Assembly (NCBI RefSeq): GCF_000422505.1
Contig: NZ_KE383864.1
Span: forward strand, 1,207,349 to 1,271,348
DNA: 64,000 nt
Origin: Paenibacillus pinihumi DSM 23905 = JCM 16419
Lineage (GTDB): Bacteria; Bacillota; Bacilli; Paenibacillales; Paenibacillaceae
Direction of reading: 5' to 3'
The position numbers and the translations under genes are program-made. Shown piece after piece: positions 1-64,000 of the stretch (position 1 is its first letter; each line of letters begins with the position of its first letter). The notes beneath the pieces were generated by a model. The model was not told where the DNA came from. It did not search any database and saw nothing but the letters and a program-made list of their open reading frames with translations.

Positions 1-441
1 ATCTTTGTTAAGCCCGAGAATACCCTCCAGACGGCCCCCTACATCTCCCACCGTAAAACGGTCAACAGCAGGCACTTCCTGGCCGCTCGTCAACTCGTAC
101 AGTTCAATTTTGCCTCCGGTCTCGCTCTTATTGGAACCCTTCCGGTGCGGCATCTGGCGGAATACACGGAAGATCCGGCTTCCCGCCTGGAACATGAAGT
201 CTACAGCGGTATGCTGCTCCTCTGCAGCAAAGTGGCTGCGCAGCATCCGCGGCTCCGAGCGGTCCTCGCCGCTCGCCGAGCCGTAGAGCGCATAGCAGAT
301 CGCATCAAATATCGTCGTCTTCCCTGCACCCGTGTTGCCTGAAATAACGAACAGCCGATGTTGTCCCAACTCGCGAAAATCGATCGTCTCTGTATCCCGG
401 TATGGCCCAAAGGCCGTCATTGTCAGCAGCAGCGGCTTCAT
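1..441 (-). CDS. sbcC: Exonuclease subunit SbcC, N-terminal part (cut by window edge)
   Basis: Large SMC-like ATPase subunit of the SbcCD nuclease, which opens hairpins and processes double-strand breaks. Only the first 147 codons lie in the window; the rest is beyond position 1. The N-terminus begins MKPLLLTMTAFGPYRDTETI and carries a Walker A loop, SGNTGAGKTTIFDAI, about 35 residues in, followed by the ALYG stretch typical of SbcC/Rad50 N-lobes. Its ATG overlaps the stop of the upstream sbcD by 4 bases (ATGA), so the two are probably translationally coupled as in other sbcDC operons. Family assignment is confident; the coiled coil and zinc hook cannot be seen here. Confidence 0.93.
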   Translation of the reverse strand, partial: MKPLLLTMTAFGPYRDTETIDFRELGQHRLFVISGNTGAGKTTIFDAICYALYGSASGEDRSEPRMLRSHFAAEEQHTAVDFMFQAGSRIFRVFRQMPHRKGSNKSETGGKIELYELTSGQEVPAVDRFTVGDVGGRLEGILGLNKD

Positions 442-1601
442 ACGGCACCTCCGTCCTCACGCAGCACCCGGTCATACGCCTCGGCAAAGAGCTGCTTTTT
501 CCCACTGCCAAGCTTCATGCCCTTAACCTCCTCATAGAAGGCTTCAAACAGTTCTACAGGGTCCGCCTTGCGACGCCCTACGGAAGCAGTCCGCTCCTGT
601 TGCGCAGCAGCAGCCTCAGCCTGCGCCCGGCGTTCTACATGAAGCGCATTCGGGTAGAATGCACGTACCTTCTCCATCGGGAACAGCACCGGATTATCGC
701 TGATCAGCGTTACAAATACATAATCTTCGCAGCGGGAATGCGTCTCCAGCTCTTCCAGCGTGACCGCAACCCGGCGCATGTCACGCCGCGCTGCAAGCTC
801 CCTCTTCTCCACCTGAACCGCCCCGTCAGCCGCTATATGTACCATATAATAGCCCTTGTTATGATTTTCTTCGGATATCGAATATTTCAATGGCGACCCC
901 GCATAGCGGATATCCTCCCTGGACACATAGTGTGCCTGATGGAGATGGCCCAGCGCCGTATAATGAAACGGATGAAAATATTCCGCCCGCACATGCTCAG
1001 CTCCCCCAATTGACAGCGGCCGCTCTGATTCGCTTGTATTGCTCTGCGGTTCCCCCCCCGGCGTAACAAAGGCATGCCCGACCAGCACATGCCGGGCCGC
1101 GGGATCCAGCTTCTCTGTAATTCGGTCAAGAACAGCCTTCATCGCCTCATCATGCGTACGAATCGACTCATCCTCCAGCGCATACCGCACCTGGGCCGGA
1201 TCGGCATAGGGCACCAGATAGAAGTGTACCTCCCCTGCTTCATCGCGCAGCACGACAGGCTCAATCTCCTGCTTGAGCTGGCCTGCCAGATACAAGCCCT
1301 GCCGCTGCATCATCCGGGTGCCGAATCCGATTCTATCCGGGCTGTCATGATTCCCAGATATTGCCATAACTGGCGTTTCCAGCTCGATGACGAGCCTTTC
1401 CAGCACTTCATTCAACAGCTCCACCGCCTCGGTAGGCGGAATCGCCCGGTCATACAGGTCACCTGCAATGATGACGGCATCCGGTTTTTCCTGCTGCACG
1501 ACCTCAATAAGCTGTTCAAGCACATAACGCTGATCTTCTGTCATATAGACGCCTTGAACCAGCTTGCCGAGATGCCAATCCGCTGTATGCAATAGTTTCA
1601 T
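438..1601 (-). CDS. sbcD: Exonuclease subunit SbcD (Mre11-like nuclease)
   Basis: Metallophosphoesterase nuclease subunit of SbcCD, 387 aa. The Mre11 phosphodiesterase motifs are all visible in order: TADWHLGK at the N-terminus, AGDLYDR, SGNHDSPDR, GHAFV and GHLHQAHYV, which together bind two manganese ions in this family. The reading frame is open upstream to 1697, but the ATG at 1601 gives the canonical MKLLHTADWHLG start and has AAGGGGAG about 9 bases before it. It overlaps sbcC by 4 bases. The product is cytoplasmic and acts on DNA ends and cruciforms. Confidence 0.95.
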   Translation of the reverse strand: MKLLHTADWHLGKLVQGVYMTEDQRYVLEQLIEVVQQEKPDAVIIAGDLYDRAIPPTEAVELLNEVLERLVIELETPVMAISGNHDSPDRIGFGTRMMQRQGLYLAGQLKQEIEPVVLRDEAGEVHFYLVPYADPAQVRYALEDESIRTHDEAMKAVLDRITEKLDPAARHVLVGHAFVTPGGEPQSNTSESERPLSIGGAEHVRAEYFHPFHYTALGHLHQAHYVSREDIRYAGSPLKYSISEENHNKGYYMVHIAADGAVQVEKRELAARRDMRRVAVTLEELETHSRCEDYVFVTLISDNPVLFPMEKVRAFYPNALHVERRAQAEAAAAQQERTASVGRRKADPVELFEAFYEEVKGMKLGSGKKQLFAEAYDRVLREDGGAV

Positions 1602-1913
1602 CTCTATAAACTCCCCTTTCTCCTCGCATCCCTTGCTGAACGATTTGTATTTAATGAAAGAGTCTGCACCTGGCAGCACAGCCCCGTAATCGAACAATTG
1701 AAACCCATCATCAACACCAGCATGGACATCTTTTCTTCCCTTTAAAATTCGCTCTGGACACGTCTGAATCCTATCTGAACGGGAAATTCAGCCGGGAGTA
1801 ACATCTTCCAGCGGATGCTCTCTATCCCGCCCTGGACAGACGACCTCACATAACTGGCCGCAAAATGAATATATTGATTACAATACTTTTATTTTCACGG
1901 GAGGGAATCACCC

Positions 1914-3062
1914 ATGGCAGAGCCGCTGTTTATTGTATCGCGCGAGGACTGGTCCTTGCACCGCAAGGGCTACGAGGATCAGGCCCGGCATCAGGAGAAG
2001 GTGCGGGAGGCCATCAAGCAGAATCTTCCCGATATTCTCACAGACGAAAGCATCATCATGTCCGACGGACGGCAAATTGTCAAGGTGCCGATCAAGAGTG
2101 TCGATGAATACCGCTTCATATACAATTTCAACAAGCAGCAGCATGTCGGGCAGGGCGATGGGGATTCACAGGTGGGCGATGTGCTCGGTGTCGATCCGCA
2201 AGCGAAAAAAGGACCCGGCAAAGGGCAGGGGGCGGGCGATCAGCCCGGAGAGGATTATTTCGAGACAGAGGTCAGCATGGCTGAGCTGGAGAATCTGCTG
2301 TTTGATGAGCTGGAGCTGCCCAATCTGGAAAATAAGCAGAAGGAGCAAATGCAGGCCGAGGATATTGTCTTTCATGACATTCGCAAAAAAGGCATTATGT
2401 CCAACATCGACAAAAAACGGACGATCATGGAAAATTTGCGCCGCAACGCAAGCCGCGGCATCTCCGGCATCTCCGGCATCTCCCCCGATGATCTGCGATT
2501 CAAGACATGGGAGGAGGTCGTGCGGCCCCATTCCAATGCTGTAGTGCTGGCGCTTATGGATACATCCGGCAGTATGGGGTCATTTGAAAAATATGTCGCA
2601 CGCAGCTTCTTCTTCTGGATGACCAAGTTCCTCCGCCGCAAATACGAGCATGTGGAAATCGTCTTTATTGCCCATCATACGGAAGCGAAGGAAGTTACGG
2701 AGGAGGAATTTTTCACGCGTGGGGAAAGCGGGGGTACCATCTGTTCTTCCGCTTACCAGAAGGCTCTCGAAATTATAGACAGCCGCTATCCGGCTGCCAA
2801 CTGGAACATTTACCCTTTCCACTTCTCTGATGGCGATAATCTGACTTCTGATAATGAAAAATGCGTCAAGCTCATTGAGAAGCTTATGCAGCGGACGAAT
2901 CTGTTCGGCTACGGCGAGGTGAACCAGTATAACCGCAGCAGTACCCTGATGTCAGCCTACAAACATATCAATAACAAGAAATTTATGTACTCCATTATCC
3001 GCGAGAAAGGCGAAGTCTATAAGGCACTGAAAACTTTCTTTTCCAACCCGGCTCAGGCCTGA
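1914..3062 (+). CDS. yhbH: Sporulation protein YhbH (DUF444)
   Basis: 382-aa member of the YhbH/YeaH (DUF444) family. The C-terminal half is a von Willebrand A-like domain with a MIDAS-type stretch, LMDTSGSMG, around residue 210; the middle has a Gly/Gln-rich linker and an acidic segment. A GGGAGGG ribosome site sits 8 bases before the ATG. In other bacteria yhbH/yeaH co-occurs with prkA/yeaG and spoVR/ycgB, both of which lie further along this window (14.1 and 16.9 kb), which supports the call. In Bacillus subtilis it is a mother-cell sporulation gene; the molecular role is unresolved. It stands alone, closed by the hairpin at 3112-3148. Confidence 0.93.
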
Positions 3063-3111
3063 CTTCCCCGCCGCTGAATGAATTTTGGTTATAAACCCTT
3101 TATCTCAACCC

Positions 3112-3148
3112 AAAAACCAGCCCGATACCCGGTATCAGGCTGGTTTTT
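3112..3148. terminator. Bidirectional terminator between yhbH and the methyltransferase gene
   Basis: Perfect inverted repeat with arms AAAAACCAGCC and GGCTGGTTTTT and further pairing inside the loop (GATACC/GGTATC). It has T-runs on both strands and lies between two convergent genes, so it can serve both. Confidence 0.85.
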
Positions 3149-3164
3149 GCATGTCATGGCCTTA

Positions 3165-3944
3165 TTAAGGACGAATGGCTTGAATAAGTACGGATTCTCC
3201 TGTAAAAGCGGAAAGCCTGCCTGATTCATCCGTTTGAACAGAGAAGAACTCTTTCACATCGCCGGATGCATCCATCAGCTTGGCTTCAAGAACAGACTTC
3301 TCTGCTTCAGCCATCCCGGAACGTTCACACCAGTCCTGGAATTTGAACGGTTTAGCGTAAGCAGCCAGCAATTCAATGCGAAAGCCCTTTTGTTCGAGCA
3401 GACTGATCCATTCGGTCTTTTTCAATGCACGGACATGGCTGGGATCACGATGCTTTTCCACGTCATTATAAAATTCATCGTAAGCATCGTTCTCAGGTGC
3501 AACATTGTCAATAAAAAGCAGCTTGCCTCCCGGCTTGACAACCCGGAACGCTTCCGCTGCGAATGCCGGCACATTCGGGAAATGGTGGGCTGCAATCCGG
3601 CATGTGACCAAGTCAAAGGAAGCGTCGGCAAATGGCAGCTGTTCGGCATCACCCTGAACAAAGTCAACATTGGCCAAGCCGTTCCCCTGGATAAATTCCG
3701 CTGCCTTCGCCAGCATTTGTTCTGTCAAATCATAGGCAACTACACGGCGCACCAGAGGCGCCAACGCATTGGCTACGTGCCCGCCGCCCGTTGCGATGTC
3801 AAGCACCTCCATTTCCTTGCCGGCCCTGGATTGGCTTACTAGCATCGCCAAATCCTCCCCCTTGGCATGGCGGGTGCTGGTCACATATTTGGCTGCGTGC
3901 TTGCCGAATTGCTCCTGGACTTGATTTTTTACGGAATCGCTCAT
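3165..3944 (-). CDS. Class I SAM-dependent methyltransferase (UbiE/YcgJ-like)
   Basis: 259-aa soluble methyltransferase of the UbiE/Methyltransf_11 type. The SAM-binding glycine motif is LDIATGGGHVANAL (about residues 48-61), followed by the acidic VAYDLTEQML strand, the QGDAEQLPF motif and the post-motif FDLVTCRIAAHHF. An AAAGGAGG site precedes the ATG. The substrate cannot be told from sequence. The promoter region contains a strong palindrome (3982-4018) that suggests repression by a small-molecule-responsive regulator, so a detoxification or secondary role is possible (inference). No regulator gene is adjacent. Confidence 0.85.
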   Translation of the reverse strand: MSDSVKNQVQEQFGKHAAKYVTSTRHAKGEDLAMLVSQSRAGKEMEVLDIATGGGHVANALAPLVRRVVAYDLTEQMLAKAAEFIQGNGLANVDFVQGDAEQLPFADASFDLVTCRIAAHHFPNVPAFAAEAFRVVKPGGKLLFIDNVAPENDAYDEFYNDVEKHRDPSHVRALKKTEWISLLEQKGFRIELLAAYAKPFKFQDWCERSGMAEAEKSVLEAKLMDASGDVKEFFSVQTDESGRLSAFTGESVLIQAIRP

Positions 3945-3981
3945 ACGTTTACCTCCTTTGTAATATAGAATTCATGTATTT

Positions 3982-4018
3982 GTTTCATCTAATGAAACAC
4001 ATTTTCGTTTTATGAAAC
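3982..4018. promoter_or_regulatory. Candidate operator upstream of the methyltransferase gene
   Basis: Perfect inverted repeat GTTTCAT-(CTA)-ATGAAAC at 3982-3998, plus a third ATGAAAC half-site at 4012-4018, exactly 20 bases after the second half-site. Two-turn spacing of identical half-sites is typical of cooperative repressor binding. The cognate protein is unknown. Confidence 0.5.
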
Positions 4019-4180
4019 TAAAATCACTTTATCATAATTTTTAATGGAAGTAAATGCGTCCTGTAAGAAGATCCACGTGCATTCAGCATCATGTATTGCC
4101 ACTTCATTCCATCTTCGTTAAACTGTTCATATTGTCCTGAAATTGAAATTTCGCAACGGAACAAGGAGGGAGATTAGACC

Positions 4181-5089
4181 ATGCCGCTGTTACGGCCGCG
4201 CATTATTATAATTGCTGCTGCTCTCATTCTGCTAAGCTGGATAGGAAACTACTGGTATGCCGACCGTCAAAAAATAGGCAAGCCGATCCTGCTGAATCAT
4301 TATTATGAACTTGGCGGCTCAAATGGAGAAACCTTCGACATCTACTATTTGGAGGACCGGAATCCGGATATCCGCGTTCAAAGAATCGATATGCCGGACG
4401 CCTTAAGTTATCATTTGCGTCAATACGATCGTTCACCGAAGCAAACTTACCAGCATCACATCCTGTACCATGTCATGTTTCAACTGCAACCATCCGATAC
4501 GATGGACACTTACGGCGAGGATATGGAGACAACTTTACTCCATGTCTACTACAGTGATGGCACACGGGAAACCGTCCCTTTCGGCCGCCTGTTTATTGAG
4601 GGCAACGGGAAACAGACACCAAAGAACGATGATTCGAACGAAAGCATTGTGAACTGGTACAGTACAGGAGGCTCAAGCAACTACTCAGGGTTCACCCAGG
4701 CCAAGGCTGAAATGCCTTTTAAGCTGACCGGAACCGACAGCATCCAGGCCGGCAGGCTGGGGTCATGGCTGGAGCTTAAGCTGCTTATGCCGGACGGGTC
4801 TGATGTCAGATCTCCGTCTGAGGAATTATTATCCGGGGAGAAAATTAGAGGGATTCCGCTGCCACAAGTTGATTATCCGCTTGATGTTGCACAGGATGAT
4901 ATTCTTCAACTCAATTACCAGTTCCGCTTTCCCGACAAGAACAAGCCGCTGGAAGCATTGACACCGATGGTATTCCCCGTCCGTTTTCAGGCTGACTCCG
5001 GTTCCTTCAAGACGAGAGTTCAATACAGGCCAAACTTCAACGAAGCGGATATTCGCAGGCTGATTCAGTTAAGGGGGGAAAATGGTTGA
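4181..5089 (+). CDS. Membrane-anchored protein of unknown function
   Basis: 302 aa. A single N-terminal hydrophobic segment (about residues 7-25, IIIIAAALILLSWIGNYW) would anchor a large extracellular domain. That domain is rich in aromatic and charged residues, with no cysteine cluster or catalytic motif that I recognise. A GGAGGGAG site lies upstream of the ATG. Its stop codon overlaps the TTG start of the next gene (TTGA), so the two are almost certainly co-transcribed and coupled. I do not recognise the family. Confidence 0.8.
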   Translation: MPLLRPRIIIIAAALILLSWIGNYWYADRQKIGKPILLNHYYELGGSNGETFDIYYLEDRNPDIRVQRIDMPDALSYHLRQYDRSPKQTYQHHILYHVMFQLQPSDTMDTYGEDMETTLLHVYYSDGTRETVPFGRLFIEGNGKQTPKNDDSNESIVNWYSTGGSSNYSGFTQAKAEMPFKLTGTDSIQAGRLGSWLELKLLMPDGSDVRSPSEELLSGEKIRGIPLPQVDYPLDVAQDDILQLNYQFRFPDKNKPLEALTPMVFPVRFQADSGSFKTRVQYRPNFNEADIRRLIQLRGENG

Positions 5090-5715
5090 GACGTGAGCTT
5101 CGTCAGATCGCATGGGGGTACATCCTGATTTTGTTCGATTTCAAGGTAATGGGCTTTGATCTGCTGCCGGATTGGCTGGGCTGCCTGCTCATTATTTTTG
5201 CCTGCCTGAAGCTTAGCGCCTGCTCCCGCTTCTTTGTCCTAACCGGCTGGCTTGGAGTTGCTAATCTGGTTCTTCAACCCGTTATCTATCTTTATTTAGT
5301 TTTCCCCCCTTCACTCATTACAAATGAAGGCATTCTCCCGCCCTTAACCCTGTCTTACCTGCTTAACGGACTTAGTTCCCTGCTGATGCTTGTCATGTTT
5401 TACGGGATTTGCCGCGGCCTGCTTGAATGGGCAGAGCGGCCGGAAAACCGCAAGTCCAGGCCTCTTCTTACTGCAAGCATTCATAACCGCTGGAAGCTGG
5501 CCTTTGTTATGATAGTCCCTTATTTATTTGCATTGCCGTTCGGATACAACCTGCCCGAAGATTTTGCCCTTTTCTTAATCGTATGGGGGGTCATCAACTG
5601 GCTGATTTGGCTCATTCTTATCCATCTGTTGTTCAAAGCCTCGAAGCTGCTTGCCGAACCGTTGGAACCATCTGATTCCGATGGTGCGCTCCAAAGAATA
5701 GATTTAACAGTGTAG
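5086..5715 (+). CDS. Polytopic membrane protein of unknown function
   Basis: 209 aa starting at TTG (5086), with AAGGGGGGAA 5 bases upstream; the start overlaps the stop of the preceding gene. About five to six hydrophobic segments are visible (approximate centres 15, 35, 60, 100, 150 and 178) with a positively charged inner loop. Coupling to the preceding membrane-anchored protein suggests a two-component membrane complex (inference). There are no motifs for transport or enzymology that I recognise. A terminator follows directly. Confidence 0.8.
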   Translation: MRRELRQIAWGYILILFDFKVMGFDLLPDWLGCLLIIFACLKLSACSRFFVLTGWLGVANLVLQPVIYLYLVFPPSLITNEGILPPLTLSYLLNGLSSLLMLVMFYGICRGLLEWAERPENRKSRPLLTASIHNRWKLAFVMIVPYLFALPFGYNLPEDFALFLIVWGVINWLIWLILIHLLFKASKLLAEPLEPSDSDGALQRIDLTV

Positions 5716-5732
5716 CTGAAAACAAATCAAAA

Positions 5733-5786
5733 CACCCCCTGAAATGAGACAGTGGAAGCTTCCGCTGATCTTCATTCCAGGGGGTG
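5733..5786 (+). terminator. Terminator after the two-gene membrane operon
   Basis: Arms CACCCCCTGAAATGA and TCATTCCAGGGGGTG pair with one mismatch around a loop of 24 bases that can itself fold (GGAAGCTTCC). The T-run is weak. Confidence 0.6.
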
Positions 5787-5869
5787 ATATATTAACGCGA
5801 AACCTTATATGGGTTCGCTGGCGGGTGTTAAGTCCAACCTTCCAAATACTTGTTGCTTCAACCTCTGAC

Positions 5870-6409
5870 TTATGGTCTTAATGTCTTCAATGCGCCGCTC
5901 CATGCCGCCACTTCATCCAGCATGGCGTTCACATTATTCAGATGGTGATCTTGCGGCTTGAACTCAGAGCCATTCACAAAATCCGTGAACAAGGATAACG
6001 TCGGGTGCGTGCGGACATCCGCCACCTTCAATTCACCCAAAATTCCGCGCAAATGCTCTGCCGCTCGGGCTCCGCCCGCTGCTCCATAGCTGACGATGCC
6101 TGCTGCCTTGTCATTCCAGGCTTCACGCGCCAGATCAAGCGCATTTTTCAATGCTCCGGTAATGCTGTGGTTGTACTCCTGAACGATGAACACAAAACCG
6201 TCAAGGCTGGCAAGCTTCTCATTCCATGAAGCAATGCCAGGCGCATCCGCCTCCCCAAGGAACGGCAGTTTGAAATCTGCAATATCAATAATTTCATAAT
6301 TGGCATCCGCACGATGTTCTGCGATCCCCTTTACCCATTCACCCACCTGCGGGCTAAGCCGCCCTTGACGTGTACTTCCCAGAATAATTCCAATATTTAA
6401 TTTAGCCAT
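5870..6409 (-). CDS. NADPH-dependent FMN reductase family protein
   Basis: 179-aa flavodoxin-fold reductase. It has the phosphate-binding loop GSTRQGRLSPQVGEW near the N-terminus, the flavin-contacting stretch VQEYNHSITGALKNALD and the glycine-rich SYGAAGGARAAEHLRG. The frame is open to 6469, but AAGGAGGA sits 8 bases before the ATG at 6409, giving MAKLNIGIILGSTRQG. It reduces flavin or quinone-type acceptors with NAD(P)H; the physiological substrate is unknown. The neighbouring CatE-like gene is 70 bases upstream in the same direction, so a joint role in aromatic or quinone stress is plausible (inference). Confidence 0.88.
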   Translation of the reverse strand: MAKLNIGIILGSTRQGRLSPQVGEWVKGIAEHRADANYEIIDIADFKLPFLGEADAPGIASWNEKLASLDGFVFIVQEYNHSITGALKNALDLAREAWNDKAAGIVSYGAAGGARAAEHLRGILGELKVADVRTHPTLSLFTDFVNGSEFKPQDHHLNNVNAMLDEVAAWSGALKTLRP

Positions 6410-6479
6410 TGGTTGTTCCTCCTTGGATGGTTTTCCAAATAATTTATCTAAAAAGCCCATGTCACACACACCCTCTGAT

Positions 6480-7331
6480 TTATGAAATGCTTAGCAAAAT
6501 ACGATTTCCTGACGGATCGGCCGCAAAGACCGAATCCTCTTCTATTTCCAGATCAGCTCCGAGCTGCTGCAATTTAGCAATTACCCGCTCTCTGGCTTCT
6601 TTATCCGGCAAAACCAAGGTGTAAAATGAAAGCCCAGCACTATTGTTTGGAGGCTTGGGAGCCCCTTCGCCATTCCATATATTCAAGCCAATATGATGAT
6701 GGTACCGGCCTGCCGAAATGAACAACGCTTGTGCCCCGTAGCGGCTGACAACCTCAAATCCCAGACCTTGCGTATAAAATTGCTCTGCCGCACGCAGATC
6801 GGACACATGAAGATGAATATGGCCCATAACTGTGCCCGGAGGAAGGCCCTGCCATTCCGTCTGTCCTCCATCTGCAAGGAGGTTTTCAAAATCGAGCGGA
6901 TCAACTGCCATCTCCACCTGCCCGCCATTCCAGCTCCAATCCGCATCATCACGATCGGCGTAGACTTCAATGCCATTCCCGTCAGGATCAGACAAATACA
7001 AGGCTTCGCTGACCAGATGGTCGGAAGAACCAAACCGTTGGTTCAGAGCTGCAAAGTGACGGACAATTCCCGCCAGATCCTGACGGCTGGGAAGCAGCAA
7101 TGCGAAATGATAAAGTCCTGTCGTTCGTCCCTGCTTCGGTATGACATTGTCAGGCTGTTCTACAGTCAGCAAAACCGTTCGGCCATCGGCAGTCAGATCC
7201 GCCGCTTTGGCTGTGCGATTCAATACTTTGAAACCGATCACCTCTTGATAAAATGCCAGGGAACGCTCCAAATGCTGCACCTTGAGATGGACCCGGCTGA
7301 CGAACTTATTCGGCTTTTGATGAAAGTTCAT
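6480..7331 (-). CDS. VOC-superfamily ring-cleavage dioxygenase/glyoxalase, CatE-like
   Basis: 283 aa with two vicinal-oxygen-chelate modules. The first begins VHLKVQHLERSLAFYQEVIG, and residue pairs H...E recur in each half (VHLKV, YHFALLLP, IEVYADRDD; then HIHLHVSDLRAAEQFYTQ, HHHIGLNIW). This matches Bacillus subtilis CatE (YfiE), a catechol-2,3-dioxygenase. AAGGGG is well spaced for the ATG at 7331; an ATG 6 bases earlier is too close to it. The promoter with an overlapping palindrome (7415-7462) and the FMN reductase gene downstream suggest an electrophile or catechol-induced pair like catDE, but the substrate is not proven. Confidence 0.85.
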   Translation of the reverse strand: MNFHQKPNKFVSRVHLKVQHLERSLAFYQEVIGFKVLNRTAKAADLTADGRTVLLTVEQPDNVIPKQGRTTGLYHFALLLPSRQDLAGIVRHFAALNQRFGSSDHLVSEALYLSDPDGNGIEVYADRDDADWSWNGGQVEMAVDPLDFENLLADGGQTEWQGLPPGTVMGHIHLHVSDLRAAEQFYTQGLGFEVVSRYGAQALFISAGRYHHHIGLNIWNGEGAPKPPNNSAGLSFYTLVLPDKEARERVIAKLQQLGADLEIEEDSVFAADPSGNRILLSIS

Positions 7332-7414
7332 GCTCATATCCCCTTTACAATTGAAGGAAACATCCCTCCTTCATGTTGGCTATCTAAATCAAACTAAATT
7401 TCTATAGTTAAAGT

Positions 7415-7462
7415 TAATTACTTTATGTAAGTAATTATATATACATAACTTTATTTCGTCAA
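7415..7462 (-). promoter_or_regulatory. Sigma-A promoter with overlapping palindromic operator, catE-like gene
   Basis: On the minus strand, TTGACG (7457-7462) and TATAAT (7434-7439) are separated by exactly 17 bases. A perfect inverted repeat with 9-bp arms TAATTACTT and AAGTAATTA and a 5-base spacer (7415-7437) covers the -10 and start region. That position fits repression. Known catDE control in Bacillus subtilis uses YodB/CatR (HxlR/MarR-like) dimers on TTAC-type palindromes; the match here is by analogy. Confidence 0.72.
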
Positions 7463-7663
7463 GAAAGTTTATTTTGAAATTTTTGCACTCGTTGAATCAC
7501 ATTATACTAATGGACTATTTTGCAATTGATGTCCTACAACTCTGAAGGAAATAAATTAAATAAGATGCGATACTTTGATTTATTGGATATAATAGGGATA
7601 AAAAACATATTATTTATCTATTCACATTTAAGAGAAGAATATAACGGGGGGAAATGGGGGCTA

Positions 7664-8239
7664 ATGCAAAGCAAGATAATTTTATTAATAGATTGTGAAT
7701 TTAATACTCTTTCAGAAAGGGTACAAAAAGAAATCTATAATGAGTTTTATAAATTTGTTTATGGAGCAATTATTTTCATTGTTAAAGAGCATGCGGCTAC
7801 AGAGGATATCATACAGGAGTCATTTTTAAAAATTATCAGGAGTGTTCCTGAACTAGATGGAGAAAACAAACTTAAAGCTTGGATTAAAGTTGTTGTGAGA
7901 AATACGGTTTTCAATTACTTAAAAAAACAAAAAAAAATTCGAAATGAAGTTGATGTGGATAGTATTTTCATTAACGATAGTATTAACTTTGCTACAACGA
8001 CTGATACCATTCATACAGAGATTGAGCTTAAGGAAATGATCAATGTAGTAGAAAAATATCTAAATCAATTAAAACCGGAATATAAAATCCTTATTGAGTT
8101 AAGATGGAAAAAGGAAATGAGTTATAAAGAAATAGCCGCTTATTTAGAAATAAATGAGCCGCTAGTAAAAGTTAAACTTCATAGGGCAAGGGAATCTATT
8201 AAACAAAAAATGATTACAGAATGGGGTGATGTAAAATGA
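7664..8239 (+). CDS. ECF-type RNA polymerase sigma factor
   Basis: 191 aa from the ATG at 7664 (GGGGG immediately upstream; the frame is open to 7520). Region 2 is visible as AATEDIIQESFLKIIRSVPE followed by KLKAWIKVVVRNTVFNYLKK, and region 4 as YKEIAAYLEINEPLVKVKLHRARE, a helix-turn-helix for the -35 element. It overlaps the next gene by 4 bases (ATGA), and that gene looks like its membrane anti-sigma factor. The base composition is distinctly AT-rich compared with flanking genes, suggesting later acquisition. Target promoters are unknown; the three exported proteins encoded opposite are candidates. Confidence 0.85.
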   Translation: MQSKIILLIDCEFNTLSERVQKEIYNEFYKFVYGAIIFIVKEHAATEDIIQESFLKIIRSVPELDGENKLKAWIKVVVRNTVFNYLKKQKKIRNEVDVDSIFINDSINFATTTDTIHTEIELKEMINVVEKYLNQLKPEYKILIELRWKKEMSYKEIAAYLEINEPLVKVKLHRARESIKQKMITEWGDVK

Positions 8240-9006
8240 ATAAAGGAAAATTTAATCAGATGTTCGATGAATCTTTTGAAATAGCTGCAAAGCAATTTAC
8301 AGTGACACCCGATCCGACAAAATCTTGGGAAAATATAAAGCCTAGAATAAATAAAGGAAGAAAACAAAAATTAAGCATACTACCTTATATTGCCGCTTCA
8401 TTTATTTTGGGTGCATTGGCTTTCGGAACTCCTCTGGTAACCAGTGCAATTCATCCCATCTTTCAAACCATAAAGGAAATTCAATCAGATGTAGTCACTT
8501 TTATTTTTGAAGATCGTGGAGACAACGCCAACATAACACCTAAAACTTCCCCGCCAGATTTAAATAGTATTGAAACTCAAGATATTAGTACAGAAATCAA
8601 AATGAATAAGAGATTCACATCATGGAAAGAAGCGCTTCCATATTTATCTTTTGATCCATTATATGTAAATTTTATCCCTGAAGGCTATACTCTACAAGAT
8701 ACTCGTTTGTTTTTTCACGATAATCAAAAAAAATCAAATGAAGCTATCCTTTTATTTTCCAATGATAAGAATAACAAATTTAGAGTAGTTATGCGCCTTC
8801 TTAGAGGAAATGAAACTATCACTTCTGCACATCACAAGGATGAAAGCGCAGTTGAAAAAATAATAATTAATGGCACAGATGCTTTTCTTATTAATTTTCC
8901 TGAAAAAACATTAAGTATCGAATTCATGTTTAAAAATATGTACGTGTCTGTGTCTGGGGAACTAGAAAGAAATGAAGCAATAGAAATTTCAAAAAATATT
9001 AACTAA
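8236..9006 (+). CDS. Putative membrane anti-sigma factor with DUF4367-like C-terminal domain
   Basis: 256 aa. The N-terminal 50 residues are cytoplasmic and charged (anti-sigma position), one hydrophobic helix spans about residues 52-72 (LPYIAASFILGALAFGTPLV), and the extracellular part contains an LPYLSFDPLYVNFIPEGYTL stretch typical of DUF4367/YdhH-type sensors. It is translationally coupled to the sigma gene and has the usual sigma/anti-sigma order. AT-rich like its partner. I infer anti-sigma function from position and topology; the stimulus is unknown. Confidence 0.75.
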   Translation: MNKGKFNQMFDESFEIAAKQFTVTPDPTKSWENIKPRINKGRKQKLSILPYIAASFILGALAFGTPLVTSAIHPIFQTIKEIQSDVVTFIFEDRGDNANITPKTSPPDLNSIETQDISTEIKMNKRFTSWKEALPYLSFDPLYVNFIPEGYTLQDTRLFFHDNQKKSNEAILLFSNDKNNKFRVVMRLLRGNETITSAHHKDESAVEKIIINGTDAFLINFPEKTLSIEFMFKNMYVSVSGELERNEAIEISKNIN

Positions 9007-9039
9007 GATAATTGATTAAATACACTACAAATAAACAAA

Positions 9040-9093
9040 GGAAACCGTTCATATCCCACAGTAGTTGTACTACTCATGCTACAGAACGGTTCC
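9040..9093 (+). terminator. Terminator after the sigma/anti-sigma pair
   Basis: Inverted repeat with arms GGAAACCGTTC and GAACGGTTCC, followed by a T-rich tract. It lies between convergent transcription units and may act on both strands. Confidence 0.7.
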
Positions 9094-9128
9094 TATTTCT
9101 ATTTTGATTTTACTTATTATAAAATCTG

Positions 9129-9602
9129 CTACCCTACTAATACGTAATCTGTTGTTGTTTGCCCTTGCTCATAAACCCCATTATGACTAATCCAATGGGT
9201 AACGTTTGCCCGGAAATAGAAACCACTTTCGGCTTTTTTGGTGACCTCCCCTGAAAAATACCAATCTTTAGATGTATTAATTGTAGTACCTGATCCTACT
9301 TGAACCCATTTAGTACCGTTCCACTTTTCCAAATAAACAGTCGCGCCAATCGAGTTTACTTCAGACTTCGATTCCGTATTAACACTTATTGTAATGGTTT
9401 GATTTTTATTGTTTTTTATGAATACTCGTCCTTGGTCCAGATACTTGTTTTTCGGATCAAATAGCCCTTGGGTTTGAAACTCAATTGGAGGTGCAGGTGT
9501 TAAAGCTTTACCGTTACTACTTGCAAATAAGATCTCAGAACTTGATGAGAAAAAGAATAAAAGTAAAAGATTTAGAAAAATAATAACTTTTATTAGTTTC
9601 AC
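9129..9602 (-). CDS. Small exported protein of unknown function
   Basis: 157 aa starting at GTG (9602), with GAAAGG 10 bases upstream. A long hydrophobic signal sequence fills residues 4-24 (IIFLNLLLLFFF), with probable cleavage after LFAS. The mature part is a beta-rich domain with many N/T/K residues, an Ig-like feel (VYLEKWNGTKWVQVGSG) and no cysteines. It resembles the small secreted DUF6147-type proteins of Bacillaceae, but I am not certain. Last gene of a probable three-gene minus-strand set of exported proteins; 29 bases separate it from the preceding gene. Confidence 0.75.
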   Translation of the reverse strand: MKLIKVIIFLNLLLLFFFSSSSEILFASSNGKALTPAPPIEFQTQGLFDPKNKYLDQGRVFIKNNKNQTITISVNTESKSEVNSIGATVYLEKWNGTKWVQVGSGTTINTSKDWYFSGEVTKKAESGFYFRANVTHWISHNGVYEQGQTTTDYVLVG

Positions 9603-9631
9603 TTAGCTTCAGCCTTTCCTGTATCATATAA

Positions 9632-10819
9632 TTATTTGGAAATATCTATGATTGTAAATTCAGCCTCGTCCTCCGGCTCAATAGCCTTCATAAAGGAAAA
9701 ACCAATATACCCTTTACTATTGAATATTTTAGACATAACTGCATCGTATTGCGTAATGTCCTTTTTTGACTCTGTTTCAAAATCAAATGCCATAATTTGC
9801 TCCATTGAATAGCGATAGTACAGGATGTCATTAAAAATAAATGGGGAATCATAGCTCAAATCTTTACCATCCTCATGAATGACGAATTTTACATCCCCGG
9901 TTAACCGATCCATAACATGGATTCTTTCATCCTCGGTATAAACAAACCATTTCTTATCCCCATTAAAGTCAATAATGCCTTGCTTTTGTATAACACTAAC
10001 AGGATTTTCCGACTGGCTGTAAGGATAAAATACAATTTCAAATGTTTTGTCTGTCCCAGGCTTAAATACAGATTGATAAATAAGCAGTCCATCCTCAATA
10101 GGTCTTTGAATAATGAAAAATTCTCCTTGTCTCTCTTTTTGCTGCTCATTAAGACGGACTGTGGATAATTTTGTATTTGTCTGGGATATCGGATCATAAA
10201 TAATTGCGTTACTGTAAACAATTTGATTTTTAATTTCTTTTTCAATCCATGTTACTTTATTATCATAGACCCTTAATACCGGCGGATCTATCTGATCTTC
10301 GCCAACGCCAGAGGCAACAGTATTTGTTTCGCCTGTTATAATATCGTATGATTTTATTATCCAAGGCATATCCTTCTGTCTGTATCTGTCATATTCCACC
10401 CAGTATAACCATTTATCCACGCCTACCAGAGAGTTAATGATTTTGTTTTTATCTGTTTGGTAGATTATCTTTACCTCTTCATTATCCCGTGCAACTGTAC
10501 CAATATAACTTAACTCCTTGTCGCTATGATCCATTTCAAATGCAATGAGGTCGTCATTCATAAAACTAGGCGCAATAAAAGTTTCACGCAAATCTTCAAA
10601 ACTGAGCGTTATTTTTTGTATTGGAGGATCAAAATCAAAAGGCTTTTCATCTGGTTCATGTTCAGAAATTGAATGATTCGGACTATTATCCAAATTAGGA
10701 TTCAACTTGTTTGGCTCACTGACCGGCGTTTCATTCCCTACCCTGTTTAAAACAAAAAGTACGCCTACAGTTAAAATAATGAAAGCTAGTCCCGCAATTA
10801 CAGGTTTAAATTTAAACAT
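9632..10819 (-). CDS. Membrane-anchored, probably beta-propeller protein of unknown function
   Basis: 395 aa from the ATG at 10819, chosen because AAAGGAG precedes it by 6 bases. Residues 5-24 form a membrane anchor (VIAGLAFIILTVGVLFVL). A Pro/Asn/Asp-rich linker follows, and then repeated blade-like segments such as WLYWVEYDRY, VTWIEKEIKN, WFVYTEDERIHV and DILYYRYSM, reminiscent of TolB/DUF5050-type propellers. No catalytic residues are evident. AT-rich like its neighbours. A hairpin separates it from the upstream peptidase gene, so it may be partly uncoupled. Confidence 0.72.
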   Translation of the reverse strand: MFKFKPVIAGLAFIILTVGVLFVLNRVGNETPVSEPNKLNPNLDNSPNHSISEHEPDEKPFDFDPPIQKITLSFEDLRETFIAPSFMNDDLIAFEMDHSDKELSYIGTVARDNEEVKIIYQTDKNKIINSLVGVDKWLYWVEYDRYRQKDMPWIIKSYDIITGETNTVASGVGEDQIDPPVLRVYDNKVTWIEKEIKNQIVYSNAIIYDPISQTNTKLSTVRLNEQQKERQGEFFIIQRPIEDGLLIYQSVFKPGTDKTFEIVFYPYSQSENPVSVIQKQGIIDFNGDKKWFVYTEDERIHVMDRLTGDVKFVIHEDGKDLSYDSPFIFNDILYYRYSMEQIMAFDFETESKKDITQYDAVMSKIFNSKGYIGFSFMKAIEPEDEAEFTIIDISK

Positions 10820-10837
10820 AAGCACTCCTTTCAAATC

Positions 10838-10873
10838 AAAGGAACAAAAGGGATTTATCCCTTTTGTTCCTTT
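10838..10873. terminator. Strong hairpin between the C39-like peptidase gene and the propeller gene
   Basis: Perfect 16-bp arms (AAAGGAACAAAAGGGA and its complement) around a 4-base loop, with T-rich flanks on both strands. It probably terminates or attenuates minus-strand transcription 12 bases after the peptidase stop. Confidence 0.8.
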
Positions 10874-10884
10874 TTATTTCTATA

Positions 10885-11622
10885 TTACCACAAAACAGCT
10901 TTTCTGAAATGCGCTTGGTTAGCATCCCATACACCTTTCATTGAATACCACTTGTTACCGAGCGTTTCCCCTCTTCCTCCCTGATCAAACGGGTCTGTGA
11001 CTCTAACTCTATAACTACTGGTATCACTAGTATTTCTGGCATCATAGCCTGAAGTATTTAAAATATGTCCTGCTACATTAGATTTGTAATAAGGCATGTT
11101 CTGAGGAGTAATTTTCAAATCCAGAACTGCAGGGTATCCCCAATCCGTTGTCAGTATCATGACAGATTGCCATGTGACAAACTCATTAGAGTCAAATGAA
11201 CGATAAGAATAAGTATTGCTCGTTTGATAATCATTCAATACTTTTGGAATTTTCGAAAAGTCTGTCCCATCGGTTGTCGTTCCAAGCTTTCCAGCATAAA
11301 AGGTTTGATTTTGGGATGAACCATTGAGAAAGTGCACTACTTGTTTAACTGTAGCCGGTCCACACCAGTAAGATGTTTCCTGCTTAAAGTTAGCAACATT
11401 GAGGGTTTTCATTTCACCTTGAGCAAATGTTCTTAAACCATATGCATGTTGTTCAGCCAGTAAGTTCTTTTCCTGTAAGGCTTTGGACTCTGCCGCAGTA
11501 GGAACGTATGTTGTTGGTGTAGGATCATCACCTGTACCTGCAGCAAACATAGCTGTCGGGAATAAAAATGTTGCCAGTAAAACTCCCGCAAAAGTTTTCT
11601 TTATAGATTTGAATCTTTCCAT
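10885..11622 (-). CDS. Secreted C39-like cysteine peptidase
   Basis: 245 aa from the ATG at 11622 (GGAGG 8 bases upstream). A signal peptide occupies about residues 1-28 (KTFAGVLLATFLFPTAMFAA). The mature domain carries the papain-like C39 motif QETSYWCGPATVKQVV with nucleophile Cys87, then GHILNTSGYD with His186 and VRVTDPF with Asp210, a complete C39_2-type triad. Unlike bacteriocin-processing C39 domains it is not fused to an ABC transporter, and no bacteriocin precursor is visible nearby. Likely an extracellular peptidase or amidase. Gene order suggests it is first in the exported-protein set. Confidence 0.82.
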   Translation of the reverse strand: MERFKSIKKTFAGVLLATFLFPTAMFAAGTGDDPTPTTYVPTAAESKALQEKNLLAEQHAYGLRTFAQGEMKTLNVANFKQETSYWCGPATVKQVVHFLNGSSQNQTFYAGKLGTTTDGTDFSKIPKVLNDYQTSNTYSYRSFDSNEFVTWQSVMILTTDWGYPAVLDLKITPQNMPYYKSNVAGHILNTSGYDARNTSDTSSYRVRVTDPFDQGGRGETLGNKWYSMKGVWDANQAHFRKAVLW

Positions 11623-12100
11623 TTGTATGACCTCCACTAATATAATTGGGTATAATTAGGCGACCGGGGTATTAATTTATCCTCCTTATCTGGCAATAAG
11701 TTAACTTTTTCTTTTATGTATAATATCTATATCTGTTTATTCGAAAAAGTCATGCCCCCCTTTTTCAAGATTTCCAAATTATCGGAATCTATTGTTTATA
11801 TTAACAATTCAAAACTAGAGTTGGTTACAAAAAAAAATAAAAAAATTTAAACAAATCCCCTCTTTTTCCATTCTAAAAATATTAGATGCTTCTTCTGATA
11901 AATTAGTAAAAACCTCAAGGCTTATTATATTTATTAACTTCAATTACTTAATAAAAAAAGTTCATGAATGGTTTTGAGTAAAAATGGAAGTCACTACAAT
12001 ACCATCTTTACAAGGAAACCATACATGAACTTATTCTTATTAATGAAATCTGAAAGAGGATAGCTAGGGAGCCTGAACTGGTTTCACATGCTTCAAATCA
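11623..12100. other. AT-rich intergenic region with a 74-bp imperfect hairpin
   Basis: No coding signal. Between 11959 and 12032 the sequence folds on itself: AAGTTCATG pairs with CATGAACTT at the ends, and the inner parts (AATGGTTT with AAACCAT, GTAAA with TTTAC) also pair, leaving a loop of about 14 bases. It could be a terminator-like hairpin or a remnant of a small palindromic element marking the edge of the AT-rich island. Confidence 0.5.
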
Positions 12101-13183
12101 TTAGCTGCTGCATGAAGAACTGCAAGATGAGCCGCCATCTGAACTACATGAGGAACCCCCGTCAGATCCGCTGCTGCAGGAGGAGCCATCTTGTGGATGG
12201 TCATCATGCCAGATACTTGAGTCAGAGCTGTTCACAATCGTTTGCGCATCGCCACTGGCCTCTCGCTCCTTATCTGTCATAGCCGAATCCATTTGCTCCT
12301 GAAATTGACCCGAACCGGAGAGCGTATTGAAGATCAGCAAGCCGGAAAGGATGCCTGCCGCTCCCATCGTCGTGTCATAGCTGCTGTTGAAGCCTGGCTG
12401 CCGTACTGCGTCGATATCCCGATTTCGCGAGGCATGCAATTGGGATTGAGCGCGGCTGATCAGATAATCCACTGTCTCCCTTACATCCGTAAAACGATCG
12501 ACCGCCTTCTTGTGGAACCACTTCTCCCGCAACTCTGCATTGCTCGCCCCCTCCAAATCTGCAAGCCGCTGCGCAGAAAACGGCGTTTTGAAGAATGCTC
12601 CCCATACCTTTCCGCTGACCGGAGACAAAATGAACAATTCATTATACAGCCAATCAAACCATGCCCGGTCACTAGGTGAAGGCCTCGATTGTTCTCCATG
12701 CGGCGCATGATGAATCATTTCACCGCAAAAACGGATACAGAATTGTTCGTAATCCCTTGTGAACATCAACATCTCATGCCAGATTTCATCCGCTTTTTTG
12801 CTATACATGGGGACGTTCGCACAGATAGAGCTCATTAGGAAAAATCGTTTCAACTCCAGCCAGGTCCAGCTCCACTCCTGATCGCTGAGCCGGGCATCCT
12901 GCTGTTGGAGCCTGCCCTTTATACGCTCCTCAAAACCTGAATCAAGCGCCGCTTCAAGCCGCTCTGCTGCCGGCCGGGCCGGGTGTCCCAGCGGTACGCC
13001 AAGCGCTTCCGGCTGCCCGGAGACTTCAGGCCATGCTGAATATCTGTTCCCGCTCCCGTTGCCAACCAGGGAATTCGTAAGATTGCTGCTGCCGCTTGTG
13101 AACATCCCGCTTCTTCTGGAAATCAGAGAATAAATGATAAATCCGATCCCGGCTAAGAATAATATCATCGCAAGAAATCTCAT
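12101..13183 (-). CDS. Membrane-anchored GRDP-like domain protein with Ser/Cys-rich tail
   Basis: 360 aa, AGGAGGG well spaced to the ATG. The N-terminus has one membrane helix (about residues 4-21). The central domain contains DEIWHEMLMFTRDYEQFC and FCGEMIHHAPH, the His/Cys pattern seen in glycine-rich-domain-containing (GRDP-like) proteins (moderate confidence by eye). A second hydrophobic patch (MGAAGILSGLLIF) lies around residues 278-292. The last 28 residues are almost only Ser, Gly, Asp and four spaced Cys. The tail could bind metal, crosslink or be modified. Function unknown. It stands alone and upstream of the divergent nucleotidyltransferase gene. Confidence 0.78.
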   Translation of the reverse strand: MRFLAMILFLAGIGFIIYSLISRRSGMFTSGSSNLTNSLVGNGSGNRYSAWPEVSGQPEALGVPLGHPARPAAERLEAALDSGFEERIKGRLQQQDARLSDQEWSWTWLELKRFFLMSSICANVPMYSKKADEIWHEMLMFTRDYEQFCIRFCGEMIHHAPHGEQSRPSPSDRAWFDWLYNELFILSPVSGKVWGAFFKTPFSAQRLADLEGASNAELREKWFHKKAVDRFTDVRETVDYLISRAQSQLHASRNRDIDAVRQPGFNSSYDTTMGAAGILSGLLIFNTLSGSGQFQEQMDSAMTDKEREASGDAQTIVNSSDSSIWHDDHPQDGSSCSSGSDGGSSCSSDGGSSCSSSCSS

Positions 13184-13407
13184 GTCACCCTCCTGATTAT
13201 CGTTAATGTTTATAATCTTATCTTGTGTATTTCACGTTGTCTGAATCTATTTTAACATAGCGTAAGCCCCGTTTACCTAAGGTCAAAGACTTTTTTAGGC
13301 CTTTGATTTTAAAAGCAAAGCGAGATTCTCTATTTCCATATGTTTGAAAACGAGATATAATCGGAATATATGTTCGTATTATATTGTGAATTAAGGGAGG
13401 ATTCTTC

Positions 13408-13989
13408 TTGAAGCTAAAGACTGAGGCGGATATTATTCAACTTGTTCAACAAGACAGATGGATGATGAATATACTGAAAGCTGCGCAATCGTTAAATCTG
13501 CCTGACTGGTGGGTATGTGCGGGGTTCGTACGCTCCAAGATCTGGGATGTCATGCATGGGTTTAACACTAGGACGCCGCTGCCAGATATCGATGTCATTT
13601 ACTTTGACCCCGGCAATCTGGAGGAAGCAACAGAGAAGCAGCTGGAACAGCAGCTGAGAACGATATCTCCCGATGTCCCCTGGTCCGTGAAGAATGAAGC
13701 GAGAATGCACCTTATCAATCATATCCCGCCTTATGCTTCATCTGTAGATGCAATGTCCAAGTTTCCGGAGACGGTAACCGCACTCGGCCTGGCACTTGAT
13801 GACCTTAATCAGCCATTACTTGCAGCACCTCACGGGTTGGCAGATGTGCTGGATATGGTTGTTCGTCCAACGCCGCATTTTAAAGACAACGAGATACTCG
13901 CCGGCATCTACGAGGCACGCATCAGCAAAAAAAACTGGAAAAGCATCTGGCATCAAATTGAAATTATGCCGATTAGGCCTGTTTCGTAG
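13408..13989 (+). CDS. Nucleotidyltransferase-fold protein (DUF925 family)
   Basis: 193 aa from a TTG start (13408) with GGGAGG 7 bases upstream. It shows the pol-beta-type core: GFVRSKIWDVMHG, then LPDIDVIYFDPGN with the two catalytic aspartates, and the downstream NEARMHLINH and PETVTALGLALD motifs typical of DUF925 (YwhK-type) predicted nucleotidyltransferases. Cytoplasmic; the acceptor substrate is unknown. Single gene; no neighbour suggests a pathway. Confidence 0.82.
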   Translation: MKLKTEADIIQLVQQDRWMMNILKAAQSLNLPDWWVCAGFVRSKIWDVMHGFNTRTPLPDIDVIYFDPGNLEEATEKQLEQQLRTISPDVPWSVKNEARMHLINHIPPYASSVDAMSKFPETVTALGLALDDLNQPLLAAPHGLADVLDMVVRPTPHFKDNEILAGIYEARISKKNWKSIWHQIEIMPIRPVS

Positions 13990-14106
13990 TTTGTTAATCA
14001 TACCCCGGCATACAGCTTGCTGCTAATTGCTTGCTCCACACCGCATATTCCCTCTGCGAATCCCATACATATATAGCAAAAAGCTTCACCCGGAGGGATG
14101 CAAAAG

Positions 14107-15546
14107 ATGAAGCAGGACGAAATACACCAGTTGGAGAGAGCCATTAGCGAGATTACAGAAATCGCCACCGGTTTTGGATTGGATTTTTATCCAATGCGAT
14201 ATGAGATTTGTCCATCAGATATTATCTATACATTCGGAGCCTACGGCATGCCGACCCGATTCAGTCACTGGAGCTTCGGAAAGACGTTCCACAAAATGAA
14301 AATGCAATACGATCTGGGTCTAAGCAAAATTTACGAGCTTGTCATTAACTCCAATCCCTGCTACGCCTTTCTGCTCGACGGCAACTCCCTCATCCAGAAC
14401 AAGCTTATCGTTGCCCACGTGCTCGCCCACTGCGATTTTTTCAAAAATAATGCCCGCTTCTCCCGCTCCAACCGCAATATGGTGGAGAGCATGTCGGCCA
14501 CCGCAGAACGGATTGCCCGGTATGAGATTGAGCACGGGGCCGAGAAGGTTGAGCGTTTCATTGATGCGGTGCTGGCCATTCAGGAACATGTCGATCCTAC
14601 CCTGATCAAGCCCTATCAGCTAGACAAGAAGCGTTATATTGAAATGCTGGAGAAAAGAGTGGAAGAACGTTCTAACCACTCTCCGATTGAAGGCCCCTAT
14701 GAAGACTTATGGGCGCTGGATAATCAGCAAGAGGACACTGACAAAGACAAAGTAAAGAGCAAACGGTTTCCTCCTTCCCCGGAGAAGGACCTCGTCTGGT
14801 TCATTCAGGAATACTCGCCTTCCCTTGAGGACTGGCAACGGGATATTATGTCCACCATGCGGGACGAAATGCTGTACTTCTGGCCGCAAATGGAGACAAA
14901 AATCATGAATGAGGGCTGGGCCTCCTACTGGCATCAGCGGATTTTACGTGAGATGGACCTGACCAGCGAGGAAACAATTGAATTTGCCAAGCTGAACTCT
15001 TCTGTCGTCCAGCCTTCCCGCAACAGCCTGAACCCTTATTATTTGGGCTTGAAAATATTCGAGGATATTGAGAAGCGCTGGGATAATCCAACCGAGGAAG
15101 AGCGCCAGCGGCTGGGACGCAAGCCGGGACTCGGGAAAGAGAAAATATTCGAGGTGCGTGAGGTGGATTCGGACCAATCCTTTATCCGCAACTATTTAAC
15201 CAAAAAGCTGGTGGAGGATCTCGACCTGTACGTATTTGAAAAGAAAGGCCCTGAATGGAAAATTACCGATAAAACCTGGGAAAATATTCGCGACCAGCTC
15301 GTCAACTCCCGGGTTAACGGAGGCTTCCCGAATATTAATGTTGTCGACGGCGACTTCAACCGCTCCTCTGAGCTGTACTTAAAACATCACTATGAGGGAG
15401 TCGAGCTGGATTTGAAATATGTGGAGCGCACACTTCCTTATGTCGTCCGGTTATGGGGCAAAAATGTCCATCTGGAAACAGTAGTTGAAGACAAACCCAT
15501 TGTGTTCAGCTGTGACGGCTTCAAAACAAGCCGGAAATTCATATAA
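14107..15546 (+). CDS. spoVR: SpoVR family sporulation protein
   Basis: 479 aa from the ATG at 14107; an ATG 9 bases earlier lies directly against the GGAGG site and is unlikely. Conserved SpoVR features are visible: [19 protein letters not shown] near the N-terminus, [18 protein letters not shown], the HCDFFKNN-like [10 protein letters not shown], and [15 protein letters not shown] in the second half. In Bacillus subtilis SpoVR influences spore cortex formation under sigma-E. The family co-occurs with YhbH and PrkA, also present in this window. Single gene with a strong terminator. Confidence 0.95.
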
Positions 15547-15561
15547 TCATACGTTCAAATG

Positions 15562-15620
15562 AAAAGCTTAACAGAAAGCGGAGCCCGCACAGGCGGGATG
15601 CGATCTGTTAAGCTTTTTTT
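15562..15620 (+). terminator. spoVR terminator
   Basis: Arms AAAAGCTTAACAG and CTGTTAAGCTTTT enclose a second small stem (GCCCGC/GCGGG), and an eight-base T-run follows. Confidence 0.85.
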
Positions 15621-15705
15621 ACTCCATTGTTTTGCTACGATCTGTAACCGTTTAGCCCGTACAATTGGAAGCATTACGGTCATCCGTATCTCCGCTTCTG
15701 TCCAA

Positions 15706-16728
15706 CTAGGAAGATATCGCCGATTCTTTAAGCCCCTCCAGCTCCTTCGTTACCCGGTCAATCATTTGAACGAAGGAGGCCAGCTCCTGCGAGCTCGCGG
15801 CCTGCTGGCGCGCCTGGACACTCGTCTTCTCGGATTCCGAACGTACGCCTGTGACCTTGTTTTCCACCGCATAGAGCTTCTCTTGAATCTCCTCCAGCGT
15901 CAAGCGGGAATTAGCCGCAAGCTTGCGCACCTCGTTCGCTACGACTTCAAAGCCGCGTCCGTGCTCCCCGGCCCGCGCAGCTTCAATGGCCGCGTTCAGC
16001 CCGAGCAGATGCGTCTGATCTGAGATTCCTTTAATCAAGGTTCCCATCTCGGAAATTTGCTCGATTTCATCTTTTAATTCACCAAGCAGCCGGTGGGAGC
16101 TTTCCTGAGACTCAGCCGTGCTGGTCGCCGTCTGCGCAATGGATTGCGTGCTGGTGTCCAGTTGAACAATCATGCCCGCCAGTTCCTGCACAGCGGAAGT
16201 AACGGTCTGCAACAAATGCTGCTGATTATCGGCAAAGGTCTGCAATTGCTCCTGTTCCTTTAGCTGGTACGCTTCCAGCACCAACTGCGAGTCAAAATTG
16301 AACATTTTGCTTAATGTGAAGACAACTTTTTGCCATCCCTGCGGCAATACACGGGCAAAGACTTGCGTCGCAATATCCAGATAAATCATGTAGGTGCCCA
16401 GATACCATTCTGTCGTTAATCCGATCCGGGAGTGGACTTGTCCGATTCTAATCCGGTTCTCGATGAAAGATTGATCAATATGGCCATCCGTCAAGGACAG
16501 CCAATATTCCTTCTGGGTTCCCTTCAGACGCTCAACCGTACTGACCCGATTGATGATCGCTGCCAGTTCCGGCTCCTGAACGACCCGGTCGTAAAACCGG
16601 TCGATAACCTCATCCACCACCTCTTTAAAGATTTCCTTGTTGCCCGCAAGCAGTTTTAAATCCTCCTCAGATATGCCTGTATATTTTAATTGTTTTTCAC
16701 GGTCTGCTGTTACATTAATCATTGACAT
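15706..16728 (-). CDS. Globin-coupled sensor methyl-accepting protein (HemAT-like)
   Basis: 340 aa, cytosolic. Residues 1-165 form a protoglobin/GCS domain with the proximal histidine His99 in [15 protein letters not shown], followed by a coiled coil and the MCP hairpin tip [20 protein letters not shown] (about 240-262). There is no transmembrane segment or HAMP. It is shorter than Bacillus subtilis HemAT (432 aa): both signalling arms are about 80 residues, implying a short-helix chemoreceptor class rather than a truncation, since the reading frame ends cleanly. It senses oxygen or other heme ligands; the output may be chemotaxis or another CheA-like path. Confidence 0.88.
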
Positions 16729-16837
16729 AATTCATGCCTCCCGGGAAGACTTTGGAATTAGATAATACTGGAATTGTGCCCTAGAGATCGGAATCTGTCA
16801 ATAGATGCAATACTTTAGACCTATCCTTACAAAAAAG

Positions 16838-16871
16838 AACGGAGCGTCTGCATCCGCAAAAACGCCCCGTT
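16838..16871 (-). terminator. prkA terminator
   Basis: On the minus strand AACGGGGCGT and ACGCTCCGTT pair with one mismatch just after the prkA stop; the adjoining minus-strand sequence is T-rich (TTCTTTTTT). Confidence 0.7.
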
Positions 16872-16879
16872 GGTACCTA

Positions 16880-18775
16880 TTACCGGTTCAACAGACTCCC
16901 TACATATTTCAGCAGCTCGTTGGAGCATACCGGGCAGTATCCGTGCTCATCCATCAGCCGCTTCGTGACTTCATTAATACGCTTCAACTGGCTTTCATCA
17001 GGTGTTTTAGTTGAGGTGGTGATTTTTACAATGTCCTTCAAATCGGTAAACAGCTTCTTCTCAATCGCTTCACGCAGCCGGTCATGGCTGGCATAGTCGA
17101 ATTTTTTGCTTTTGCGGGAATAAGAAGATATCCGAATCAGGATTTCTTCACGGAACGCTTTTTTCGCATTTTCGGATATCCCGATCTGCTCCTCAATAGA
17201 GCGCATCAGCCGTTCATCCGGATCAAGCTCCTCTCCGGTGAGCGGATCTTTGATCTTGCTCCAATTGCAATAAGCCTCGATATTGTCCAGATAATTTTCG
17301 AACAGTGTACGGGCAGACTCCTCAAAGGAATAGACAAACGCCTTTTGGATTTCCTTCTTCGCCAGGCCGTCGTATTCCTTGCGCGCTACCGAGATGAAAT
17401 TTAAGTATCGCTCCCGTTCTTCCTTTGTAATCGACGGATGCTGATCCAGACCGTCTTTAAGCGCCCGCAGTACATCTAATGCGTTGATGCACTGCAAATC
17501 CTGCTTAATTAAAGCGCTGGATATGCGATTGATGACATAACGGGGGTCAATGCCCGTCATCCCCTCTTCAATAAACTCATTTTGCATTTCCTTCAAATCA
17601 GCTTCCTTGTAGCCCTCGACCTCCTGGCCGTCATACATCCGCATCTTCTTGACCAAATCCATCCCCTGCTTCTTCGACTCCTTGAGACGGGTCAAAATCG
17701 AGAAAATCGCGGCGGAGCGAAGCGCATGCGGCGCCACATGAATATGCTTCATATCGCTTTGGCCGATCAGCTTGGAATAAATCTTCTCCTCCTCCGACAC
17801 CTTCAGGTTGTAAGGCACCGGCATGACGATCATCCTGGACTGGAGCGCTTCATTCTTCTTATTGCTGATAAATGACCGGTATTCCGTCTCATTTGTATGT
17901 GCGATAATTAATTCATCCGCCGAGATCAAAGCAAAGCGCCCGGCCTTGAAATTGCCTTCCTGGGTTAGAGACAGGAGGTTCCATAGAAACTTCTCATCGC
18001 ATTTGAGCATCTCCTGAAATTCCATCAATCCCCTGTTCGCCTTGTTCAGTTCCCCGTCAAACCGGTATGCCCGCGGATCAGATTCCGAGCCGTACTCGGT
18101 TATGGTAGAGAAATCGATGCTGCCGGTCAAATCGGCAATGTCCTGCGATTTCGGATCTGACGGACTGAACGTACCGATTCCGACCCGGTTATCCTCCGAT
18201 ATTAATACCCGCTCGACCCCGACCCGGTCGATCTGGCCGTCATATTCTGTCTTCAGCCTCATTTGGCAGGACGGGCACAGGTTGCCCTCAATTCTGACTC
18301 CCAGCTCTGCTTCTATATCTGGCCTCAGTTCATGGGGAATGAGATGCAGCGGCTCCTCGTGCATCGGGCAGCCCTGGATCGCATATACAGCTCCCTGCTC
18401 GGTCCGGGAATACTTCTCCAGCCCCTTCTTCAGCATCGTGACCAGCGTCGATTTGCCGCCGCTCACCGGCCCCATCAGCAGCAGAATCCGTTTTCTCACA
18501 TCAAGCCGCCTGGCTGCCGAATGAAAATACTCCTCGACCAGCTTCTCAACCGCACGGTCAAGCCCGAATATTTCCTGTTCAAAAAACTTGTAGCGTTTGA
18601 CGCTTCCGGATTCCTCAACTCCATAAGACTTGATCATCTCATAGACTCTTGCGTGTGCTGTCGTGGCCGGAGTCGGGTCATTTCTCAACAGTTCAATGTA
18701 GTCTTTAAACGTCCCCGTCCAAGCGAGCTTCTCATTCTCTGCTTTGTACGCCGATATGCGTTCGAAAATATCCAT
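16880..18775 (-). CDS. prkA: PrkA family serine protein kinase / AAA+ protein
   Basis: 631 aa from the ATG at 18775 (GGAGGA upstream). The N-terminal AAA_PrkA domain has the P-loop LLMGPVSGGKSTLV around residue 105, an inserted Cys pair motif LCPSCQMRL, and Walker B-type segments. The C-terminal PrkA kinase-like region follows, ending with another CPVCSNEL. PrkA is a sigma-E-controlled sporulation protein in Bacillus subtilis; its E. coli homologue YeaG works with YeaH (YhbH) and YcgB (SpoVR). All three are encoded within 17 kb here, though not in one operon. Confidence 0.95.
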   Translation of the reverse strand: MDIFERISAYKAENEKLAWTGTFKDYIELLRNDPTPATTAHARVYEMIKSYGVEESGSVKRYKFFEQEIFGLDRAVEKLVEEYFHSAARRLDVRKRILLLMGPVSGGKSTLVTMLKKGLEKYSRTEQGAVYAIQGCPMHEEPLHLIPHELRPDIEAELGVRIEGNLCPSCQMRLKTEYDGQIDRVGVERVLISEDNRVGIGTFSPSDPKSQDIADLTGSIDFSTITEYGSESDPRAYRFDGELNKANRGLMEFQEMLKCDEKFLWNLLSLTQEGNFKAGRFALISADELIIAHTNETEYRSFISNKKNEALQSRMIVMPVPYNLKVSEEEKIYSKLIGQSDMKHIHVAPHALRSAAIFSILTRLKESKKQGMDLVKKMRMYDGQEVEGYKEADLKEMQNEFIEEGMTGIDPRYVINRISSALIKQDLQCINALDVLRALKDGLDQHPSITKEERERYLNFISVARKEYDGLAKKEIQKAFVYSFEESARTLFENYLDNIEAYCNWSKIKDPLTGEELDPDERLMRSIEEQIGISENAKKAFREEILIRISSYSRKSKKFDYASHDRLREAIEKKLFTDLKDIVKITTSTKTPDESQLKRINEVTKRLMDEHGYCPVCSNELLKYVGSLLNR

Positions 18776-19308
18776 GCGCCTTGTCTCCTCCCATCGCTCC
18801 CGCTCTTGCATCCATGTGTCTGATAGCTCCCGGATGCCATCTACAGGCTGCCTGAATGCTTGATGCTGTCCCCTTCCTTAGATGGCTCAAAAACTTGTAG
18901 TCCACTACACCGCCGCCACAATGCTCTTGCATTCCGTCTGTATCGCAATAAACCTCACATCTAATCAGGCTGATGCCCAAATTGTTCTGAGTAATACATA
19001 ACTATGCATTCAACTGGGGGAAGTTGCCCCATTTTTTCAGCTTCATTTCAGCAATATTCGACACTGCTTCCTGCTCTTGCCTTTATTATGCCTATGTAAA
19101 CATGCTCAGTGCTTCTTACTCATGCATATACACAGCCATTTCCCCTGGCAGAGCTGTGATATAATAGGATCAACTATTTCAGCATATGATGCTGCCCATG
19201 CCTGCATGCAGCATGTAACGTAAACGTAAAGATAACGTATCGGGGCTTCAAGCTAATTCATAAGCAGCGGATTATCAGAAATTCAACATGGAGGGAGAGA
19301 AGTTTTCA
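18776..19308. other. Long intergenic region between divergent prkA and the DUF2161 gene
   Basis: About 530 bases without a convincing gene. It holds a TATAAT-like -10 at 19162 in the plus direction (GATATAATAGG) and a small inverted repeat ATGCTGC/GCAGCAT near 19188-19215 followed by the tandem AACGTAAACGTAAAG. The promoter for prkA must also lie here, but I could not identify a clear sigma-E pair. Confidence 0.4.
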
Positions 19309-20052
19309 TTGGCAATCAAGCAGGAAGCCGAGCTGTACGGGCCGGTGAAGCAATTTTTTGAACAACGGGGATATGGGGTCAAAAGCGAAATCATGCATTG
19401 CGATCTGGTTGCCATCAAGCACGACAGCACCGGAGAAGAGGAAATTCTTATTGTGGAAATGAAAAAGACATTCAACCTGGCCTTGCTGCTCCAGGGCGTC
19501 GAGCGTCTTCGGCTGGGTGGTCATGTTGTACTCGCCGTAGAACGCAACCGCAAAAAAAGCGGCGCCCACAACCAGCGGTTCGGTGATCTTACGGAGCTGT
19601 GCCGGCTGCTGGGAATCGGACTGATGACCATCACCTTTTTCAAAACGAAAGCCCCGCTAGTGGAGATGCTGTGCGAGCCTGGGGAAGCCCCCCGCAGAAC
19701 CATGCGCAGGAGCAGGCAAGCCCGCATGCTCACCGAATTTCACGAACGGACCGGGGATTACAATACGGGAGGGGTCACAGGACGCAAGCTGATGACCGCC
19801 TACCGCGAGCGGGCACTTCGCTGCGCTTGGGCACTTCAGCAGAACGGTCCCTCAGCGCCCCGGACGATTACCGCGCTAACGGATGTCAGGCAGGCGGGAG
19901 CTGTGCTGCGTGACAATTATTACGGGTGGTTCGAAAAAAGCAGCAGAGGCATCTATCAGCTTTGCGAGCCGGGCATTGCCGCACTTGAGGAGCACGCTGA
20001 CATCGTCGCCGCCTGGCTTACTGCCTCAGGCCGCGATAGCGGGCCCGCCTAA
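19309..20052 (+). CDS. PD-(D/E)XK-type DUF2161 protein
   Basis: 247 aa. I chose the TTG at 19309 (MAIKQEAELYGPVKQF) because GGGAGAG precedes it and this N-terminus fits the family; an in-frame ATG 21 bases earlier has no ribosome site. The nuclease-fold signature is visible: E in AELYGPVKQFF, SEIMHCDLVAIK with the metal-binding Asp, and EILIVEMKKTF with the E-x-K pair. DUF2161 is annotated as a putative phosphodiesterase/nuclease of unknown substrate. The C-terminal 100 residues are basic with a winged-helix feel (APRTITALTDVRQAGAVLRD). Convergent with the next gene. Confidence 0.82.
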   Translation: MAIKQEAELYGPVKQFFEQRGYGVKSEIMHCDLVAIKHDSTGEEEILIVEMKKTFNLALLLQGVERLRLGGHVVLAVERNRKKSGAHNQRFGDLTELCRLLGIGLMTITFFKTKAPLVEMLCEPGEAPRRTMRRSRQARMLTEFHERTGDYNTGGVTGRKLMTAYRERALRCAWALQQNGPSAPRTITALTDVRQAGAVLRDNYYGWFEKSSRGIYQLCEPGIAALEEHADIVAAWLTASGRDSGPA

Positions 20053-20067
20053 CCAAGATAAGCAATT

Positions 20068-21318
20068 TTAGCTGCGGGCCGTGAATTCGCCGACAGCCTC
20101 TGCAAGCCGACGGATTCCCTCCTCCATCTCCGCATCCGTGATCCCGCAAATATTCAGTCGTACTGTATTGCGGGGACCATCTCCAGCATAAAAAGCCGAG
20201 CCCGGCTGAAAGTCCACGCCCTGCCGGATTGCAGCCCGCTGCAGCGCCTGTGCATCCAGCCCCTCTGGCAGCTCCAGCCAAAGGAACATGCCGCCCTGCG
20301 GCTCCAGCCAGCCTGCTTCAGGCATGCAGCTTGCCAGCAGCTCCTCCGCCCGTTTAATCCTTGTGCGGCAGGCAGCTGCAAGCCGTTTTATCGCCTCATC
20401 CAGCGTATCTCCCTTCAGAAGCCGGCTCAACTCCAGTTCTGCAGCAAGGAGCGGCGTACAGTCATTGACTGCTTGCTGTGCCTTTACAATCATCCCGATT
20501 GCCTTAGAATCCGCAGCAATCCACCCTGCCGGCAATCCCAGACCAGCAGCTTCCATACCTGGAAGAGCTCCAAGATAGATGACCTGCCCTCCTTCAATAC
20601 GCCCCTCAAGCGACAGCAGGGAATCGGATTGCTCCGTATCTCGTTCACCCGCTCGTTCAAATTCCCTCCCGGCCGTCATATCCTCTTTATAGATCAGCTC
20701 CCGGCAGGTATCGTCCTCAATAACGGGAAGGCCGAATTCATGGGCGAGCCCAAGCAATCCTTTCTTGCGATCTCTGCTCCACACATGGCCTTCAGGGCCG
20801 CTGCATGTTGGCATGACATACATCAGCCGCGGCCTGCAAGCTTCAAGCTGTGCCCTCGCAGAAGCAATGATTACTCCATCCCGGTCACACGCTGCCGGAA
20901 TAGCTTTGAGACCATGCTTTTCAAACATCCGGAGACGGTCCGCGCTCGCCGGATTCCCGACAAGCACCGTATCTCCGGGCTCGGTCAGTATGCGAATGAC
21001 CAATTCCAAAGCAGTGAGAGAACACGCGGCAGGCAGCAGTTGTTCCGGTTTTGCTGTTAAGCCGGTTAACCTGGCCATCCTTCCGCATAACTGTTCTCTT
21101 AGAGGCAAATACTCTCCAAATACAGCATGTGCTGTCTGTTCTACGCTCCATGAAGGCTGTATCTTAGAAAGAGCCTTGTGAATACCTGACAGCTCAAGCA
21201 GATCACTTGCAGGCTGTGAACCGGCAAATGAAATGACGTTCTCAGGCTGCACGGAACCCGGCCACCCGGGACCTGTCAATGGGAACGGCCGCAGCCGGGA
21301 CGAAAAACGTTCGGACAT
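20068..21318 (-). CDS. Aminotransferase class I/II-fold protein lacking the PLP lysine (pseudoenzyme candidate)
   Basis: 416 aa from the ATG at 21318 (AGGAGG 10 bases upstream). The overall pattern follows the fold-type I aminotransferases related to MocR/2-aminoadipate transaminase: NVISFAGSQPASDL, PGDTVLVGNPAS, LMYVMPTCSGPEG, LPVIEDDTCRELIY, GGQVIYLGALPGMEAAGLGL, and NTVRLNICG. The active-site positions are changed: the SFSK lysine motif is ALPG (about residues 251-254), NPTG is SGPEG, the PLP-stacking Tyr of PTY is Ser, and EDDPY is EDDTC. Only the Asp and the C-terminal Arg survive. The frame is intact over 417 codons, so this is not simple decay. A non-catalytic binding role is likely (inference). 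Confidence 0.85.
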   Translation of the reverse strand: MSERFSSRLRPFPLTGPGWPGSVQPENVISFAGSQPASDLLELSGIHKALSKIQPSWSVEQTAHAVFGEYLPLREQLCGRMARLTGLTAKPEQLLPAACSLTALELVIRILTEPGDTVLVGNPASADRLRMFEKHGLKAIPAACDRDGVIIASARAQLEACRPRLMYVMPTCSGPEGHVWSRDRKKGLLGLAHEFGLPVIEDDTCRELIYKEDMTAGREFERAGERDTEQSDSLLSLEGRIEGGQVIYLGALPGMEAAGLGLPAGWIAADSKAIGMIVKAQQAVNDCTPLLAAELELSRLLKGDTLDEAIKRLAAACRTRIKRAEELLASCMPEAGWLEPQGGMFLWLELPEGLDAQALQRAAIRQGVDFQPGSAFYAGDGPRNTVRLNICGITDAEMEEGIRRLAEAVGEFTARS

Positions 21319-21380
21319 TTGCAATTCGCCTCCTCGCTCTATACGCTATCTTACGCATTGTTTTACGAAAAGGAACGTGG

Positions 21381-21441
21381 CAAGCGTAAACGGTTGTGCC
21401 AGCTTTTGCAGGCACAGCTTCGTTTCGCGTAGAAATAGAAG
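21381..21441. repeat. Palindromic repeat, copy 1
   Basis: First of two near-identical units of about 60 bp (see 21478-21536). The unit contains CAAGCGTAAACGGTTGTGCC, a small stem-loop (GTGCC...GGCAC) and ends CGCGTAGAAATAGAAG. It lies upstream of the pseudo-aminotransferase gene, in noncoding DNA. Confidence 0.8.
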
Positions 21442-21477
21442 ACGTTGATTAAAAGGATACTATTAACGCTTCTATTT

Positions 21478-21536
21478 CAAGCGTAAACGGTTGTGCCGGC
21501 TTTTGCAGGCACTGCTCATTCGCGTAGAAATAGAAG
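21478..21536. repeat. Palindromic repeat, copy 2
   Basis: Second unit. It differs from copy 1 by a few substitutions and a 2-base length change. It is preceded by CTTCTATTTC, which pairs with the terminal GAAATAGAAG, so the unit with its left flank forms a cruciform with the GTGCC/GGCAC stem at its tip. Resembles REP-type intergenic elements. Confidence 0.8.
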
Positions 21537-21634
21537 AAAAAAATGATCGCTGTAACAATCTGTTCACATTTTAATGCGTTTTCTTTTAAAGCCCAATTGG
21601 GTATAATAAAGGCAATGATCTGGAGGTGTGCAGG

Positions 21635-21745
21635 ATGAAATTTGAAATTACATTGAATTTCATCATTGTCATGACTATTATGGTGCTGTTTTTGACCGCC
21701 ATGTTTACAGCGTCATACAATGATGACAAAACCAAAGGTCTCTAA
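21635..21745 (+). CDS. 36-residue single-pass membrane peptide
   Basis: ATG at 21635, TAA ending at 21745, with TGGAGG upstream and a TATAAT -10 about 30 bases before the start. The peptide begins MKFEITLNFIIVMTIMVLFL, continues TAMFTASYND and ends in a short charged tail (DDKTKGL): one transmembrane helix of about 20 residues. A strong terminator follows 2 bases after the stop, so this is a self-contained transcription unit. The combination of promoter, ribosome site, ORF and terminator makes it a credible small gene of unknown function. Confidence 0.7.
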   Translation: MKFEITLNFIIVMTIMVLFLTAMFTASYNDDKTKGL

Positions 21746-21747
21746 GA

Positions 21748-21779
21748 AAAAGGAGCCTTCCATATGGAAGGCTCCTTTT
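21748..21779 (+). terminator. Terminator of the small membrane peptide gene
   Basis: Near-perfect hairpin with arms AAAAGGAGCCTTCC and GGAAGGCTCCTTTT, a 4-base ATAT loop and a T-run. Confidence 0.88.
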
Positions 21780-21881
21780 CTGCTTAGATCAAGGCTATTT
21801 TTTTCAACAACACTGCGCAAAAATACCTAGCTCATCCGACAACATCGGACAAATTGCCAGCATCGTATCCACAGGCCCAAA

Positions 21882-22133
21882 TTATGCCCGACGGAGCTGA
21901 GTCATATCATGAATGCATGAAGCACACAAATAACGCTCTTTAAATTCCCGGACATCCTCCATAGAACTGCAAAATACGCATCTTGGACGATAGCGCTCCA
22001 GAATGATGTGGTCTCCCTGAACCAAAATTTCAACAGGGTCTCCTTCATTCATCTGATATCTTTTGCGAAGCGATTTGGGCAGTACAATACGTCCCAATTG
22101 GTCAACTTTTCTTACTACTCCTGCTGGTTTCAC
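21882..22133 (-). CDS. AbrB-type transition-state regulator with C-terminal CxxC pairs
   Basis: 83 aa from the GTG at 22133 (start VKPAGVVRKVDQLGRIVLPK, the usual AbrB/Abh/SpoVT N-terminus, with GGAGAGG upstream; the frame is open to 22184). The swapped-hairpin DNA-binding domain covers residues 1-47. The C-terminal part carries CVFC and CASC, two CxxC pairs 21 residues apart, which could bind zinc. It is probably a global growth-phase regulator. Paralogues are common in this group of bacteria, so I do not assign abrB itself. Confidence 0.86.
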   Translation of the reverse strand: MKPAGVVRKVDQLGRIVLPKSLRKRYQMNEGDPVEILVQGDHIILERYRPRCVFCSSMEDVREFKERYLCASCIHDMTQLRRA

Positions 22134-22343
22134 CGATTTCACCTCTCCTGTGTCTAGAATTGCAAGCCATTTCTGAGAAACCATTGCTTTATTAACATTC
22201 GATGGCTCTATCTATTTTCCTTCTGTTAAAATTTTTTTCTTAGTATTCTGCAACTTTACAGAAAGAAACATATCTAATTACCCCGTTTACACTCCGATGA
22301 AACAGCCTTATTCAAAATTTCATAAACCATAACATTTGGAATG

Positions 22344-22808
22344 TTAACGCAAATCCGCAAATCCGGTTTGTCTAAGCGCCTCATAGACAATAATAGCCGC
22401 GGAATTCGACAAATTCAACGAACGAACTTTATCAGTCATCGGCATTTTTATCAGACTGCCCGGGTTTGCATCCAGCAGTTCCTGCGGAAGTCCTTTCGTC
22501 TCTTTTCCGAACACGAAAAAGTCCCCATCCTGAAAAAGGAAATCAGCATAAAGCTTGTCCGCTCTCGTGCTGGCATAAAAAAAACGAGCCTCGCTATGCT
22601 TGTCCATCACCTCCTGAAAAGAATCATAATAATGAACCTGAACGGCATGCCAATAATCAAGCCCCGCCCGCTTCAGAGTTCGATCGTCGGTGTCAAATCC
22701 CAGCGGTCTGACCAGATGCAGATGCGAGCCTGTAGCCGCACAAGTTCTTGCTATATTTCCGGTATTCGCCGGGATTTCCGGCTCGACCAGCACAATATGA
22801 AAAGCCAC
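22344..22808 (-). CDS. trmL: tRNA (cytidine(34)-2'-O)-methyltransferase TrmL
   Basis: 154-aa SPOUT (TrmH-type) methyltransferase that 2'-O-methylates the wobble base of tRNA-Leu isoacceptors. All SPOUT motifs are visible: VLVEPEIPANTGNIARTC (motif 1), VFGKETKGLP (motif 2) and MPMTDKVRSLNLSNSAAIIV (motif 3, the SAM-binding trefoil knot). The length is exactly that of the family. GTG start with GGAG 8 bases upstream. Confidence 0.95.
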   Translation of the reverse strand: MAFHIVLVEPEIPANTGNIARTCAATGSHLHLVRPLGFDTDDRTLKRAGLDYWHAVQVHYYDSFQEVMDKHSEARFFYASTRADKLYADFLFQDGDFFVFGKETKGLPQELLDANPGSLIKMPMTDKVRSLNLSNSAAIIVYEALRQTGFADLR

Positions 22809-23072
22809 ATCAACATCTCCTTGTCAAAAGTACAGCTGCCGCCATTTCTGCAAGAGATCGCATTCGTTCCCCGTTATGATTCTGATGAATCAAAGCACTA
22901 AAGTGCGATTACATATCACCGTGCCTTTTGGGTTTCGTCAAACGAATTACAGCCGCATGTTTAATTTCTATTTCTACTTAATGAATAAACTCAACTTGCG
23001 TCAAAAAGTTGCGTTATACAAACAACTAACTGTCTTAACATCACCATACCACAGTTTAAGGCCCCAGAAAAA

Positions 23073-23104
23073 GCCGCGATCCTCTTTTGCATGGGATCAG
23101 CGGC
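23073..23104 (-). terminator. serC terminator
   Basis: GCCGC(TGA)TCC and its complement form a stem with a loop of about 11 bases; the minus-strand sequence after it is TTTTTC. Confidence 0.8.
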
Positions 23105-23119
23105 CTTCTGGTAGTCGTC

Positions 23120-24211
23120 TTAACCGTTGCGACGCTGGAAGTCCTGCATAAATTCAGCCAGCGCTTTGCAGTTCTCATGAGGAACAGCATTGTAAGTGGA
23201 AGCGCGAAGCCCGCCTACGCTGCGGTGTCCCTTCAGGCCGATAAATCCTTGCTGTTCGGATTCCTTCACGAACAGCTTCTCCAGCTCTTCGGTCTGCAGA
23301 CGGAACGTAATGTTCATCGCCGAACGGCTTCCTTGCTGTGCGAACCCGCGATAGTAGCCTCCGCTTTGGTCAATCGCATCGTAAATCAGGTTCGTCTTGT
23401 CACGGTTGTATTGCTCGATCGCTTCAACCCCGCCCTTGGATTCAATCCATTTGAGCATCAGGTTCACCATATAGACGGAGAAGGATGGCGGTGTATTGTA
23501 GAGTGAATCTGCCGCTGCATGCGTATCATAACGGAGCATGGTCGGCACATGCTTCAGGCTGTCGGAAACCAGATCCTTGCGGATAATCACGATCGTTACG
23601 CCAGATGGACCAAGGTTCTTTTGGGCCCCCGCATAGATGGCGCCGAATTTATTAATATCGACCGGTCTGGATAAGATATCACTGGACATGTCTGCGATGA
23701 GCGGAACATCAGCGGGAACAGACGGATACTCGGCAAATTGCGTTCCTTCAATCGTCTCGTTCGATGTAATATGAAGATAGGAAGCATTCTCCGGCACCTC
23801 GATGCTGCTCAAATCAGGAATCCGGTTGTACTTGTCCGATTCAGAGCTGGCTGCAATCACGGTCGCTCCGACCAGCTTCGCTTCCTTGAGCGCCTTGCTC
23901 GCCCAGCTTCCTGTCATCACGTAAGCAGCAGGCTTGTCTGCTTGCAGAAGATTCATCGGGATCATTGAAAATTGTGTACTTGCTCCGCCCTGCAGGAATA
24001 AGATATGATACGAGTCCGGGATGCCATACAGCTTGCGCAGCAAAGATTGCGTTTCGGAATTGACCTGTTCAAATGTGGCACTGCGATGGGACATCTCCAT
24101 GATAGACATGCCTGCGCCGTGATAATCAACAAACTGTTCTTGCGCCTGTTGCAGTACCTCAAGCGGCAAAGCTGCCGGTCCGGCATTAAAATTTAATGCT
24201 CTGTTCGTCAA
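23120..24211 (-). CDS. serC: Phosphoserine aminotransferase
   Basis: 363 aa. It converts 3-phosphohydroxypyruvate to phosphoserine with glutamate and serves serine and pyridoxal phosphate synthesis. The start is TTG at 24211 with AGGAG 8 bases upstream (MTNRALNFNAGPAALPLEVL); an in-frame GTG three codons earlier overlaps the ribosome site. Motifs include FNAGPA, MEMSHRS, the PLP region YAGAQKNLGPSGVTIVIIRK with the Schiff-base lysine, and GLRASTYNAV near the C-terminus. Single gene with its own terminator. Confidence 0.96.
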   Translation of the reverse strand: MTNRALNFNAGPAALPLEVLQQAQEQFVDYHGAGMSIMEMSHRSATFEQVNSETQSLLRKLYGIPDSYHILFLQGGASTQFSMIPMNLLQADKPAAYVMTGSWASKALKEAKLVGATVIAASSESDKYNRIPDLSSIEVPENASYLHITSNETIEGTQFAEYPSVPADVPLIADMSSDILSRPVDINKFGAIYAGAQKNLGPSGVTIVIIRKDLVSDSLKHVPTMLRYDTHAAADSLYNTPPSFSVYMVNLMLKWIESKGGVEAIEQYNRDKTNLIYDAIDQSGGYYRGFAQQGSRSAMNITFRLQTEELEKLFVKESEQQGFIGLKGHRSVGGLRASTYNAVPHENCKALAEFMQDFQRRNG

Positions 24212-24337
24212 TCGAAACACTCCTGTCTTTTCATTAAAATTATGATATGGCTATGATAGCAAGTTTAGCGTGTTGCATCAAGTAACTGTTTCAATACAAT
24301 CCGCGCAGCGGCAACATTTTTTGACGGAGGTTTGAAC

Positions 24338-24898
24338 ATGAATCATCCCACAGAACGGCTTTTTCTTGCTCTGCCCTTTGATAGCCGTGAACAAAAAGAA
24401 TATTTACACGCAACCGATTCCTGGAAGCAGCAAGCAGATTTCCGCAAGTGGACTCATCCCGACGATATGCATATTACCCTCCACTTTCTCGGGGACACAT
24501 CGGCCGGGCATCAATCCCGGATTCGGCCAGCAATCGAACAGGCTGTGAAAAGCATCTCCACATTTACCCTTTGTTTGGACAAGACAGGGTGGTTCGGACA
24601 GCCTGCACACCCCGCTGTCCTCTGGCTCGGCCCCCAGCATCCGCCGTCTGTACTTGGAAGGCTTCACACTCTGACTGGGCAGCAATTGAACCGGACGATC
24701 GGCTATAAACCGGAAACAAGACCGTACAGCCCTCATTTGACGCTGGCACGAAAATATTCAGGTGAGGTTCCCTTCCATCCCAACCGGCTTTCTCCCTTGG
24801 AACCTTTCTGCTGGGAAGTCCGGGAGGTTGCCCTCTACCGCTCAAAGCTTGGACATAGCCCGATGTATGAAGTTCTTGAACGCATCCCTTTTGGTTAA
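24338..24898 (+). CDS. thpR: RNA 2',3'-cyclic phosphodiesterase ThpR
   Basis: 186-aa member of the 2H phosphoesterase (LigT) family. Two H-x-T-x motifs are present, HITL (about residue 49) and HLTL (about residue 134), in the spacing expected for the bilobal fold. The N-terminus RLFLALPFD is typical. GGAGG is 7 bases before the ATG. It hydrolyses 2',3'-cyclic phosphates on RNA in vitro in homologues; its role in vivo is not clear. Divergent from serC, closed by a hairpin. Confidence 0.92.
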   Translation: MNHPTERLFLALPFDSREQKEYLHATDSWKQQADFRKWTHPDDMHITLHFLGDTSAGHQSRIRPAIEQAVKSISTFTLCLDKTGWFGQPAHPAVLWLGPQHPPSVLGRLHTLTGQQLNRTIGYKPETRPYSPHLTLARKYSGEVPFHPNRLSPLEPFCWEVREVALYRSKLGHSPMYEVLERIPFG

Positions 24899-24933
24899 AG
24901 ACACAATTGCACCTTTCCCCCTAAGAAACACGA

Positions 24934-24958
24934 AGTAGGCCCCCTCTGGAGGCCTACT
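24934..24958. terminator. Hairpin between convergent thpR and glnA
   Basis: Perfect arms AGTAGGCC and GGCCTACT plus additional loop pairing (CTC/GAG-type). It lies 35 bases after thpR and 20 bases after the glnA stop. Confidence 0.75.
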
Positions 24959-24978
24959 GAATAGCTTTGTTTATAAAA

Positions 24979-26403
24979 TTAGCAACCGAAATAAAGGCTG
25001 TACTCATGTGGGTGAATACGGATCGCTACTGCTTTAGCCTCATGGCGTTTTACAGCAACATAGTTGTCAATGAAGTCTTGGGAGAATACGCCGCTTTCAG
25101 TCAGGAAGCCGGAATCTGCTTCCAAAGCGTCGAGCGCTTCGTCCAGTGTTCCCGGAACGCTGCGGATTTCTTTTTTCTCTTCATCAGACAGGTCATAGAT
25201 GTTTTTGTCATATGGACCATAGCCGAGTGCAGAAGGATCAAGTTTACGCTTGATACCATCGATACCAGCGAGCAGCATAGCTGCAAATGCCAGGTAAGGG
25301 TTCGCAGTGGAGTCCGGTGTACGGAATTCGATACGACAGCCTTTTGGCGTTACAGCAGCAACCGGAATACGTACTGCAGCGGAACGGTTACCTTTGGAGA
25401 ATACGAGGTTAACCGGAGCTTCGTAGCCAGGAACCAGACGTTTGAACGAGTTGGTGCTCGGGTTGGTCAACGCGATCAGCGCAGGAGCGTGATGCAGAAC
25501 TCCACCAATGTAATGCAGCGCCATTTCGCTCAGGTTGGCATAGCCGCCTTTTTCATAGAATAAAGGTGAATCGCCGTTGAAGATGGATTGGTGTACGTGC
25601 ATTCCGCTTCCGTTATCGCCGAAGAGCGGTTTTGGCATAAATGTAGCAACTTTGCCGTACTGGCGCGCTACATTATGAACGATATATTTATATTTCAACA
25701 GGTTGTCGCCTGTTTTAGTTAATGTGTCAAAGCGGAAATTGATTTCGCCTTGTCCTGCAGTAGCAACTTCATGGTGATGACGCTCTACGCGAAGACCGGT
25801 TTCTTGCATCAGGCGAACCATTTCACTGCGGATATCTTGTTGGGTATCTACTGGCGCTACTGGAACATAACCGCCTTTTACGCCGATTTTAAAGCCCAGG
25901 TTTCCGCCCTCTTCCTTACGGGAAGTGTTCCATGCTGCTTCTTCTGAATCAACAGAGAAGAAAGAAGTGTTCATGGAGCTCTCATAGCGGACATCGTCAA
26001 AAATGAAGAACTCGGATTCAGGAGCGAAAAATGCCGCTGTACCCAGACCAGTGCTTTGCAGGTACTCTTCAGCCTTTTGCGCGATGCTGCGCGGGTCACG
26101 ATCATAGCGGACACCGTCAGGTGTATGAATGTTACACATAATATTCAATGTAGGATGAGCAGTAAAAGGATCAATATAAGCTGTTTCTGTATCTGGCATC
26201 ATTACCATGTCAGATTCTTCAATGCCGCGGAACCCTTCAATGGAAGAACCGTCAAAAGCTACACCGTTTTCGAACGTTTCAGCTTCCACCTCTGTAGAAG
26301 GAAGAGAAATGTGGTGCGCGCGACCCGAAAGGTCTACAAAACGGAAATCGACAAACTGAATATTATTTTCTTTAATTGTGTCTAAAACTTTTTGAACTGA
26401 CAT
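24979..26403 (-). CDS. glnA: Type I glutamine synthetase (long form)
   Basis: 474 aa. It condenses glutamate and ammonia with ATP and probably forms a dodecamer. Signature elements are FDGSSIEGFRGIEESDM, the metal-binding PESEFFIFDD, the ATP-binding KPLFGDNGSGMHVHQSIF, GYEAPVNLVFS and the glutamate-binding NRSAAVRIP. At 474 residues and with the NIYDLSDEEKKEI segment (corresponding to the adenylylation-loop tyrosine of enteric enzymes), it is the long GSI-beta-like type rather than the 444-residue GSI-alpha usual in Bacillus. No glnR lies next to it. A GlnR/TnrA-type box is found upstream (26539-26555). Probably a second glutamine synthetase of this genome (inference). Confidence 0.95.
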   Translation of the reverse strand: MSVQKVLDTIKENNIQFVDFRFVDLSGRAHHISLPSTEVEAETFENGVAFDGSSIEGFRGIEESDMVMMPDTETAYIDPFTAHPTLNIMCNIHTPDGVRYDRDPRSIAQKAEEYLQSTGLGTAAFFAPESEFFIFDDVRYESSMNTSFFSVDSEEAAWNTSRKEEGGNLGFKIGVKGGYVPVAPVDTQQDIRSEMVRLMQETGLRVERHHHEVATAGQGEINFRFDTLTKTGDNLLKYKYIVHNVARQYGKVATFMPKPLFGDNGSGMHVHQSIFNGDSPLFYEKGGYANLSEMALHYIGGVLHHAPALIALTNPSTNSFKRLVPGYEAPVNLVFSKGNRSAAVRIPVAAVTPKGCRIEFRTPDSTANPYLAFAAMLLAGIDGIKRKLDPSALGYGPYDKNIYDLSDEEKKEIRSVPGTLDEALDALEADSGFLTESGVFSQDFIDNYVAVKRHEAKAVAIRIHPHEYSLYFGC

Positions 26404-26480
26404 CTAATATTTCCTCCATTTCCGAACGTTAGCATTGATATGAACAGTTATTGTTCAAGTTTTGCTTTAACCATGACGTT

Positions 26481-26555
26481 ATTATAAAACTCTGCTTGAA
26501 CCTTCGTCAATAGCTATGTAAGGTATTTTTTGAACTCATGTTAGGTATTCTCACA
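26481..26555 (-). promoter_or_regulatory. glnA promoter with upstream GlnR/TnrA-type box
   Basis: TTGACG (26505-26510) and TATAAT (26481-26486) are spaced 18 bases on the minus strand. Upstream, TGTTAGGTATTCTCACA at 26539-26555 matches the TGTNA-N7-TNACA consensus of GlnR and TnrA at every fixed base. A related sequence, TGTAAGGTATT, begins 22 bases closer to the promoter but lacks the second half. The box centre is about 73 bases before the predicted start, which suits activation more than direct blocking. Confidence 0.68.
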
Positions 26556-26713
26556 CTTTTATAAATTATTTCACAAAATAGTCAAATACACAACTTGACT
26601 TTCGTTACACCATTCATTTTGGTAGCGATTACATGACATGAAGAACACTTTCGCTTCCTTAATTATAATAAATTGGTATTATTTTTGCTTTTCCCGAATG
26701 TTCGTTAATGACA

Positions 26714-26760
26714 GAAAAAAAGCAACCCGCGCGATTTCATTCGCTTCAAGGTTGCTTTTT
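26714..26760 (-). terminator. aroF terminator
   Basis: AAAAAAGCAACC pairs with GGTTGCTTTTT around a loop of about 22 bases, directly after the aroF stop codon. Confidence 0.8.
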
Positions 26761-26766
26761 GTCGAA

Positions 26767-27828
26767 TTAAATTTTCCAGTTTGCGAAAGCTTCGGCAGGA
26801 GCTTTCTCCGTATCAAACCGCTTGCCGACGATTGCTCCCAACTTCTCCAGATCTTTGAGCAAAGCAGCGAACTGATCCGGGAACAACGATTGAACCCCGT
26901 CGCCAGTCATCGAATTGTCAGGATCGGTATGCATCTCCACAATCAATCCGTTGGCTCCGGCTGCAACAGATGCCTTGGACATTGGCTCTACAAGCTCTCT
27001 ACGGCCTGTGCCGTGGCTTGGGTCAGAAATGACAGGCAAGTGGCTGAGCTGCTGAAGGACAGGGATGGCTGTCAAATCCAGCGTGTTGCGGGTATATTGC
27101 TCGAAGGTACGGATTCCGCGCTCGCAGAGCATGACATTCGGATTGCCGCCTGCCAGAATGTATTCCGCAGCATTCAGGAATTCATCATAGGTTGAACTGA
27201 ATCCGCGCTTTAACAACACAGGGGTCTGGATCGTACCCAGCTTGCGCAACAAGTCGAAGTTCTGCATGTTGCGGGTACCAACCTGCAGAATATCCGCGTA
27301 TTCAGCGCACACATCCACGTATTCCGGTGTCATGACTTCTGTAATGGTCAGCAGGCCGTGTTTCTTGCCGGCATCTGCCATCATCTTCAGACCTTCTACA
27401 CCGACTCCCTGGAAGCTGTAAGGGCCAGTACGTGGCTTGAACGCTCCACCGCGCAGCACCTGACCGCCGGCAGCTTTGACCAGACGGGCAATCTCGTCTA
27501 TCTGTTCCGGGGACTCTACAGCGCAAGGCCCGCCCATGATGACGAGGTTGTCGCCTCCGATTTTAACGCCTTTAATATCAATGACCGTATCGTCCGGGTG
27601 AAAATCACGGCTGGCAAGCTTGTAGGATTTTGAAATTTTGATGACATTCTCCACGCCATTGAGCTGGCGCAAATGCTCGGACAGCGTCGGCTCCGCCTTG
27701 CCAATAATTCCGATTACCGTCCGGTCCGTCCCTCTTGATACATGTGCCTGAACGCCGGCATTTTCAATCTGCTGAACAATTTCCCCAATACGCTCTTCTG
27801 TTGTTTCCGGTTTTATAATGACGATCAT
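26767..27828 (-). CDS. aroF: 3-Deoxy-7-phosphoheptulonate (DAHP) synthase, type I-beta
   Basis: 353 aa. First enzyme of the shikimate pathway, joining phosphoenolpyruvate and erythrose 4-phosphate. The start is the ATG at 27828 ([16 protein letters not shown]), 9 bases after GGAG. Residues 1-70 form a ferredoxin-like regulatory domain (Thermotoga-type), and the barrel follows with [41 protein letters not shown] and [12 protein letters not shown]. No fused chorismate mutase domain is present. The 5' leader consists almost wholly of an 8-nt tandem repeat (27855-27910), an unusual arrangement for this gene. Confidence 0.95.
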
Positions 27829-27854
27829 AATATACATCTCCTTTTCACTTCAAC

Positions 27855-27910
27855 GCTTGTTCGCTTTTAAGCTTTTATGCTTCTATGCTTTTTGGCTTTT
27901 ATGCTTTTAC
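27855..27910 (-). repeat. Seven 8-nt tandem repeats in the aroF leader
   Basis: On the plus strand GCTT recurs at 27855, 27863, 27871, 27879, 27887, 27895 and 27903, exactly every 8 bases, with a mostly TTAT-like remainder. In the mRNA sense the units read like AUAAAAGC. The block lies between the predicted transcription start (about 27915) and the aroF ribosome site, so it makes up most of the untranslated leader. Confidence 0.85.
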
Positions 27911-27921
27911 TTGTTAAAGTA

Positions 27922-27950
27922 AATATACAAGAAAACACCGCCCCCGTCAA
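27922..27950 (-). promoter_or_regulatory. aroF sigma-A promoter
   Basis: TTGACG (27945-27950) and TATATT (27922-27927) are separated by exactly 17 bases on the minus strand, with the predicted start directly before the repeat array. Confidence 0.75.
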
Positions 27951-28015
27951 CACCAATTTCTCCTAGCGGACAGAAATCATGTATCAGAAGCGGTGCCATG
28001 TGTGTAACGCAACTT

Positions 28016-28966
28016 TTAAGCTTGTGTCTTGGTACGTAATTTCGGAAGCAGCTTCTGCGGATCAATGGTCCGCTTCAGCTCCCAGGTAGACGGTACAAGC
28101 GGATTATATTGCTCCAGATAAGCAATAACCTCCTTGGTGATCGGGGTTGGCGTTGACGCGCCGGATGTTACGGCGACACTCTTCACACCATCCAGCCATT
28201 CACGCTTCAGTTCACTGAGATCGGAAATCCGGTATGACCTGACGCCGGCAATTTCTTCGGATACTTGTGCCAGGCGGTTGGAGTTGTTGCTGCGCGGATC
28301 GCCGACAACAATACACAGATCAGCCTGTCCGGCCTGCTCGGCTACGGCTTCCTGCCGCACCTGGGTAGCAAGGCAAATTTCATTATGAACCTCAGCTTGC
28401 GGGAATTTCTCCAGCAAACGGTTAATCAAATGCTTGATATCCCATTGCGACATCGTCGTTTGGTTCGTAATGAGAATACGGCCTGCACTGACCTCCAGCT
28501 TGTCGATTTCCTCTTCCTTCTCAATCAGGTACACATCATCCGGCGCAATCCCGATTGCACCCTCGGGTTCGGGATGTCCCTTCTTGCCGATATAGATGAT
28601 CTTGTAGCCTTCCGCGGTCTTCTCGCGAATGAGGTCATGCGTCTTCGTTACATCCGGGCAGGTCGCATCTACAACAGTCAGCCCTCTGTCCCTGGCCCGT
28701 TTGCGCACTTCCGGAGATACGCCATGGGCGGTAAAAATGACGGTTCCCTGCTCAATTTGCTCCAGTATTTGCAGACGGTTCTCCCCGTCCAGCGTAATGA
28801 TGCCCTCCTTCTCGAAGGCATCTGTCACATGCGAATTATGGACAATCATTCCCAAAATATAAATAGGGCGCGGCAGTTCAGGATTTTTGGCGGCCTGAAG
28901 CGCCAGCACCATCGCATCAACGACACCATAGCAGTAGCCGCGCGGCGATATTTTTACAATTTCCAA
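28016..28966 (-). CDS. ispH: 4-Hydroxy-3-methylbut-2-enyl diphosphate reductase
   Basis: 316 aa. Last enzyme of the MEP isoprenoid pathway, an iron-sulfur protein. The three cluster cysteines lie in [24 protein letters not shown] and [12 protein letters not shown]; other family motifs are [29 protein letters not shown] and SGASTPTP. The TTG at 28966 ([14 protein letters not shown]) is 6 bases after AGGTG and fits the family N-terminus; a GTG 9 bases earlier is also possible. It lies 32 bases after the histidine kinase gene and may be cotranscribed with it. Confidence 0.96.
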
Positions 28967-28997
28967 GCTTGCCACCTGCTTTCTGACCGGACTTCCA

Positions 28998-30494
28998 TTA
29001 CACCAGCTTCCGGTCTGATGGCTCCATTATACCCGAATCCGGCGATCCAGGAAAGGTAACCGGCAGCCAGATAATGAATGTCGTGCCGTCTCCCTCCCGT
29101 GTTTTCACCTCAATGGAGCCGTTGTGCTCATCAATAATCCACTTGGCAATCGACAGGCCAAGGCCGGTGCCGGCCGTTTTGCCGCGGGACAGATCAGCAC
29201 GATAGAAACGTTCAAAGATATGCGGAATTTCATCCGAATTCATCCCGATCCCGGTATCCCGGACCGAAATACCCGCCTGCTTGCCATCCAGCATGGATTT
29301 GATTTCTACATAGCCCTCAGGCGTGTACTTAAAGGCATTTTCAATAAAGATAAATAAAAGCTGCCGCAAATAATCCGCATTGCCGTGTACATTCACACCC
29401 TCAAGCGGAGAAAGGTCATCAATTTGCAGCTCTACCGTCCGCGGCAGAAGCTGAGCCCGGCGGGCGACTTCTTCAACAAGCGGAAGCAGCTCAACAGAGC
29501 CCTTTTCCATGACATAACCGGCATCGGCGCGGGCAAGTGACAGCATATCGCTGACCAGCCGGGTCATCCGCTTGGCTTCATCGGAGATATCCCGCATCGC
29601 CTCCAGCGACATTTCCGCCTTGCCCTGATGCAGTACAACCAGTTCCCCTTCGCGATGCGTGCCGCCAAGTTCCGGCTTCCACATTTTCTCCAGCAGATCA
29701 ATATTGCCTCGAATGGTCGTCAGCGGGGTCCGCAGCTCATGGGATGCATCAGAGACAAAACGCCTCTGTGCTTTATAGGCATCATCCAATTCATTGTAGG
29801 TCGTCTCCAGCCGCTCAAGCATCCCGTTCAACGTATCTGTCAGACGGCCCATTTCATCGTTGGGATTCCCCCTCGGTATTCGTACGCTCAGGTTGGAGCC
29901 GTTCTCGATTGTATTGGTTGCCTGGATGACACTCTCAATCGGCTGCAGCGCCTTGCGGGCAAGGAACAAGCCAAAGGTAAAGGCGATAAGCAGCGCAGCA
30001 ATCGAGGAAGAAACCAGAATGGTCTTCAAATGATTGAGCAGCCGGTCCTCGCGCCCCGTATAGGCAGCCACTTGCAGCAGGCCAACCATCTCCCCCGACT
30101 CCCGTAAAACCAGCGGGCGTTGATAGACAAGGAAGGAATTTCCCTGCACTTCTTCATTGATATACCCCTCTTGAGGGCGGCTTTCCTTCTGCGGGAAAGG
30201 AAAATCAACACCAGCCAGATTAATCGTTGTCGTCCGGTCATTAGTCTGATAATTGATGACCTGAATATACAGCTCCTCGCCCTTGATCGTGCTCGGGTTG
30301 ACATTGAGCCGCAATCGCTCCCAAAAATCCTTGCTTGGGGAAATGACGATACTGCTCACCTGCTGCTCAATTTGCCCTTTGACCGTGCTGAACGTAAAGT
30401 AATAAACAAACAAGTAAATCGATACCCCAAAGCCGATCAGCGTAATTGCCAACAGCCCGGAATACCACAGTGTCAGCCTCAGGCGAATCGACAT
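28998..30494 (-). CDS. Sensor histidine kinase of an OmpR-type two-component system (CiaH-like)
   Basis: 498 aa. Membrane helices at about residues 8-33 and 157-179 frame an extracellular sensor domain of about 120 residues. A HAMP segment follows (180-235), then the phospho-acceptor box [15 protein letters not shown] with His252, and the ATPase motifs [28 protein letters not shown] and [12 protein letters not shown]. It follows its response regulator by only 4 bases. Its neighbour htrA carries a CiaR-type direct repeat, so the pair may resemble the streptococcal CiaRH system that controls htrA (inference from context). Confidence 0.92.
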
Positions 30495-30498
30495 GTTG

Positions 30499-31191
30499 TT
30501 ACCCGACCTCCCCTTTCAGTACATAGCCTGTGCCGCGTACCGTTTGAATCAGCCGCTTGCCGCCCCCATCCTCTGTTTTTTGCCTGAGCATGGCAATATA
30601 GACTTCAAGGACATTGGATTCACCGCTGAAATCATAGCCCCAAATTTTTTCCATAATCGTTTCGCGAGTGAGCACCCGGCGCGGGTTCTGCATAAACAGA
30701 TTCAGCAGGTCAAATTCCTTGCTCGTCAGCTCGAATGCCCTTCCGGAGCGAATAGCCTCGCGCGAATCCAGGTCCAGCACCAAATCCTCGTAGGCAAGCC
30801 GACTTGTACTTTCCTCGGTCTTGTCCGATTTGCGGCGCAGCAGCGCCCGCACCCTGGCAAGCAGCTCCTCGAGTGCAAACGGCTTCACTAAATAATCGTC
30901 CGCACCCAGATCAAGTCCCTTAACCCGGTCCTGCACATCATCCTTGGCGGTAAGCATTAGAATCGGAACCGCACTGCCGCCCTCCCGCACCCGTTGTGCC
31001 ACTTCCCAGCCGTCTACCTGCGGCATCATGACATCAAGAATGAGCAGATCAGGATCTGCGCTGATCATCAGCTTCAGCCCTTCAATCCCATTCGCTGCTG
31101 TAATGACTTCATAGCCTTCGAAAGCGAGACTTCTGCGAAGCAGGGATGTAATTTTTTCATCGTCATCAACAACCATTATTTGCGGTCTCAC
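30499..31191 (-). CDS. OmpR/PhoB-family response regulator (CiaR-like)
   Basis: 230 aa from the GTG at 31191 (GGGGA 8 bases upstream); an in-frame ATG at 31206 would leave almost no leader after the predicted promoter. The receiver has the acidic pair VVDDDEK, phospho-acceptor Asp53 in LLILDVMMP and the conserved Lys in DDYLVKPF. The winged-helix output ends with VLEVYIAMLRQK and RGTGYVLK. Its own sigma-A promoter (TTGAAA at 31245-31250, TATAAT at 31222-31227, 17-base spacing) separates it from htrA. Confidence 0.93.
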   Translation of the reverse strand: MRPQIMVVDDDEKITSLLRRSLAFEGYEVITAANGIEGLKLMISADPDLLILDVMMPQVDGWEVAQRVREGGSAVPILMLTAKDDVQDRVKGLDLGADDYLVKPFALEELLARVRALLRRKSDKTEESTSRLAYEDLVLDLDSREAIRSGRAFELTSKEFDLLNLFMQNPRRVLTRETIMEKIWGYDFSGESNVLEVYIAMLRQKTEDGGGKRLIQTVRGTGYVLKGEVG

Positions 31192-31221
31192 AATCGTGTT
31201 CCCCATTCCCGTTTTTTCATC

Positions 31222-31250
31222 ATTATATAAGAGTCCAAAAATTATTTCAA
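31222..31250 (-). promoter_or_regulatory. Promoter of the two-component genes
   Basis: TTGAAA and TATAAT with a 17-base spacer on the minus strand; the predicted start lies about 25 bases before the GTG start codon of the regulator. Confidence 0.7.
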
Positions 31251-31255
31251 AAGAA

Positions 31256-31284
31256 AAGCAGACAGGTCGTAACCCTGCCTGCTT
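31256..31284 (-). terminator. htrA terminator
   Basis: AAGCAGGCAGG and CCTGTCTGCTT pair around a 7-base loop and are followed by TTTCTTTT on the minus strand. Confidence 0.8.
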
Positions 31285-31301
31285 ATTTCGCATACAACTT
31301 G

Positions 31302-32933
31302 TTATTGCTGCGGCTGCTGTGGTGCATTAAAGTTGCTGCCGTCACCAATTTCAACTTCCAGATCCATCGCTTTCCCGCTGCGGATAATGTTCAGGTTAAT
31401 CTTGTCTCCCACTTTATTTTTCTTGATCTCGGCAATCAGATCCTCTTTGTTCTTGTATTTGGTTCCGCCGATACCGACGATAACGTCAAACTGGCGCAGA
31501 TCACCTTTATAAGCAGGAGAGTTGTAGTAGACGTTGGTAACCAAGGCTCCCTCTGTTGTTTCCAGACCCAGTTGCTTGGCATAATCATTGTTCAAATCCA
31601 TTAATACAGCTCCGATGAACGGTTTTGGAATATCCTTGTTCGCTTTCAGGTTCTCCAGCACATCCTTAATCGTGCTTGTCGGAATGGCAAATCCGATTCC
31701 TTGGGCCGACGAACTGATTGCGGTATTGATTCCAATAACCTCGCCGCTTGTATTCAGCAGCGGTCCGCCGGAGTTACCCGGATTAATTGAAGCATCTGTC
31801 TGCAGCAAGTGCTCGTAGTTTCGCGTACCATCATCATCTTTAATGCTAATCGGACGCTCCTTGGCGCTAAGGACCCCGACAGTGACCGTATGATCGAAGC
31901 CTTGCGGGTTTCCAATTGCCACAACCCAGTCCCCGATGTTGATGGAGTCGGAGTTGCCGAGCTTCAGGCTTGGCAGATTGTCGCCTTCGATTTTCAGAAC
32001 AGCCAGGTCAAGATTGTAGTCGGAACCTAGCAGCTTCGCTTCGAACGGCTTCGCATAGCCCTGAACGATAACTTCAATCTTGGCTGCATGAGCGATAACA
32101 TGCTGGTTCGTCAGGATATATCCGTCTTTCTCGAAAATAAATCCGGAACCAAGACCGCTCTCTACGAGCCCGCCGCCATTGTTACTTCCGTTGCCATTGT
32201 CACTGCCGCCGCCCTGGCTTGAATCCGGCCCATTAAATCCGTCGCCGAAGAACTGACGGAAGAACGGGTCAAGCGAGCCGTTGCCGCCGGAATTGGATTT
32301 TGCATTGACATAAGTATTTATTTTGACTACAGCAGGGCTTGAGTTTTTAAAGATTGCTGCAATATTATTCGGTCTTGTGCCATCCAACGAACTGGATGAA
32401 TTCCCGCCAGGTCCTGCACTGACATTTACAGCAGATTCTGTCCCGGGTCCGGATACTGCCTCATGTCCGCCAAAGGTAAACCAGTTGCGGTTATCAGCTA
32501 CAGCCATCAACCCCCCGATTACGACTACCCCTGCCATAAAGGAAGCGAACATCGCACGAAATGAAGTTCTGCGCTTTTCCTTGACCTGCCAGTTGTTCTT
32601 AGGCGGCTGTGATGGTGCTGCCGGCGAGTATACTCTCGAATGATCCGGCGGTGTCACTTGCACCTGTGAAGGCGAAATCGGCTGGGCATGATCTGCGAAC
32701 CGGGAAGAGGAGCTTGTGCTGAAGCTGTCCGTCCGCTCCTGGCCTTGATCGTCAGATGCTGCACGCTTGAACGGGCCGTAAGTATAGTAATACGATGGCT
32801 TCTCCTCATCCGGTGAGCCGGAATGCTCTTGTGAGCTGTCATTGCGCTCCCGCTCGTTCCCATCGCCGTTATTGCTATCTGTTGGACGTTTGCCGAAGAA
32901 ATCATCGTAAGAATTTTTGTTGTTGTCGTCCAT
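31302..32933 (-). CDS. htrA: HtrA/DegP-family serine protease with PDZ domain
   Basis: 543 aa. A hydrophilic cytoplasmic tail of about 120 residues precedes one membrane helix (124-146), a Gly/Ser/Asn-rich linker, the trypsin-like protease and a PDZ domain (about 430-525). The catalytic triad is visible as TNQHVIA (His278), YNLDLAVLKI (Asp309) and INPGNSGGPL (Ser388). It acts outside the membrane in degrading or refolding misfolded exported proteins. A CiaR-type TTTAAG direct repeat sits just upstream, and the two-component genes lie downstream with their own promoter. Confidence 0.95.
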   Translation of the reverse strand: MDDNNKNSYDDFFGKRPTDSNNGDGNERERNDSSQEHSGSPDEEKPSYYYTYGPFKRAASDDQGQERTDSFSTSSSSRFADHAQPISPSQVQVTPPDHSRVYSPAAPSQPPKNNWQVKEKRRTSFRAMFASFMAGVVVIGGLMAVADNRNWFTFGGHEAVSGPGTESAVNVSAGPGGNSSSSLDGTRPNNIAAIFKNSSPAVVKINTYVNAKSNSGGNGSLDPFFRQFFGDGFNGPDSSQGGGSDNGNGSNNGGGLVESGLGSGFIFEKDGYILTNQHVIAHAAKIEVIVQGYAKPFEAKLLGSDYNLDLAVLKIEGDNLPSLKLGNSDSINIGDWVVAIGNPQGFDHTVTVGVLSAKERPISIKDDDGTRNYEHLLQTDASINPGNSGGPLLNTSGEVIGINTAISSSAQGIGFAIPTSTIKDVLENLKANKDIPKPFIGAVLMDLNNDYAKQLGLETTEGALVTNVYYNSPAYKGDLRQFDVIVGIGGTKYKNKEDLIAEIKKNKVGDKINLNIIRSGKAMDLEVEIGDGSNFNAPQQPQQ

Positions 32934-32987
32934 CTTTCATTCCTCCTCGATCTATTTCAACCATGATTGCGTTTTGTTTATGCTTCT

Positions 32988-33020
32988 ATGATGCACAATT
33001 TACCTTAAACGAATCTTAAA
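32988..33020 (-). promoter_or_regulatory. CiaR-type direct repeat in the htrA promoter
   Basis: On the minus strand TTTAAGATTCGTTTAAG at 33004-33020 is an exact TTTAAG-N5-TTTAAG direct repeat, with an 11-base period. A possible -10 (CATCAT, 32988-32993) begins 10 bases after the second hexamer, so the repeat occupies the -35 position. The same motif is the published binding site of CiaR in streptococci, where htrA is a main target. Confidence 0.68.
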
Positions 33021-33451
33021 CAACCATAAAAAAACAATAAGTCTTCAAAACGCGAAACCCTTGATCATATTGGGTTCCGCTTTTTGTAGCGTACCTGATA
33101 AGTTCAATGAAGTGTGTTTGTGTTTTTGGGGGCCAAATGAGGGCAAAAAGCGACTTTTATTAACAGCTGAAAAACTGCCAAAGACGAGTTGAATTGTACG
33201 GGGTTCATGGAAAGTTACCATAGTATTCCCAACAAAATATAACCTTATTCCATTAACACGCATTTTTATACGCATCATTAATCAATGCTGGTTCATTAAA
33301 TCACCGAATCACGGTCATTACATTTATAATCGCTACCCGGCTTTGGCCTACTAGATCCTGGTTGATGATGTAACCGAAGCTATTAACGATCTGGAGCCGG
33401 CTGGCCGGGTTGTGTTTGTAGGTGATTCATGCCGCTACCCCTTAACTAAAA
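33021..33451. other. Intergenic region with a possible coding remnant
   Basis: About 430 bases with no intact gene. From about 33290 to 33480 the plus strand has one frame broken by a single TAG at 33350-33352 and continuing as ILVDDVTEAINDLEPAGRVV and VFVGDSCRYPLTKK. This might be a decayed gene tail, but I do not recognise it. Confidence 0.3.
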
Positions 33452-33483
33452 AAAACTCCCGCTTGAAAATTAGCGGGAGTTTT
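33452..33483. terminator. Terminator of the DUF3231 gene
   Basis: Arms AAAACTCCCGCT and AGCGGGAGTTTT with an 8-base loop; T-runs on both strands. Confidence 0.8.
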
Positions 33484-33487
33484 AGAG

Positions 33488-34006
33488 TTAAGCTTTGACT
33501 GGTTCTGGGCGCTTCAATTGAAGTGGCGGAGGAACAAGCCAGCCTTTTTCTTTACTCATATCCATAATTCGAACACCCAGAGCAGCTTTAGTAATATGAT
33601 ATTTACCAAATAAAGCTCCAATATCCACTCTTAAGGATTGGCCCATTGCCTGACTACATGCCACAAGCCCTATCGAAGTATCAGCAGCAATTTTCACAGC
33701 AATTTCAGGATCCGTAAATCTGGCCCCCGCAGGAATATCTTCCAGCTTTACCGGTGGTCTCTCAGGCATTATTGGCGCAGGGGTAATTCCGTTATGAGTG
33801 AGCAAAGTATCAAGCTCTTTAACTTCCAGTTTAGCCTGGTCGATCAAATCATCTAAGATGTTCTTTAGGTCTTTGTCTCCAGCATGGTAGAAATACGCCT
33901 GATAGCAGGATATAGCACTTCTTGCAGTTGTAGAAGCCTGCCAAACCGCAAAAATCTCGCCATAGTGCATCGGCTCATCTTTTGGATTTCCGCCTAGAAT
34001 GCCCAT
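33488..34006 (-). CDS. DUF3231 family protein
   Basis: 172 aa from the ATG at 34006 (GAGGAG 9 bases upstream; the frame is open to 34081). It is a mostly helical, ferritin-like or coiled domain with HYGEIFAVWQASTTARSAIS and CYQAYFYHAGDKDLKNILDD, typical of DUF3231, a family abundant in spore-forming Bacillaceae and often duplicated. The usual protein has two such repeats of about 165 residues; this one has a single unit. Function unknown; it may be spore-associated. Confidence 0.82.
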   Translation of the reverse strand: MGILGGNPKDEPMHYGEIFAVWQASTTARSAISCYQAYFYHAGDKDLKNILDDLIDQAKLEVKELDTLLTHNGITPAPIMPERPPVKLEDIPAGARFTDPEIAVKIAADTSIGLVACSQAMGQSLRVDIGALFGKYHITKAALGVRIMDMSKEKGWLVPPPLQLKRPEPVKA

Positions 34007-34321
34007 TCGTTTTTGCTCCTCTTCATTTTTTTGTTTACAACAAACTTTAATATACTCAATGTACAGAAAAAAATTCTGCAATAGAAATTTAAAGAAACTC
34101 TCATTTTAGCGTGAGGGTTGTTGCATTGATTCCATTACATTTAGAAACGTTCACGATTGCGCCTCTTTAATCCAATCAGGCTTGCTAAACCCAGGAGCCT
34201 TTCCGTCCCCAATCAGTATCATTATTATCAGTATTGCCACTGGGGCTCTTGTCGGCATTCCCCTCGTCAAATCTGATTTACCTTGAATGAATCCTGAAAA
34301 GCGATTAAAAACGAAATAAAA
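34007..34321. other. Intergenic region, no gene seen
   Basis: About 315 bases upstream of the DUF3231 gene and downstream of the lia/yugN cluster. It contains the AT-rich presumed promoter of the DUF3231 gene (TTTGTTTACAACAAACTTTA around 34030, a small palindrome) and nothing else recognisable. Confidence 0.4.
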
Positions 34322-34379
34322 AAGAATTTCCTGTGCAGACAGCAGGGGCTCCGCCTGTCTGGCTGCACAGGAAATTCTT
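34322..34379. terminator. Terminator of the lia-yugN operon
   Basis: Very strong hairpin with 17-bp arms AAGAATTTCCTGTGCAG and CTGCACAGGAAATTCTT; the loop can form a second stem (CAGACAG/CTGTCTG). Confidence 0.88.
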
Positions 34380-34390
34380 CACGGACAACA

Positions 34391-34804
34391 TTAGTTTGGA
34401 AAAAGCCGCTCTACCTGCGCGAGCTTGTCCTTGGCTTCATCCAGCCAATGCTGCTCAATCGGAGCGTCCGGGTCAACCGGTGTCTGAAACTGGTTCACCA
34501 GTGCGCCCAATGTCTGTACCTGGGCTTCCGGATCTAATCCTTCGTTATATACATGCTTAAGCACATAAGGCTGGCCGAGCCGGATTTTTGCGTCATTCTC
34601 CTCTGTCTGGTCATCCAGATTGCCATTGATGACATCAAACGGAATACGAAGCCAAACTTTATGCGCTTCATCCAGATAACGGTCAAAGGAGCCTTGATGA
34701 TAATCCCAGTTTCCGCCCAGGGAAAATTGATGCTCCTCCAGCATTTTCATGATTTCAACAAATTCCTGCTCACGGGACTCCAGCTTGGACGATAACGGGA
34801 TCAT
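34391..34804 (-). CDS. YugN-like family protein
   Basis: 137 aa from the ATG at 34804 (AAAGGAG upstream; the frame is open further). It matches the YugN-like family: MIPLSSKLESREQEFVEIMK, NWDYHQGSFDRYLDE, LRIPFDVINGNLDD and PYVLKHVYNEGLD. Soluble, function unknown. It follows liaR by about 55 bases on the same strand and shares the terminator, so it is probably the last gene of the lia operon here. Confidence 0.85.
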   Translation of the reverse strand: MIPLSSKLESREQEFVEIMKMLEEHQFSLGGNWDYHQGSFDRYLDEAHKVWLRIPFDVINGNLDDQTEENDAKIRLGQPYVLKHVYNEGLDPEAQVQTLGALVNQFQTPVDPDAPIEQHWLDEAKDKLAQVERLFPN

Positions 34805-34860
34805 AACGGTTGTTCTCCTTTTCACAAGGTTTTTACCAGTATGCCCATGATTGTCCCTTC

Positions 34861-35526
34861 TTATGTGTTGCGCACCCATCCTTTTCTGTGAGCATAGACT
34901 GCAAGCTGCGTACGGTCCTCGACCTCGCATTTCATCAGCAAATTACTGACATGCGTTTTGACCGTTTTGATTCCGATATGAAGCTCCTCGCCAATCTCCT
35001 TGTTATTGCGCCCCTCGGCAATGAGATAGAGCACTTCCTTTTCCCGTTCCGTCAGATTCTCATCCGAACCCTGTGCCGTACGCTGTCTCAACCCCCGTGT
35101 CAAAGCCTGGGATACGTCAGAAGTCATAACCGGCATTCCTTTAACCGCTCCGTTCAGCGCGTAAATCAGTTCCTCTGCGGATACAGTCTTGAGCACATAG
35201 CTGACTGCTCCGGCTTCAACCGCGGCAACAACCTTCTCATCCTCCAGAAAGCTCGTCAGCATGACGATTTTCAGCTCCGGATACTGTGCAATCATTGCTC
35301 TCGTCGTCTCTACCCCATCCATGACCGGCATCATAAGATCCATAAGTACGACCTGCGGACGCTGTTCCTCCGGACAATCAGCCAGCCATTTAAGCGCTTC
35401 CTGTCCGTTCGAAGCTTCCCCAACCACATCAAAGCGGGGCTCCAGCATCAAATACGTCCGAAGTCCCGCTCTGACCATATCATGATCATCTACGATTAAG
35501 ATTTTAGATTGCTCATTCTGGCTCAT
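34861..35526 (-). CDS. liaR: NarL/LuxR-family response regulator LiaR
   Basis: 221 aa. The receiver has KILIVDDHDMVRAGL, phospho-acceptor Asp63 in VVLMDLMMP, and the switch residues in VMLTSF and YVLKT. The C-terminal helix-turn-helix reads LTEREKEVLYLIAEGRNNKE and IKTVKTHVSNLLMK. Gene order liaF-liaS-liaR with 4-14-base overlaps identifies it as the regulator of the envelope-stress system. The usual target operon liaIH is not in the window. Confidence 0.94.
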   Translation of the reverse strand: MSQNEQSKILIVDDHDMVRAGLRTYLMLEPRFDVVGEASNGQEALKWLADCPEEQRPQVVLMDLMMPVMDGVETTRAMIAQYPELKIVMLTSFLEDEKVVAAVEAGAVSYVLKTVSAEELIYALNGAVKGMPVMTSDVSQALTRGLRQRTAQGSDENLTEREKEVLYLIAEGRNNKEIGEELHIGIKTVKTHVSNLLMKCEVEDRTQLAVYAHRKGWVRNT

Positions 35527-36571
35527 GCAAACTCTCCTCTTTGCGGGCTAATTTGGGTATTGTCACGCGTACCTTCGTTCCTCCGCCCGGCTTGCTAATA
35601 ATCTCGGCGTCTCCTCCGAGCCGCTGTGCTCTTTCTCTCATCGTTGATAGCCCGTAAGACCCCCGCTCTACCTGATCCGGCCGGAAACCTGCACCATCAT
35701 CCTGGAGGTTGAGAATGAACTGGCGTTCTGTCTCTGTAATGGTCAAAGTAGCTGTGTCGGCCTCGGCATGCTTAACGATGTTCGCCATCCCCTCCTGGAT
35801 AATCAGAAAAAACTGATGCTCCTTTGCCTCTGACAGCTGCTCTTTAAGTTGCCATTCCAAAACGCCTTGAAGGCCGTTTTGCCGGCAGTAATCCGGAAAC
35901 CACTTGTCGAGAGCTTGTTGTAATGAACGTCCCTCCAGTTCCAAAGGACGGAGCTTGGCAATGAGGCCGCGCATCTGCTTCTGGGCCATTGAAGACATAT
36001 GGATAAGCTGGTTCATGACTTCTCCGGCCCTATCCGGATTTAACTCCAGCAGTTTGGGAAGCGAGGAAGCGGACATATGAATGGCAAATAGCTGCTGACT
36101 GACCGTATCGTGCAAATCACGACCCAGCCGCTTGCGTTCTTCCATTACGGCTGCTTCGACTGAAGCCGCCCCTTGCATCACCTGCTCCTCCCCCACCTGC
36201 TGAATAAGCTGCAGCCTCTCTTCCATCGCAGCAACCATGACATTAAATTCCCGGTAGGCTGAAACGAAGGAGCTTGCCTGATCCTCCGGCAGCCGAACGG
36301 CCAGATTGCCATTAGCCGCCTGCTTGAGCGCCACATGAAGCGTATCGATATGCCTGTGGACACGCTGGGCGGCCCAGTAGCCCGCTCCGATATTCAAAGG
36401 CAAAATAAGCAGGATGGAGATGAGGTGCTGGTCACTGGCCTTGATTGTATCCGGCAGCCAGTAGGGCAGCCCGTTAAAAAGGAACAATGATACTCCCGCT
36501 GTTATGATAAAGAAAAGAATGAGCTCCCATTTGGAGCTCCTCAATAGACGGACAACCACGAATCTTCTCAC
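35513..36571 (-). CDS. liaS: Intramembrane-sensing histidine kinase LiaS
   Basis: 352 aa. Two membrane helices (about residues 15-33 and 49-66) are separated by only about 15 residues, the hallmark of intramembrane-sensing kinases. A HAMP-like linker leads to the HisKA_3 box RKRLGRDLHDTVSQQLFAIH with His154, and the ATPase motifs IIQEGMANIVKHA, DDGAGF and GSYGLSTMRERAQ. It overlaps liaR by 14 bases and liaF by 4. In Bacillus the system responds to cell-wall antibiotics and is held off by LiaF. Confidence 0.94.
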   Translation of the reverse strand: MRRFVVVRLLRSSKWELILFFIITAGVSLFLFNGLPYWLPDTIKASDQHLISILLILPLNIGAGYWAAQRVHRHIDTLHVALKQAANGNLAVRLPEDQASSFVSAYREFNVMVAAMEERLQLIQQVGEEQVMQGAASVEAAVMEERKRLGRDLHDTVSQQLFAIHMSASSLPKLLELNPDRAGEVMNQLIHMSSMAQKQMRGLIAKLRPLELEGRSLQQALDKWFPDYCRQNGLQGVLEWQLKEQLSEAKEHQFFLIIQEGMANIVKHAEADTATLTITETERQFILNLQDDGAGFRPDQVERGSYGLSTMRERAQRLGGDAEIISKPGGGTKVRVTIPKLARKEESLHEPE

Positions 36572-37563
36572 CCCACCTTAGTCGCAGTGACATCTCCGAT
36601 AAAGCTGCTGACGACCAGCCGGATTTTTTTATCACACTCTTCATAAGCTGGACTGTATACATTGCTGCTGCGGAACATGCCGCCGTCTTTACGATCCATT
36701 ACCCGTGTGTCCCCGATAAATGTGCTGGTCACAACATTAATTCCTACATCGTAGTCGTTCGGCAGAAAAATTTTCACATCTCCGATAAACGAGGAAATAT
36801 TCAGCCTCGTCTCCCCATAAGGAATTTGAGCTTTGGTCAGGTCAATTACGGTATCTCCGATGAAATGGGAGATATTCATCGGACGGAGCTCAAAGTAATC
36901 AGAGCCAACGTACACATCTCCGATGAAGCCGGAGCGGTTCTGCGCTCCCGGATCAGAGTTCCACCACTCGGTGCGTCCATGATGCTGATGGTGGTCATGA
37001 TGGTGATATTTTTTATAATTTTTAAATTCTTTTTTGTAATGCTTATACTTTTCTTTGTAAGACTTATAATCATTCTTGTTCGGTTCTTCGTTATAAGGCT
37101 CATAAAACTCCTGCTGCGCGGAAGTATCCGCACCCGGCCTGGTCGGATCAGGATGAAGCGGCGGCGCCGGAGGAATCGGCGAATGCTTCGGATAGGATTG
37201 CCAGTCATCTTTTTCTTCAGGCTTACCATGGCGTTTAGGCTTGAAGATCATTTTCAGTCCAAATAAAATGACGACAACCGGAATCGCATAACGGATCAAA
37301 TCCCCGATTGAGAAATAGTTATAGCCGAAGTTTCTTGAAAGGAAATAAAGGCCGAGTCCAATCATGATAAGTCCCCACCATCCTGAACCGTCACGCTTGA
37401 ACATACCATCGATTCCAATCAGAATTAAAATAACCGGCCAAAAGTTGGAAATGAGATGACCAATTGAAAAGCCGCCCCAGCCGAATTGTCCCATCAAAAG
37501 ATTAAGCCCGACAACAACAATGACAAGTCCCCATAGGAAACGTCTAAAGAAATGACTGTTCAT
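36568..37563 (-). CDS. liaF: LiaF-type membrane inhibitor of the LiaRS system
   Basis: 331 aa. Four membrane helices fill the first 110 residues. A linker follows with a striking run of Lys/Tyr and His residues (NDYKSYKEKYKHYKKEF, then a stretch with nine His in 12 residues). The C-terminal half is the LiaF domain with five repeats of S-x-FIGD (SGFIGDV, SHFIGDT, SSFIGDV, STFIGDT, SSFIGDV) that form a beta-solenoid. First gene of liaFSR. It represses LiaS in the absence of envelope stress in homologues. The His-rich linker is unusual and could bind metal. Confidence 0.93.
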   Translation of the reverse strand: MNSHFFRRFLWGLVIVVVGLNLLMGQFGWGGFSIGHLISNFWPVILILIGIDGMFKRDGSGWWGLIMIGLGLYFLSRNFGYNYFSIGDLIRYAIPVVVILFGLKMIFKPKRHGKPEEKDDWQSYPKHSPIPPAPPLHPDPTRPGADTSAQQEFYEPYNEEPNKNDYKSYKEKYKHYKKEFKNYKKYHHHDHHQHHGRTEWWNSDPGAQNRSGFIGDVYVGSDYFELRPMNISHFIGDTVIDLTKAQIPYGETRLNISSFIGDVKIFLPNDYDVGINVVTSTFIGDTRVMDRKDGGMFRSSNVYSPAYEECDKKIRLVVSSFIGDVTATKVG

Positions 37564-37697
37564 AAGATCTAGCCTCCATATTACTCGACTCTATATTGAT
37601 TACTTGTAGTATAGCCGATAGGATGGCTTGCCTAAAACGGACGCAGGGTTGAAATTGTTCTCCGTCTCCAGACGGAGAAGCTGTAAATCGTATCCTT

Positions 37698-38516
37698 TTA
37701 GCCCTCAACCACGCTCTTGCCAAGCTGCCCTTCCATCATCATCACAGCTTGCCCCGACAGCAGCACCCGCTCTCCCGCAAGCTCTGTACGGATGAATCCG
37801 CCTCTGGAAGAAGCCTGATAACCTGTCAGTACCGGCTTGCGCAGTCTCTTGCTCCAATAAGGTGCGAGCGCACAATGCGATGATCCCGTGACCGGGTCCT
37901 CGTCAACTCCAATCGCCGGAAAGAAAGCCCGTGAGACAAAATCATAACCGCATTCCGGGCTTGCTTTCGCGGTGATGATGACCCCTCTCGTATCCAGACT
38001 TCGCAATAGCAAAAAATCCGGCTGAAGCTCCCGCACCGTCTGCTCACAGTCTACTTCCACAATATAATCCATCCGGTTCCTGCCTGTGTATCGTGGAATC
38101 AACCCAAGCCCCTGAATCAGTGCTTCAGGTGCTTGAGCTGGTATCGGCGCCTCTGCCGGAAAGTCCATCTTTATCCAGCCTTCGGCTTCATCTGAATCTT
38201 GAAACACAGTCAACACTCCGCTTCTTGTATGGAAGACGGCCGGCTTGTCCTTACCAAGCCTTCCTGTATGCCACAGCACGAAAGCTGCCGCAAGTGTGGC
38301 ATGTCCGCACAAATTAACTTCGGAGATTGGCGTAAACCAGCGCAGCACAAACCCGCCTTCTGTCTCTGTAACGAAGGCCGTTTCAGACAAATTTATTTCT
38401 GCAGCCATCTTTTGCATCCACTGTTCATCCGCCTGCTCAAGCAATAGACAGACCGCAGCGGGATTGCCGCAAAAAGCGGCAGAAGTAAACGCATCCACAA
38501 AATAAACCGGAATCAA
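37698..38516 (-). CDS. PhzF-family isomerase/epimerase-like protein
   Basis: 272 aa taken from a TTG at 38516 (MIPVYFVDAFTSAAFCGNPA), since this gives the usual PhzF N-terminus; AAGGGG lies 12 bases upstream and the frame is open to 38654. Family motifs include the catalytic glutamate in INLSETAFVT, LRWFTPISEVNLCGHATLAA and DEDPVTGSSHCALAPYW. Members are diaminopimelate-epimerase-fold isomerases; outside phenazine clusters the substrate is unknown. No phenazine genes are nearby. Confidence 0.88.
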   Translation of the reverse strand: MIPVYFVDAFTSAAFCGNPAAVCLLLEQADEQWMQKMAAEINLSETAFVTETEGGFVLRWFTPISEVNLCGHATLAAAFVLWHTGRLGKDKPAVFHTRSGVLTVFQDSDEAEGWIKMDFPAEAPIPAQAPEALIQGLGLIPRYTGRNRMDYIVEVDCEQTVRELQPDFLLLRSLDTRGVIITAKASPECGYDFVSRAFFPAIGVDEDPVTGSSHCALAPYWSKRLRKPVLTGYQASSRGGFIRTELAGERVLLSGQAVMMMEGQLGKSVVEG

Positions 38517-38601
38517 TGTATATTTCAGCCCCTTTATATTATCTATCAGAAATCCTTTTTTTGGAATGCCTTTCATTATAGAACAGACCTGCCCAAATGA
38601 A

Positions 38602-38631
38602 AAGGGGCCAAGTCCAAAGACTCGGCCCCTT
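38602..38631 (-). terminator. Terminator of the gamma-SASP gene
   Basis: AAGGGGCC and GGCCCCTT with further GAGT/AGTC-type pairing inside, 23 bases after the SASP stop codon on the minus strand. Confidence 0.75.
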
Positions 38632-38653
38632 CCAGTTGCAGGTAAAAACTTCA

Positions 38654-38794
38654 TTATTTATTTACATTCTCAGTAGCTGCATTTGCAGCTGCTTTGTTAG
38701 CAGTGCTTTGTTGTTGATTTGCCTCTTCTGCAAATTCAGCATTATATTGATTGTTGTTTGCGTTGTTCAATTTGTTGTTTTTGTTTTTAGCCAT
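38654..38794 (-). CDS. Gamma-type small acid-soluble spore protein
   Basis: 46 aa, beginning MAKNKNNKLNNANNNQYNAE. It is almost entirely Asn, Gln, Ala, Lys and Glu, and contains YNAEFAEEANQQQ, the counterpart of the EFASETNAQ processing site recognised by germination protease in SspE-type proteins. Gamma SASPs are spore-core amino-acid reserves degraded on germination. GGGAGG lies 10 bases before the ATG, and a terminator follows. It has one repeat of the GPR motif instead of the two usual in Bacillus. Confidence 0.88.
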   Translation of the reverse strand: MAKNKNNKLNNANNNQYNAEFAEEANQQQSTANKAAANAATENVNK

Positions 38795-38804
38795 TATTCA
38801 TTCA

Positions 38805-38841
38805 CCTCCCCTTCCTTAACTAGTATGGAAGGACGGGGAGG
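38805..38841. other. Hairpin overlapping the SASP ribosome-binding site
   Basis: In the minus-strand sense CCTCCCC and TTCC pair with GGAA and GGGGAGG across an 11-base loop, with one 4-base bulge. The 3' arm contains the ribosome-binding site of the SASP gene. On the plus strand the same hairpin is followed by CTTTT, so it could also be a terminator in that direction. Confidence 0.5.
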
Positions 38842-38876
38842 CTTTTATGTAACAACAAAGATACAATATATGGGGA

Positions 38877-39383
38877 TTAGGTCCAATGCTTTAACCGTTC
38901 ACGACTTCGATGAATACGTGCCTTGACTGTTCCAAGCGGTAAATTCATTGCATCTGCAATTTCCTGATCTTTAAACCCGTAATAAAATTTATACAGCATC
39001 ATCGTTCTGGAACGAGGGTCCAGTGCTCCCAAAAGCTCAGAAATTTCCAACATTAGCTCCGCCTCAGTTGGGGAAGATGATGAGGGTTCCTGAGGTTCAA
39101 ACCACCCTGTGGATGACTTGCCATAACGGCGGTTCACATTATAAGCTACATTTGCTGTAATGGTCTTGGCCCACGCGGTCAGCTTGCTCTCTTCTCTGAG
39201 CGTTTCCTGCTTCGACAATATGCGCACCCACGCCTCTTGCACAACATCATGGGTATCCGACTTGTTACGGACCTTGGAATAAGCCACACGCATCATCTGA
39301 TTATACAGTTCGCGCAGCAAAATCTCGTATTGTTCAAGTTCCGTGCCCTTCGGATCATGACTTTGAGACAACCATTTCTTCAT
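38877..39383 (-). CDS. Orphan ECF sigma factor
   Basis: 168 aa. Region 2 reads DTHDVVQEAWVRILSKQETL with KLTAWAKTITANVAYNVNRR, and region 4 DQEIADAMNLPLGTVKARIH. A Ser/Glu-rich linker of about 25 residues joins them. No anti-sigma gene is adjacent: the next gene on the same strand is the gamma SASP 82 bases downstream, and a 3D-domain protein gene lies upstream. Targets unknown. Confidence 0.88.
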   Translation of the reverse strand: MKKWLSQSHDPKGTELEQYEILLRELYNQMMRVAYSKVRNKSDTHDVVQEAWVRILSKQETLREESKLTAWAKTITANVAYNVNRRYGKSSTGWFEPQEPSSSSPTEAELMLEISELLGALDPRSRTMMLYKFYYGFKDQEIADAMNLPLGTVKARIHRSRERLKHWT

Positions 39384-39454
39384 CTCTACCGCCTCACAGC
39401 TGATAACGTTTACAATTCAATATAAATTATACCACAAAAAACCAGAAAAAAAAA

Positions 39455-39499
39455 GAAGATTTGTCGTTATTTGTACGGACTTTTTGAGCGACAATCTTC
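39455..39499. terminator. Hairpin between the 3D protein gene and the sigma gene
   Basis: Arms GAAGATTTGTCG and CGACAATCTTC with one bulge; A/T-rich flanks. It probably ends the 3D-domain transcript on the minus strand (AAAAATCT... T-rich side at 39440-39454). Confidence 0.6.
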
Positions 39500-39539
39500 T
39501 ATAGTTACTTTGACATCGTAATCGTTTCAACCAAACCCG

Positions 39540-40091
39540 TCAACTGGCAAACATCGACTGCGGGATACGCTGCTCTGCTTTTACAACCTTGTTGATCTGC
39601 TGAAGCCAGGCTTCCGTCATTTTTCCATTTCCTTGATGGATAACTAGCACTTCAACGGAACGCTTGCCCCATTCTCTATAAACCTGCTTTATCGTTTCAA
39701 AATAGAGATCGATTTTGTGTCCCTTAATAGCTGATCCGGTATCCGCAACGACTCCATAACCGTAGCCGGGAATATACAAAATGCTGCCTATCGGGAATAC
39801 TTTGGGATCGGCTGCAATGGTGGATACATAATCACGTCTTACTTTGACTCCGCTATAGGTAATGCCGTACTGAGGATGTCCCGGTTTTTTGCCCGTTGAT
39901 TCAACTCCGGCAGTATAACCGGTAGCAACAACCTCAACTGTCTCCACATTGCCATGATCAGGGTTATTGTCATAGGGCAGCAGCTTCCCATCCAATGAAG
40001 CCATCACTTCAGAAGGCTGAACTGTAATGAGCCACGCCGCAAGCAGCAACAGGTGCATACTTTTCAGTGCTCGAATTCTCATGCTTCTCAT
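39540..40091 (-). CDS. Secreted 3D-domain protein (lytic transglycosylase-like fold)
   Basis: 183 aa from the ATG at 40091 (GGGGGGA about 9 bases upstream; the frame is open to 40136). A signal peptide spans about residues 1-32 ([17 protein letters not shown]). The 3D domain follows: [45 protein letters not shown], with the three conserved aspartates in a double-psi barrel like MltA/Sps/YuiC. It likely cleaves or binds peptidoglycan during growth or germination. Confidence 0.88.
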
Positions 40092-40151
40092 TCTGGAGAG
40101 TCCCCCCTGTACAGAAGGTTCCCCCCAGAAGAGCACAATTATACCGCCAAA

Positions 40152-42089
40152 TTAAATCTCTTTGTTGGTAATTTCCTTTTGCAACAGCTCGGCCAGTTCG
40201 TCTACCGGTTTGGAACCGATATCCCCTTCGCCCCGTTTGCGGATGGATACGGAGCCGCTATTCGCTTCATTTTCACCGACAATCAGCATATACGGCACCT
40301 TCTCCAGCTGTGCTTCCCGAATTTTGTAGCCAAGCTTCTCATTGCGCAGATCGGTTTCCACACGAATGCCTGCAGCTTGAAGCTTTTCTTCAACTTGCTT
40401 CACATAGTCCACATAAGCAAGCGATACCGGAATGACGCGTGCCTGAACCGGAGACAGCCACAGCGGCAGAGCGCCTGCGAAGTTTTCCAGCAGGAATGCA
40501 GTCATCCGCTCCATCGTGCTGATGATACCGCGGTGAATAACGACCGGACGGTGTTTTTTGCCGTCATCTCCGACATATTCTAATTCAAAACGCTCTGGCA
40601 AAAGGAAATCCAGTTGTGCAGTTGACAGCGTTTCTTCTTTGCCGAGCGCTGTCTTGATCTGTACGTCCAGCTTCGGTCCATAGAACGCGGCTTCGCCTTC
40701 CGCTTCGAAGAACGGCAATCCGAGCTCTTCGACAACCTCGCGAAGCATTCTTTGAGACATTTCCCACATCTCATCATTTTGGAAGTATTTCTCTGTATCC
40801 TTAGGATCACGGTAGGACAGGCGGAAACGGTATTCCTTGATGCCGAAATCCTCATATACTTTGCGGATCAACTGGATTACGCGGGAGAATTCCTCCTTGA
40901 TCTGATCCGGACGGCAGAAGATATGGGCATCATTGAGTGTCATGGCACGCACACGGTGAAGTCCGGTCAGTGCTCCAGACATTTCGTAACGGTGCATCGT
41001 TCCAAGCTCAGCAATACGGATGGGCAGATCCCGGTAGCTGCGCATGTCGCTCTTGTATACCATCATATGGTGTGGACAGTTCATCGGACGAAGCACAAGC
41101 TCCTCATTGTCCATCTCCATTTTAGGGAACATATCCTCGGAGTAGTGCTCCCAGTGACCGGAAATTTTGTACAGTTCGACGTTTGCCAGTACAGGTGTGT
41201 AGACATGGTCGTAGCCGAGTTTTTCCTCCAGATCCACGATGTAGCGCTCCATAGTGCGGCGCAGTTTGGCACCGTTAGGCAGCCAGAGCGGGAGACCTTG
41301 CCCTACTTCGCGGGAGAAGGTAAACATTTTCAGCTCGCGTCCGAGCTTTCTGTGGTCACGCTTCTTTGCTTCCTCCAGGAAATGCAGATGCTCATCGAGC
41401 TGCGCTTTTTTCGGGAAAGCTGTACCGTAAATCCGCTGCAGCATCTTGTTCTTGGAATCGCCTCTCCAGTAAGCGCCGGCAACGCTCAGCAGCTTGAATG
41501 CTTTAATTCGTCCTATGGACGGCAAATGCGGACCGCGGCAGAGATCAAAAAATTCGCCTTGATCATAGATTGTCAGAACCGAAGATTCTGGCAAATCACG
41601 GATCAGTTCCAGCTTAAGCGGGTCCTCCAGCTCTGTATAAATCGCGAGCGCTTCGTCACGGCTGACAATTCTGCGGCGGATATCCAGGTTCTCCTTGGTG
41701 ATTTTGTCCATTTCCTTCTCGATCTTCGCCAGATCATCAGGAGTCAGCGACTGCTCCATATCGATGTCGTAGTAGAAGCCATCTTCAATGACCGGACCGA
41801 TTCCGAGCTTGACGGTCTTCTCTCCGTAGATGCGTTTGATTGCCTGGGCCATCAAGTGAGCGGTGCTGTGGCGGTAAACCTCCAGTCCGTCTTCTGAATC
41901 CAGGGTTACGATCTCAACCTTGCCCTGATCTTCAATTGGTGTATACAGATCAACCACCTTGCCGTTGATTTTCCCGGCAATCGCGTTTTTCTTCAGACCG
42001 GAACTGATGGATGCAGCAACATCCTCAATTGTTGCACCTGCCTCATATTCGCGGACTGCGCCATCGGGCAGTGTAATTTGAATTGACAT
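40152..42089 (-). CDS. thrS: Threonyl-tRNA synthetase
   Basis: 645 aa from the ATG at 42089 (GGGAGG upstream). Domains in order: TGS ([20 protein letters not shown]), editing/second additional domain with the HSTAHLMAQ and [10 protein letters not shown] motifs, class II catalytic core with motif 2 ([20 protein letters not shown]), [10 protein letters not shown], motif 3 ([17 protein letters not shown]), and the anticodon-binding domain ([19 protein letters not shown]). Controlled by the T-box leader directly upstream. Confidence 0.97.
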
Positions 42090-42099
42090 TTTTATAATC

Positions 42100-42456
42100 C
42101 TCCCTGTGTGCAAATGCAAAAAAGCCCCCGCCCCGTAAAGGGACGAGCGCTTGAATACTCTCGTGGTTCCACCCTCATTCGATACAAAAGAACCTTGAAG
42201 CAGCTTTTGTACCCTTGAGCCATCCATTAACGGAGATGAACCGTTACAGCTTACCCACTCTATCCAGGAGCTTCAGCCGTACAGCTACAAAGGGGTAGCG
42301 TTCTGCCGTGTCATCGGGGGGAAATCGCAGCCAAGTTTCCTCTCTCTGAGCCGTGTCTCCGGCAAGCCATGTCTTTGTCCATGCTGTTGCAAGTCTCACA
42401 CTAAAGTGCAGACATTTTATGCTTTAATTATACTTGGCTGCTTTCCATCAAGTCAA
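42100..42456 (-). ncRNA. T-box leader of thrS with its promoter
   Basis: A sigma-A promoter (TTGACT 42451-42456, TATAAT 42427-42432, 18-base spacing) starts a leader of about 320 nt. It contains a long 5' stem I region, the conserved T-box AGGGTGGAACCACGAG (complement at 42160-42175) that pairs with uncharged tRNA, and a terminator (GTCCC/GGGGC type stem with a T-run, 42117-42151). Uncharged tRNA-Thr should favour read-through into thrS. I could not fix the specifier codon by eye. Confidence 0.93.
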
Positions 42457-42466
42457 TAGCGGGATG

Positions 42467-43432
42467 TCAGATTTCACTGCGGTACGGGGCTTCTCCGGTC
42501 ATTGGGCTGGCGGCCGCATCCATTTGCTCAAAGAATCTGCTGCAGTTGCCACAACCGCTGCACACCTGCACCCTGTCCCCGAAAATCGACTCAATCGTAC
42601 GAATGACTTGCTGGTCGGAGCAACGGGTATGAATAAGGATTTGTCTCGGTGAAGCGGCGATCAGGGAACTGACCACCCGATCCTCCACATTCATCTCAGC
42701 CTCCAGCATATCCGCTACAATGCGGTCGGAATGACGATACTCGAGGGGAAGCAGCTGAGAATTGCACAACTGGAACTGGCCGTCATCCATCTGAAAAAGA
42801 TGGACCACACTCGTTTTCGTATCCTGCATCCCGACAAAATACCGAAGCAGCGAAATAAAATCCTGATATTGCTTCTCCATGACATACTCGTCGACCGCGT
42901 ACTCGACGGTTTCTCTAAGTGTATTCCAATAAGCCGAAAGACGGAACGTAATGAATCCATGCACATGAACGGTCTTGTTTAAGGTCAGAAATGCGCTGAT
43001 TTCCTCAGATATTTTGCTATGACGCTTGCGCCAGTCAGCAAGCTGCTCATCACCGATAGACAGCGGCTCACGATGCTCACCGTACAGAAGCTCCCTGCCG
43101 ATACGCTCAATTTTTTGAAGCTCAGCCGCATCCGCATAGCCGGATTCCTTTTGCATCAAGGTGCGCAGGAGCGCAGGCTCCAGCTCATACAAAATGAAGT
43201 CGGCGATGCCTTCGGCCGCCTGGCGGATGACATCGGCTCTTGCCAGCGGCGGCGAGGATATCCCGGGCAGCTCAAAGCAGCTTATACGGCCTTGCCCGGC
43301 ATCAATGTCCCATTTCAAAACATCCGATCCTGCAGCCATATGTAATGGTGCGAAAGCTTCGCTTAAATAACGGGACAGCTTCCAAACCTCCTGCTCATTG
43401 GAGGGCAGCAGGCAAACCGTAAAAAGTTCCAT
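42467..43432 (-). CDS. ytxC: YtxC-like sporulation protein
   Basis: 321 aa from the ATG at 43432 (GGGGAG 9 bases upstream). It matches YtxC, a conserved protein of unknown function encoded upstream of thrS in Bacillus subtilis as here. Motifs: VHVHGFITFRLSAYWNTLRE, VEYAVDEYVMEKQYQDFISL, LRYFVGMQDTK, and a C-terminal CSGCGNCSRFF cysteine cluster that could bind metal. Predicted soluble. Sporulation involvement is by homology only. Confidence 0.9.
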   Translation of the reverse strand: MELFTVCLLPSNEQEVWKLSRYLSEAFAPLHMAAGSDVLKWDIDAGQGRISCFELPGISSPPLARADVIRQAAEGIADFILYELEPALLRTLMQKESGYADAAELQKIERIGRELLYGEHREPLSIGDEQLADWRKRHSKISEEISAFLTLNKTVHVHGFITFRLSAYWNTLRETVEYAVDEYVMEKQYQDFISLLRYFVGMQDTKTSVVHLFQMDDGQFQLCNSQLLPLEYRHSDRIVADMLEAEMNVEDRVVSSLIAASPRQILIHTRCSDQQVIRTIESIFGDRVQVCSGCGNCSRFFEQMDAAASPMTGEAPYRSEI

Positions 43433-43656
43433 ATCCACACACTCCCCTTCTTCATACTTAAGTTTATGTTCCGGGGATGCGGGATATACGATGAAGGATG
43501 TGGCAGCGGGAAGGGAGTTATTGCAATTAACATATTTTTTAAGATAATATAGTTTTTCAAGAGGAAATCAGACAAATTGTAACGCAAATGAGAATCAATC
43601 GATACTGTCCTAAAATTTGAAATTTGAATATAGAAGGAGGACATTAAAGTGAGACT

Positions 43657-43766
43657 GTGATAAATCCAGTAGAAAGCATACCGTCCACAAAGTGTTTGAT
43701 GTGATGAAGCACCGGCTTTGAGAAGTACAGCGAAAGTTTGCTCCATTTAACCAAATAAAGGGTTAG
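43657..43766 (+). pseudogene. Probable decayed N-terminal ORF
   Basis: GTG at 43657 opens INPVESIPSTK; after a one-base shift the next frame continues KVFDVMKHRL, a TGA, then EVQRKFAPFNQIKG and TAG. Thirty-odd codons of protein-like text across a frameshift and stop suggest a gene remnant. GGAGG lies about 17 bases upstream. I do not recognise the family. Confidence 0.3.
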
Positions 43767-43874
43767 TGAGGCATGGATATATTTTATCATATAGATAATG
43801 CCTTATTTTACTTCAAATGTAAAATCGTCAATCGTGACAGCATCCATTAATTTATTTAACCGGAGTGATGGTCT

Positions 43875-44372
43875 ATGTTAATTAGAGTTGCTATTCTTCT
43901 GACTTTATGTAGTATGCTTCTTATCTCTTGTTCGGTTTCTAAGGAGACAATAGAGAGCCAATCTTTACAATACCCAATGTCAGTAAATGTATCTCTCTAT
44001 CGGAGTGACTCGATAAAGCCGCAGCCGGAACTTATAGATGTTATATCGGATGCTAAATTGCTGGAAACTGCGACTAAAGAGATACAAAATGCTGATCCTA
44101 ATGCAACTATTCCTATGGCCGAAAAAATAAATTCAATTTCTTATCTCCAGTTTTCATACAAAACAGAGGGAATCAACACGAGAACGGAAGATTATATGTA
44201 TGTTAGTGATATGAACGGTAACTACTTCATTAAAAGATTCAAAATGATGACGCAATACTCTTTTGACAACTATAATACGAGTGAAAAAGAGTTGCTGTTA
44301 CAAAATATCGGATATAACGATTGGAAGCCTCTTTCTTCGCCATTATTAAATTTAACGAGCCCGGCGAGGTAA
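43875..44372 (+). CDS. Lipoprotein of unknown function
   Basis: 165 aa. Signal sequence with a lipobox LLISC (Cys19) preceded by a hydrophobic stretch, so probably anchored to the outer face of the membrane. The mature part is hydrophilic, with DSIKPQPELIDVISDAKLLE and SYLQFSYKTEGINTRTEDYM, suggestive of a small alpha/beta domain; no enzyme motif. GGAG lies 9 bases before the ATG. AT-rich with a converging remnant gene after it. Not recognised. Confidence 0.75.
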   Translation: MLIRVAILLTLCSMLLISCSVSKETIESQSLQYPMSVNVSLYRSDSIKPQPELIDVISDAKLLETATKEIQNADPNATIPMAEKINSISYLQFSYKTEGINTRTEDYMYVSDMNGNYFIKRFKMMTQYSFDNYNTSEKELLLQNIGYNDWKPLSSPLLNLTSPAR

Positions 44373-44373
44373 A

Positions 44374-44598
44374 TCACAGACTGAAGTATTTACAAGGTTG
44401 ATAGTAAATACAAACCTCTATATAATCGAAACCCTTCTCATAACCAAAAACCTCATATATTTTCAATACATGAAGATTCATTTGTTGTTCTTCGAACTTA
44501 TAAGCGTCCTTCTCAGAAGGTAACCTTAAATAATTTTCAAAATTTACATCAACATTCAGTATTTTTGGTTCGCTTTCATATCGATGATTGGCAGCACT
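44374..44598 (-). pseudogene. Gene remnant, C-terminal fragment of about 74 codons
   Basis: Minus-strand frame from a TAA at 44599-44601 to a TGA at 44374-44376 reads RYESEPKILNVDVNFENYLR, then LPSEKDAYKFEEQQMNLHVL and KIYEVFGYEKGFDYIEVCIY with no start codon before the internal Met in QQMNLH. The amino-acid composition looks like real protein. Probably the tail of a truncated gene. Confidence 0.45.
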
Positions 44599-44646
44599 TT
44601 ATTTTCCTGTAATCAACACCTCTTTGCCTGACATCAGACAAAAAAA

Positions 44647-44673
44647 CTTGTCTATTATTTAATAATAGACAAG
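44647..44673. terminator. mqnC terminator
   Basis: Perfect 13-bp arms CTTGTCTATTATT and AATAATAGACAAG with a one-base centre; on the minus strand it is followed by a T-run (TTTTTTGTC). Confidence 0.8.
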
Positions 44674-44716
44674 CCTTATAGTTACTACCCTGAAAGTCGA
44701 GTATGCCTAGTATTCC

Positions 44717-45850
44717 TTAGTTCTGCATCACAAAATCCTGCTCCACACTATCACTTTCGTGATACGTCTTCAGAATCTCATAGCGCGTGTTGCGCTGTGC
44801 AGGAACTTTACCCGCTTCGCGGATAAGCTTGAGAATCAGTTCAATGTTGACCTTATGCGTCGTTCCCGCCGCGGATACAACATTCTCCTCAATCATCGTA
44901 CTGCCGAAATCATTACAGCCGTAAGACAGCGACAGCTTGCCAACCTCAGGTCCCATTGTGACCCAGGAGGATTGGAAGTTAGAGACATTATCCAAGGTTA
45001 TCCGGCTGATCGCGAGCGTCTTGAGGTATTCCTCCGGCGTAGCCTTCTCCCGCTTCATATTCGTGTTATCCGGCTGGAACGTCCATGGAATGAAAGCAAG
45101 GAAGCCCTTGGAGTTATATCCGTTTGCGATACACTCGTCCTGCGCATCACGCACGCGGTGCAGGTGAAGCGCCCGCTCCTCCATCTCCTCTCCGAAGCCG
45201 ATAACCATCGTTGCTGTCGTATTCATGCCAATCTTGTGGGCGATCTTCATGACGTCCATCCAGTCCGTCCAGGAGCCCTTCAGACGGCTGATTTTACGGC
45301 GCGTACGGTCATCCAGAATCTCTGCTCCGCCTCCAGGCAGCGAGTCGAGCCCGGCCTCATGGATTTGGCGGATGATTTCCTCCAGCGACAGTCCGTCAGA
45401 CACTTCCTTCATCTTATGAATCTCCGCAGGAGAGAAGGAGTGCATTGTAATATTCGGGAACCGCTGCTTGATTCCGCGCAGCAGGTCTGTATAATAAGAA
45501 AACTTCAGGTTCGGGTTCGTGCCGCCCTGCATCAGAATTTCCGTTCCGCCTACATCGATGGTTTCCTGAATTTTGTTGAAAATCACTTCATCCGGCAGCA
45601 CATAGCCTTCAGGCGAGCCGGGTTTGCGGTAAAAGGCACAAAAACGGCAGTATACGTCGCACACATTCGTATAGTTTACATTCCGTCCGACGACGAACGT
45701 CGTAATCGGGTCCGGATGATGCTTCAGCATAATCTGGTTGGCCACATGGCCCATCTTTTCAATCTGGTCCGATTCAAACAGGGTGGTTGTGTCTTCCAAT
45801 GTCAGCCTTTGGCCTTGCAGCGCTTTATCTAATATACCGTCAACGGTCAT
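44717..45850 (-). CDS. mqnC: Cyclic dehypoxanthinyl futalosine synthase (radical SAM)
   Basis: 377 aa from the ATG at 45850 (AAAGGAG upstream; the frame is open to 45874). The radical SAM cluster is Cys64-x3-Cys68-x2-Cys71 in NVCDVYCRFCAFYR. Other family stretches are GTEILMQGGTNP, MHSFSPAEIHKMKEVS, DSLPGGGAEIL and GFLAFIPWTFQPDNT. It cyclises dehypoxanthine futalosine in the alternative menaquinone pathway, which implies this organism makes menaquinone by the futalosine route. Other mqn genes are not in this window. The gene stands alone. Confidence 0.94.
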   Translation of the reverse strand: MTVDGILDKALQGQRLTLEDTTTLFESDQIEKMGHVANQIMLKHHPDPITTFVVGRNVNYTNVCDVYCRFCAFYRKPGSPEGYVLPDEVIFNKIQETIDVGGTEILMQGGTNPNLKFSYYTDLLRGIKQRFPNITMHSFSPAEIHKMKEVSDGLSLEEIIRQIHEAGLDSLPGGGAEILDDRTRRKISRLKGSWTDWMDVMKIAHKIGMNTTATMVIGFGEEMEERALHLHRVRDAQDECIANGYNSKGFLAFIPWTFQPDNTNMKREKATPEEYLKTLAISRITLDNVSNFQSSWVTMGPEVGKLSLSYGCNDFGSTMIEENVVSAAGTTHKVNIELILKLIREAGKVPAQRNTRYEILKTYHESDSVEQDFVMQN

Positions 45851-45938
45851 TTGTACAGCACTCCTTTCCTTCAATACAGCTCTTACATATTATAAAGATA
45901 AGTCAAATCATTCGGCTCTTTCTTGTTTCTGCCAAGCG

Positions 45939-46073
45939 GGCTGGCGGAGAGATGAAGGGTTTCTGGAGAAACGGCAGCGTTTGCCTTTAAGGACCGGTTT
46001 CTTACCTATGAAATCTTAATTGAAAGAAACCGGTCTTTAACAGCAATCGGAAGAAACCCTTCGTCTCGCAGCC
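45939..46073. repeat. Imperfect 135-bp inverted-repeat element
   Basis: The two halves align after reversal: outer GGCTG...GCAGCC, GAAGGGTTTCT with AGAAACCCTTC, CTTTAAGGACCGGTTTCTT with AAGAAACCGGTCTTTAA, around a loop of about 20 bases. It lies between mqnC and the metC terminator, in noncoding DNA. The nested order of matching blocks implies a single long hairpin with internal bulges, as in small mobile palindromic elements. Confidence 0.65.
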
Positions 46074-46154
46074 TTTTGCCTGAAATCAGCATTAAAAAAA
46101 GCCGAAAGTATAATTGACGTTTGCTTAATAACCCATAAAATCAGTGTAACACAA

Positions 46155-46190
46155 ATGGCGAATCCCCGTCACGCGCAGGGATTCGCCATT
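46155..46190 (-). terminator. Terminator of the met operon
   Basis: AATGGCGAATCCC and GGGATTCGCCATT form a 13-bp stem just after the metC stop; the minus strand continues TTTGTG. Confidence 0.82.
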
Positions 46191-46196
46191 TAAAGC

Positions 46197-47360
46197 CTAG
46201 GAGCGCAAGGATTGCGCCAAATCATGAATAAGATCGTCGATATCTTCAAGTCCCACGGAATACCGCAGCAGACCGTCGGTAATCCCCCGTTCATGGCGTA
46301 CTTCCTTCGGCATTGCAGCATGCGACATCATCGCCGGATAAGAGAGTATGCTCTCCACCGCACCCAGGCTGACGGCAACGATCGGAATCTTGACCTTGCT
46401 CAGCACTTCCTTGGCGCGTTCTCCGCTTCCGACGTCAAAGGATACAACCGCACCATAGCCGCGGGACTGCTTCTCATGGATTTCCCGTCCCGGATGATCA
46501 TCCAGTCCAGGGTAGAACACCTGGCTGATTTCCGGCTGCTGGACGAGCCAGTGGGCAAGCTTATGCGCGCTCTGTTCGCTATGTGCCATACGGGCTTGCA
46601 GTGTCTTCATTCCGCGCATCAGCAGCCATGAATCCTGTGGTCCAAGCACAGTACCCAGCCCGTTCTGAAGCTGCTTCACACGGCGGCCCAGAGTGTCGTC
46701 CGCTGTTACGATCAGTCCCGCCAGCACATCACTATGCCCGCTAAGGAACTTGGTAGCGCTATGCAGCACCAGATCAACACCCAGCTCAATCGGCCGCTGA
46801 TGGTAAGGGGTCATGAAAGTATTATCCAGCATGGTCAGCAGCCCATGCTCCTTCGCCCAGGCTGTGACGGCGCCAATATCCGTAATTTTCAATGTCGGGT
46901 TGGATGGCGTCTCCATCAGCACCGCTTTTGTGTTTGGCTTGAGCGCTGCCTTCACAGCGTCCAGATCGGTCATATCCACAAAGGTAGTCTCGATATTAAG
47001 CCGGTTCAGCACAGTCGTCAGCAAACGGTAAGTTCCCCCGTAGACGTCCTCTGTGACGATGACATGATCGCCTGCGGAAAGCAGCAGGAACGCTGTCGAA
47101 ATAGCAGCCATACCGGAAGCAAAAGCAAATCCGCGCGTGCCGCCTTCGATCAAGGCAATATAGTCTTCCAGCGCTTGTCTGGTCGGGTTGCCGGAGCGGC
47201 TGTAATCAAACTCCGGCGGATTGAAAATATCTTCATGATGGAAGGTTGAAGCCTGATAGATCGGCACGCTGGAAGCGCCCGTCGCCTTATCGATTTCTCC
47301 TCCGAAATGGATCAGATTGGTTGCAAATTGTCTGTCACGGCTATCTCCTGTATGGCTCAT
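46197..47360 (-). CDS. metC: Cystathionine beta-lyase-type PLP enzyme (MetC-like)
   Basis: 387 aa from the ATG at 47360. Cys/Met-metabolism PLP family: SSVPIYQASTFHHEDIF, FDYSRSGNPTRQALE, GFAFASGMAAIST, METPSNPTLKITDI, LDNTFMTPY, the PLP lysine in LVLHSATKFLSGHSDVLAG, and LSLGAVESILSYPAMMSHA (read as VSLGAVESILSYPA). It should cleave cystathionine to homocysteine. It overlaps or abuts metI (7-base gap) as in the metIC operon of Bacillus subtilis. MetC versus MetI is assigned by gene order and closeness to the paralogue, so the split of activities is moderately certain. Confidence 0.85.
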   Translation of the reverse strand: MSHTGDSRDRQFATNLIHFGGEIDKATGASSVPIYQASTFHHEDIFNPPEFDYSRSGNPTRQALEDYIALIEGGTRGFAFASGMAAISTAFLLLSAGDHVIVTEDVYGGTYRLLTTVLNRLNIETTFVDMTDLDAVKAALKPNTKAVLMETPSNPTLKITDIGAVTAWAKEHGLLTMLDNTFMTPYHQRPIELGVDLVLHSATKFLSGHSDVLAGLIVTADDTLGRRVKQLQNGLGTVLGPQDSWLLMRGMKTLQARMAHSEQSAHKLAHWLVQQPEISQVFYPGLDDHPGREIHEKQSRGYGAVVSFDVGSGERAKEVLSKVKIPIVAVSLGAVESILSYPAMMSHAAMPKEVRHERGITDGLLRYSVGLEDIDDLIHDLAQSLRS

Positions 47361-47367
47361 CTCCTGG

Positions 47368-48528
47368 TTATGCCCCCTCAATTTCACGTCTTGCTGTCTC
47401 AAACGCCTGCTCCAGATCCGCAATGAGATCGTCTACATGCTCGATGCCGACGGAGAAGCGAAGCAGACGCTCGTCCACCCCGATCTTTTGCCGGATTTCC
47501 AGCGGAATATCCGCATGTGTCTGAACAGCCGGATATGTCATCAGCGACTCTGCACCGCCCAGGCTTTCTGCAAAGGCAATCAGTTTGATATTGCACAAAA
47601 TCGGCTCAACATACCTGGCATCCTTCAGGCGGAAAGAGAATATTCCGGTATTGCCGGAAGATTGCCCGTTTTGAATCTCATGGTTCGGGTGCGTCTTGAG
47701 CGCCGGGTAATAGACCTCTTCCACCGCTTCATGCTCCAGCAAATATTCAGCGATCCGTGTCGCATTGTACTGGTGACGCTCCATCCGCAACGCCAATGTC
47801 TTCATTCCGCGCATCAGCAGCCATGAATCCTGCGGTCCAAGCACAGCGCCGATCGAGTTGTGCAGGAAAGCCATCTGTTCAGAAAGCTCTGCACCTTTCG
47901 TAACGATAAGTCCGGCAAGGACGTCATTGTGACCGCCCAAATATTTGCTAGCGCTATGGATGACGATATCTGCCCCAAGCTCCAGAGGACGCTGGAAGTA
48001 TGGCGTGAGCAGCGTATTATCCACGATAGTCAAAATGTTGCGGCTCTTGGCCCAGCTGCATACCCGCTTCAAATCGGTAATCATCATGAGCGGGTTGGTC
48101 GGTGTCTCAATAAGCAGCGCTTTCGTATTATCTTGCGTGGCTGCTGCAATCGCGTCCAAATCATTTGTATCCACATAGGAAGCTGTTACCCCAAAGCGGG
48201 ACATGATCTGCTCCAGCAGACGGTATGTTCCACCGTACAAATCCAGGGATACCACCATATGATCTCCCTGGCTAAGCAGAGCAAAAATCGTTTGCAGTGC
48301 TGCCATGCCGGAGCTGCATGCAAAGCCCCTGTCTCCAGACTCCAAATCCGCTGCCGCCTCTTCCAGCACAGCACGGGTCGGACTTTTCGTACGCGCGTAA
48401 TCAAATCCCGTACTTTCTCCCAGCTTCGGATGCCGGAATGCAGTTGCTTGATAGATCGGGAAGCTGACCGCTCCCGTAACAGGCTCCTTTTGGGAACCGA
48501 TTTGCGCCAAACGGCTTTCAATTTTCAT
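47368..48528 (-). CDS. metI: Cystathionine gamma-synthase / O-acetylhomoserine thiolyase-type PLP enzyme (MetI-like)
   Basis: 386 aa. Same PLP family as the next gene: VSFPIYQATAFRHPKLGEST, FDYARTKSPTRAVLE, GFACSSGMAALQT, IETPTNPLMMITDL, VDNTLLTPYFQRP, PLP lysine in IVIHSASKYLGGHNDVLAG, and ESLGGAESLMTYPAVQTHAD. It joins cysteine or sulfide to O-acetylhomoserine. It lies between metA and metC under the SAM riboswitch. A 50-bp stretch (47797-47846) is nearly identical to the paralogue, suggesting gene conversion. Confidence 0.87.
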   Translation of the reverse strand: MKIESRLAQIGSQKEPVTGAVSFPIYQATAFRHPKLGESTGFDYARTKSPTRAVLEEAAADLESGDRGFACSSGMAALQTIFALLSQGDHMVVSLDLYGGTYRLLEQIMSRFGVTASYVDTNDLDAIAAATQDNTKALLIETPTNPLMMITDLKRVCSWAKSRNILTIVDNTLLTPYFQRPLELGADIVIHSASKYLGGHNDVLAGLIVTKGAELSEQMAFLHNSIGAVLGPQDSWLLMRGMKTLALRMERHQYNATRIAEYLLEHEAVEEVYYPALKTHPNHEIQNGQSSGNTGIFSFRLKDARYVEPILCNIKLIAFAESLGGAESLMTYPAVQTHADIPLEIRQKIGVDERLLRFSVGIEHVDDLIADLEQAFETARREIEGA

Positions 48529-48560
48529 AGAATTGAAGCTCTCCTTTTTCCTTTAAAAGT

Positions 48561-49478
48561 TTAAATTCCGCCCCCAAGCTCGTACGGGGTTTCTTGATAC
48601 ACATAGTAATTCAGCCAATTGGAGAAGAGCAGGTTGGCATGGGCACGCCATGTAGACAATGGCTGTCTGGATGCATCATTGCCAGGGTAATAATTTTTCG
48701 GCACATTCACGCGCAAGCCTTTGGCAACGTCCCGGTCGTATTCGAATTTCAAGGTCGTTGGGTCGTATTCTGAATGTCCGGTGACAAAAAATTGTCTGCC
48801 GTTCTTGGAAGCTACGATATATACGCCGGCCTCCTCAGATTCGGACAAAATCTCAAGATCAGGGATTCCCTCTACATCCTCGCGTCTGAACTCGGTATGA
48901 CGGGACTGTGGTACATAGAACATTTCATCAAATCCCCGCAGCAGCTTTACATTCCGCTTCTCAATCGTGTGCGGGTAGACGCCGAAGATTTTCTCGGACA
49001 AGTCATATTTTTCAACCCCGTAATGATGGTACAGTCCCGCTTGCGCGCCCCAACAAATATGGAAAGTTGACGTCACGTTGCGTGTGCTCCAGTTCATAAT
49101 CTGCTGCAGCTCTTCCCAGTACGTCACCTCTTCAAAAGGCAGCTGCTCCACCGGAGCGCCGGTAATAATGAGTCCGTCGAACCGTTTGTGTTCAATTTCA
49201 TCAAATGTTTTGTAAAATGTTTCTAAATGCTCTGCCGATGTGTTTTTGGACACATGGGTTTTTGGATGAATGAAGGTGACCTCAACCTGCAGCGGCGTAT
49301 TGCCGATCAGGCGCAGCAGTTGTGTTTCTGTCGTCTCTTTCGTAGGCATCAAATTCAAAATCGCAATTTGAAGCGGGCGGATATCCTGATGATAAGCCTC
49401 GCTCTCGTCCATGACGAATATATTTTCATTGTTCAAAATTTCCTTCGCAGGAAGGCCGTCCGGTATTTTGATCGGCAT
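48561..49478 (-). CDS. metA: Homoserine O-acetyltransferase, MetA family
   Basis: 305 aa from the ATG at 49478 (GGGAG 8 bases upstream; the frame is open to 49523). Glutamine-amidotransferase-like fold with the catalytic Cys in [19 protein letters not shown] and His in [14 protein letters not shown]; start [20 protein letters not shown] is typical. Activates homoserine with acetyl- or succinyl-CoA; in Bacillaceae MetA uses acetyl-CoA. First gene of metA-metI-metC under a SAM-I riboswitch. Confidence 0.94.
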
Positions 49479-49550
49479 ATGCTTCACTCCCTTGTCTTGC
49501 ATATTCAAATTCAATACTAACAATTTTTGGATTCAAAACCACATAAAAAA

Positions 49551-49772
49551 GACCCTTCTCCAATGAGAAAGGGTCGTATGGTTGTCGTCATGCGCCTCTC
49601 TCATCTCTCAGAAACATCACTGTCTCCGCAAGAATTAGCACCGTGCTTTATGCCGGTTGCCGGGCTTCATAGGGCTTTTCCCTCCGCCTGCTCTTGATAA
49701 GAAAAATGCTTAGCTATTCAGTTAGTTTTTACTGCTATTCTTAACTTTATCCTATTCCTCTATACTCGTCAA
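49551..49772 (-). ncRNA. SAM-I riboswitch and promoter of the met operon
   Basis: Promoter TTGACG (49767-49772) and TAAAGT (49744-49749), 17-base spacing. The aptamer begins CTTATCAAGAGCAGGCGGAG at 49701 and includes the conserved GGCAACC, GGTGCTAATTC and GAGAGATGAGAG blocks. A terminator (GACCCTTCTC/GAGAAAGGGTC, 49551-49574, then T-run) follows. SAM binding should stop transcription of metA-metI-metC. Confidence 0.95.
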
Positions 49773-49868
49773 GAACCGTCTGCGTCTTTTTGCAAAATTG
49801 CGTAAAGCACCCCGCACACAAGCTGCAGCCGGGCATAGGATGTTATAAGCAAAACCTTGTATTTAGGC

Positions 49869-50195
49869 TTGAATGTAAAGGGATTATGGGAGTATACTAG
49901 ACAAGGATTATTAGCGTGAACAGCCGCAGCTCCAACACGGAAGGCGGCCAGCTTTATACGTGTTTATCCAAATAATGAAAGAGGTGCTTTATCCGCATGG
50001 AAGGCGATGGACCGAGGCCCAGGCATAGAAGCTACAACTTCATAACCGGTACGAGACAGCTGCCCGGATTGCTGCGGCCAAATGCGCCTGGACACTCTTT
50101 CTGATTGTTAGCGCCATGGACCGCGGTTTCGCTGCGCGCTGATTTCGTACTGCTGCAATTCTGGCGGTAAGAAGGAAGCGAAAGGAGTGAGATCA
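49869..50195 (+). promoter_or_regulatory. corA promoter and long structured leader
   Basis: TTGAAT (49869-49874) and TATACT (49893-49898) are 18 bases apart, predicting a start near 49905 and a leader of about 290 nt. The first part can fold as a pseudoknot: GCCGC (49923-49927) with GCGGC (49944-49948), and loop AACACG (49934-49939) with downstream CGTGTT (49959-49964). Later GC-rich blocks (GGACCG twice) also look structured. It does not match the M-box or manganese riboswitch consensus as I know them. Confidence 0.55.
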
Positions 50196-51131
50196 GTGAA
50201 AATCCGTCTGGTTCAAAATGGCGTTTTTGAAGTTATCGATCATATTGAGGAGGCCGTAAAGCCCCCGGAACAAGGCTTTTACTGGATTGACGCTGATGTC
50301 GAGGACCTGGTCGTGCTCCAGCCCCTGTTTGGCATGCATGATCTGGCCGTTGAGGATTGCATGAACGACGAAGAGCAGCGTCCGAAAATTGAAATCCATG
50401 AAAGCCACTATTTTATTGTAATGAACAGCATCCGCTTCGATGATGAGGAAATTTTTCTGCGCGCTCTGAACATCTTCCTCGGCAGACATTATATCATTAC
50501 CGTAACGAAGCAGAGAATCAACGAGCTGCGCTCCCTCAAGCCTGCGTTGCTTGAACAGGAAGTTAACCGTCCGGACTATTTTCTGTATCATCTGATGGAC
50601 CTTGTCGTCGACAATTATTTTTTGGTCAGCGACCGGATTGAGGCCCGCATCGAGAAGCTGGAAGAAGATATATTGATGCATACGAAGAAGACACATTTGA
50701 ATCAAATTATCGGTCTGCGCAGTGAAATTCTGTGGCTCAAAAAGGTGCTTGGCCCGCAGAAGGAAGTCATCGCGACCCTGAACAAGAAGGAACTGAAGCT
50801 CATTGATTTGAGGCTGCAAAAATATTTCGGCGACATCTTTGAGAATACGGTCAAAATCAGCGAAGCCTTCGAAACATACCGCGATCTGATGGGCAACCTG
50901 CGCGAAGCGTACCAGTCGTCGATTGCCAGCCGCGCGAACGAAATCATGCGCGTCTTTACAGCGCTGACCACAATTTTCATGCCCTTGACGTTCATTACCG
51001 GCATCTACGGAATGAACTTTGATTATATTCCCGGTCTGCATATTTACGGAGCTTCTTACATTCTGCTGGGATTTATGCTGCTGGTAGGGCTGGGGATGTT
51101 TTATATTTTCCGCAAGAAGGATTGGCTTTAA
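50196..51131 (+). CDS. corA: CorA-family divalent cation transporter
   Basis: 311 aa from the GTG at 50196 (AAAGGAG 8 bases upstream; an in-frame GTG three codons earlier lies on the ribosome site). A large cytoplasmic N-terminal domain with acidic funnel helices (LEEDILMHTKKTHLNQIIGL, ISEAFETYRDLMGNLREAY) precedes two C-terminal membrane helices with the pore signature YGMNFDYIPG between them. It forms a pentamer for magnesium (or cobalt/nickel) uptake. A long upstream leader suggests cation-responsive control (inference). Confidence 0.93.
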   Translation: MKIRLVQNGVFEVIDHIEEAVKPPEQGFYWIDADVEDLVVLQPLFGMHDLAVEDCMNDEEQRPKIEIHESHYFIVMNSIRFDDEEIFLRALNIFLGRHYIITVTKQRINELRSLKPALLEQEVNRPDYFLYHLMDLVVDNYFLVSDRIEARIEKLEEDILMHTKKTHLNQIIGLRSEILWLKKVLGPQKEVIATLNKKELKLIDLRLQKYFGDIFENTVKISEAFETYRDLMGNLREAYQSSIASRANEIMRVFTALTTIFMPLTFITGIYGMNFDYIPGLHIYGASYILLGFMLLVGLGMFYIFRKKDWL

Positions 51132-51310
51132 GAGACAAGGAACCGGAAGCTGTAAGCTTTAGGTTCCTTTTTTTAACCGCGGGCTCAAATACCCGTCTGA
51201 AACTTTTGGTAATGTCCTACTTTGCTGCAATCCTGCCTTTACCCTATAATAGATATTACTAACGTTTGATGTTACGTCGGTTATCATTTTAAATCACCGG
51301 GAGGAGTTTA

Positions 51311-52213
51311 ATGAATATTAGTCAGCTTGAAACACTGCTGGCCATTTCCAAAACGATGAGTTTTCGGAAAGCGGGCGAGCTGCTTAATTTGACGCAACCT
51401 GCCGTTTCAGCCCAGATCAAAAGCCTCGAGGATGAATTTAAAACCGTATTGATTGACCGCAGTCAGCCAGTTACGCTTACCGACCGGGGCCAAGTCTTTC
51501 TTGATCATGCCGAGCGCATATTGAATGTGGTGGAGGAGCTCAAGCAGAAGCTCTATGACCTCAATCAGACGCCACAAGGACATATTGTGCTCGGTACGAC
51601 CACTTCCATTGCCATTCAAATTCTGCCCCGGGTGCTATCATACTTTCAGGATCAATTCCCGCTCATCAAAACCACGATACAATCCATGCCCTCTTCCCAT
51701 GTCATTAACAGTGTGGAGAAAGGGACGGTGGACATCGGCATCACCTATTTATCAGAACGCAATCCCAACATTGAAACATCCATACTCTATTATGACACCT
51801 ATGAGCTTGTTGTTTCTCCGGATCATCCTCTGAGCGCCTTAAAACATACAACAGTGGACAAGCTAAAAGATGTCCCCTTCATCATGCTGTCACCCGATAC
51901 CTTTGGCAGACGGTTCATTGATAAAATGTTCCGTGAATACGCGATTGAACCCAACATTATAATGGAGCTGCCAAGCAGCGAGGAAGTCAAGCGGATGGTT
52001 GAACTGAATCTTGGCGTTGCGATTGTATCCAAACTTTCCATTGGGAGCGAACTTCAGCTGGGGACACTGAAGATGATTAAAGTCAATGAGCTTGAGCTAA
52101 GCCATCCGATTGGCGTCGCTTACAAATCCGGACGCTATCTGAGCTCGGCCATGCACCAGTTTTTGAGCGATTTGAAAGGCATGCCGGAGAATCAGTTTAT
52201 CGGCAGCGAGTAA
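51311..52213 (+). CDS. LysR-family transcriptional regulator
   Basis: 300 aa, GGGAGGAG before the ATG. N-terminal winged helix MNISQLETLLAISKTMSFRK with LTQPAVSAQIKSLEDEF, and a C-terminal periplasmic-binding-like effector domain (VDIGITYLSERNPNIETSIL, GVAIVSKLSIGSEL). The effector and targets are unknown. The gene is divergent from nothing; the PHP phosphatase gene follows by 25 bases on the same strand, so the two may be cotranscribed. Confidence 0.88.
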   Translation: MNISQLETLLAISKTMSFRKAGELLNLTQPAVSAQIKSLEDEFKTVLIDRSQPVTLTDRGQVFLDHAERILNVVEELKQKLYDLNQTPQGHIVLGTTTSIAIQILPRVLSYFQDQFPLIKTTIQSMPSSHVINSVEKGTVDIGITYLSERNPNIETSILYYDTYELVVSPDHPLSALKHTTVDKLKDVPFIMLSPDTFGRRFIDKMFREYAIEPNIIMELPSSEEVKRMVELNLGVAIVSKLSIGSELQLGTLKMIKVNELELSHPIGVAYKSGRYLSSAMHQFLSDLKGMPENQFIGSE

Positions 52214-52238
52214 ATGTACAGGAGGCGTAACTACAGCC

Positions 52239-53048
52239 ATGAAATTTGACTTGCATACCCATCACGAGCGCTGCGGGCACGCCGATGGCGTCATTGAGGA
52301 TTATATCCAGAGCGCAATTAAGGCAGGACTTCAAGTCGTCGGCATCTCCGACCACTCCCCCTATTTTGCCAGCGACAAGGATCAGCCTCAGCCCAAAATT
52401 GCAATGGCCCGCAGCGAGTTTCCAAATTACATACGTCAGGTGCTTGAATTAAAAGCGAAATATGAAGGTAAAATCGAAGTGCTGCTTGGGGTCGAATCTG
52501 ACTTTTACCCGGACCTGTGGCCTATCTACAAAGCCGAATATGATAAATATCCGATGGATTACATCATCGGCTCGGTTCATCAGACACGAGGAGTGAGCAT
52601 CTTTAACCGCAACCGCTGGAAGAAGCTGAATGAGCAGGAACAGGTGAAGGAAAAAGAGCACTACTATGAGCTTATTGCCCAGTCTGCACGCTGCGGCTTG
52701 TTCCAGTCACTCGGTCATATCGATGCAATGAAAGGATACTACCCTGCTTTCTCTGAGATACCGGCTGCTGCCGCTATCGATGACGCACTTCGGGTCATTG
52801 CAGGCGAAGGAGTTGCAATTGAGATTAACACCTCCGGCAAAACCAAGGATGCCGGGGGCTGGTATCCTTCGGATGAAATTTTGGAACGGGCGAATCATTT
52901 TGGAGTGGCTGTCACCTTTGGTTCGGATGCACACAATCCGTCGCGAATCGGGGATGATTTTGAGCTTGTACGCAGCAGGCTGAAGGAAATCGGCTTTTCA
53001 AGCTGGGTCTTCTTCCGTCAGAAGAAACCAGTGGTTGTTCCGTTATAG
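52239..53048 (+). CDS. PHP-family histidinol phosphatase (HisK/HisJ-type)
   Basis: 269 aa. PHP metal-binding motifs: MKFDLHTHHERCGHADG, GISDHSPYFA, GVESDFYP, DYIIGSVHQTRG, SLGHIDAMKG and TFGSDAHNPSRIG. This order matches the HisJ/HisK histidinol-phosphate phosphatases of Bacillus, which act late in histidine synthesis. AGGAGG upstream of the ATG. No other his genes are near, so a more general phosphoesterase role cannot be excluded. Confidence 0.87.
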   Translation: MKFDLHTHHERCGHADGVIEDYIQSAIKAGLQVVGISDHSPYFASDKDQPQPKIAMARSEFPNYIRQVLELKAKYEGKIEVLLGVESDFYPDLWPIYKAEYDKYPMDYIIGSVHQTRGVSIFNRNRWKKLNEQEQVKEKEHYYELIAQSARCGLFQSLGHIDAMKGYYPAFSEIPAAAAIDDALRVIAGEGVAIEINTSGKTKDAGGWYPSDEILERANHFGVAVTFGSDAHNPSRIGDDFELVRSRLKEIGFSSWVFFRQKKPVVVPL

Positions 53049-53181
53049 CGTGATTGGTGCAGTTATCTTCTTCCTCCGTTTGAAACTTGAATGCGGAGTA
53101 GAGGATAACTGTTCTTTACTTTTTCGGAAAGCAGCAAGGCTTTAATTAATGGACCAAAATTGCCGGAAAACAAAAAAAAGT

Positions 53182-53201
53182 GGACCCGCATAAGCGGGTC
53201 C
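53182..53201. terminator. Hairpin downstream of the PHP phosphatase gene
   Basis: GGACCCGC and GCGGGTCC with an ATAA loop. The poly-T side (eight T) is on the minus strand, though no minus-strand gene precedes it; on the plus strand the flank is not T-rich. Confidence 0.5.
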
Positions 53202-53343
53202 CAAAACGTTCTATATTAAAAAAGGGGGTCTTGTTAATTATAATAGCCCATGAATGTAAACAGACGATAACAGAACCATTTCATTTGTGTAACAAATTTT
53301 TAGCCTTCAACTATTTTACGGGTAAAAGGATGAATTAAACCGC

Positions 53344-54228
53344 ATGTGGCTTCTCATTGCAATCAGCAGCGCAATATTGTTCGGCCTTGCCGGCCTGTGG
53401 ATGAAAGTATCCCAGATGAAGCAGGGCTCTGTCCATATGCTGCTGCTCGGTTTATATATTACAGGTACGCTCGGCTTCGCAACCCATATGATTTCTTCCG
53501 GCACTGCCTGGGCTGTGCTGCTTGATTGGAAATATTGGGCCGCAGGAGCCATTATTGGGGCAGGATCAGCCTGGGGCAATGCTGTCTTTATGAAGGCGCT
53601 GGATTATGGTCCCGCCGCGCTAACCTCCCCGATTACAAATATGAATATCGTACTTGTGGTCTTTATAGGCACCTTTCTGTACGAGGAGCCGCTGACCCTG
53701 TCAGAAGGACTTGGCATTGCGCTGCTCTTGTTCTCCGTTGTACTGATCTCATCCCGTCGGAAAGAGCCGCTGTCAGCGCCCGAAAAGAAATGGTTTCTCT
53801 ACATTGCAGCAGCCATCGTATTGTTCGCGTTCCGCAACGGAGGTCTGAAGGTCACGGAGGAGCTTGCGATGAACAATACTGCAGTATTGTTCATCGCTTA
53901 TCTGCTATCAATCATCTGGTTCTGCCCGCCAGCCGTCAAGGAATGGCTGGCGTGGAGCAGGCTAACACCCGATACAGCGGTACAAGGCCTCAGACTGCGC
54001 ACAGGAATGGCCTGGGGGCTGCTGTCCGGACTTTTCTCTTACGGCGGGCTTCAGCTCTATTCAATGGCGCTGGAGACGGGAAAGGCCAATCTGGCCGCTC
54101 CTATCTTTGCAACAAACAGCCTGGTCGTTGCCTTCGGGGCAATCCTGCTCTTCCGTGAACGCCTGACACCATTACAGACCTTTTCGCTGGCATGTACAAT
54201 TGCCGGACTCGTCATTATACGGCTGTAA
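53344..54228 (+). CDS. EamA/DMT-family transporter
   Basis: 294 aa with ten hydrophobic segments in two EamA repeats of about 140 residues (first MWLLIAISSAILFGLAGLWM, second starting about KKWFLYIAAAIVLFAFRNGG). Drug/metabolite transporter superfamily; the substrate is not predictable. The ribosome site AAAGGA lies 13 bases before the ATG, rather far. Single gene with a strong terminator. Confidence 0.83.
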   Translation: MWLLIAISSAILFGLAGLWMKVSQMKQGSVHMLLLGLYITGTLGFATHMISSGTAWAVLLDWKYWAAGAIIGAGSAWGNAVFMKALDYGPAALTSPITNMNIVLVVFIGTFLYEEPLTLSEGLGIALLLFSVVLISSRRKEPLSAPEKKWFLYIAAAIVLFAFRNGGLKVTEELAMNNTAVLFIAYLLSIIWFCPPAVKEWLAWSRLTPDTAVQGLRLRTGMAWGLLSGLFSYGGLQLYSMALETGKANLAAPIFATNSLVVAFGAILLFRERLTPLQTFSLACTIAGLVIIRL

Positions 54229-54267
54229 CCGTAACTTCATAAAATAAATAGCACACTCTGTAAAAAG

Positions 54268-54299
54268 AATGCCCCGGCTGAAAAATCAGCCGGGGCATT
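54268..54299. terminator. Bidirectional terminator between the EamA gene and the permease genes
   Basis: Perfect 14-bp arms AATGCCCCGGCTGA and TCAGCCGGGGCATT with a 4-base loop. Confidence 0.88.
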
Positions 54300-54303
54300 G
54301 CTA

Positions 54304-55329
54304 TTAGCGTGACCGTGCAAGCAGATACAGGAAGTATGGCGCTCCGATTACTGCAACGACAATACCAGTCGCAATTTCGGAAGGGGAACTGATCGTTCTT
54401 CCGATTGTATCGGCAACAAGGACAAGCAGCCCGCCGACAAGCGCAGATGCTGGCAATGCGTATTGGTGTTGCGGTCCGACCAGTCTTCTGGCCAGATGGG
54501 GCGCAACAAGGCCGACAAATCCGATTCCCCCGCCTACCGCTACACTGCTGGCAGCAAGACCTACAGCAGCAGCAAGCAGCAGAAGACGCTGTCTCTCAAC
54601 AGGAGCACCTAGTCCTGTGGCCGTCTGCTCACCAAGCGAAAGGATGTTCATGACCTTAGCCTTGGAGAAAGCAAACGGAATTAAGATAATAAACCATGGC
54701 AGCAGCGCGGTGACAAACTTCCAGGTTGTGCCCCAAATGCTGCCCGCAATCCAAACCTGCACAAACTGGAACTGATTCGGGTCAAGCTTGATCGTCAAAA
54801 TAATCATCGCCGCCGAGATGCCTGCGGCAATCCCGATCCCTACGAGCAGCAGGCGGGTTGGCGACAGCCCCTGATGGCGTTTAAAGGCAAGCAAATAAAT
54901 AACCAGCGCAGTAAGACCTGCTCCAATGAACGCCAGGAAAGGCATTAAAAACGGCGAAGCTGCGGTTTTAACCGGAAAGAATGAAACATACATGACAACC
55001 GCAAGTCCTGCTCCGGAGTTGATTCCGAGAATACCCGGATCAGCCAGTCCGTTGTGGGTAATACCCTGCATAATACAGCCGGACACAGCAAAGCAAGCGC
55101 CGATCAAAATGGCGATGATGATCCGAGGCAAGCGGAAATCGAACAGAACCAAATTTTGCTTGGCATCCCCAAAACCAAATAGCGTCTTAATTACCTGGGC
55201 CGGGCCCATCCTGATTTCTCCGGAATTAATGGAGATAAGAAACATCACGATAATGAGGAGTCCGAGTATCCCCATAACAAGAGCGGCTTTTCTGTTACGG
55301 GCCTTATCTAAGTTATGTACCGTATCCAT
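54304..55329 (-). CDS. FecCD-family iron-siderophore ABC permease (second)
   Basis: 341 aa, nine to ten membrane helices. FecCD/BtuC signatures: RLPRIIIAILIGACFAVSGC, GITHNGLADPGILGINSGAG, GGGIGFVGLVAPHLARRLVG and a C-terminal GAPYFLYLLARSR. It starts one base after the stop of the other permease gene (adjacent genes), forming a heterodimeric permease. The neighbouring Fur box implies iron control. No substrate-binding protein or ATPase gene adjoins, so these must be supplied from elsewhere, as for yfiZ-yfhA systems. Confidence 0.92.
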   Translation of the reverse strand: MDTVHNLDKARNRKAALVMGILGLLIIVMFLISINSGEIRMGPAQVIKTLFGFGDAKQNLVLFDFRLPRIIIAILIGACFAVSGCIMQGITHNGLADPGILGINSGAGLAVVMYVSFFPVKTAASPFLMPFLAFIGAGLTALVIYLLAFKRHQGLSPTRLLLVGIGIAAGISAAMIILTIKLDPNQFQFVQVWIAGSIWGTTWKFVTALLPWFIILIPFAFSKAKVMNILSLGEQTATGLGAPVERQRLLLLAAAVGLAASSVAVGGGIGFVGLVAPHLARRLVGPQHQYALPASALVGGLLVLVADTIGRTISSPSEIATGIVVAVIGAPYFLYLLARSR

Positions 55330-56370
55330 CTACATCTCCCTCCTTTGCTTTCTGGCAAGATAGAGGAAGAACGGCACACCAATTACGGCTATCAATGCGC
55401 CCACCGGAGTTTCATATGGCGGATTCACCAATCGTGCAGCCAGATCAGCAAGCAGCATCAGCAAGCCGCCCAATACAGCGGAGCATGGAATAATCCAGCG
55501 ATAGTCCACACCAACCAGAAACCGGGTCAAATGCGGAATAATCAAACCGACAAAACCAATAGAGCCAACCAATGCTACGGATGAACCGGCAAGTATGAAT
55601 ACAACAATCATCCCTATGATCTTCACAACACCTGTACGCTGGCCCAGTCCCGTTGCGATCTCCTCTCCGAGGCTGAGCAGTGTTATCGAGCGGGAAAGAG
55701 CCATTGCGACCGCAAGCGCCCCGATTACCCAAGGGATAATAAATTTTACATGCATCCACTTCACCCCGGCTACTCCCCCGGCATAGAAAAATGCGAGGTC
55801 TTGTCCGATCCGGAAGTGAATTGAAATCCCTTCTCCAAGCGCGGTCAAAAGCGCGCTGACGGCTGCCCCTGCAAGTGCGAGTCTGACCGGGCTTAAACCC
55901 CCGCGAGCCAGCGAGCTGATTCCGAATACGAGTCCGGCCCCTAGCGCCGCTCCGGCAAAGGAAAAGAGCATCAACGACATAAATGGCAGACCCTTCATAA
56001 AAGCAAAACAGATGACAATGACAAAGGCCGAGCCTGCGTTAATCCCGAGCAAACCGGAATCGGCCAACGGGTTGCGCGTCATTCCCTGCATAATGGCGCC
56101 TGCAACTGCAAAACCTGCGCCAACTAATGTCGCTGCCGCTGCACGAGGCATGCGCAGCTCCTGAATAATCTGATGCTGTGTTAATTCGGGATTAAACTTG
56201 AATACGGCTTCCCAGACCGTCGCAAGATGAATGTCTGCCGCGCCAAATGAAATGGACGCAGCAATCCCCAACCCCAGTCCAATAAGCCCCAACACCAATA
56301 TGAGAGAGGCTGCTACAGGTCTGGACTTAATTGGGGGCGATGATGAAGATTTGTCTAGTTCTGATGCCAT
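55330..56370 (-). CDS. FecCD-family iron-siderophore ABC permease (first)
   Basis: 346 aa from the ATG at 56370 (AAAGGTGG upstream; a GTG three codons earlier is possible). FecCD signatures: ELRMPRAAAATLVGAGFAVA, MQGMTRNPLADSGLLGINAG, SIGFVGLIIPHLTRFLVGVD and GVPFFLYLARKQRR at the end. First of two permease genes behind a sigma-A promoter overlapped by a Fur-like box at 56404-56418. Likely imports a ferric hydroxamate or related siderophore; specificity unknown. Confidence 0.92.
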   Translation of the reverse strand: MASELDKSSSSPPIKSRPVAASLILVLGLIGLGLGIAASISFGAADIHLATVWEAVFKFNPELTQHQIIQELRMPRAAAATLVGAGFAVAGAIMQGMTRNPLADSGLLGINAGSAFVIVICFAFMKGLPFMSLMLFSFAGAALGAGLVFGISSLARGGLSPVRLALAGAAVSALLTALGEGISIHFRIGQDLAFFYAGGVAGVKWMHVKFIIPWVIGALAVAMALSRSITLLSLGEEIATGLGQRTGVVKIIGMIVVFILAGSSVALVGSIGFVGLIIPHLTRFLVGVDYRWIIPCSAVLGGLLMLLADLAARLVNPPYETPVGALIAVIGVPFFLYLARKQRREM

Positions 56371-56403
56371 GACGACCACCTTTACTGGAATGACTGCTTG
56401 TTA

Positions 56404-56452
56404 TGATAATAATTCTCAGTATCATTATATAGCAGAAGAAACAGACCAGCAA
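56404..56452 (-). promoter_or_regulatory. Promoter and Fur box of the permease operon
   Basis: TTGCTG (56447-56452) and TATAAT (56424-56429), spacing 17. Just downstream TGAGAATTATTATCA (minus strand, 56404-56418) matches the 7-1-7 Fur box TGATAATNATTATCA with a single mismatch, and the adjoining TGATACT gives a second overlapping half. It covers the start site, as expected for iron-dependent repression. Confidence 0.78.
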
Positions 56453-56618
56453 CCATTGATTATGATTGAATCGGCCATTATTCCTGCTCCATATCATAAA
56501 AATTCTTAATATGACCTAACAAACTCATGAAGACACTAACATCTTAATTTAGAGTTAATATTCTTTTTATAGTTTATGGTACTGTGATACAATAGATTTT
56601 ATAAGTGGGGTGAATACC

Positions 56619-56927
56619 GTGGACTATTCGAAAATGTGTCCGAAGTACGAATCCGCCATCGAATTATTGGGAAAGAAATGGACAGGGTTAATTATCCGTG
56701 TGCTGCTTGGCGGACCAAAACGCTTTAAGGAAATGAAGGAACAAATCCCGGAGATGAGCGACAAAATGCTCACCGACAGAATGAAAGAGCTGGAACAACT
56801 CGATGTTGTGAAGAGAACCGTATATCCGGAAATGCCGGTGCGTATTGAATATGAGCTTACGGAAAAAGGCCAGGGATTAGAGCCTGTTATATTATCCATC
56901 CAGGATTGGGGCGAGCATTGGATGTAA
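56619..56927 (+). CDS. HxlR-type winged-helix regulator
   Basis: 102 aa from the GTG at 56619 (GGGG 8 bases upstream; an in-frame GTG three codons earlier overlaps it). HxlR/DUF24 signature: MDYSKMCPKYESAIELLGKK, WTGLIIRVLLGGPKRFKEMK, MLTDRMKELEQLDVVKRTVY. The conserved N-terminal Cys in SKMCPKYE corresponds to the redox-sensing cysteine of YodB/HypR-type regulators, so thiol or quinone sensing is plausible (inference). Single gene; targets are not obvious. Confidence 0.88.
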   Translation: MDYSKMCPKYESAIELLGKKWTGLIIRVLLGGPKRFKEMKEQIPEMSDKMLTDRMKELEQLDVVKRTVYPEMPVRIEYELTEKGQGLEPVILSIQDWGEHWM

Positions 56928-57051
56928 TCCAATGCCCGCTTTTTTATTTATCCCCGGTTCCACACTCTTCCTGCTGAGCAGAACCTTACTCCCGCACCCG
57001 GTGTCCTGGTTACACGGCAGTGTTGACAAATCTTGGGCAAGATGAATGCAG

Positions 57052-57093
57052 ATAAGCCGTGCTACAGCCAATCCCAGGCTGTGCACGGCTTAT
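57052..57093. terminator. Terminator between the HxlR gene and sdhB
   Basis: ATAAGCCGTGC and GCACGGCTTAT (11-bp arms) with an inner ACAGCC/GGCTGT stem; T-rich after it on the plus strand and serves the convergent sdh operon too. Confidence 0.82.
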
Positions 57094-57137
57094 TTCTTTG
57101 TAAAATAAAGGCTGCCTACCCTAATTGAATGGCCAAC

Positions 57138-57902
57138 TTACATGCCCAGCCATTGCTTAAACATATGCTTCGTTGTATCCTTGTTAATCGCTGCAATGGA
57201 TGTCGTGAGCGGAATACCCTTCGGACAAGCGCGTACGCAGTTCTGCGAGTTGCCACAGCCCTCGATACCGCCATCAGACATCAAAGTTTCGAGACGCTCT
57301 TCCATATTCATCTCCCCTGTCGGATGCGCATTGAACAAGCGCACTTGAGAGATGGCAGCCGGACCGATGAATGTGTTGCGCTCGTTAACGTTCGGACATG
57401 ATTCCAGGCATACGCCGCAGGTCATGCACTTGGACAGCTCATACGCCCATTGGCGCTTGGTTTCCTTCATCCGCGGACCAGGACCGAGATCATAGGTACC
57501 ATCGATTGGAATCCAGGCTTTAACGCGTTTCAACGCGTTAAACATGCGGTCACGGTTGATTACCAGGTCACGCACAACCGGGAATGTTCTCATCGGCTCC
57601 AGACGAATAGGCTGCTCAAGCTTGTCGATCAGTGCTGTACAAGCCTGTCTCGGCTTCCCGTTGATGACCATTGAACAAGCACCGCACACTTCCTCCAGAC
57701 AGTTGGAATCCCAGCAAACCGGGGATGTTTTGTTGCCGTCATCCTTGACCGGGTTACGCTGGATTTCCATAAGTGCGCTAATGACGTTCATATTCGGACG
57801 GTATGGGATTTCGAAGGTTTCTTTGTAAGGCTGCGAATCCGGTTTATCTTGCCGGGTGATCACAAACTTGATTGATTTTTTTGCCACAGTTGTTTCAGCC
57901 AT
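57138..57902 (-). CDS. sdhB: Succinate dehydrogenase iron-sulfur subunit
   Basis: 254 aa. N-terminal 2Fe-2S domain with CWDSNCLEEVCGACSMVING, and a C-terminal ferredoxin-like domain with CMTCGVCLESCP and CGNSQNCVRACPKGIPL for the 4Fe-4S and 3Fe-4S clusters. Passes electrons from SdhA flavin to the menaquinone site in SdhC. Last gene of sdhCAB, 29 bases after sdhA. Confidence 0.96.
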   Translation of the reverse strand: MAETTVAKKSIKFVITRQDKPDSQPYKETFEIPYRPNMNVISALMEIQRNPVKDDGNKTSPVCWDSNCLEEVCGACSMVINGKPRQACTALIDKLEQPIRLEPMRTFPVVRDLVINRDRMFNALKRVKAWIPIDGTYDLGPGPRMKETKRQWAYELSKCMTCGVCLESCPNVNERNTFIGPAAISQVRLFNAHPTGEMNMEERLETLMSDGGIEGCGNSQNCVRACPKGIPLTTSIAAINKDTTKHMFKQWLGM

Positions 57903-57931
57903 CTTCTTTGCTCCTTCCTTAAGCTACGCGC

Positions 57932-59683
57932 TTATTTCTTTTTCTCAGTCGTATAGTCGCGCTTGCGCGGCTCAATCAGCGATACATCGATATCCTCATA
58001 CGAAATTTGCGGGCCTTCCGCTGTCCATTTCGCCTTGGTTGTCTTCATGAACTTGTCATCATCACGCTCAGGGAAGTCCGGCTTGTAGTGAGCGCCGCGG
58101 CTCTCGTCACGCAGCAATGCGCCTTTTGTCATCGCCTCGGCAAGCTCCAGCATGTTCCACAGCTGGCGGGTGAACGCCACGCCTGCATTATTCCAGCTGC
58201 TAGTATCGTTAATATTAATTTTGCCATAGCGCTGCTTCAGCTCTTTGATTTTGTTGATCGTTTCTTCAAGCTTTTTGTTGTAGCGTACAACCGTCATATT
58301 ATTGGTCATCCAATCACCAAGTTCACGGTGAAGGACGTAAGCATTCTCAGTGCCGTCCATTTTGAGAATTTTCTCGTATTTATCTGTCTGGCTTTTCTTC
58401 TCACGGTCGAAGACAGAGGATGAAATATCGTCAGCATACTTGCTCAAGCCTTTAATATATTCCACTGCCTTAGGTCCAGCTACCATGCCGCCGTAAATGG
58501 CGGATACGAGGGAGTTCGCTCCAAGACGGTTCGCGCCATGGTACTGATACTCACACTCACCTGCAGCGAACAGGCCAGGAATATTCGTCATCTGGTTGTA
58601 GTCCACCCACATGCCGCCCATGGAGTAATGCACGGCAGGGAAGATCTTCATCGGGATTTTACGCGGGTCGTCGCCCATGAACTTCTCGTAAATTTCAATG
58701 ATACCGCCAAGCTTGACATCCAGCTCTTTCGGGTCTTTATGCGACAGGTCAAGGTACACCATGTTCTCCCCGTTGATGCCGAGCTTCATGTCGACACAGA
58801 CGCTGAAAATTTCACGCGTCGCAATATCACGAGGAACGAGGTTTCCGTAAGCCGGATATTTTTCCTCCAAAAAGTACCACGGCTTGCCGTCCTTATACGT
58901 CCAGATGCGTCCGCCCTCACCGCGTGCGGACTCCGACATCAGGCGCAGCTTGTCATCGCCAGGGATCGCTGTCGGGTGAATCTGGATAAATTCGCCGTTG
59001 GCGTAGTCAACGCCCTGCTGGTAGACCGCACTTGCAGCCGTACCTGTATTGATAACCGAGTTGGTCGATTTTCCGAAAATGATACCAGGGCCGCCCGTAG
59101 CCAAAATAACCGCATCAGCCGATACCGTATGAACTTCCATGGACCGAAGATCCTGTGCGGATACGCCGCGGCATACGCCATCATCGTCGATGACTGCGCC
59201 CAGGAACTCCCAGAACTCATATTTGGTTACAAGGCCGGCTGTCTCCCAGCGGCGGACCTGCTCGTCCAGTGCATATAACAGCTGCTGTCCGGTAGTCGCA
59301 CCGGCAAATGCTGTACGGTGATGCTTCGTTCCTCCGAAACGGCGGAAATCAAGCAGACCTTCCGGTGTACGGTTGAACATAACACCCATCCGGTCCATCA
59401 GGTGGATAATTCCCGGCGCAGCATCGCACATCGCTTTTACCGGAGGCTGGTTGGCGAGAAAGTCGCCCCCGTATACAGTATCGTCAAAGTGCTCCCATGG
59501 TGAATCCCCTTCACCTTTCGTATTAACAGCACCGTTAATTCCCCCTTGTGCACAAACAGAGTGAGAACGCTTTACCGGAACAATAGAAAATAAATCAACG
59601 TGTACGCCAGCTTCAGCCGCTTTGATGGTCGCCATCAAGCCGGCCAGGCCGCCGCCTACGACAATTACTTTATTTTTAGCCAT
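57932..59683 (-). CDS. sdhA: Succinate dehydrogenase flavoprotein subunit
   Basis: 583 aa. FAD-binding GGGLAGLMATIKAAEAG at the N-terminus, the covalent-FAD histidine in VPVKRSHSVCAQGGING, and catalytic motifs HPTAIPGDDKLRLMSESARG and HYSMGGMWVDYN, plus ESRGAHYKPDFPERDD near the end. It is the longer SdhA type with a C-terminal extension as in Bacillus. Second gene of sdhCAB. Confidence 0.97.
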   Translation of the reverse strand: MAKNKVIVVGGGLAGLMATIKAAEAGVHVDLFSIVPVKRSHSVCAQGGINGAVNTKGEGDSPWEHFDDTVYGGDFLANQPPVKAMCDAAPGIIHLMDRMGVMFNRTPEGLLDFRRFGGTKHHRTAFAGATTGQQLLYALDEQVRRWETAGLVTKYEFWEFLGAVIDDDGVCRGVSAQDLRSMEVHTVSADAVILATGGPGIIFGKSTNSVINTGTAASAVYQQGVDYANGEFIQIHPTAIPGDDKLRLMSESARGEGGRIWTYKDGKPWYFLEEKYPAYGNLVPRDIATREIFSVCVDMKLGINGENMVYLDLSHKDPKELDVKLGGIIEIYEKFMGDDPRKIPMKIFPAVHYSMGGMWVDYNQMTNIPGLFAAGECEYQYHGANRLGANSLVSAIYGGMVAGPKAVEYIKGLSKYADDISSSVFDREKKSQTDKYEKILKMDGTENAYVLHRELGDWMTNNMTVVRYNKKLEETINKIKELKQRYGKININDTSSWNNAGVAFTRQLWNMLELAEAMTKGALLRDESRGAHYKPDFPERDDDKFMKTTKAKWTAEGPQISYEDIDVSLIEPRKRDYTTEKKK

Positions 59684-59725
59684 GATTCAAATCGCTCCTT
59701 GTCTTCAAACTAGCTCTGTAACGCC

Positions 59726-60397
59726 TTACACAATCGTGCGGATCGCATCCAGCGCAGCAGCCGCTTCCTTGAACTCATCTCCGCGGAAAGCGCTAAGCGA
59801 CATCAGGAACATCGCAGATACAAGCACGAACACTACCATCCAAATATAAGAAGAGACCCGTTGGGCACGCGGACTCACGGTAATCCCCCAGCTTACAAGA
59901 AATGCCCACATGCCGTTAGCAAAGTGGAAAGTGGAAGCCAGAACCCCGATTACATACAGCGTGAAGAACAGCGGATTGGTCGCAATATTATGCATTGTCA
60001 TGCCAAGCTGATCATGGGTTATACCGCCAATCGCGACCTGGAACCGGGTCTGATACACATGCCAGAACACAAAAATAAACGTAATCACACCGGAAATACG
60101 CTGCAGTGCGAACGCCCAGTTACGTCCATAAGAAAATTGCCCTGTGTTCAGATTCGATTGGTACGCGATGTACAGCCCGTATACGCCATGAAAAATCAGC
60201 GGAATAAAAATGCCGAACAGCTCCAGTACATTGACCAGCGGCAGGCCGTTAATAAAACCGACCGCAGCCTTGAAGCGTTCAGATCCCCCCTCGACAGCCG
60301 AAAAATTCGTCAGCGCGTGGGTAATAATGAACAGGCTGAGCGGGATCACGCCAAGCAGGGAATGCAGCTTGCGTGAGAGATACGAATTTCCTTTCAT
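59726..60397 (-). CDS. sdhC: Succinate dehydrogenase cytochrome b558 subunit
   Basis: 223 aa with five membrane helices and conserved histidines for two b hemes (SRKLHSLLGV, FIITHALTNF, LIFHGVYGLY, FVFWHVYQTR, TFHFANGMW). This large five-helix SdhC carrying both hemes is the Bacillus/Wolinella B-type, which uses menaquinone. First gene of the operon behind a good sigma-A promoter. Confidence 0.95.
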   Translation of the reverse strand: MKGNSYLSRKLHSLLGVIPLSLFIITHALTNFSAVEGGSERFKAAVGFINGLPLVNVLELFGIFIPLIFHGVYGLYIAYQSNLNTGQFSYGRNWAFALQRISGVITFIFVFWHVYQTRFQVAIGGITHDQLGMTMHNIATNPLFFTLYVIGVLASTFHFANGMWAFLVSWGITVSPRAQRVSSYIWMVVFVLVSAMFLMSLSAFRGDEFKEAAAALDAIRTIV

Positions 60398-60471
60398 AAC
60401 TTTTGCTTTCTCCTTTCCAGACTGAACGTGCGTTTTTTAAACATTTCCATATTTAGCATAAACCAACTACC

Positions 60472-60500
60472 ATTGTACCCGTGCCCCTGACAAGCGTCAA
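60472..60500 (-). promoter_or_regulatory. sdhCAB promoter
   Basis: TTGACG (60495-60500) and TACAAT (60472-60477), exactly 17 bases apart on the minus strand, about 65 bases before the sdhC start codon. Confidence 0.72.
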
Positions 60501-60831
60501 TAAAATGCTGTCCGAATTTGACATTCACATAATAGTCACAGTTCCTATCCTACTCCTTTTTCGCTTATAATGGAATTGCCTATTTTGTATAATCAGTTAT
60601 AAGTAAAATGCATAAGCGAATGTTGCATCTGGCAGCCCCCGTTATTTTCCGGCAAGCTGCCGATATAAAATAATAGAAGCGCTTTAATAAAGCGCCATCA
60701 TGCGGACAATTGCAGACAAGTCGTCCACTTAGCCAGCAACGCATTGTCACGAAAAATAAACAGAAGCCTTCTTCATTTTCGGCCTGGGGCTTATACTAGA
60801 CTTATTAAGATAAAACATAAGGGGGATCATC

Positions 60832-61725
60832 ATGCTCGAAGAAATGCATGTATTTGCCACCATCGTCGAGCAGTCGAGCCTGAACCGCGCATCGGCGCTG
60901 TTGAATGTGACACAACCAGCCCTTTCGCGCAAAATCAGCAAATTGGAGGAGGAACTGGGCGTCGAGCTGTTCAAACGGGTCGGCAAACGTCTGGAGCTCA
61001 CGCGCATCGGCCGGATCACCTATGAATTCGCTATTGAGCTGCGTACGATGCAATTGCGCTATTTGCAAAGTGTCAATGAATTCAAGTCCGCCGGACGGAC
61101 TTTGCTGACTATAGGCGCCAGTCTGACAACACTGCAAACGACGCTTCCCGACCTCATTCAAGTAATGAGCAAGGCCGCACCGGATTTGGAGATCAAAGCG
61201 GTCACGGGAAAAACCCATGAGATTGTATCGCTTGTGCGGGAGCAAAAAATCGATTTGGGCATCGTCGCCTCTGATATTCATGAAGCCAGCCTTCATTGTA
61301 TTCCTTTGTTTGATGACCATCTGCTCGTCGTCGTTCCGAAAAATCAGTTTGTCATTGATAAGGGAGCCATTGATATCAGCATTCTGAACGGGCTGCCGAT
61401 GATTCTGTTCTCCAAGGGAACCTGGTACAGAACGCTGACGGATGAACTCTTCCAGACCCATCACCTGTCTCCCGATGTCCGGATGGAGATAGACTCCTTC
61501 GAGGCGATCTTGAGATTGCTGCATACGTGCCGCTCCGCTACACTGCTGCCCAAATCTTATGTACGCGAGCAGATGCTCCGGGATAACGATCTGAGCATAC
61601 TGCCTGTGCAGGGACTGGAGCATACACGCCGGACAACTTCTCTGATCTATAACCGTTCAGCTGAGCTGCCGGGCGCGCTGCCGTTATGGATTGATGAGAT
61701 CAAAGGCCATTTCCAGATGGACTAG
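60832..61725 (+). CDS. LysR-family transcriptional regulator
   Basis: 297 aa. Winged helix MLEEMHVFATIVEQSSLNRA with LNVTQPALSRKISKLEEELG, then the effector domain (VDLGIVASDIHEA as KIDLGIVASDIHEA; LLVVVPKNQFVID). Divergent from sdhCAB across 430 bases, so it could regulate sdh or be autonomous; no binding site was identified. AAGGGGG upstream of the ATG. Distinct in sequence from the other LysR gene at 51.3 kb. Confidence 0.87.
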   Translation: MLEEMHVFATIVEQSSLNRASALLNVTQPALSRKISKLEEELGVELFKRVGKRLELTRIGRITYEFAIELRTMQLRYLQSVNEFKSAGRTLLTIGASLTTLQTTLPDLIQVMSKAAPDLEIKAVTGKTHEIVSLVREQKIDLGIVASDIHEASLHCIPLFDDHLLVVVPKNQFVIDKGAIDISILNGLPMILFSKGTWYRTLTDELFQTHHLSPDVRMEIDSFEAILRLLHTCRSATLLPKSYVREQMLRDNDLSILPVQGLEHTRRTTSLIYNRSAELPGALPLWIDEIKGHFQMD

Positions 61726-61760
61726 CCTTAACCGGGACACCATCAGCTCATAGAACGAAT

Positions 61761-61788
61761 AGAAACAGGGCAATCCTGCCCTGTTTCT
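61761..61788. terminator. Terminator between the LysR gene and the potassium-channel regulator
   Basis: Perfect 12-bp arms AGAAACAGGGCA and TGCCCTGTTTCT with a 4-base loop. Confidence 0.85.
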
Positions 61789-61829
61789 ATGTTTACCATT
61801 ATAATAGAAAACCATCCCGAACAACCGGT

Positions 61830-62492
61830 CTATTTGATTACAGTGTCCTCAAAGTCCTCGATCTGGGCATTGGTTCCGATCATGATCATAATATCCCGCT
61901 CATGCAGCACATCCTCTGCTGTCGGGGCAATTATCATTCCTTGCGGCTTGTGGATTGCTACAATGCTGCATCCGAACCGGGCACGCGGATTCAATTCCTG
62001 CAGAGAAATGCCGGAGAGACATTGGGGAACTGCAAGCTCCGCAATTGTATATTCCTTGGAAAGCTCAATGTAATCAAGCAGATTGGGTGAAACGAGCTGA
62101 TGCGCCACCCGAATGCCCATATCCCGCTCAGGATAAACGACACGGTCTACACCCAGTTTCTCCAGCACCCGGCCATGCAGATCGCTCATCGCCTTGGCGA
62201 CTACCTGCTTGACGCCCAAATCCTTTAATAAAATGGCTGTCAAAATGCTGGACTGAATATCATCTCCAATTGAAACAACACCACAGTCAAAATTTCGGAC
62301 ACCGAGAGAACGGAGCACTTCCTCATCCGTTGCATCGGCTATCGCCGAATGGGTCAAAATAGGACTCATCTCGTCCACACGTTCCTCACTGCTGTCAATG
62401 CCGAGCACTTCATGGCCCAAAGCAATTAATTCCTTGGCGATACTCGATCCGAAACGGCCGAGACCGATAATAACAAATTGACTGGATTTCAA
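61830..62492 (-). CDS. KtrA/KtrC-type potassium channel RCK regulator
   Basis: 220 aa. N-terminal RCK_N Rossmann domain with VIIGLGRFGSSIAKELIALG, the acidic EVLGIDSSEERVDE and TDEEVLRSLGV, followed by the RCK_C domain (AELAVPQCLSGISLQELNPR). It forms the cytoplasmic gating ring of a Ktr potassium transporter and binds ATP/ADP and possibly c-di-AMP. No ktrB/ktrD membrane gene adjoins, which fits the stand-alone KtrC type. Confidence 0.9.
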   Translation of the reverse strand: MKSSQFVIIGLGRFGSSIAKELIALGHEVLGIDSSEERVDEMSPILTHSAIADATDEEVLRSLGVRNFDCGVVSIGDDIQSSILTAILLKDLGVKQVVAKAMSDLHGRVLEKLGVDRVVYPERDMGIRVAHQLVSPNLLDYIELSKEYTIAELAVPQCLSGISLQELNPRARFGCSIVAIHKPQGMIIAPTAEDVLHERDIMIMIGTNAQIEDFEDTVIK

Positions 62493-62848
62493 TAGATGTA
62501 CGCTCCTCTTGGCTACGCCTGAACCGATGTGCCGCTTCTGTCTTCATTTCTGAACGTGTTCGATTATATAATGGGTGATCTCTGAAGCACAAAGCGTATA
62601 AACGGACAAATTTTGACGCTAGTTAGCCAAATTCCGGTTAAAACTGCAACAAAGAGGTAGTTTAACAGGTTTTTTATCTGTTTTTCTTCAAAAAGAATTG
62701 AAAATCACAGCGTGGAATTGTGAGGATTAGCAAAAACTATGTTATGGTTAATGTATACGATTAAATGGGGCTATAACAGCTGTAACCGTTCCTGAAAGAA
62801 ACGAAAGATGCCCTTTGAAAAACCAAATTCGTCACCAGAGGTGTTATA
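62493..62848. other. Intergenic region between divergent genes, no gene seen
   Basis: About 355 bases. It must hold the promoters of both flanking genes; I saw no riboswitch consensus (in particular no c-di-AMP ydaO motif) and no clear hairpin. Confidence 0.4.
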
Positions 62849-64000
62849 ATGAACCCGCTCCACAACGACTGGCCCCTTAAAAAGTGGGCATGGATGAGCT
62901 TATGCGGCTTGATGATATATATTATTCTGCAAATATTGCCTTCCTTGGCTGATCCGACTGCTTCCGGTCTTGGTCAGCATCTGATTGATAAATCTGAAGC
63001 GGAGAAAAAGGCCGAAACCTTCATTCTCAAGGAATTCGGACAACCGATTCTTTCTTCGCACGCTGTGCACCAGTCCAGCAAAACCTTGAGCGGTTATTTG
63101 GCCAAGGAAAAGTTGCTGGATACATACAACAAGGATTTTGACAAAAAGTATCCGGTCGATACGTATCAGGTTGAGGTAACTTCCCCGCGAATCAACAGCG
63201 CCGGCGCAGTAACGCAATATTATGTCTATGTTCAAATGGAAACCGGTGAAGTGGTCTCCTGGAACAGGCTTGGCGCCCTGATTGACGAGGAACAGCGGAT
63301 AACAGATCCGGCACAGGCCAGACAAGCTATACTCGGCTTTGCCAAGAAGCGCGGATTCATGCCGGAACAGCTGGAAATTCTCCCGCAAGCGGAGGATGCC
63401 AGCCATACGGCTGTTGTTGAGGTCCAAGGGGCTGGAATCGGAGAAGCCAAGCTGCAATTAAAAATTCAGCCTGTCAGAATGTCCGACGGCCGTATCCAAA
63501 TTTTGACCTATAAGCCAGCCTTCAAGGTTCCCGCAAGCTATATAGAGCAGGTTGCCAAGCAGGATAAGCAGGCGAATGCCATGTCATTGTACGGCTACTT
63601 CGTCATGACCGGTCTGTTATTCATCCTGTCTATTGTGTACGCGGTCCTTTACCGCCAGCACTCCTCCTTCAAGCGGGGATTAATTATGACGATTGTGTTC
63701 GCAGTATTTTATATCGCCTCCAACTACAATATGGCGGACGGCGTTATGGCAAGTATGGGAGAGAATCCTGATGCAGCGCTTAACGTGACATTCGGGCTGA
63801 TTATTACAAGCCTGCTGTCATTGATCATGGCTGCTTCGGTCTATTTTGCACTGATTGCGGGCGACGGCTTATGGCGCCAGATGGGCTTTAAGCTGTGGCC
63901 GCGGTTCAAGGAGCAGAACTTTGGCGATACGGTGTGGAGAAGCATGAAGCAGGGCTATCTGCTCGCGCTTATGCTGCTGGGCATCCAAACCCTCATCCTG
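62849..64000 (+). CDS. Large membrane protein, cut by window end
   Basis: ATG at 62849 with GAGGTG upstream; 384 codons run to the window edge without a stop. One membrane helix near the N-terminus (about residues 16-31) is followed by an extracellular region of about 200 residues with two repeat-like stretches (YPVDTYQVEV, TGEVVSWNR), and then at least four membrane helices from about residue 250. The topology resembles long CPBP-type intramembrane protease-family proteins, but the catalytic motifs would lie beyond the end, so I cannot confirm it. Confidence 0.7.
   Translation, partial: MNPLHNDWPLKKWAWMSLCGLMIYIILQILPSLADPTASGLGQHLIDKSEAEKKAETFILKEFGQPILSSHAVHQSSKTLSGYLAKEKLLDTYNKDFDKKYPVDTYQVEVTSPRINSAGAVTQYYVYVQMETGEVVSWNRLGALIDEEQRITDPAQARQAILGFAKKRGFMPEQLEILPQAEDASHTAVVEVQGAGIGEAKLQLKIQPVRMSDGRIQILTYKPAFKVPASYIEQVAKQDKQANAMSLYGYFVMTGLLFILSIVYAVLYRQHSSFKRGLIMTIVFAVFYIASNYNMADGVMASMGENPDAALNVTFGLIITSLLSLIMAASVYFALIAGDGLWRQMGFKLWPRFKEQNFGDTVWRSMKQGYLLALMLLGIQTLIL

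Follow-up and report, generated by a model that had tools for sequence, protein, structure and literature searches.

An aminotransferase-like protein without the Schiff-base lysine at a conserved Paenibacillus locus: repeated loss of the cofactor site and persistence of the C-terminal subdomain

The locus and its genes

The window, by which we mean the whole stretch of 64,000 nucleotides of the Paenibacillus pinihumi DSM 23905 genome that was analysed, contains a conserved Paenibacillus locus with the gene order prkA, DUF2161, pseudo-aminotransferase, AbrB-like and trmL, and the gene considered here is the syntenic orthologue at this position. The features to which the text refers are the following.

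16880..18811, minus strand: conserved flank beyond the DUF2161 gene, which we take to be prkA; its synteny was measured and it served for the species tree
19288..20052, plus strand: convergent neighbour encoding a DUF2161 putative PD-(D/E)XK protein (Pfam DUF2161, 8.8e-38)
20068..21318, minus strand: pseudo-aminotransferase gene, 416 aa plus stop (ORF, translation, Pfam, AlphaFold2, Foldseek)
20071..20088, minus strand: tail EFTARS, residues 411-416, with Phe412 and Arg415 invariant
20071..20298, minus strand: C-terminal small subdomain, residues 341-416 (hhalign, AlphaFold2 of a short form, slower change)
20557..20568, minus strand: ALPG, residues 251-254, where the Schiff-base motif SFSK would be expected (orthologue alignments)
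21882..22184, minus strand, the same strand as the gene: upstream AbrB/SpoVT-N-like protein, a neighbour in many, not all, species

A DUF2161 gene lies near the aminotransferase-like gene in 17 of the 20 loci fetched around relatives of the window gene, and prkA, the AbrB/SpoVT-N-like gene, trmL, serC and glnA occur in the window's order at many of these 20; in the locus sets assembled later, which were anchored on DUF2161, adjacency to this gene is by design. DUF2161 occurs in 391 of 394 genomes of the family, some of which have no aminotransferase gene at the locus. In the literature searched on pseudoenzymes, DUF2161 and Paenibacillus prkA/spoVR, which included few subscription papers, we found no paper on DUF2161 and, going by titles and the start of abstracts, none describing this aminotransferase-like family.

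The AbrB/SpoVT-N-like protein has a CxxC...CxxC end and is 87-98% identical across the four species compared, despite its strongly varying neighbour. Upstream of the pseudo-aminotransferase gene lies a near-perfect duplication (21381-21537): a 39-nt unit recurs at 21381 and 21478 (95%) and a 19-nt unit at 21424 and 21519 (100%), at a spacing of 95-97. A 19-nt core occurs only twice in the window, and by eye just a fragment of the duplication is visible in the 350 nt ahead of the P. roseus gene. A small divergent ORF (21626-21745, plus strand; 39 aa from a GTG) ends in YNDDKTKGL and, judging by its sequence, probably encodes a one-helix membrane protein; G021 (L155), which is without the aminotransferase gene, has an ORF with this very ending between DUF2161 and abrB. 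Between the small ORF and the gene, at about 21545-21590, the sequence AAAAGAAAAC...GTGAACA..TTGTTA looks conserved by eye in the upstream regions compared across species (L210, L214-L217, L222, L225, L236, L240, L241), and could be a promoter or repressor site. Scans of 75 upstream regions with consensus sequences found no sigE, sigF, sigG or sigK promoters, sigH-like promoters in two (shuffled sequence, 0.3%), and sigB and sigA promoters about as often as in shuffled sequence, and thus do not support a sporulation link of the gene to prkA/spoVR.

Loss of the cofactor site

The gene had been described in a preliminary description as an uninterrupted frame of 416 residues with an aminotransferase pattern and a good ribosome site, and this description holds. 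The minus-strand frame is open throughout, from the ATG at 21318 to the stop at 20068-20070 (416 codons), with GAGGAGG ahead of the start codon and an alternative in-frame TTG 6 nt upstream of the ATG that would give 418 aa; the plus-strand translation of 20068-21318 is full of stops. The protein matches Aminotran_1_2 in Pfam (E 2e-19), its top match among solved sequences is the P. horikoshii aminotransferase II homologue 1x0m (E 1.2e-42), and LysN 2egy is also among these matches (E 7.6e-38, spanning residues 25 to 409). The structure predicted by AlphaFold2 from an alignment of 40 sequences (pLDDT 86.5, pTM 0.88) has LysN 2egy as its best solved fold (Foldseek, E 7.3e-31, TM 0.79); residues 1-22 have a pLDDT below 50, and the aminotransferase match begins near residue 23-25.

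The roles of the individual residues of the PLP pocket are established in the aminotransferase literature. Alignment with orthologues confirmed the substitutions reported earlier: Gly254 of ALPG occupies the Schiff-base lysine column, NPTG has become GPEG with Gly174 for Asn, the stacking Tyr is Ser125, and EDDPY reads EDDTC with Cys205 for Tyr. The second-to-last letter of GSQQ is also altered (Leu101 for Gln), and the Arg that follows the lysine loop is Pro263; the PLP phosphate cup, stacking Tyr and Asn are absent (Ser125, Gly174, Ala251, Pro263). Asp202 and the C-terminal Arg387 are retained, as had been noted. The column-by-column alignment placed no alternative Schiff-base lysine at or near the position, and the sequence contains none between residues 211 and 272 that could be a shifted replacement. 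Other species show comparable losses, which rules out a sequencing error as the source of the lysine loss. The window protein is predicted, from sequence and model, to adopt the fold of a LysN-like fold-type I aminotransferase, but most PLP contacts are gone. The predicted fold is like that of the LysN, 2-aminoadipate and KAT-II-like aminotransferases from end to end, but unlike this group the protein lacks the Schiff-base lysine, has largely lost the PLP pocket, and carries a C-terminal F-x-A-R end.

Repeated loss of the lysine in Paenibacillaceae

Our first survey covered 98 family loci, 20 of them around relatives of the window gene and 78 mostly placed by DUF2161. A match was obtained at 84 loci, two of which hold genes of less than 300 aa (G130 and G111) and were counted as short; the 82 relatives of at least 300 aa make up 83 sequences with the window gene, 58 with the lysine and 25 without it. 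Two of the 58 (G017 and G048) lie off the DUF2161 locus. Among the 14 loci without a match, five hold an eroded or short form on inspection (G028, G010, G022, G366 and G365), two are truncated where the contig stops (G324 and G020), and none was found in G326; the gene is absent from the locus in six lineages that retain DUF2161 and abrB (G016, G021, G034, G406, G407 and G411). A scan of genome contigs with the window protein yielded no relative, and the second survey used a scan with a DUF2161 alignment. This gave 232 relatives in all, of which 80 named loci were surveyed: 59 are lysine-bearing, 15 are full-length without the lysine, three are short and three are cut by contig ends (L220, L270 and L289). 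The two surveys share genomes and their counts are not additive; L199 and L200 (G006 and G001) were refetched and not recounted.

On a tree built from prkA and DUF2161 (83 rows, quick method, 22 open forks; L263, which has no prkA, omitted) the lysine state changes at least nine times, a count that is blind to gain versus loss. Because the lysine-bearing forms have the other active-site motifs in common, we infer from the sequences that the direction is loss. The lysine-bearing relatives presumably transaminate. The window gene falls into a lysine-less clade with P. roseus (L210) and G006. Other losses are those of P. sambharensis with P. tarimensis; P. kobensis and P. xylaniclasticus with P. 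terricola and P. cellulosilyticus; P. phyllosphaerae; P. artemisiicola, P. glycinis and P. lycopersici; P. pasadenensis; P. arenilitoris; and strain CAVE-418. Paenibacillus sp. J5C2022, a further lysine-less lineage, groups with the short forms described below. A search for orthologues had been proposed as a means of seeing whether the ALPG variant is conserved; orthologues exist, but ALPG itself is not conserved, and every lysine-less lineage has its own replacement.

This variety bears on whether other residues might have taken over in a new, PLP-free catalysis. The protein is predicted by AlphaFold2 to fold well, but the lysine-less sequences contain no new invariant set of polar residues and the lineages differ from one another at the old site, and we regard this explanation as extremely improbable.

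Conservation of the C-terminal tail and subdomain

In a hand-chosen alignment of 51 sequences, from which G101 was excluded, Phe412 and Arg415 are present in all 23 lysine-less, all five eroded and all 23 lysine-bearing forms. The 80 named loci yielded 77 genes, 59 lysine-bearing, 15 lysine-less and three short, and every one of them likewise ends in the motif F-x-[AGV]-R followed by one to four residues. In the first survey the tail was present in 24 of 25 lysine-less genes, the window gene included, with G101 as the exception, and in 55 of 58 lysine-bearing genes, where the exceptions are the two off-locus genes and G172, whose frame ends early. The frame of G101 (L182) enters inverted copies of an adapter-like sequence, with a motif that we take to resemble the Nextera adapter, and the missing tail is probably an assembly artefact. 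Tail codons differ between species, which places the conservation at the protein level; since the distance to DUF2161 varies as well, a DNA-level 3' signal such as a terminator or an overlapping gene was rejected. It could be that Phe and Arg simply hold the last helix against the subdomain to which it belongs.

Homologues without the tail, which are mostly distant and either of MocR length or from other families, keep an S-x-S-K-like motif in all 24 cases examined, a contrast that carries little weight given their distance. The pattern E-F-x-A-[RS]-x-stop, which requires Glu before Phe and therefore misses the tail of G006 itself, has five matches in the window genome and one in the control. 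Besides the window gene, one of these ends a long frame, a 391-aa protein terminating in EFRASM that we assume to be AraC-type, and the other three end frames of 17-59 aa. In ten further genomes the pattern was at or below control in most, and above it in G324 (9 to 1), G326 (4 to 2) and G021 (1 to 0). These counts do not support a generic sorting tag on many proteins, and, as far as the pattern reaches, no other recognisable protein of the window genome carries the tail.

Residues 341-416 are the part retained in the shortest orthologues. Forms of 165-214 aa that possess only the C-terminal end (G022/L276, L277, G365/L280 and G366) come from P. camelliae, which has the 165-aa form, and from P. 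montaniterrae and relatives; three of them align to the family over the last 76 columns only, which correspond to residues 341-416 (hhalign probability 95.9%, E 6.2e-9). In the short forms (L276, L277, L280 and L159) the aminotransferase body is replaced by a Lys/Arg-rich head for which the full-length family offers no alignment. In the AlphaFold2 prediction for the P. camelliae form (L276), blocks 71-160 reach a pLDDT of 92-97 and are folded alone, in the order helix-strand-strand-helix-strand-strand-helix, and the first 60 residues score low. The 50 solved matches listed for this form are PLP enzymes or complexes by title, although the best has an E of 6.1e-3 and none is below 0.001. In a second group (g18), G111 and G130 (162 and 211 aa) are also without the core, and their g18 relatives G102, G116 and G129 are full-length and lysine-less. 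The best match of G111 in the window genome is the last 100 codons of the pseudo-aminotransferase gene (E 2.8e-11); judging by eye, G111 and G130 have kept an N-terminal stretch too.

Relaxed constraint and alternative explanations

Substitution rates were compared in hand-chosen pairs, nine lysine-less and 12 lysine-bearing, with the last 75 codons taken as the C-terminal part and with G346, G345, G102 and G129 left untrimmed at the start. The median dN/dS is 0.29 in the lysine-less pairs (range 0.22-0.49) versus 0.05 in the lysine-bearing pairs (p 0.00014). When dN is expressed relative to DUF2161 of the same pair, the body of the protein stands at 7.0 in lysine-less and 1.0 in lysine-bearing pairs and the last 75 codons at 2.8 and 1.0, respectively, and the ratio of C-terminal to body dN is 0.39 versus 0.94 (p 0.017). 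Individual pairs depart from this: in the lysine-less pair L261/L265 the C-terminus changes about as fast as the body (ratio 0.94), and some lysine-bearing pairs have a slow end as well (0, 0.36 and 0.57). Between the window and P. roseus, dN/dS is 0.36 in the body and 0.09 in the last 75 codons, where dS is near saturation, and 0.02-0.20 in ten neighbouring genes. Constraint on the lysine-less genes is relaxed but not neutral; the whole protein is affected, and its end least. The earlier view that the gene is selected and not decaying thus stands as far as the open frames and the dN/dS of about 0.3 are concerned, and has to be modified in that constraint is clearly weaker than in the lysine-bearing relatives.

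These rates also have to be set against slow decay, in which transamination is no longer needed, species are at different stages on the way to losing the gene, and the tail persists through short time or a stable fold. Every stage is seen, up to absence from the locus, the rates are raised over the whole protein including its C-terminal part, and the identity between the window and P. roseus is 46% for the gene in comparison with 71-98% for the ten neighbours. However, identity rises to 68% in the last 75 codons and 85% in the last 20. In simulations only one of 2000 neutral copies was still open at 0.25 substitutions per site and none of 2000 at either 0.5 or 1.0, where about 12-16 stops accumulate, and yet the lysine-less frames are open over such divergences. 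Their dN/dS in all nine pairs is also not 1, all 28 lysine-less or eroded sequences of the hand-chosen alignment have the Phe and Arg of the tail, and the three short forms cover the same 76 columns. We consider slow decay rather unlikely, though it is the strongest alternative.

It had been proposed that the protein might act as a sensor, the fold still binding a keto acid, an amino acid or a PLP analogue and signalling. Asp202 and Arg387 are kept, and Arg387 is invariant in the 23 full-length lysine-less forms, although it may be structural. In these 23 forms the stacking Tyr is never present and Tyr at column 64 is found in about one; roughly one in five has the loop Ser at column 253. It is the fastest-changing part of the protein that holds the pocket, and the cofactor domain is missing in two lineages that have the gene. 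The aminotransferase-like domain of MocR/GabR/PdxR proteins does serve in regulation, with PLP as the effector of characterised members, as described for GabR (according to an excerpt of PMC6522883). Unlike these regulators, the window protein has no N-terminal GntR-type or other DNA-binding domain detected by Pfam, and the best NCBIfam models are far below cut-off (YczR, 133.3 of 487.4 bits; PdxR, 122.2 of 320 bits). A sensor now appears improbable.

The fold of fold-type I aminotransferases normally dimerises, and a pairing with an active paralogue had been suggested as well. The genome has 30 aminotransferase-family matches, so distant partners exist, but the next four are only 24-30% identical to the window protein (E 1.8e-26 or weaker), three of them are of MocR length, and the drifted body is the part that holds the dimer Tyr. 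There is a precedent in LCB1/SPTLC1 of serine palmitoyltransferase, a PLP-enzyme homologue that, like the window protein, is without the PLP lysine and also lacks related residues (excerpt of PMC3794620). LCB1, however, has an established role as a subunit beside its active partner LCB2, whereas no close partner paralogue was seen for the window protein; the loss described here has, moreover, occurred several times in a single bacterial family, in which the PLP domain can even be missing. A non-catalytic subunit of an active aminotransferase is, in our judgement, very improbable.

A possible role for the C-terminal subdomain

The explanation we favour, and consider somewhat likelier to be right than wrong, is a pseudoenzyme that is preserved because its C-terminal subdomain has a non-catalytic role, probably the binding of a partner. 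A LysN-like aminotransferase of Paenibacillaceae, encoded beside DUF2161 and ending its C-terminal helix in F-x-[AGV]-R, would have, or once have had, two jobs: transamination, and a non-catalytic one in the small subdomain with its tail. Transamination would have become dispensable in several lineages, that of the window included; the lysine and PLP pocket would then have been lost, with the body drifting under weak constraint and the subdomain being kept, and in two lineages the PLP domain is absent entirely. The sequences show the repeated loss of the lysine, the persistence of frame and tail, the altered constraint and the survival of the subdomain where there is no PLP domain. We infer both the existence of the second job and its nature as binding; most probably the subdomain binds another macromolecule and the body acts as a scaffold. 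The six lineages mentioned above, with no such gene at the locus, indicate that the job is dispensable there.

In a more specific version, which we think doubtful, the subdomain and its F-x-A-R end would serve the DUF2161 putative nuclease as a dedicated partner, be it an inhibitor, a chaperone or an adaptor; it would have arisen on the end of a metabolic enzyme, with successive lineages discarding the enzyme and keeping the adaptor, and every step between the two would be visible at this single locus. Among 69 homologues, DUF2161 accompanies 43 of the 45 that carry the tail (within 1.5 kb or the flank examined), as it does in the window, and one of the 24 without it, L027 (within the flank examined), although many of this last group are distant. 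The two tail-bearing exceptions are L007, which is cut by a contig end, and L113 (G344), in which DUF2161 lies slightly further away. Against such a partnership, L027 has DUF2161 without the tail, and DUF2161 is also found in genomes that have no gene at the locus.

Pseudoenzymes of the PLP fold, LCB1 for example, are already known. The yeast aminotransferase paralogue Alt2 is described as catalytically inactive and retained, and an additional role has been considered for it (excerpt of PMC3458083). Alt2 is a duplicate beside an active Alt1; at the Paenibacillus locus, as far as its sequence tells, the orthologue itself is inactive.

Implications

Aminotransferase-like genes at this Paenibacillus locus may not encode enzymes. 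The natural short forms (162-214 aa) are ready minimal constructs for a partner search. Pseudoenzymes are usually regarded as single end points. At this one locus, related living species carry an active-type enzyme, a full-length dead form, an eroded dead form or the bare C-terminal subdomain, and if the explanation favoured here is true, the series is a natural experiment that could reveal how an enzyme with a second function comes to lose its original one.
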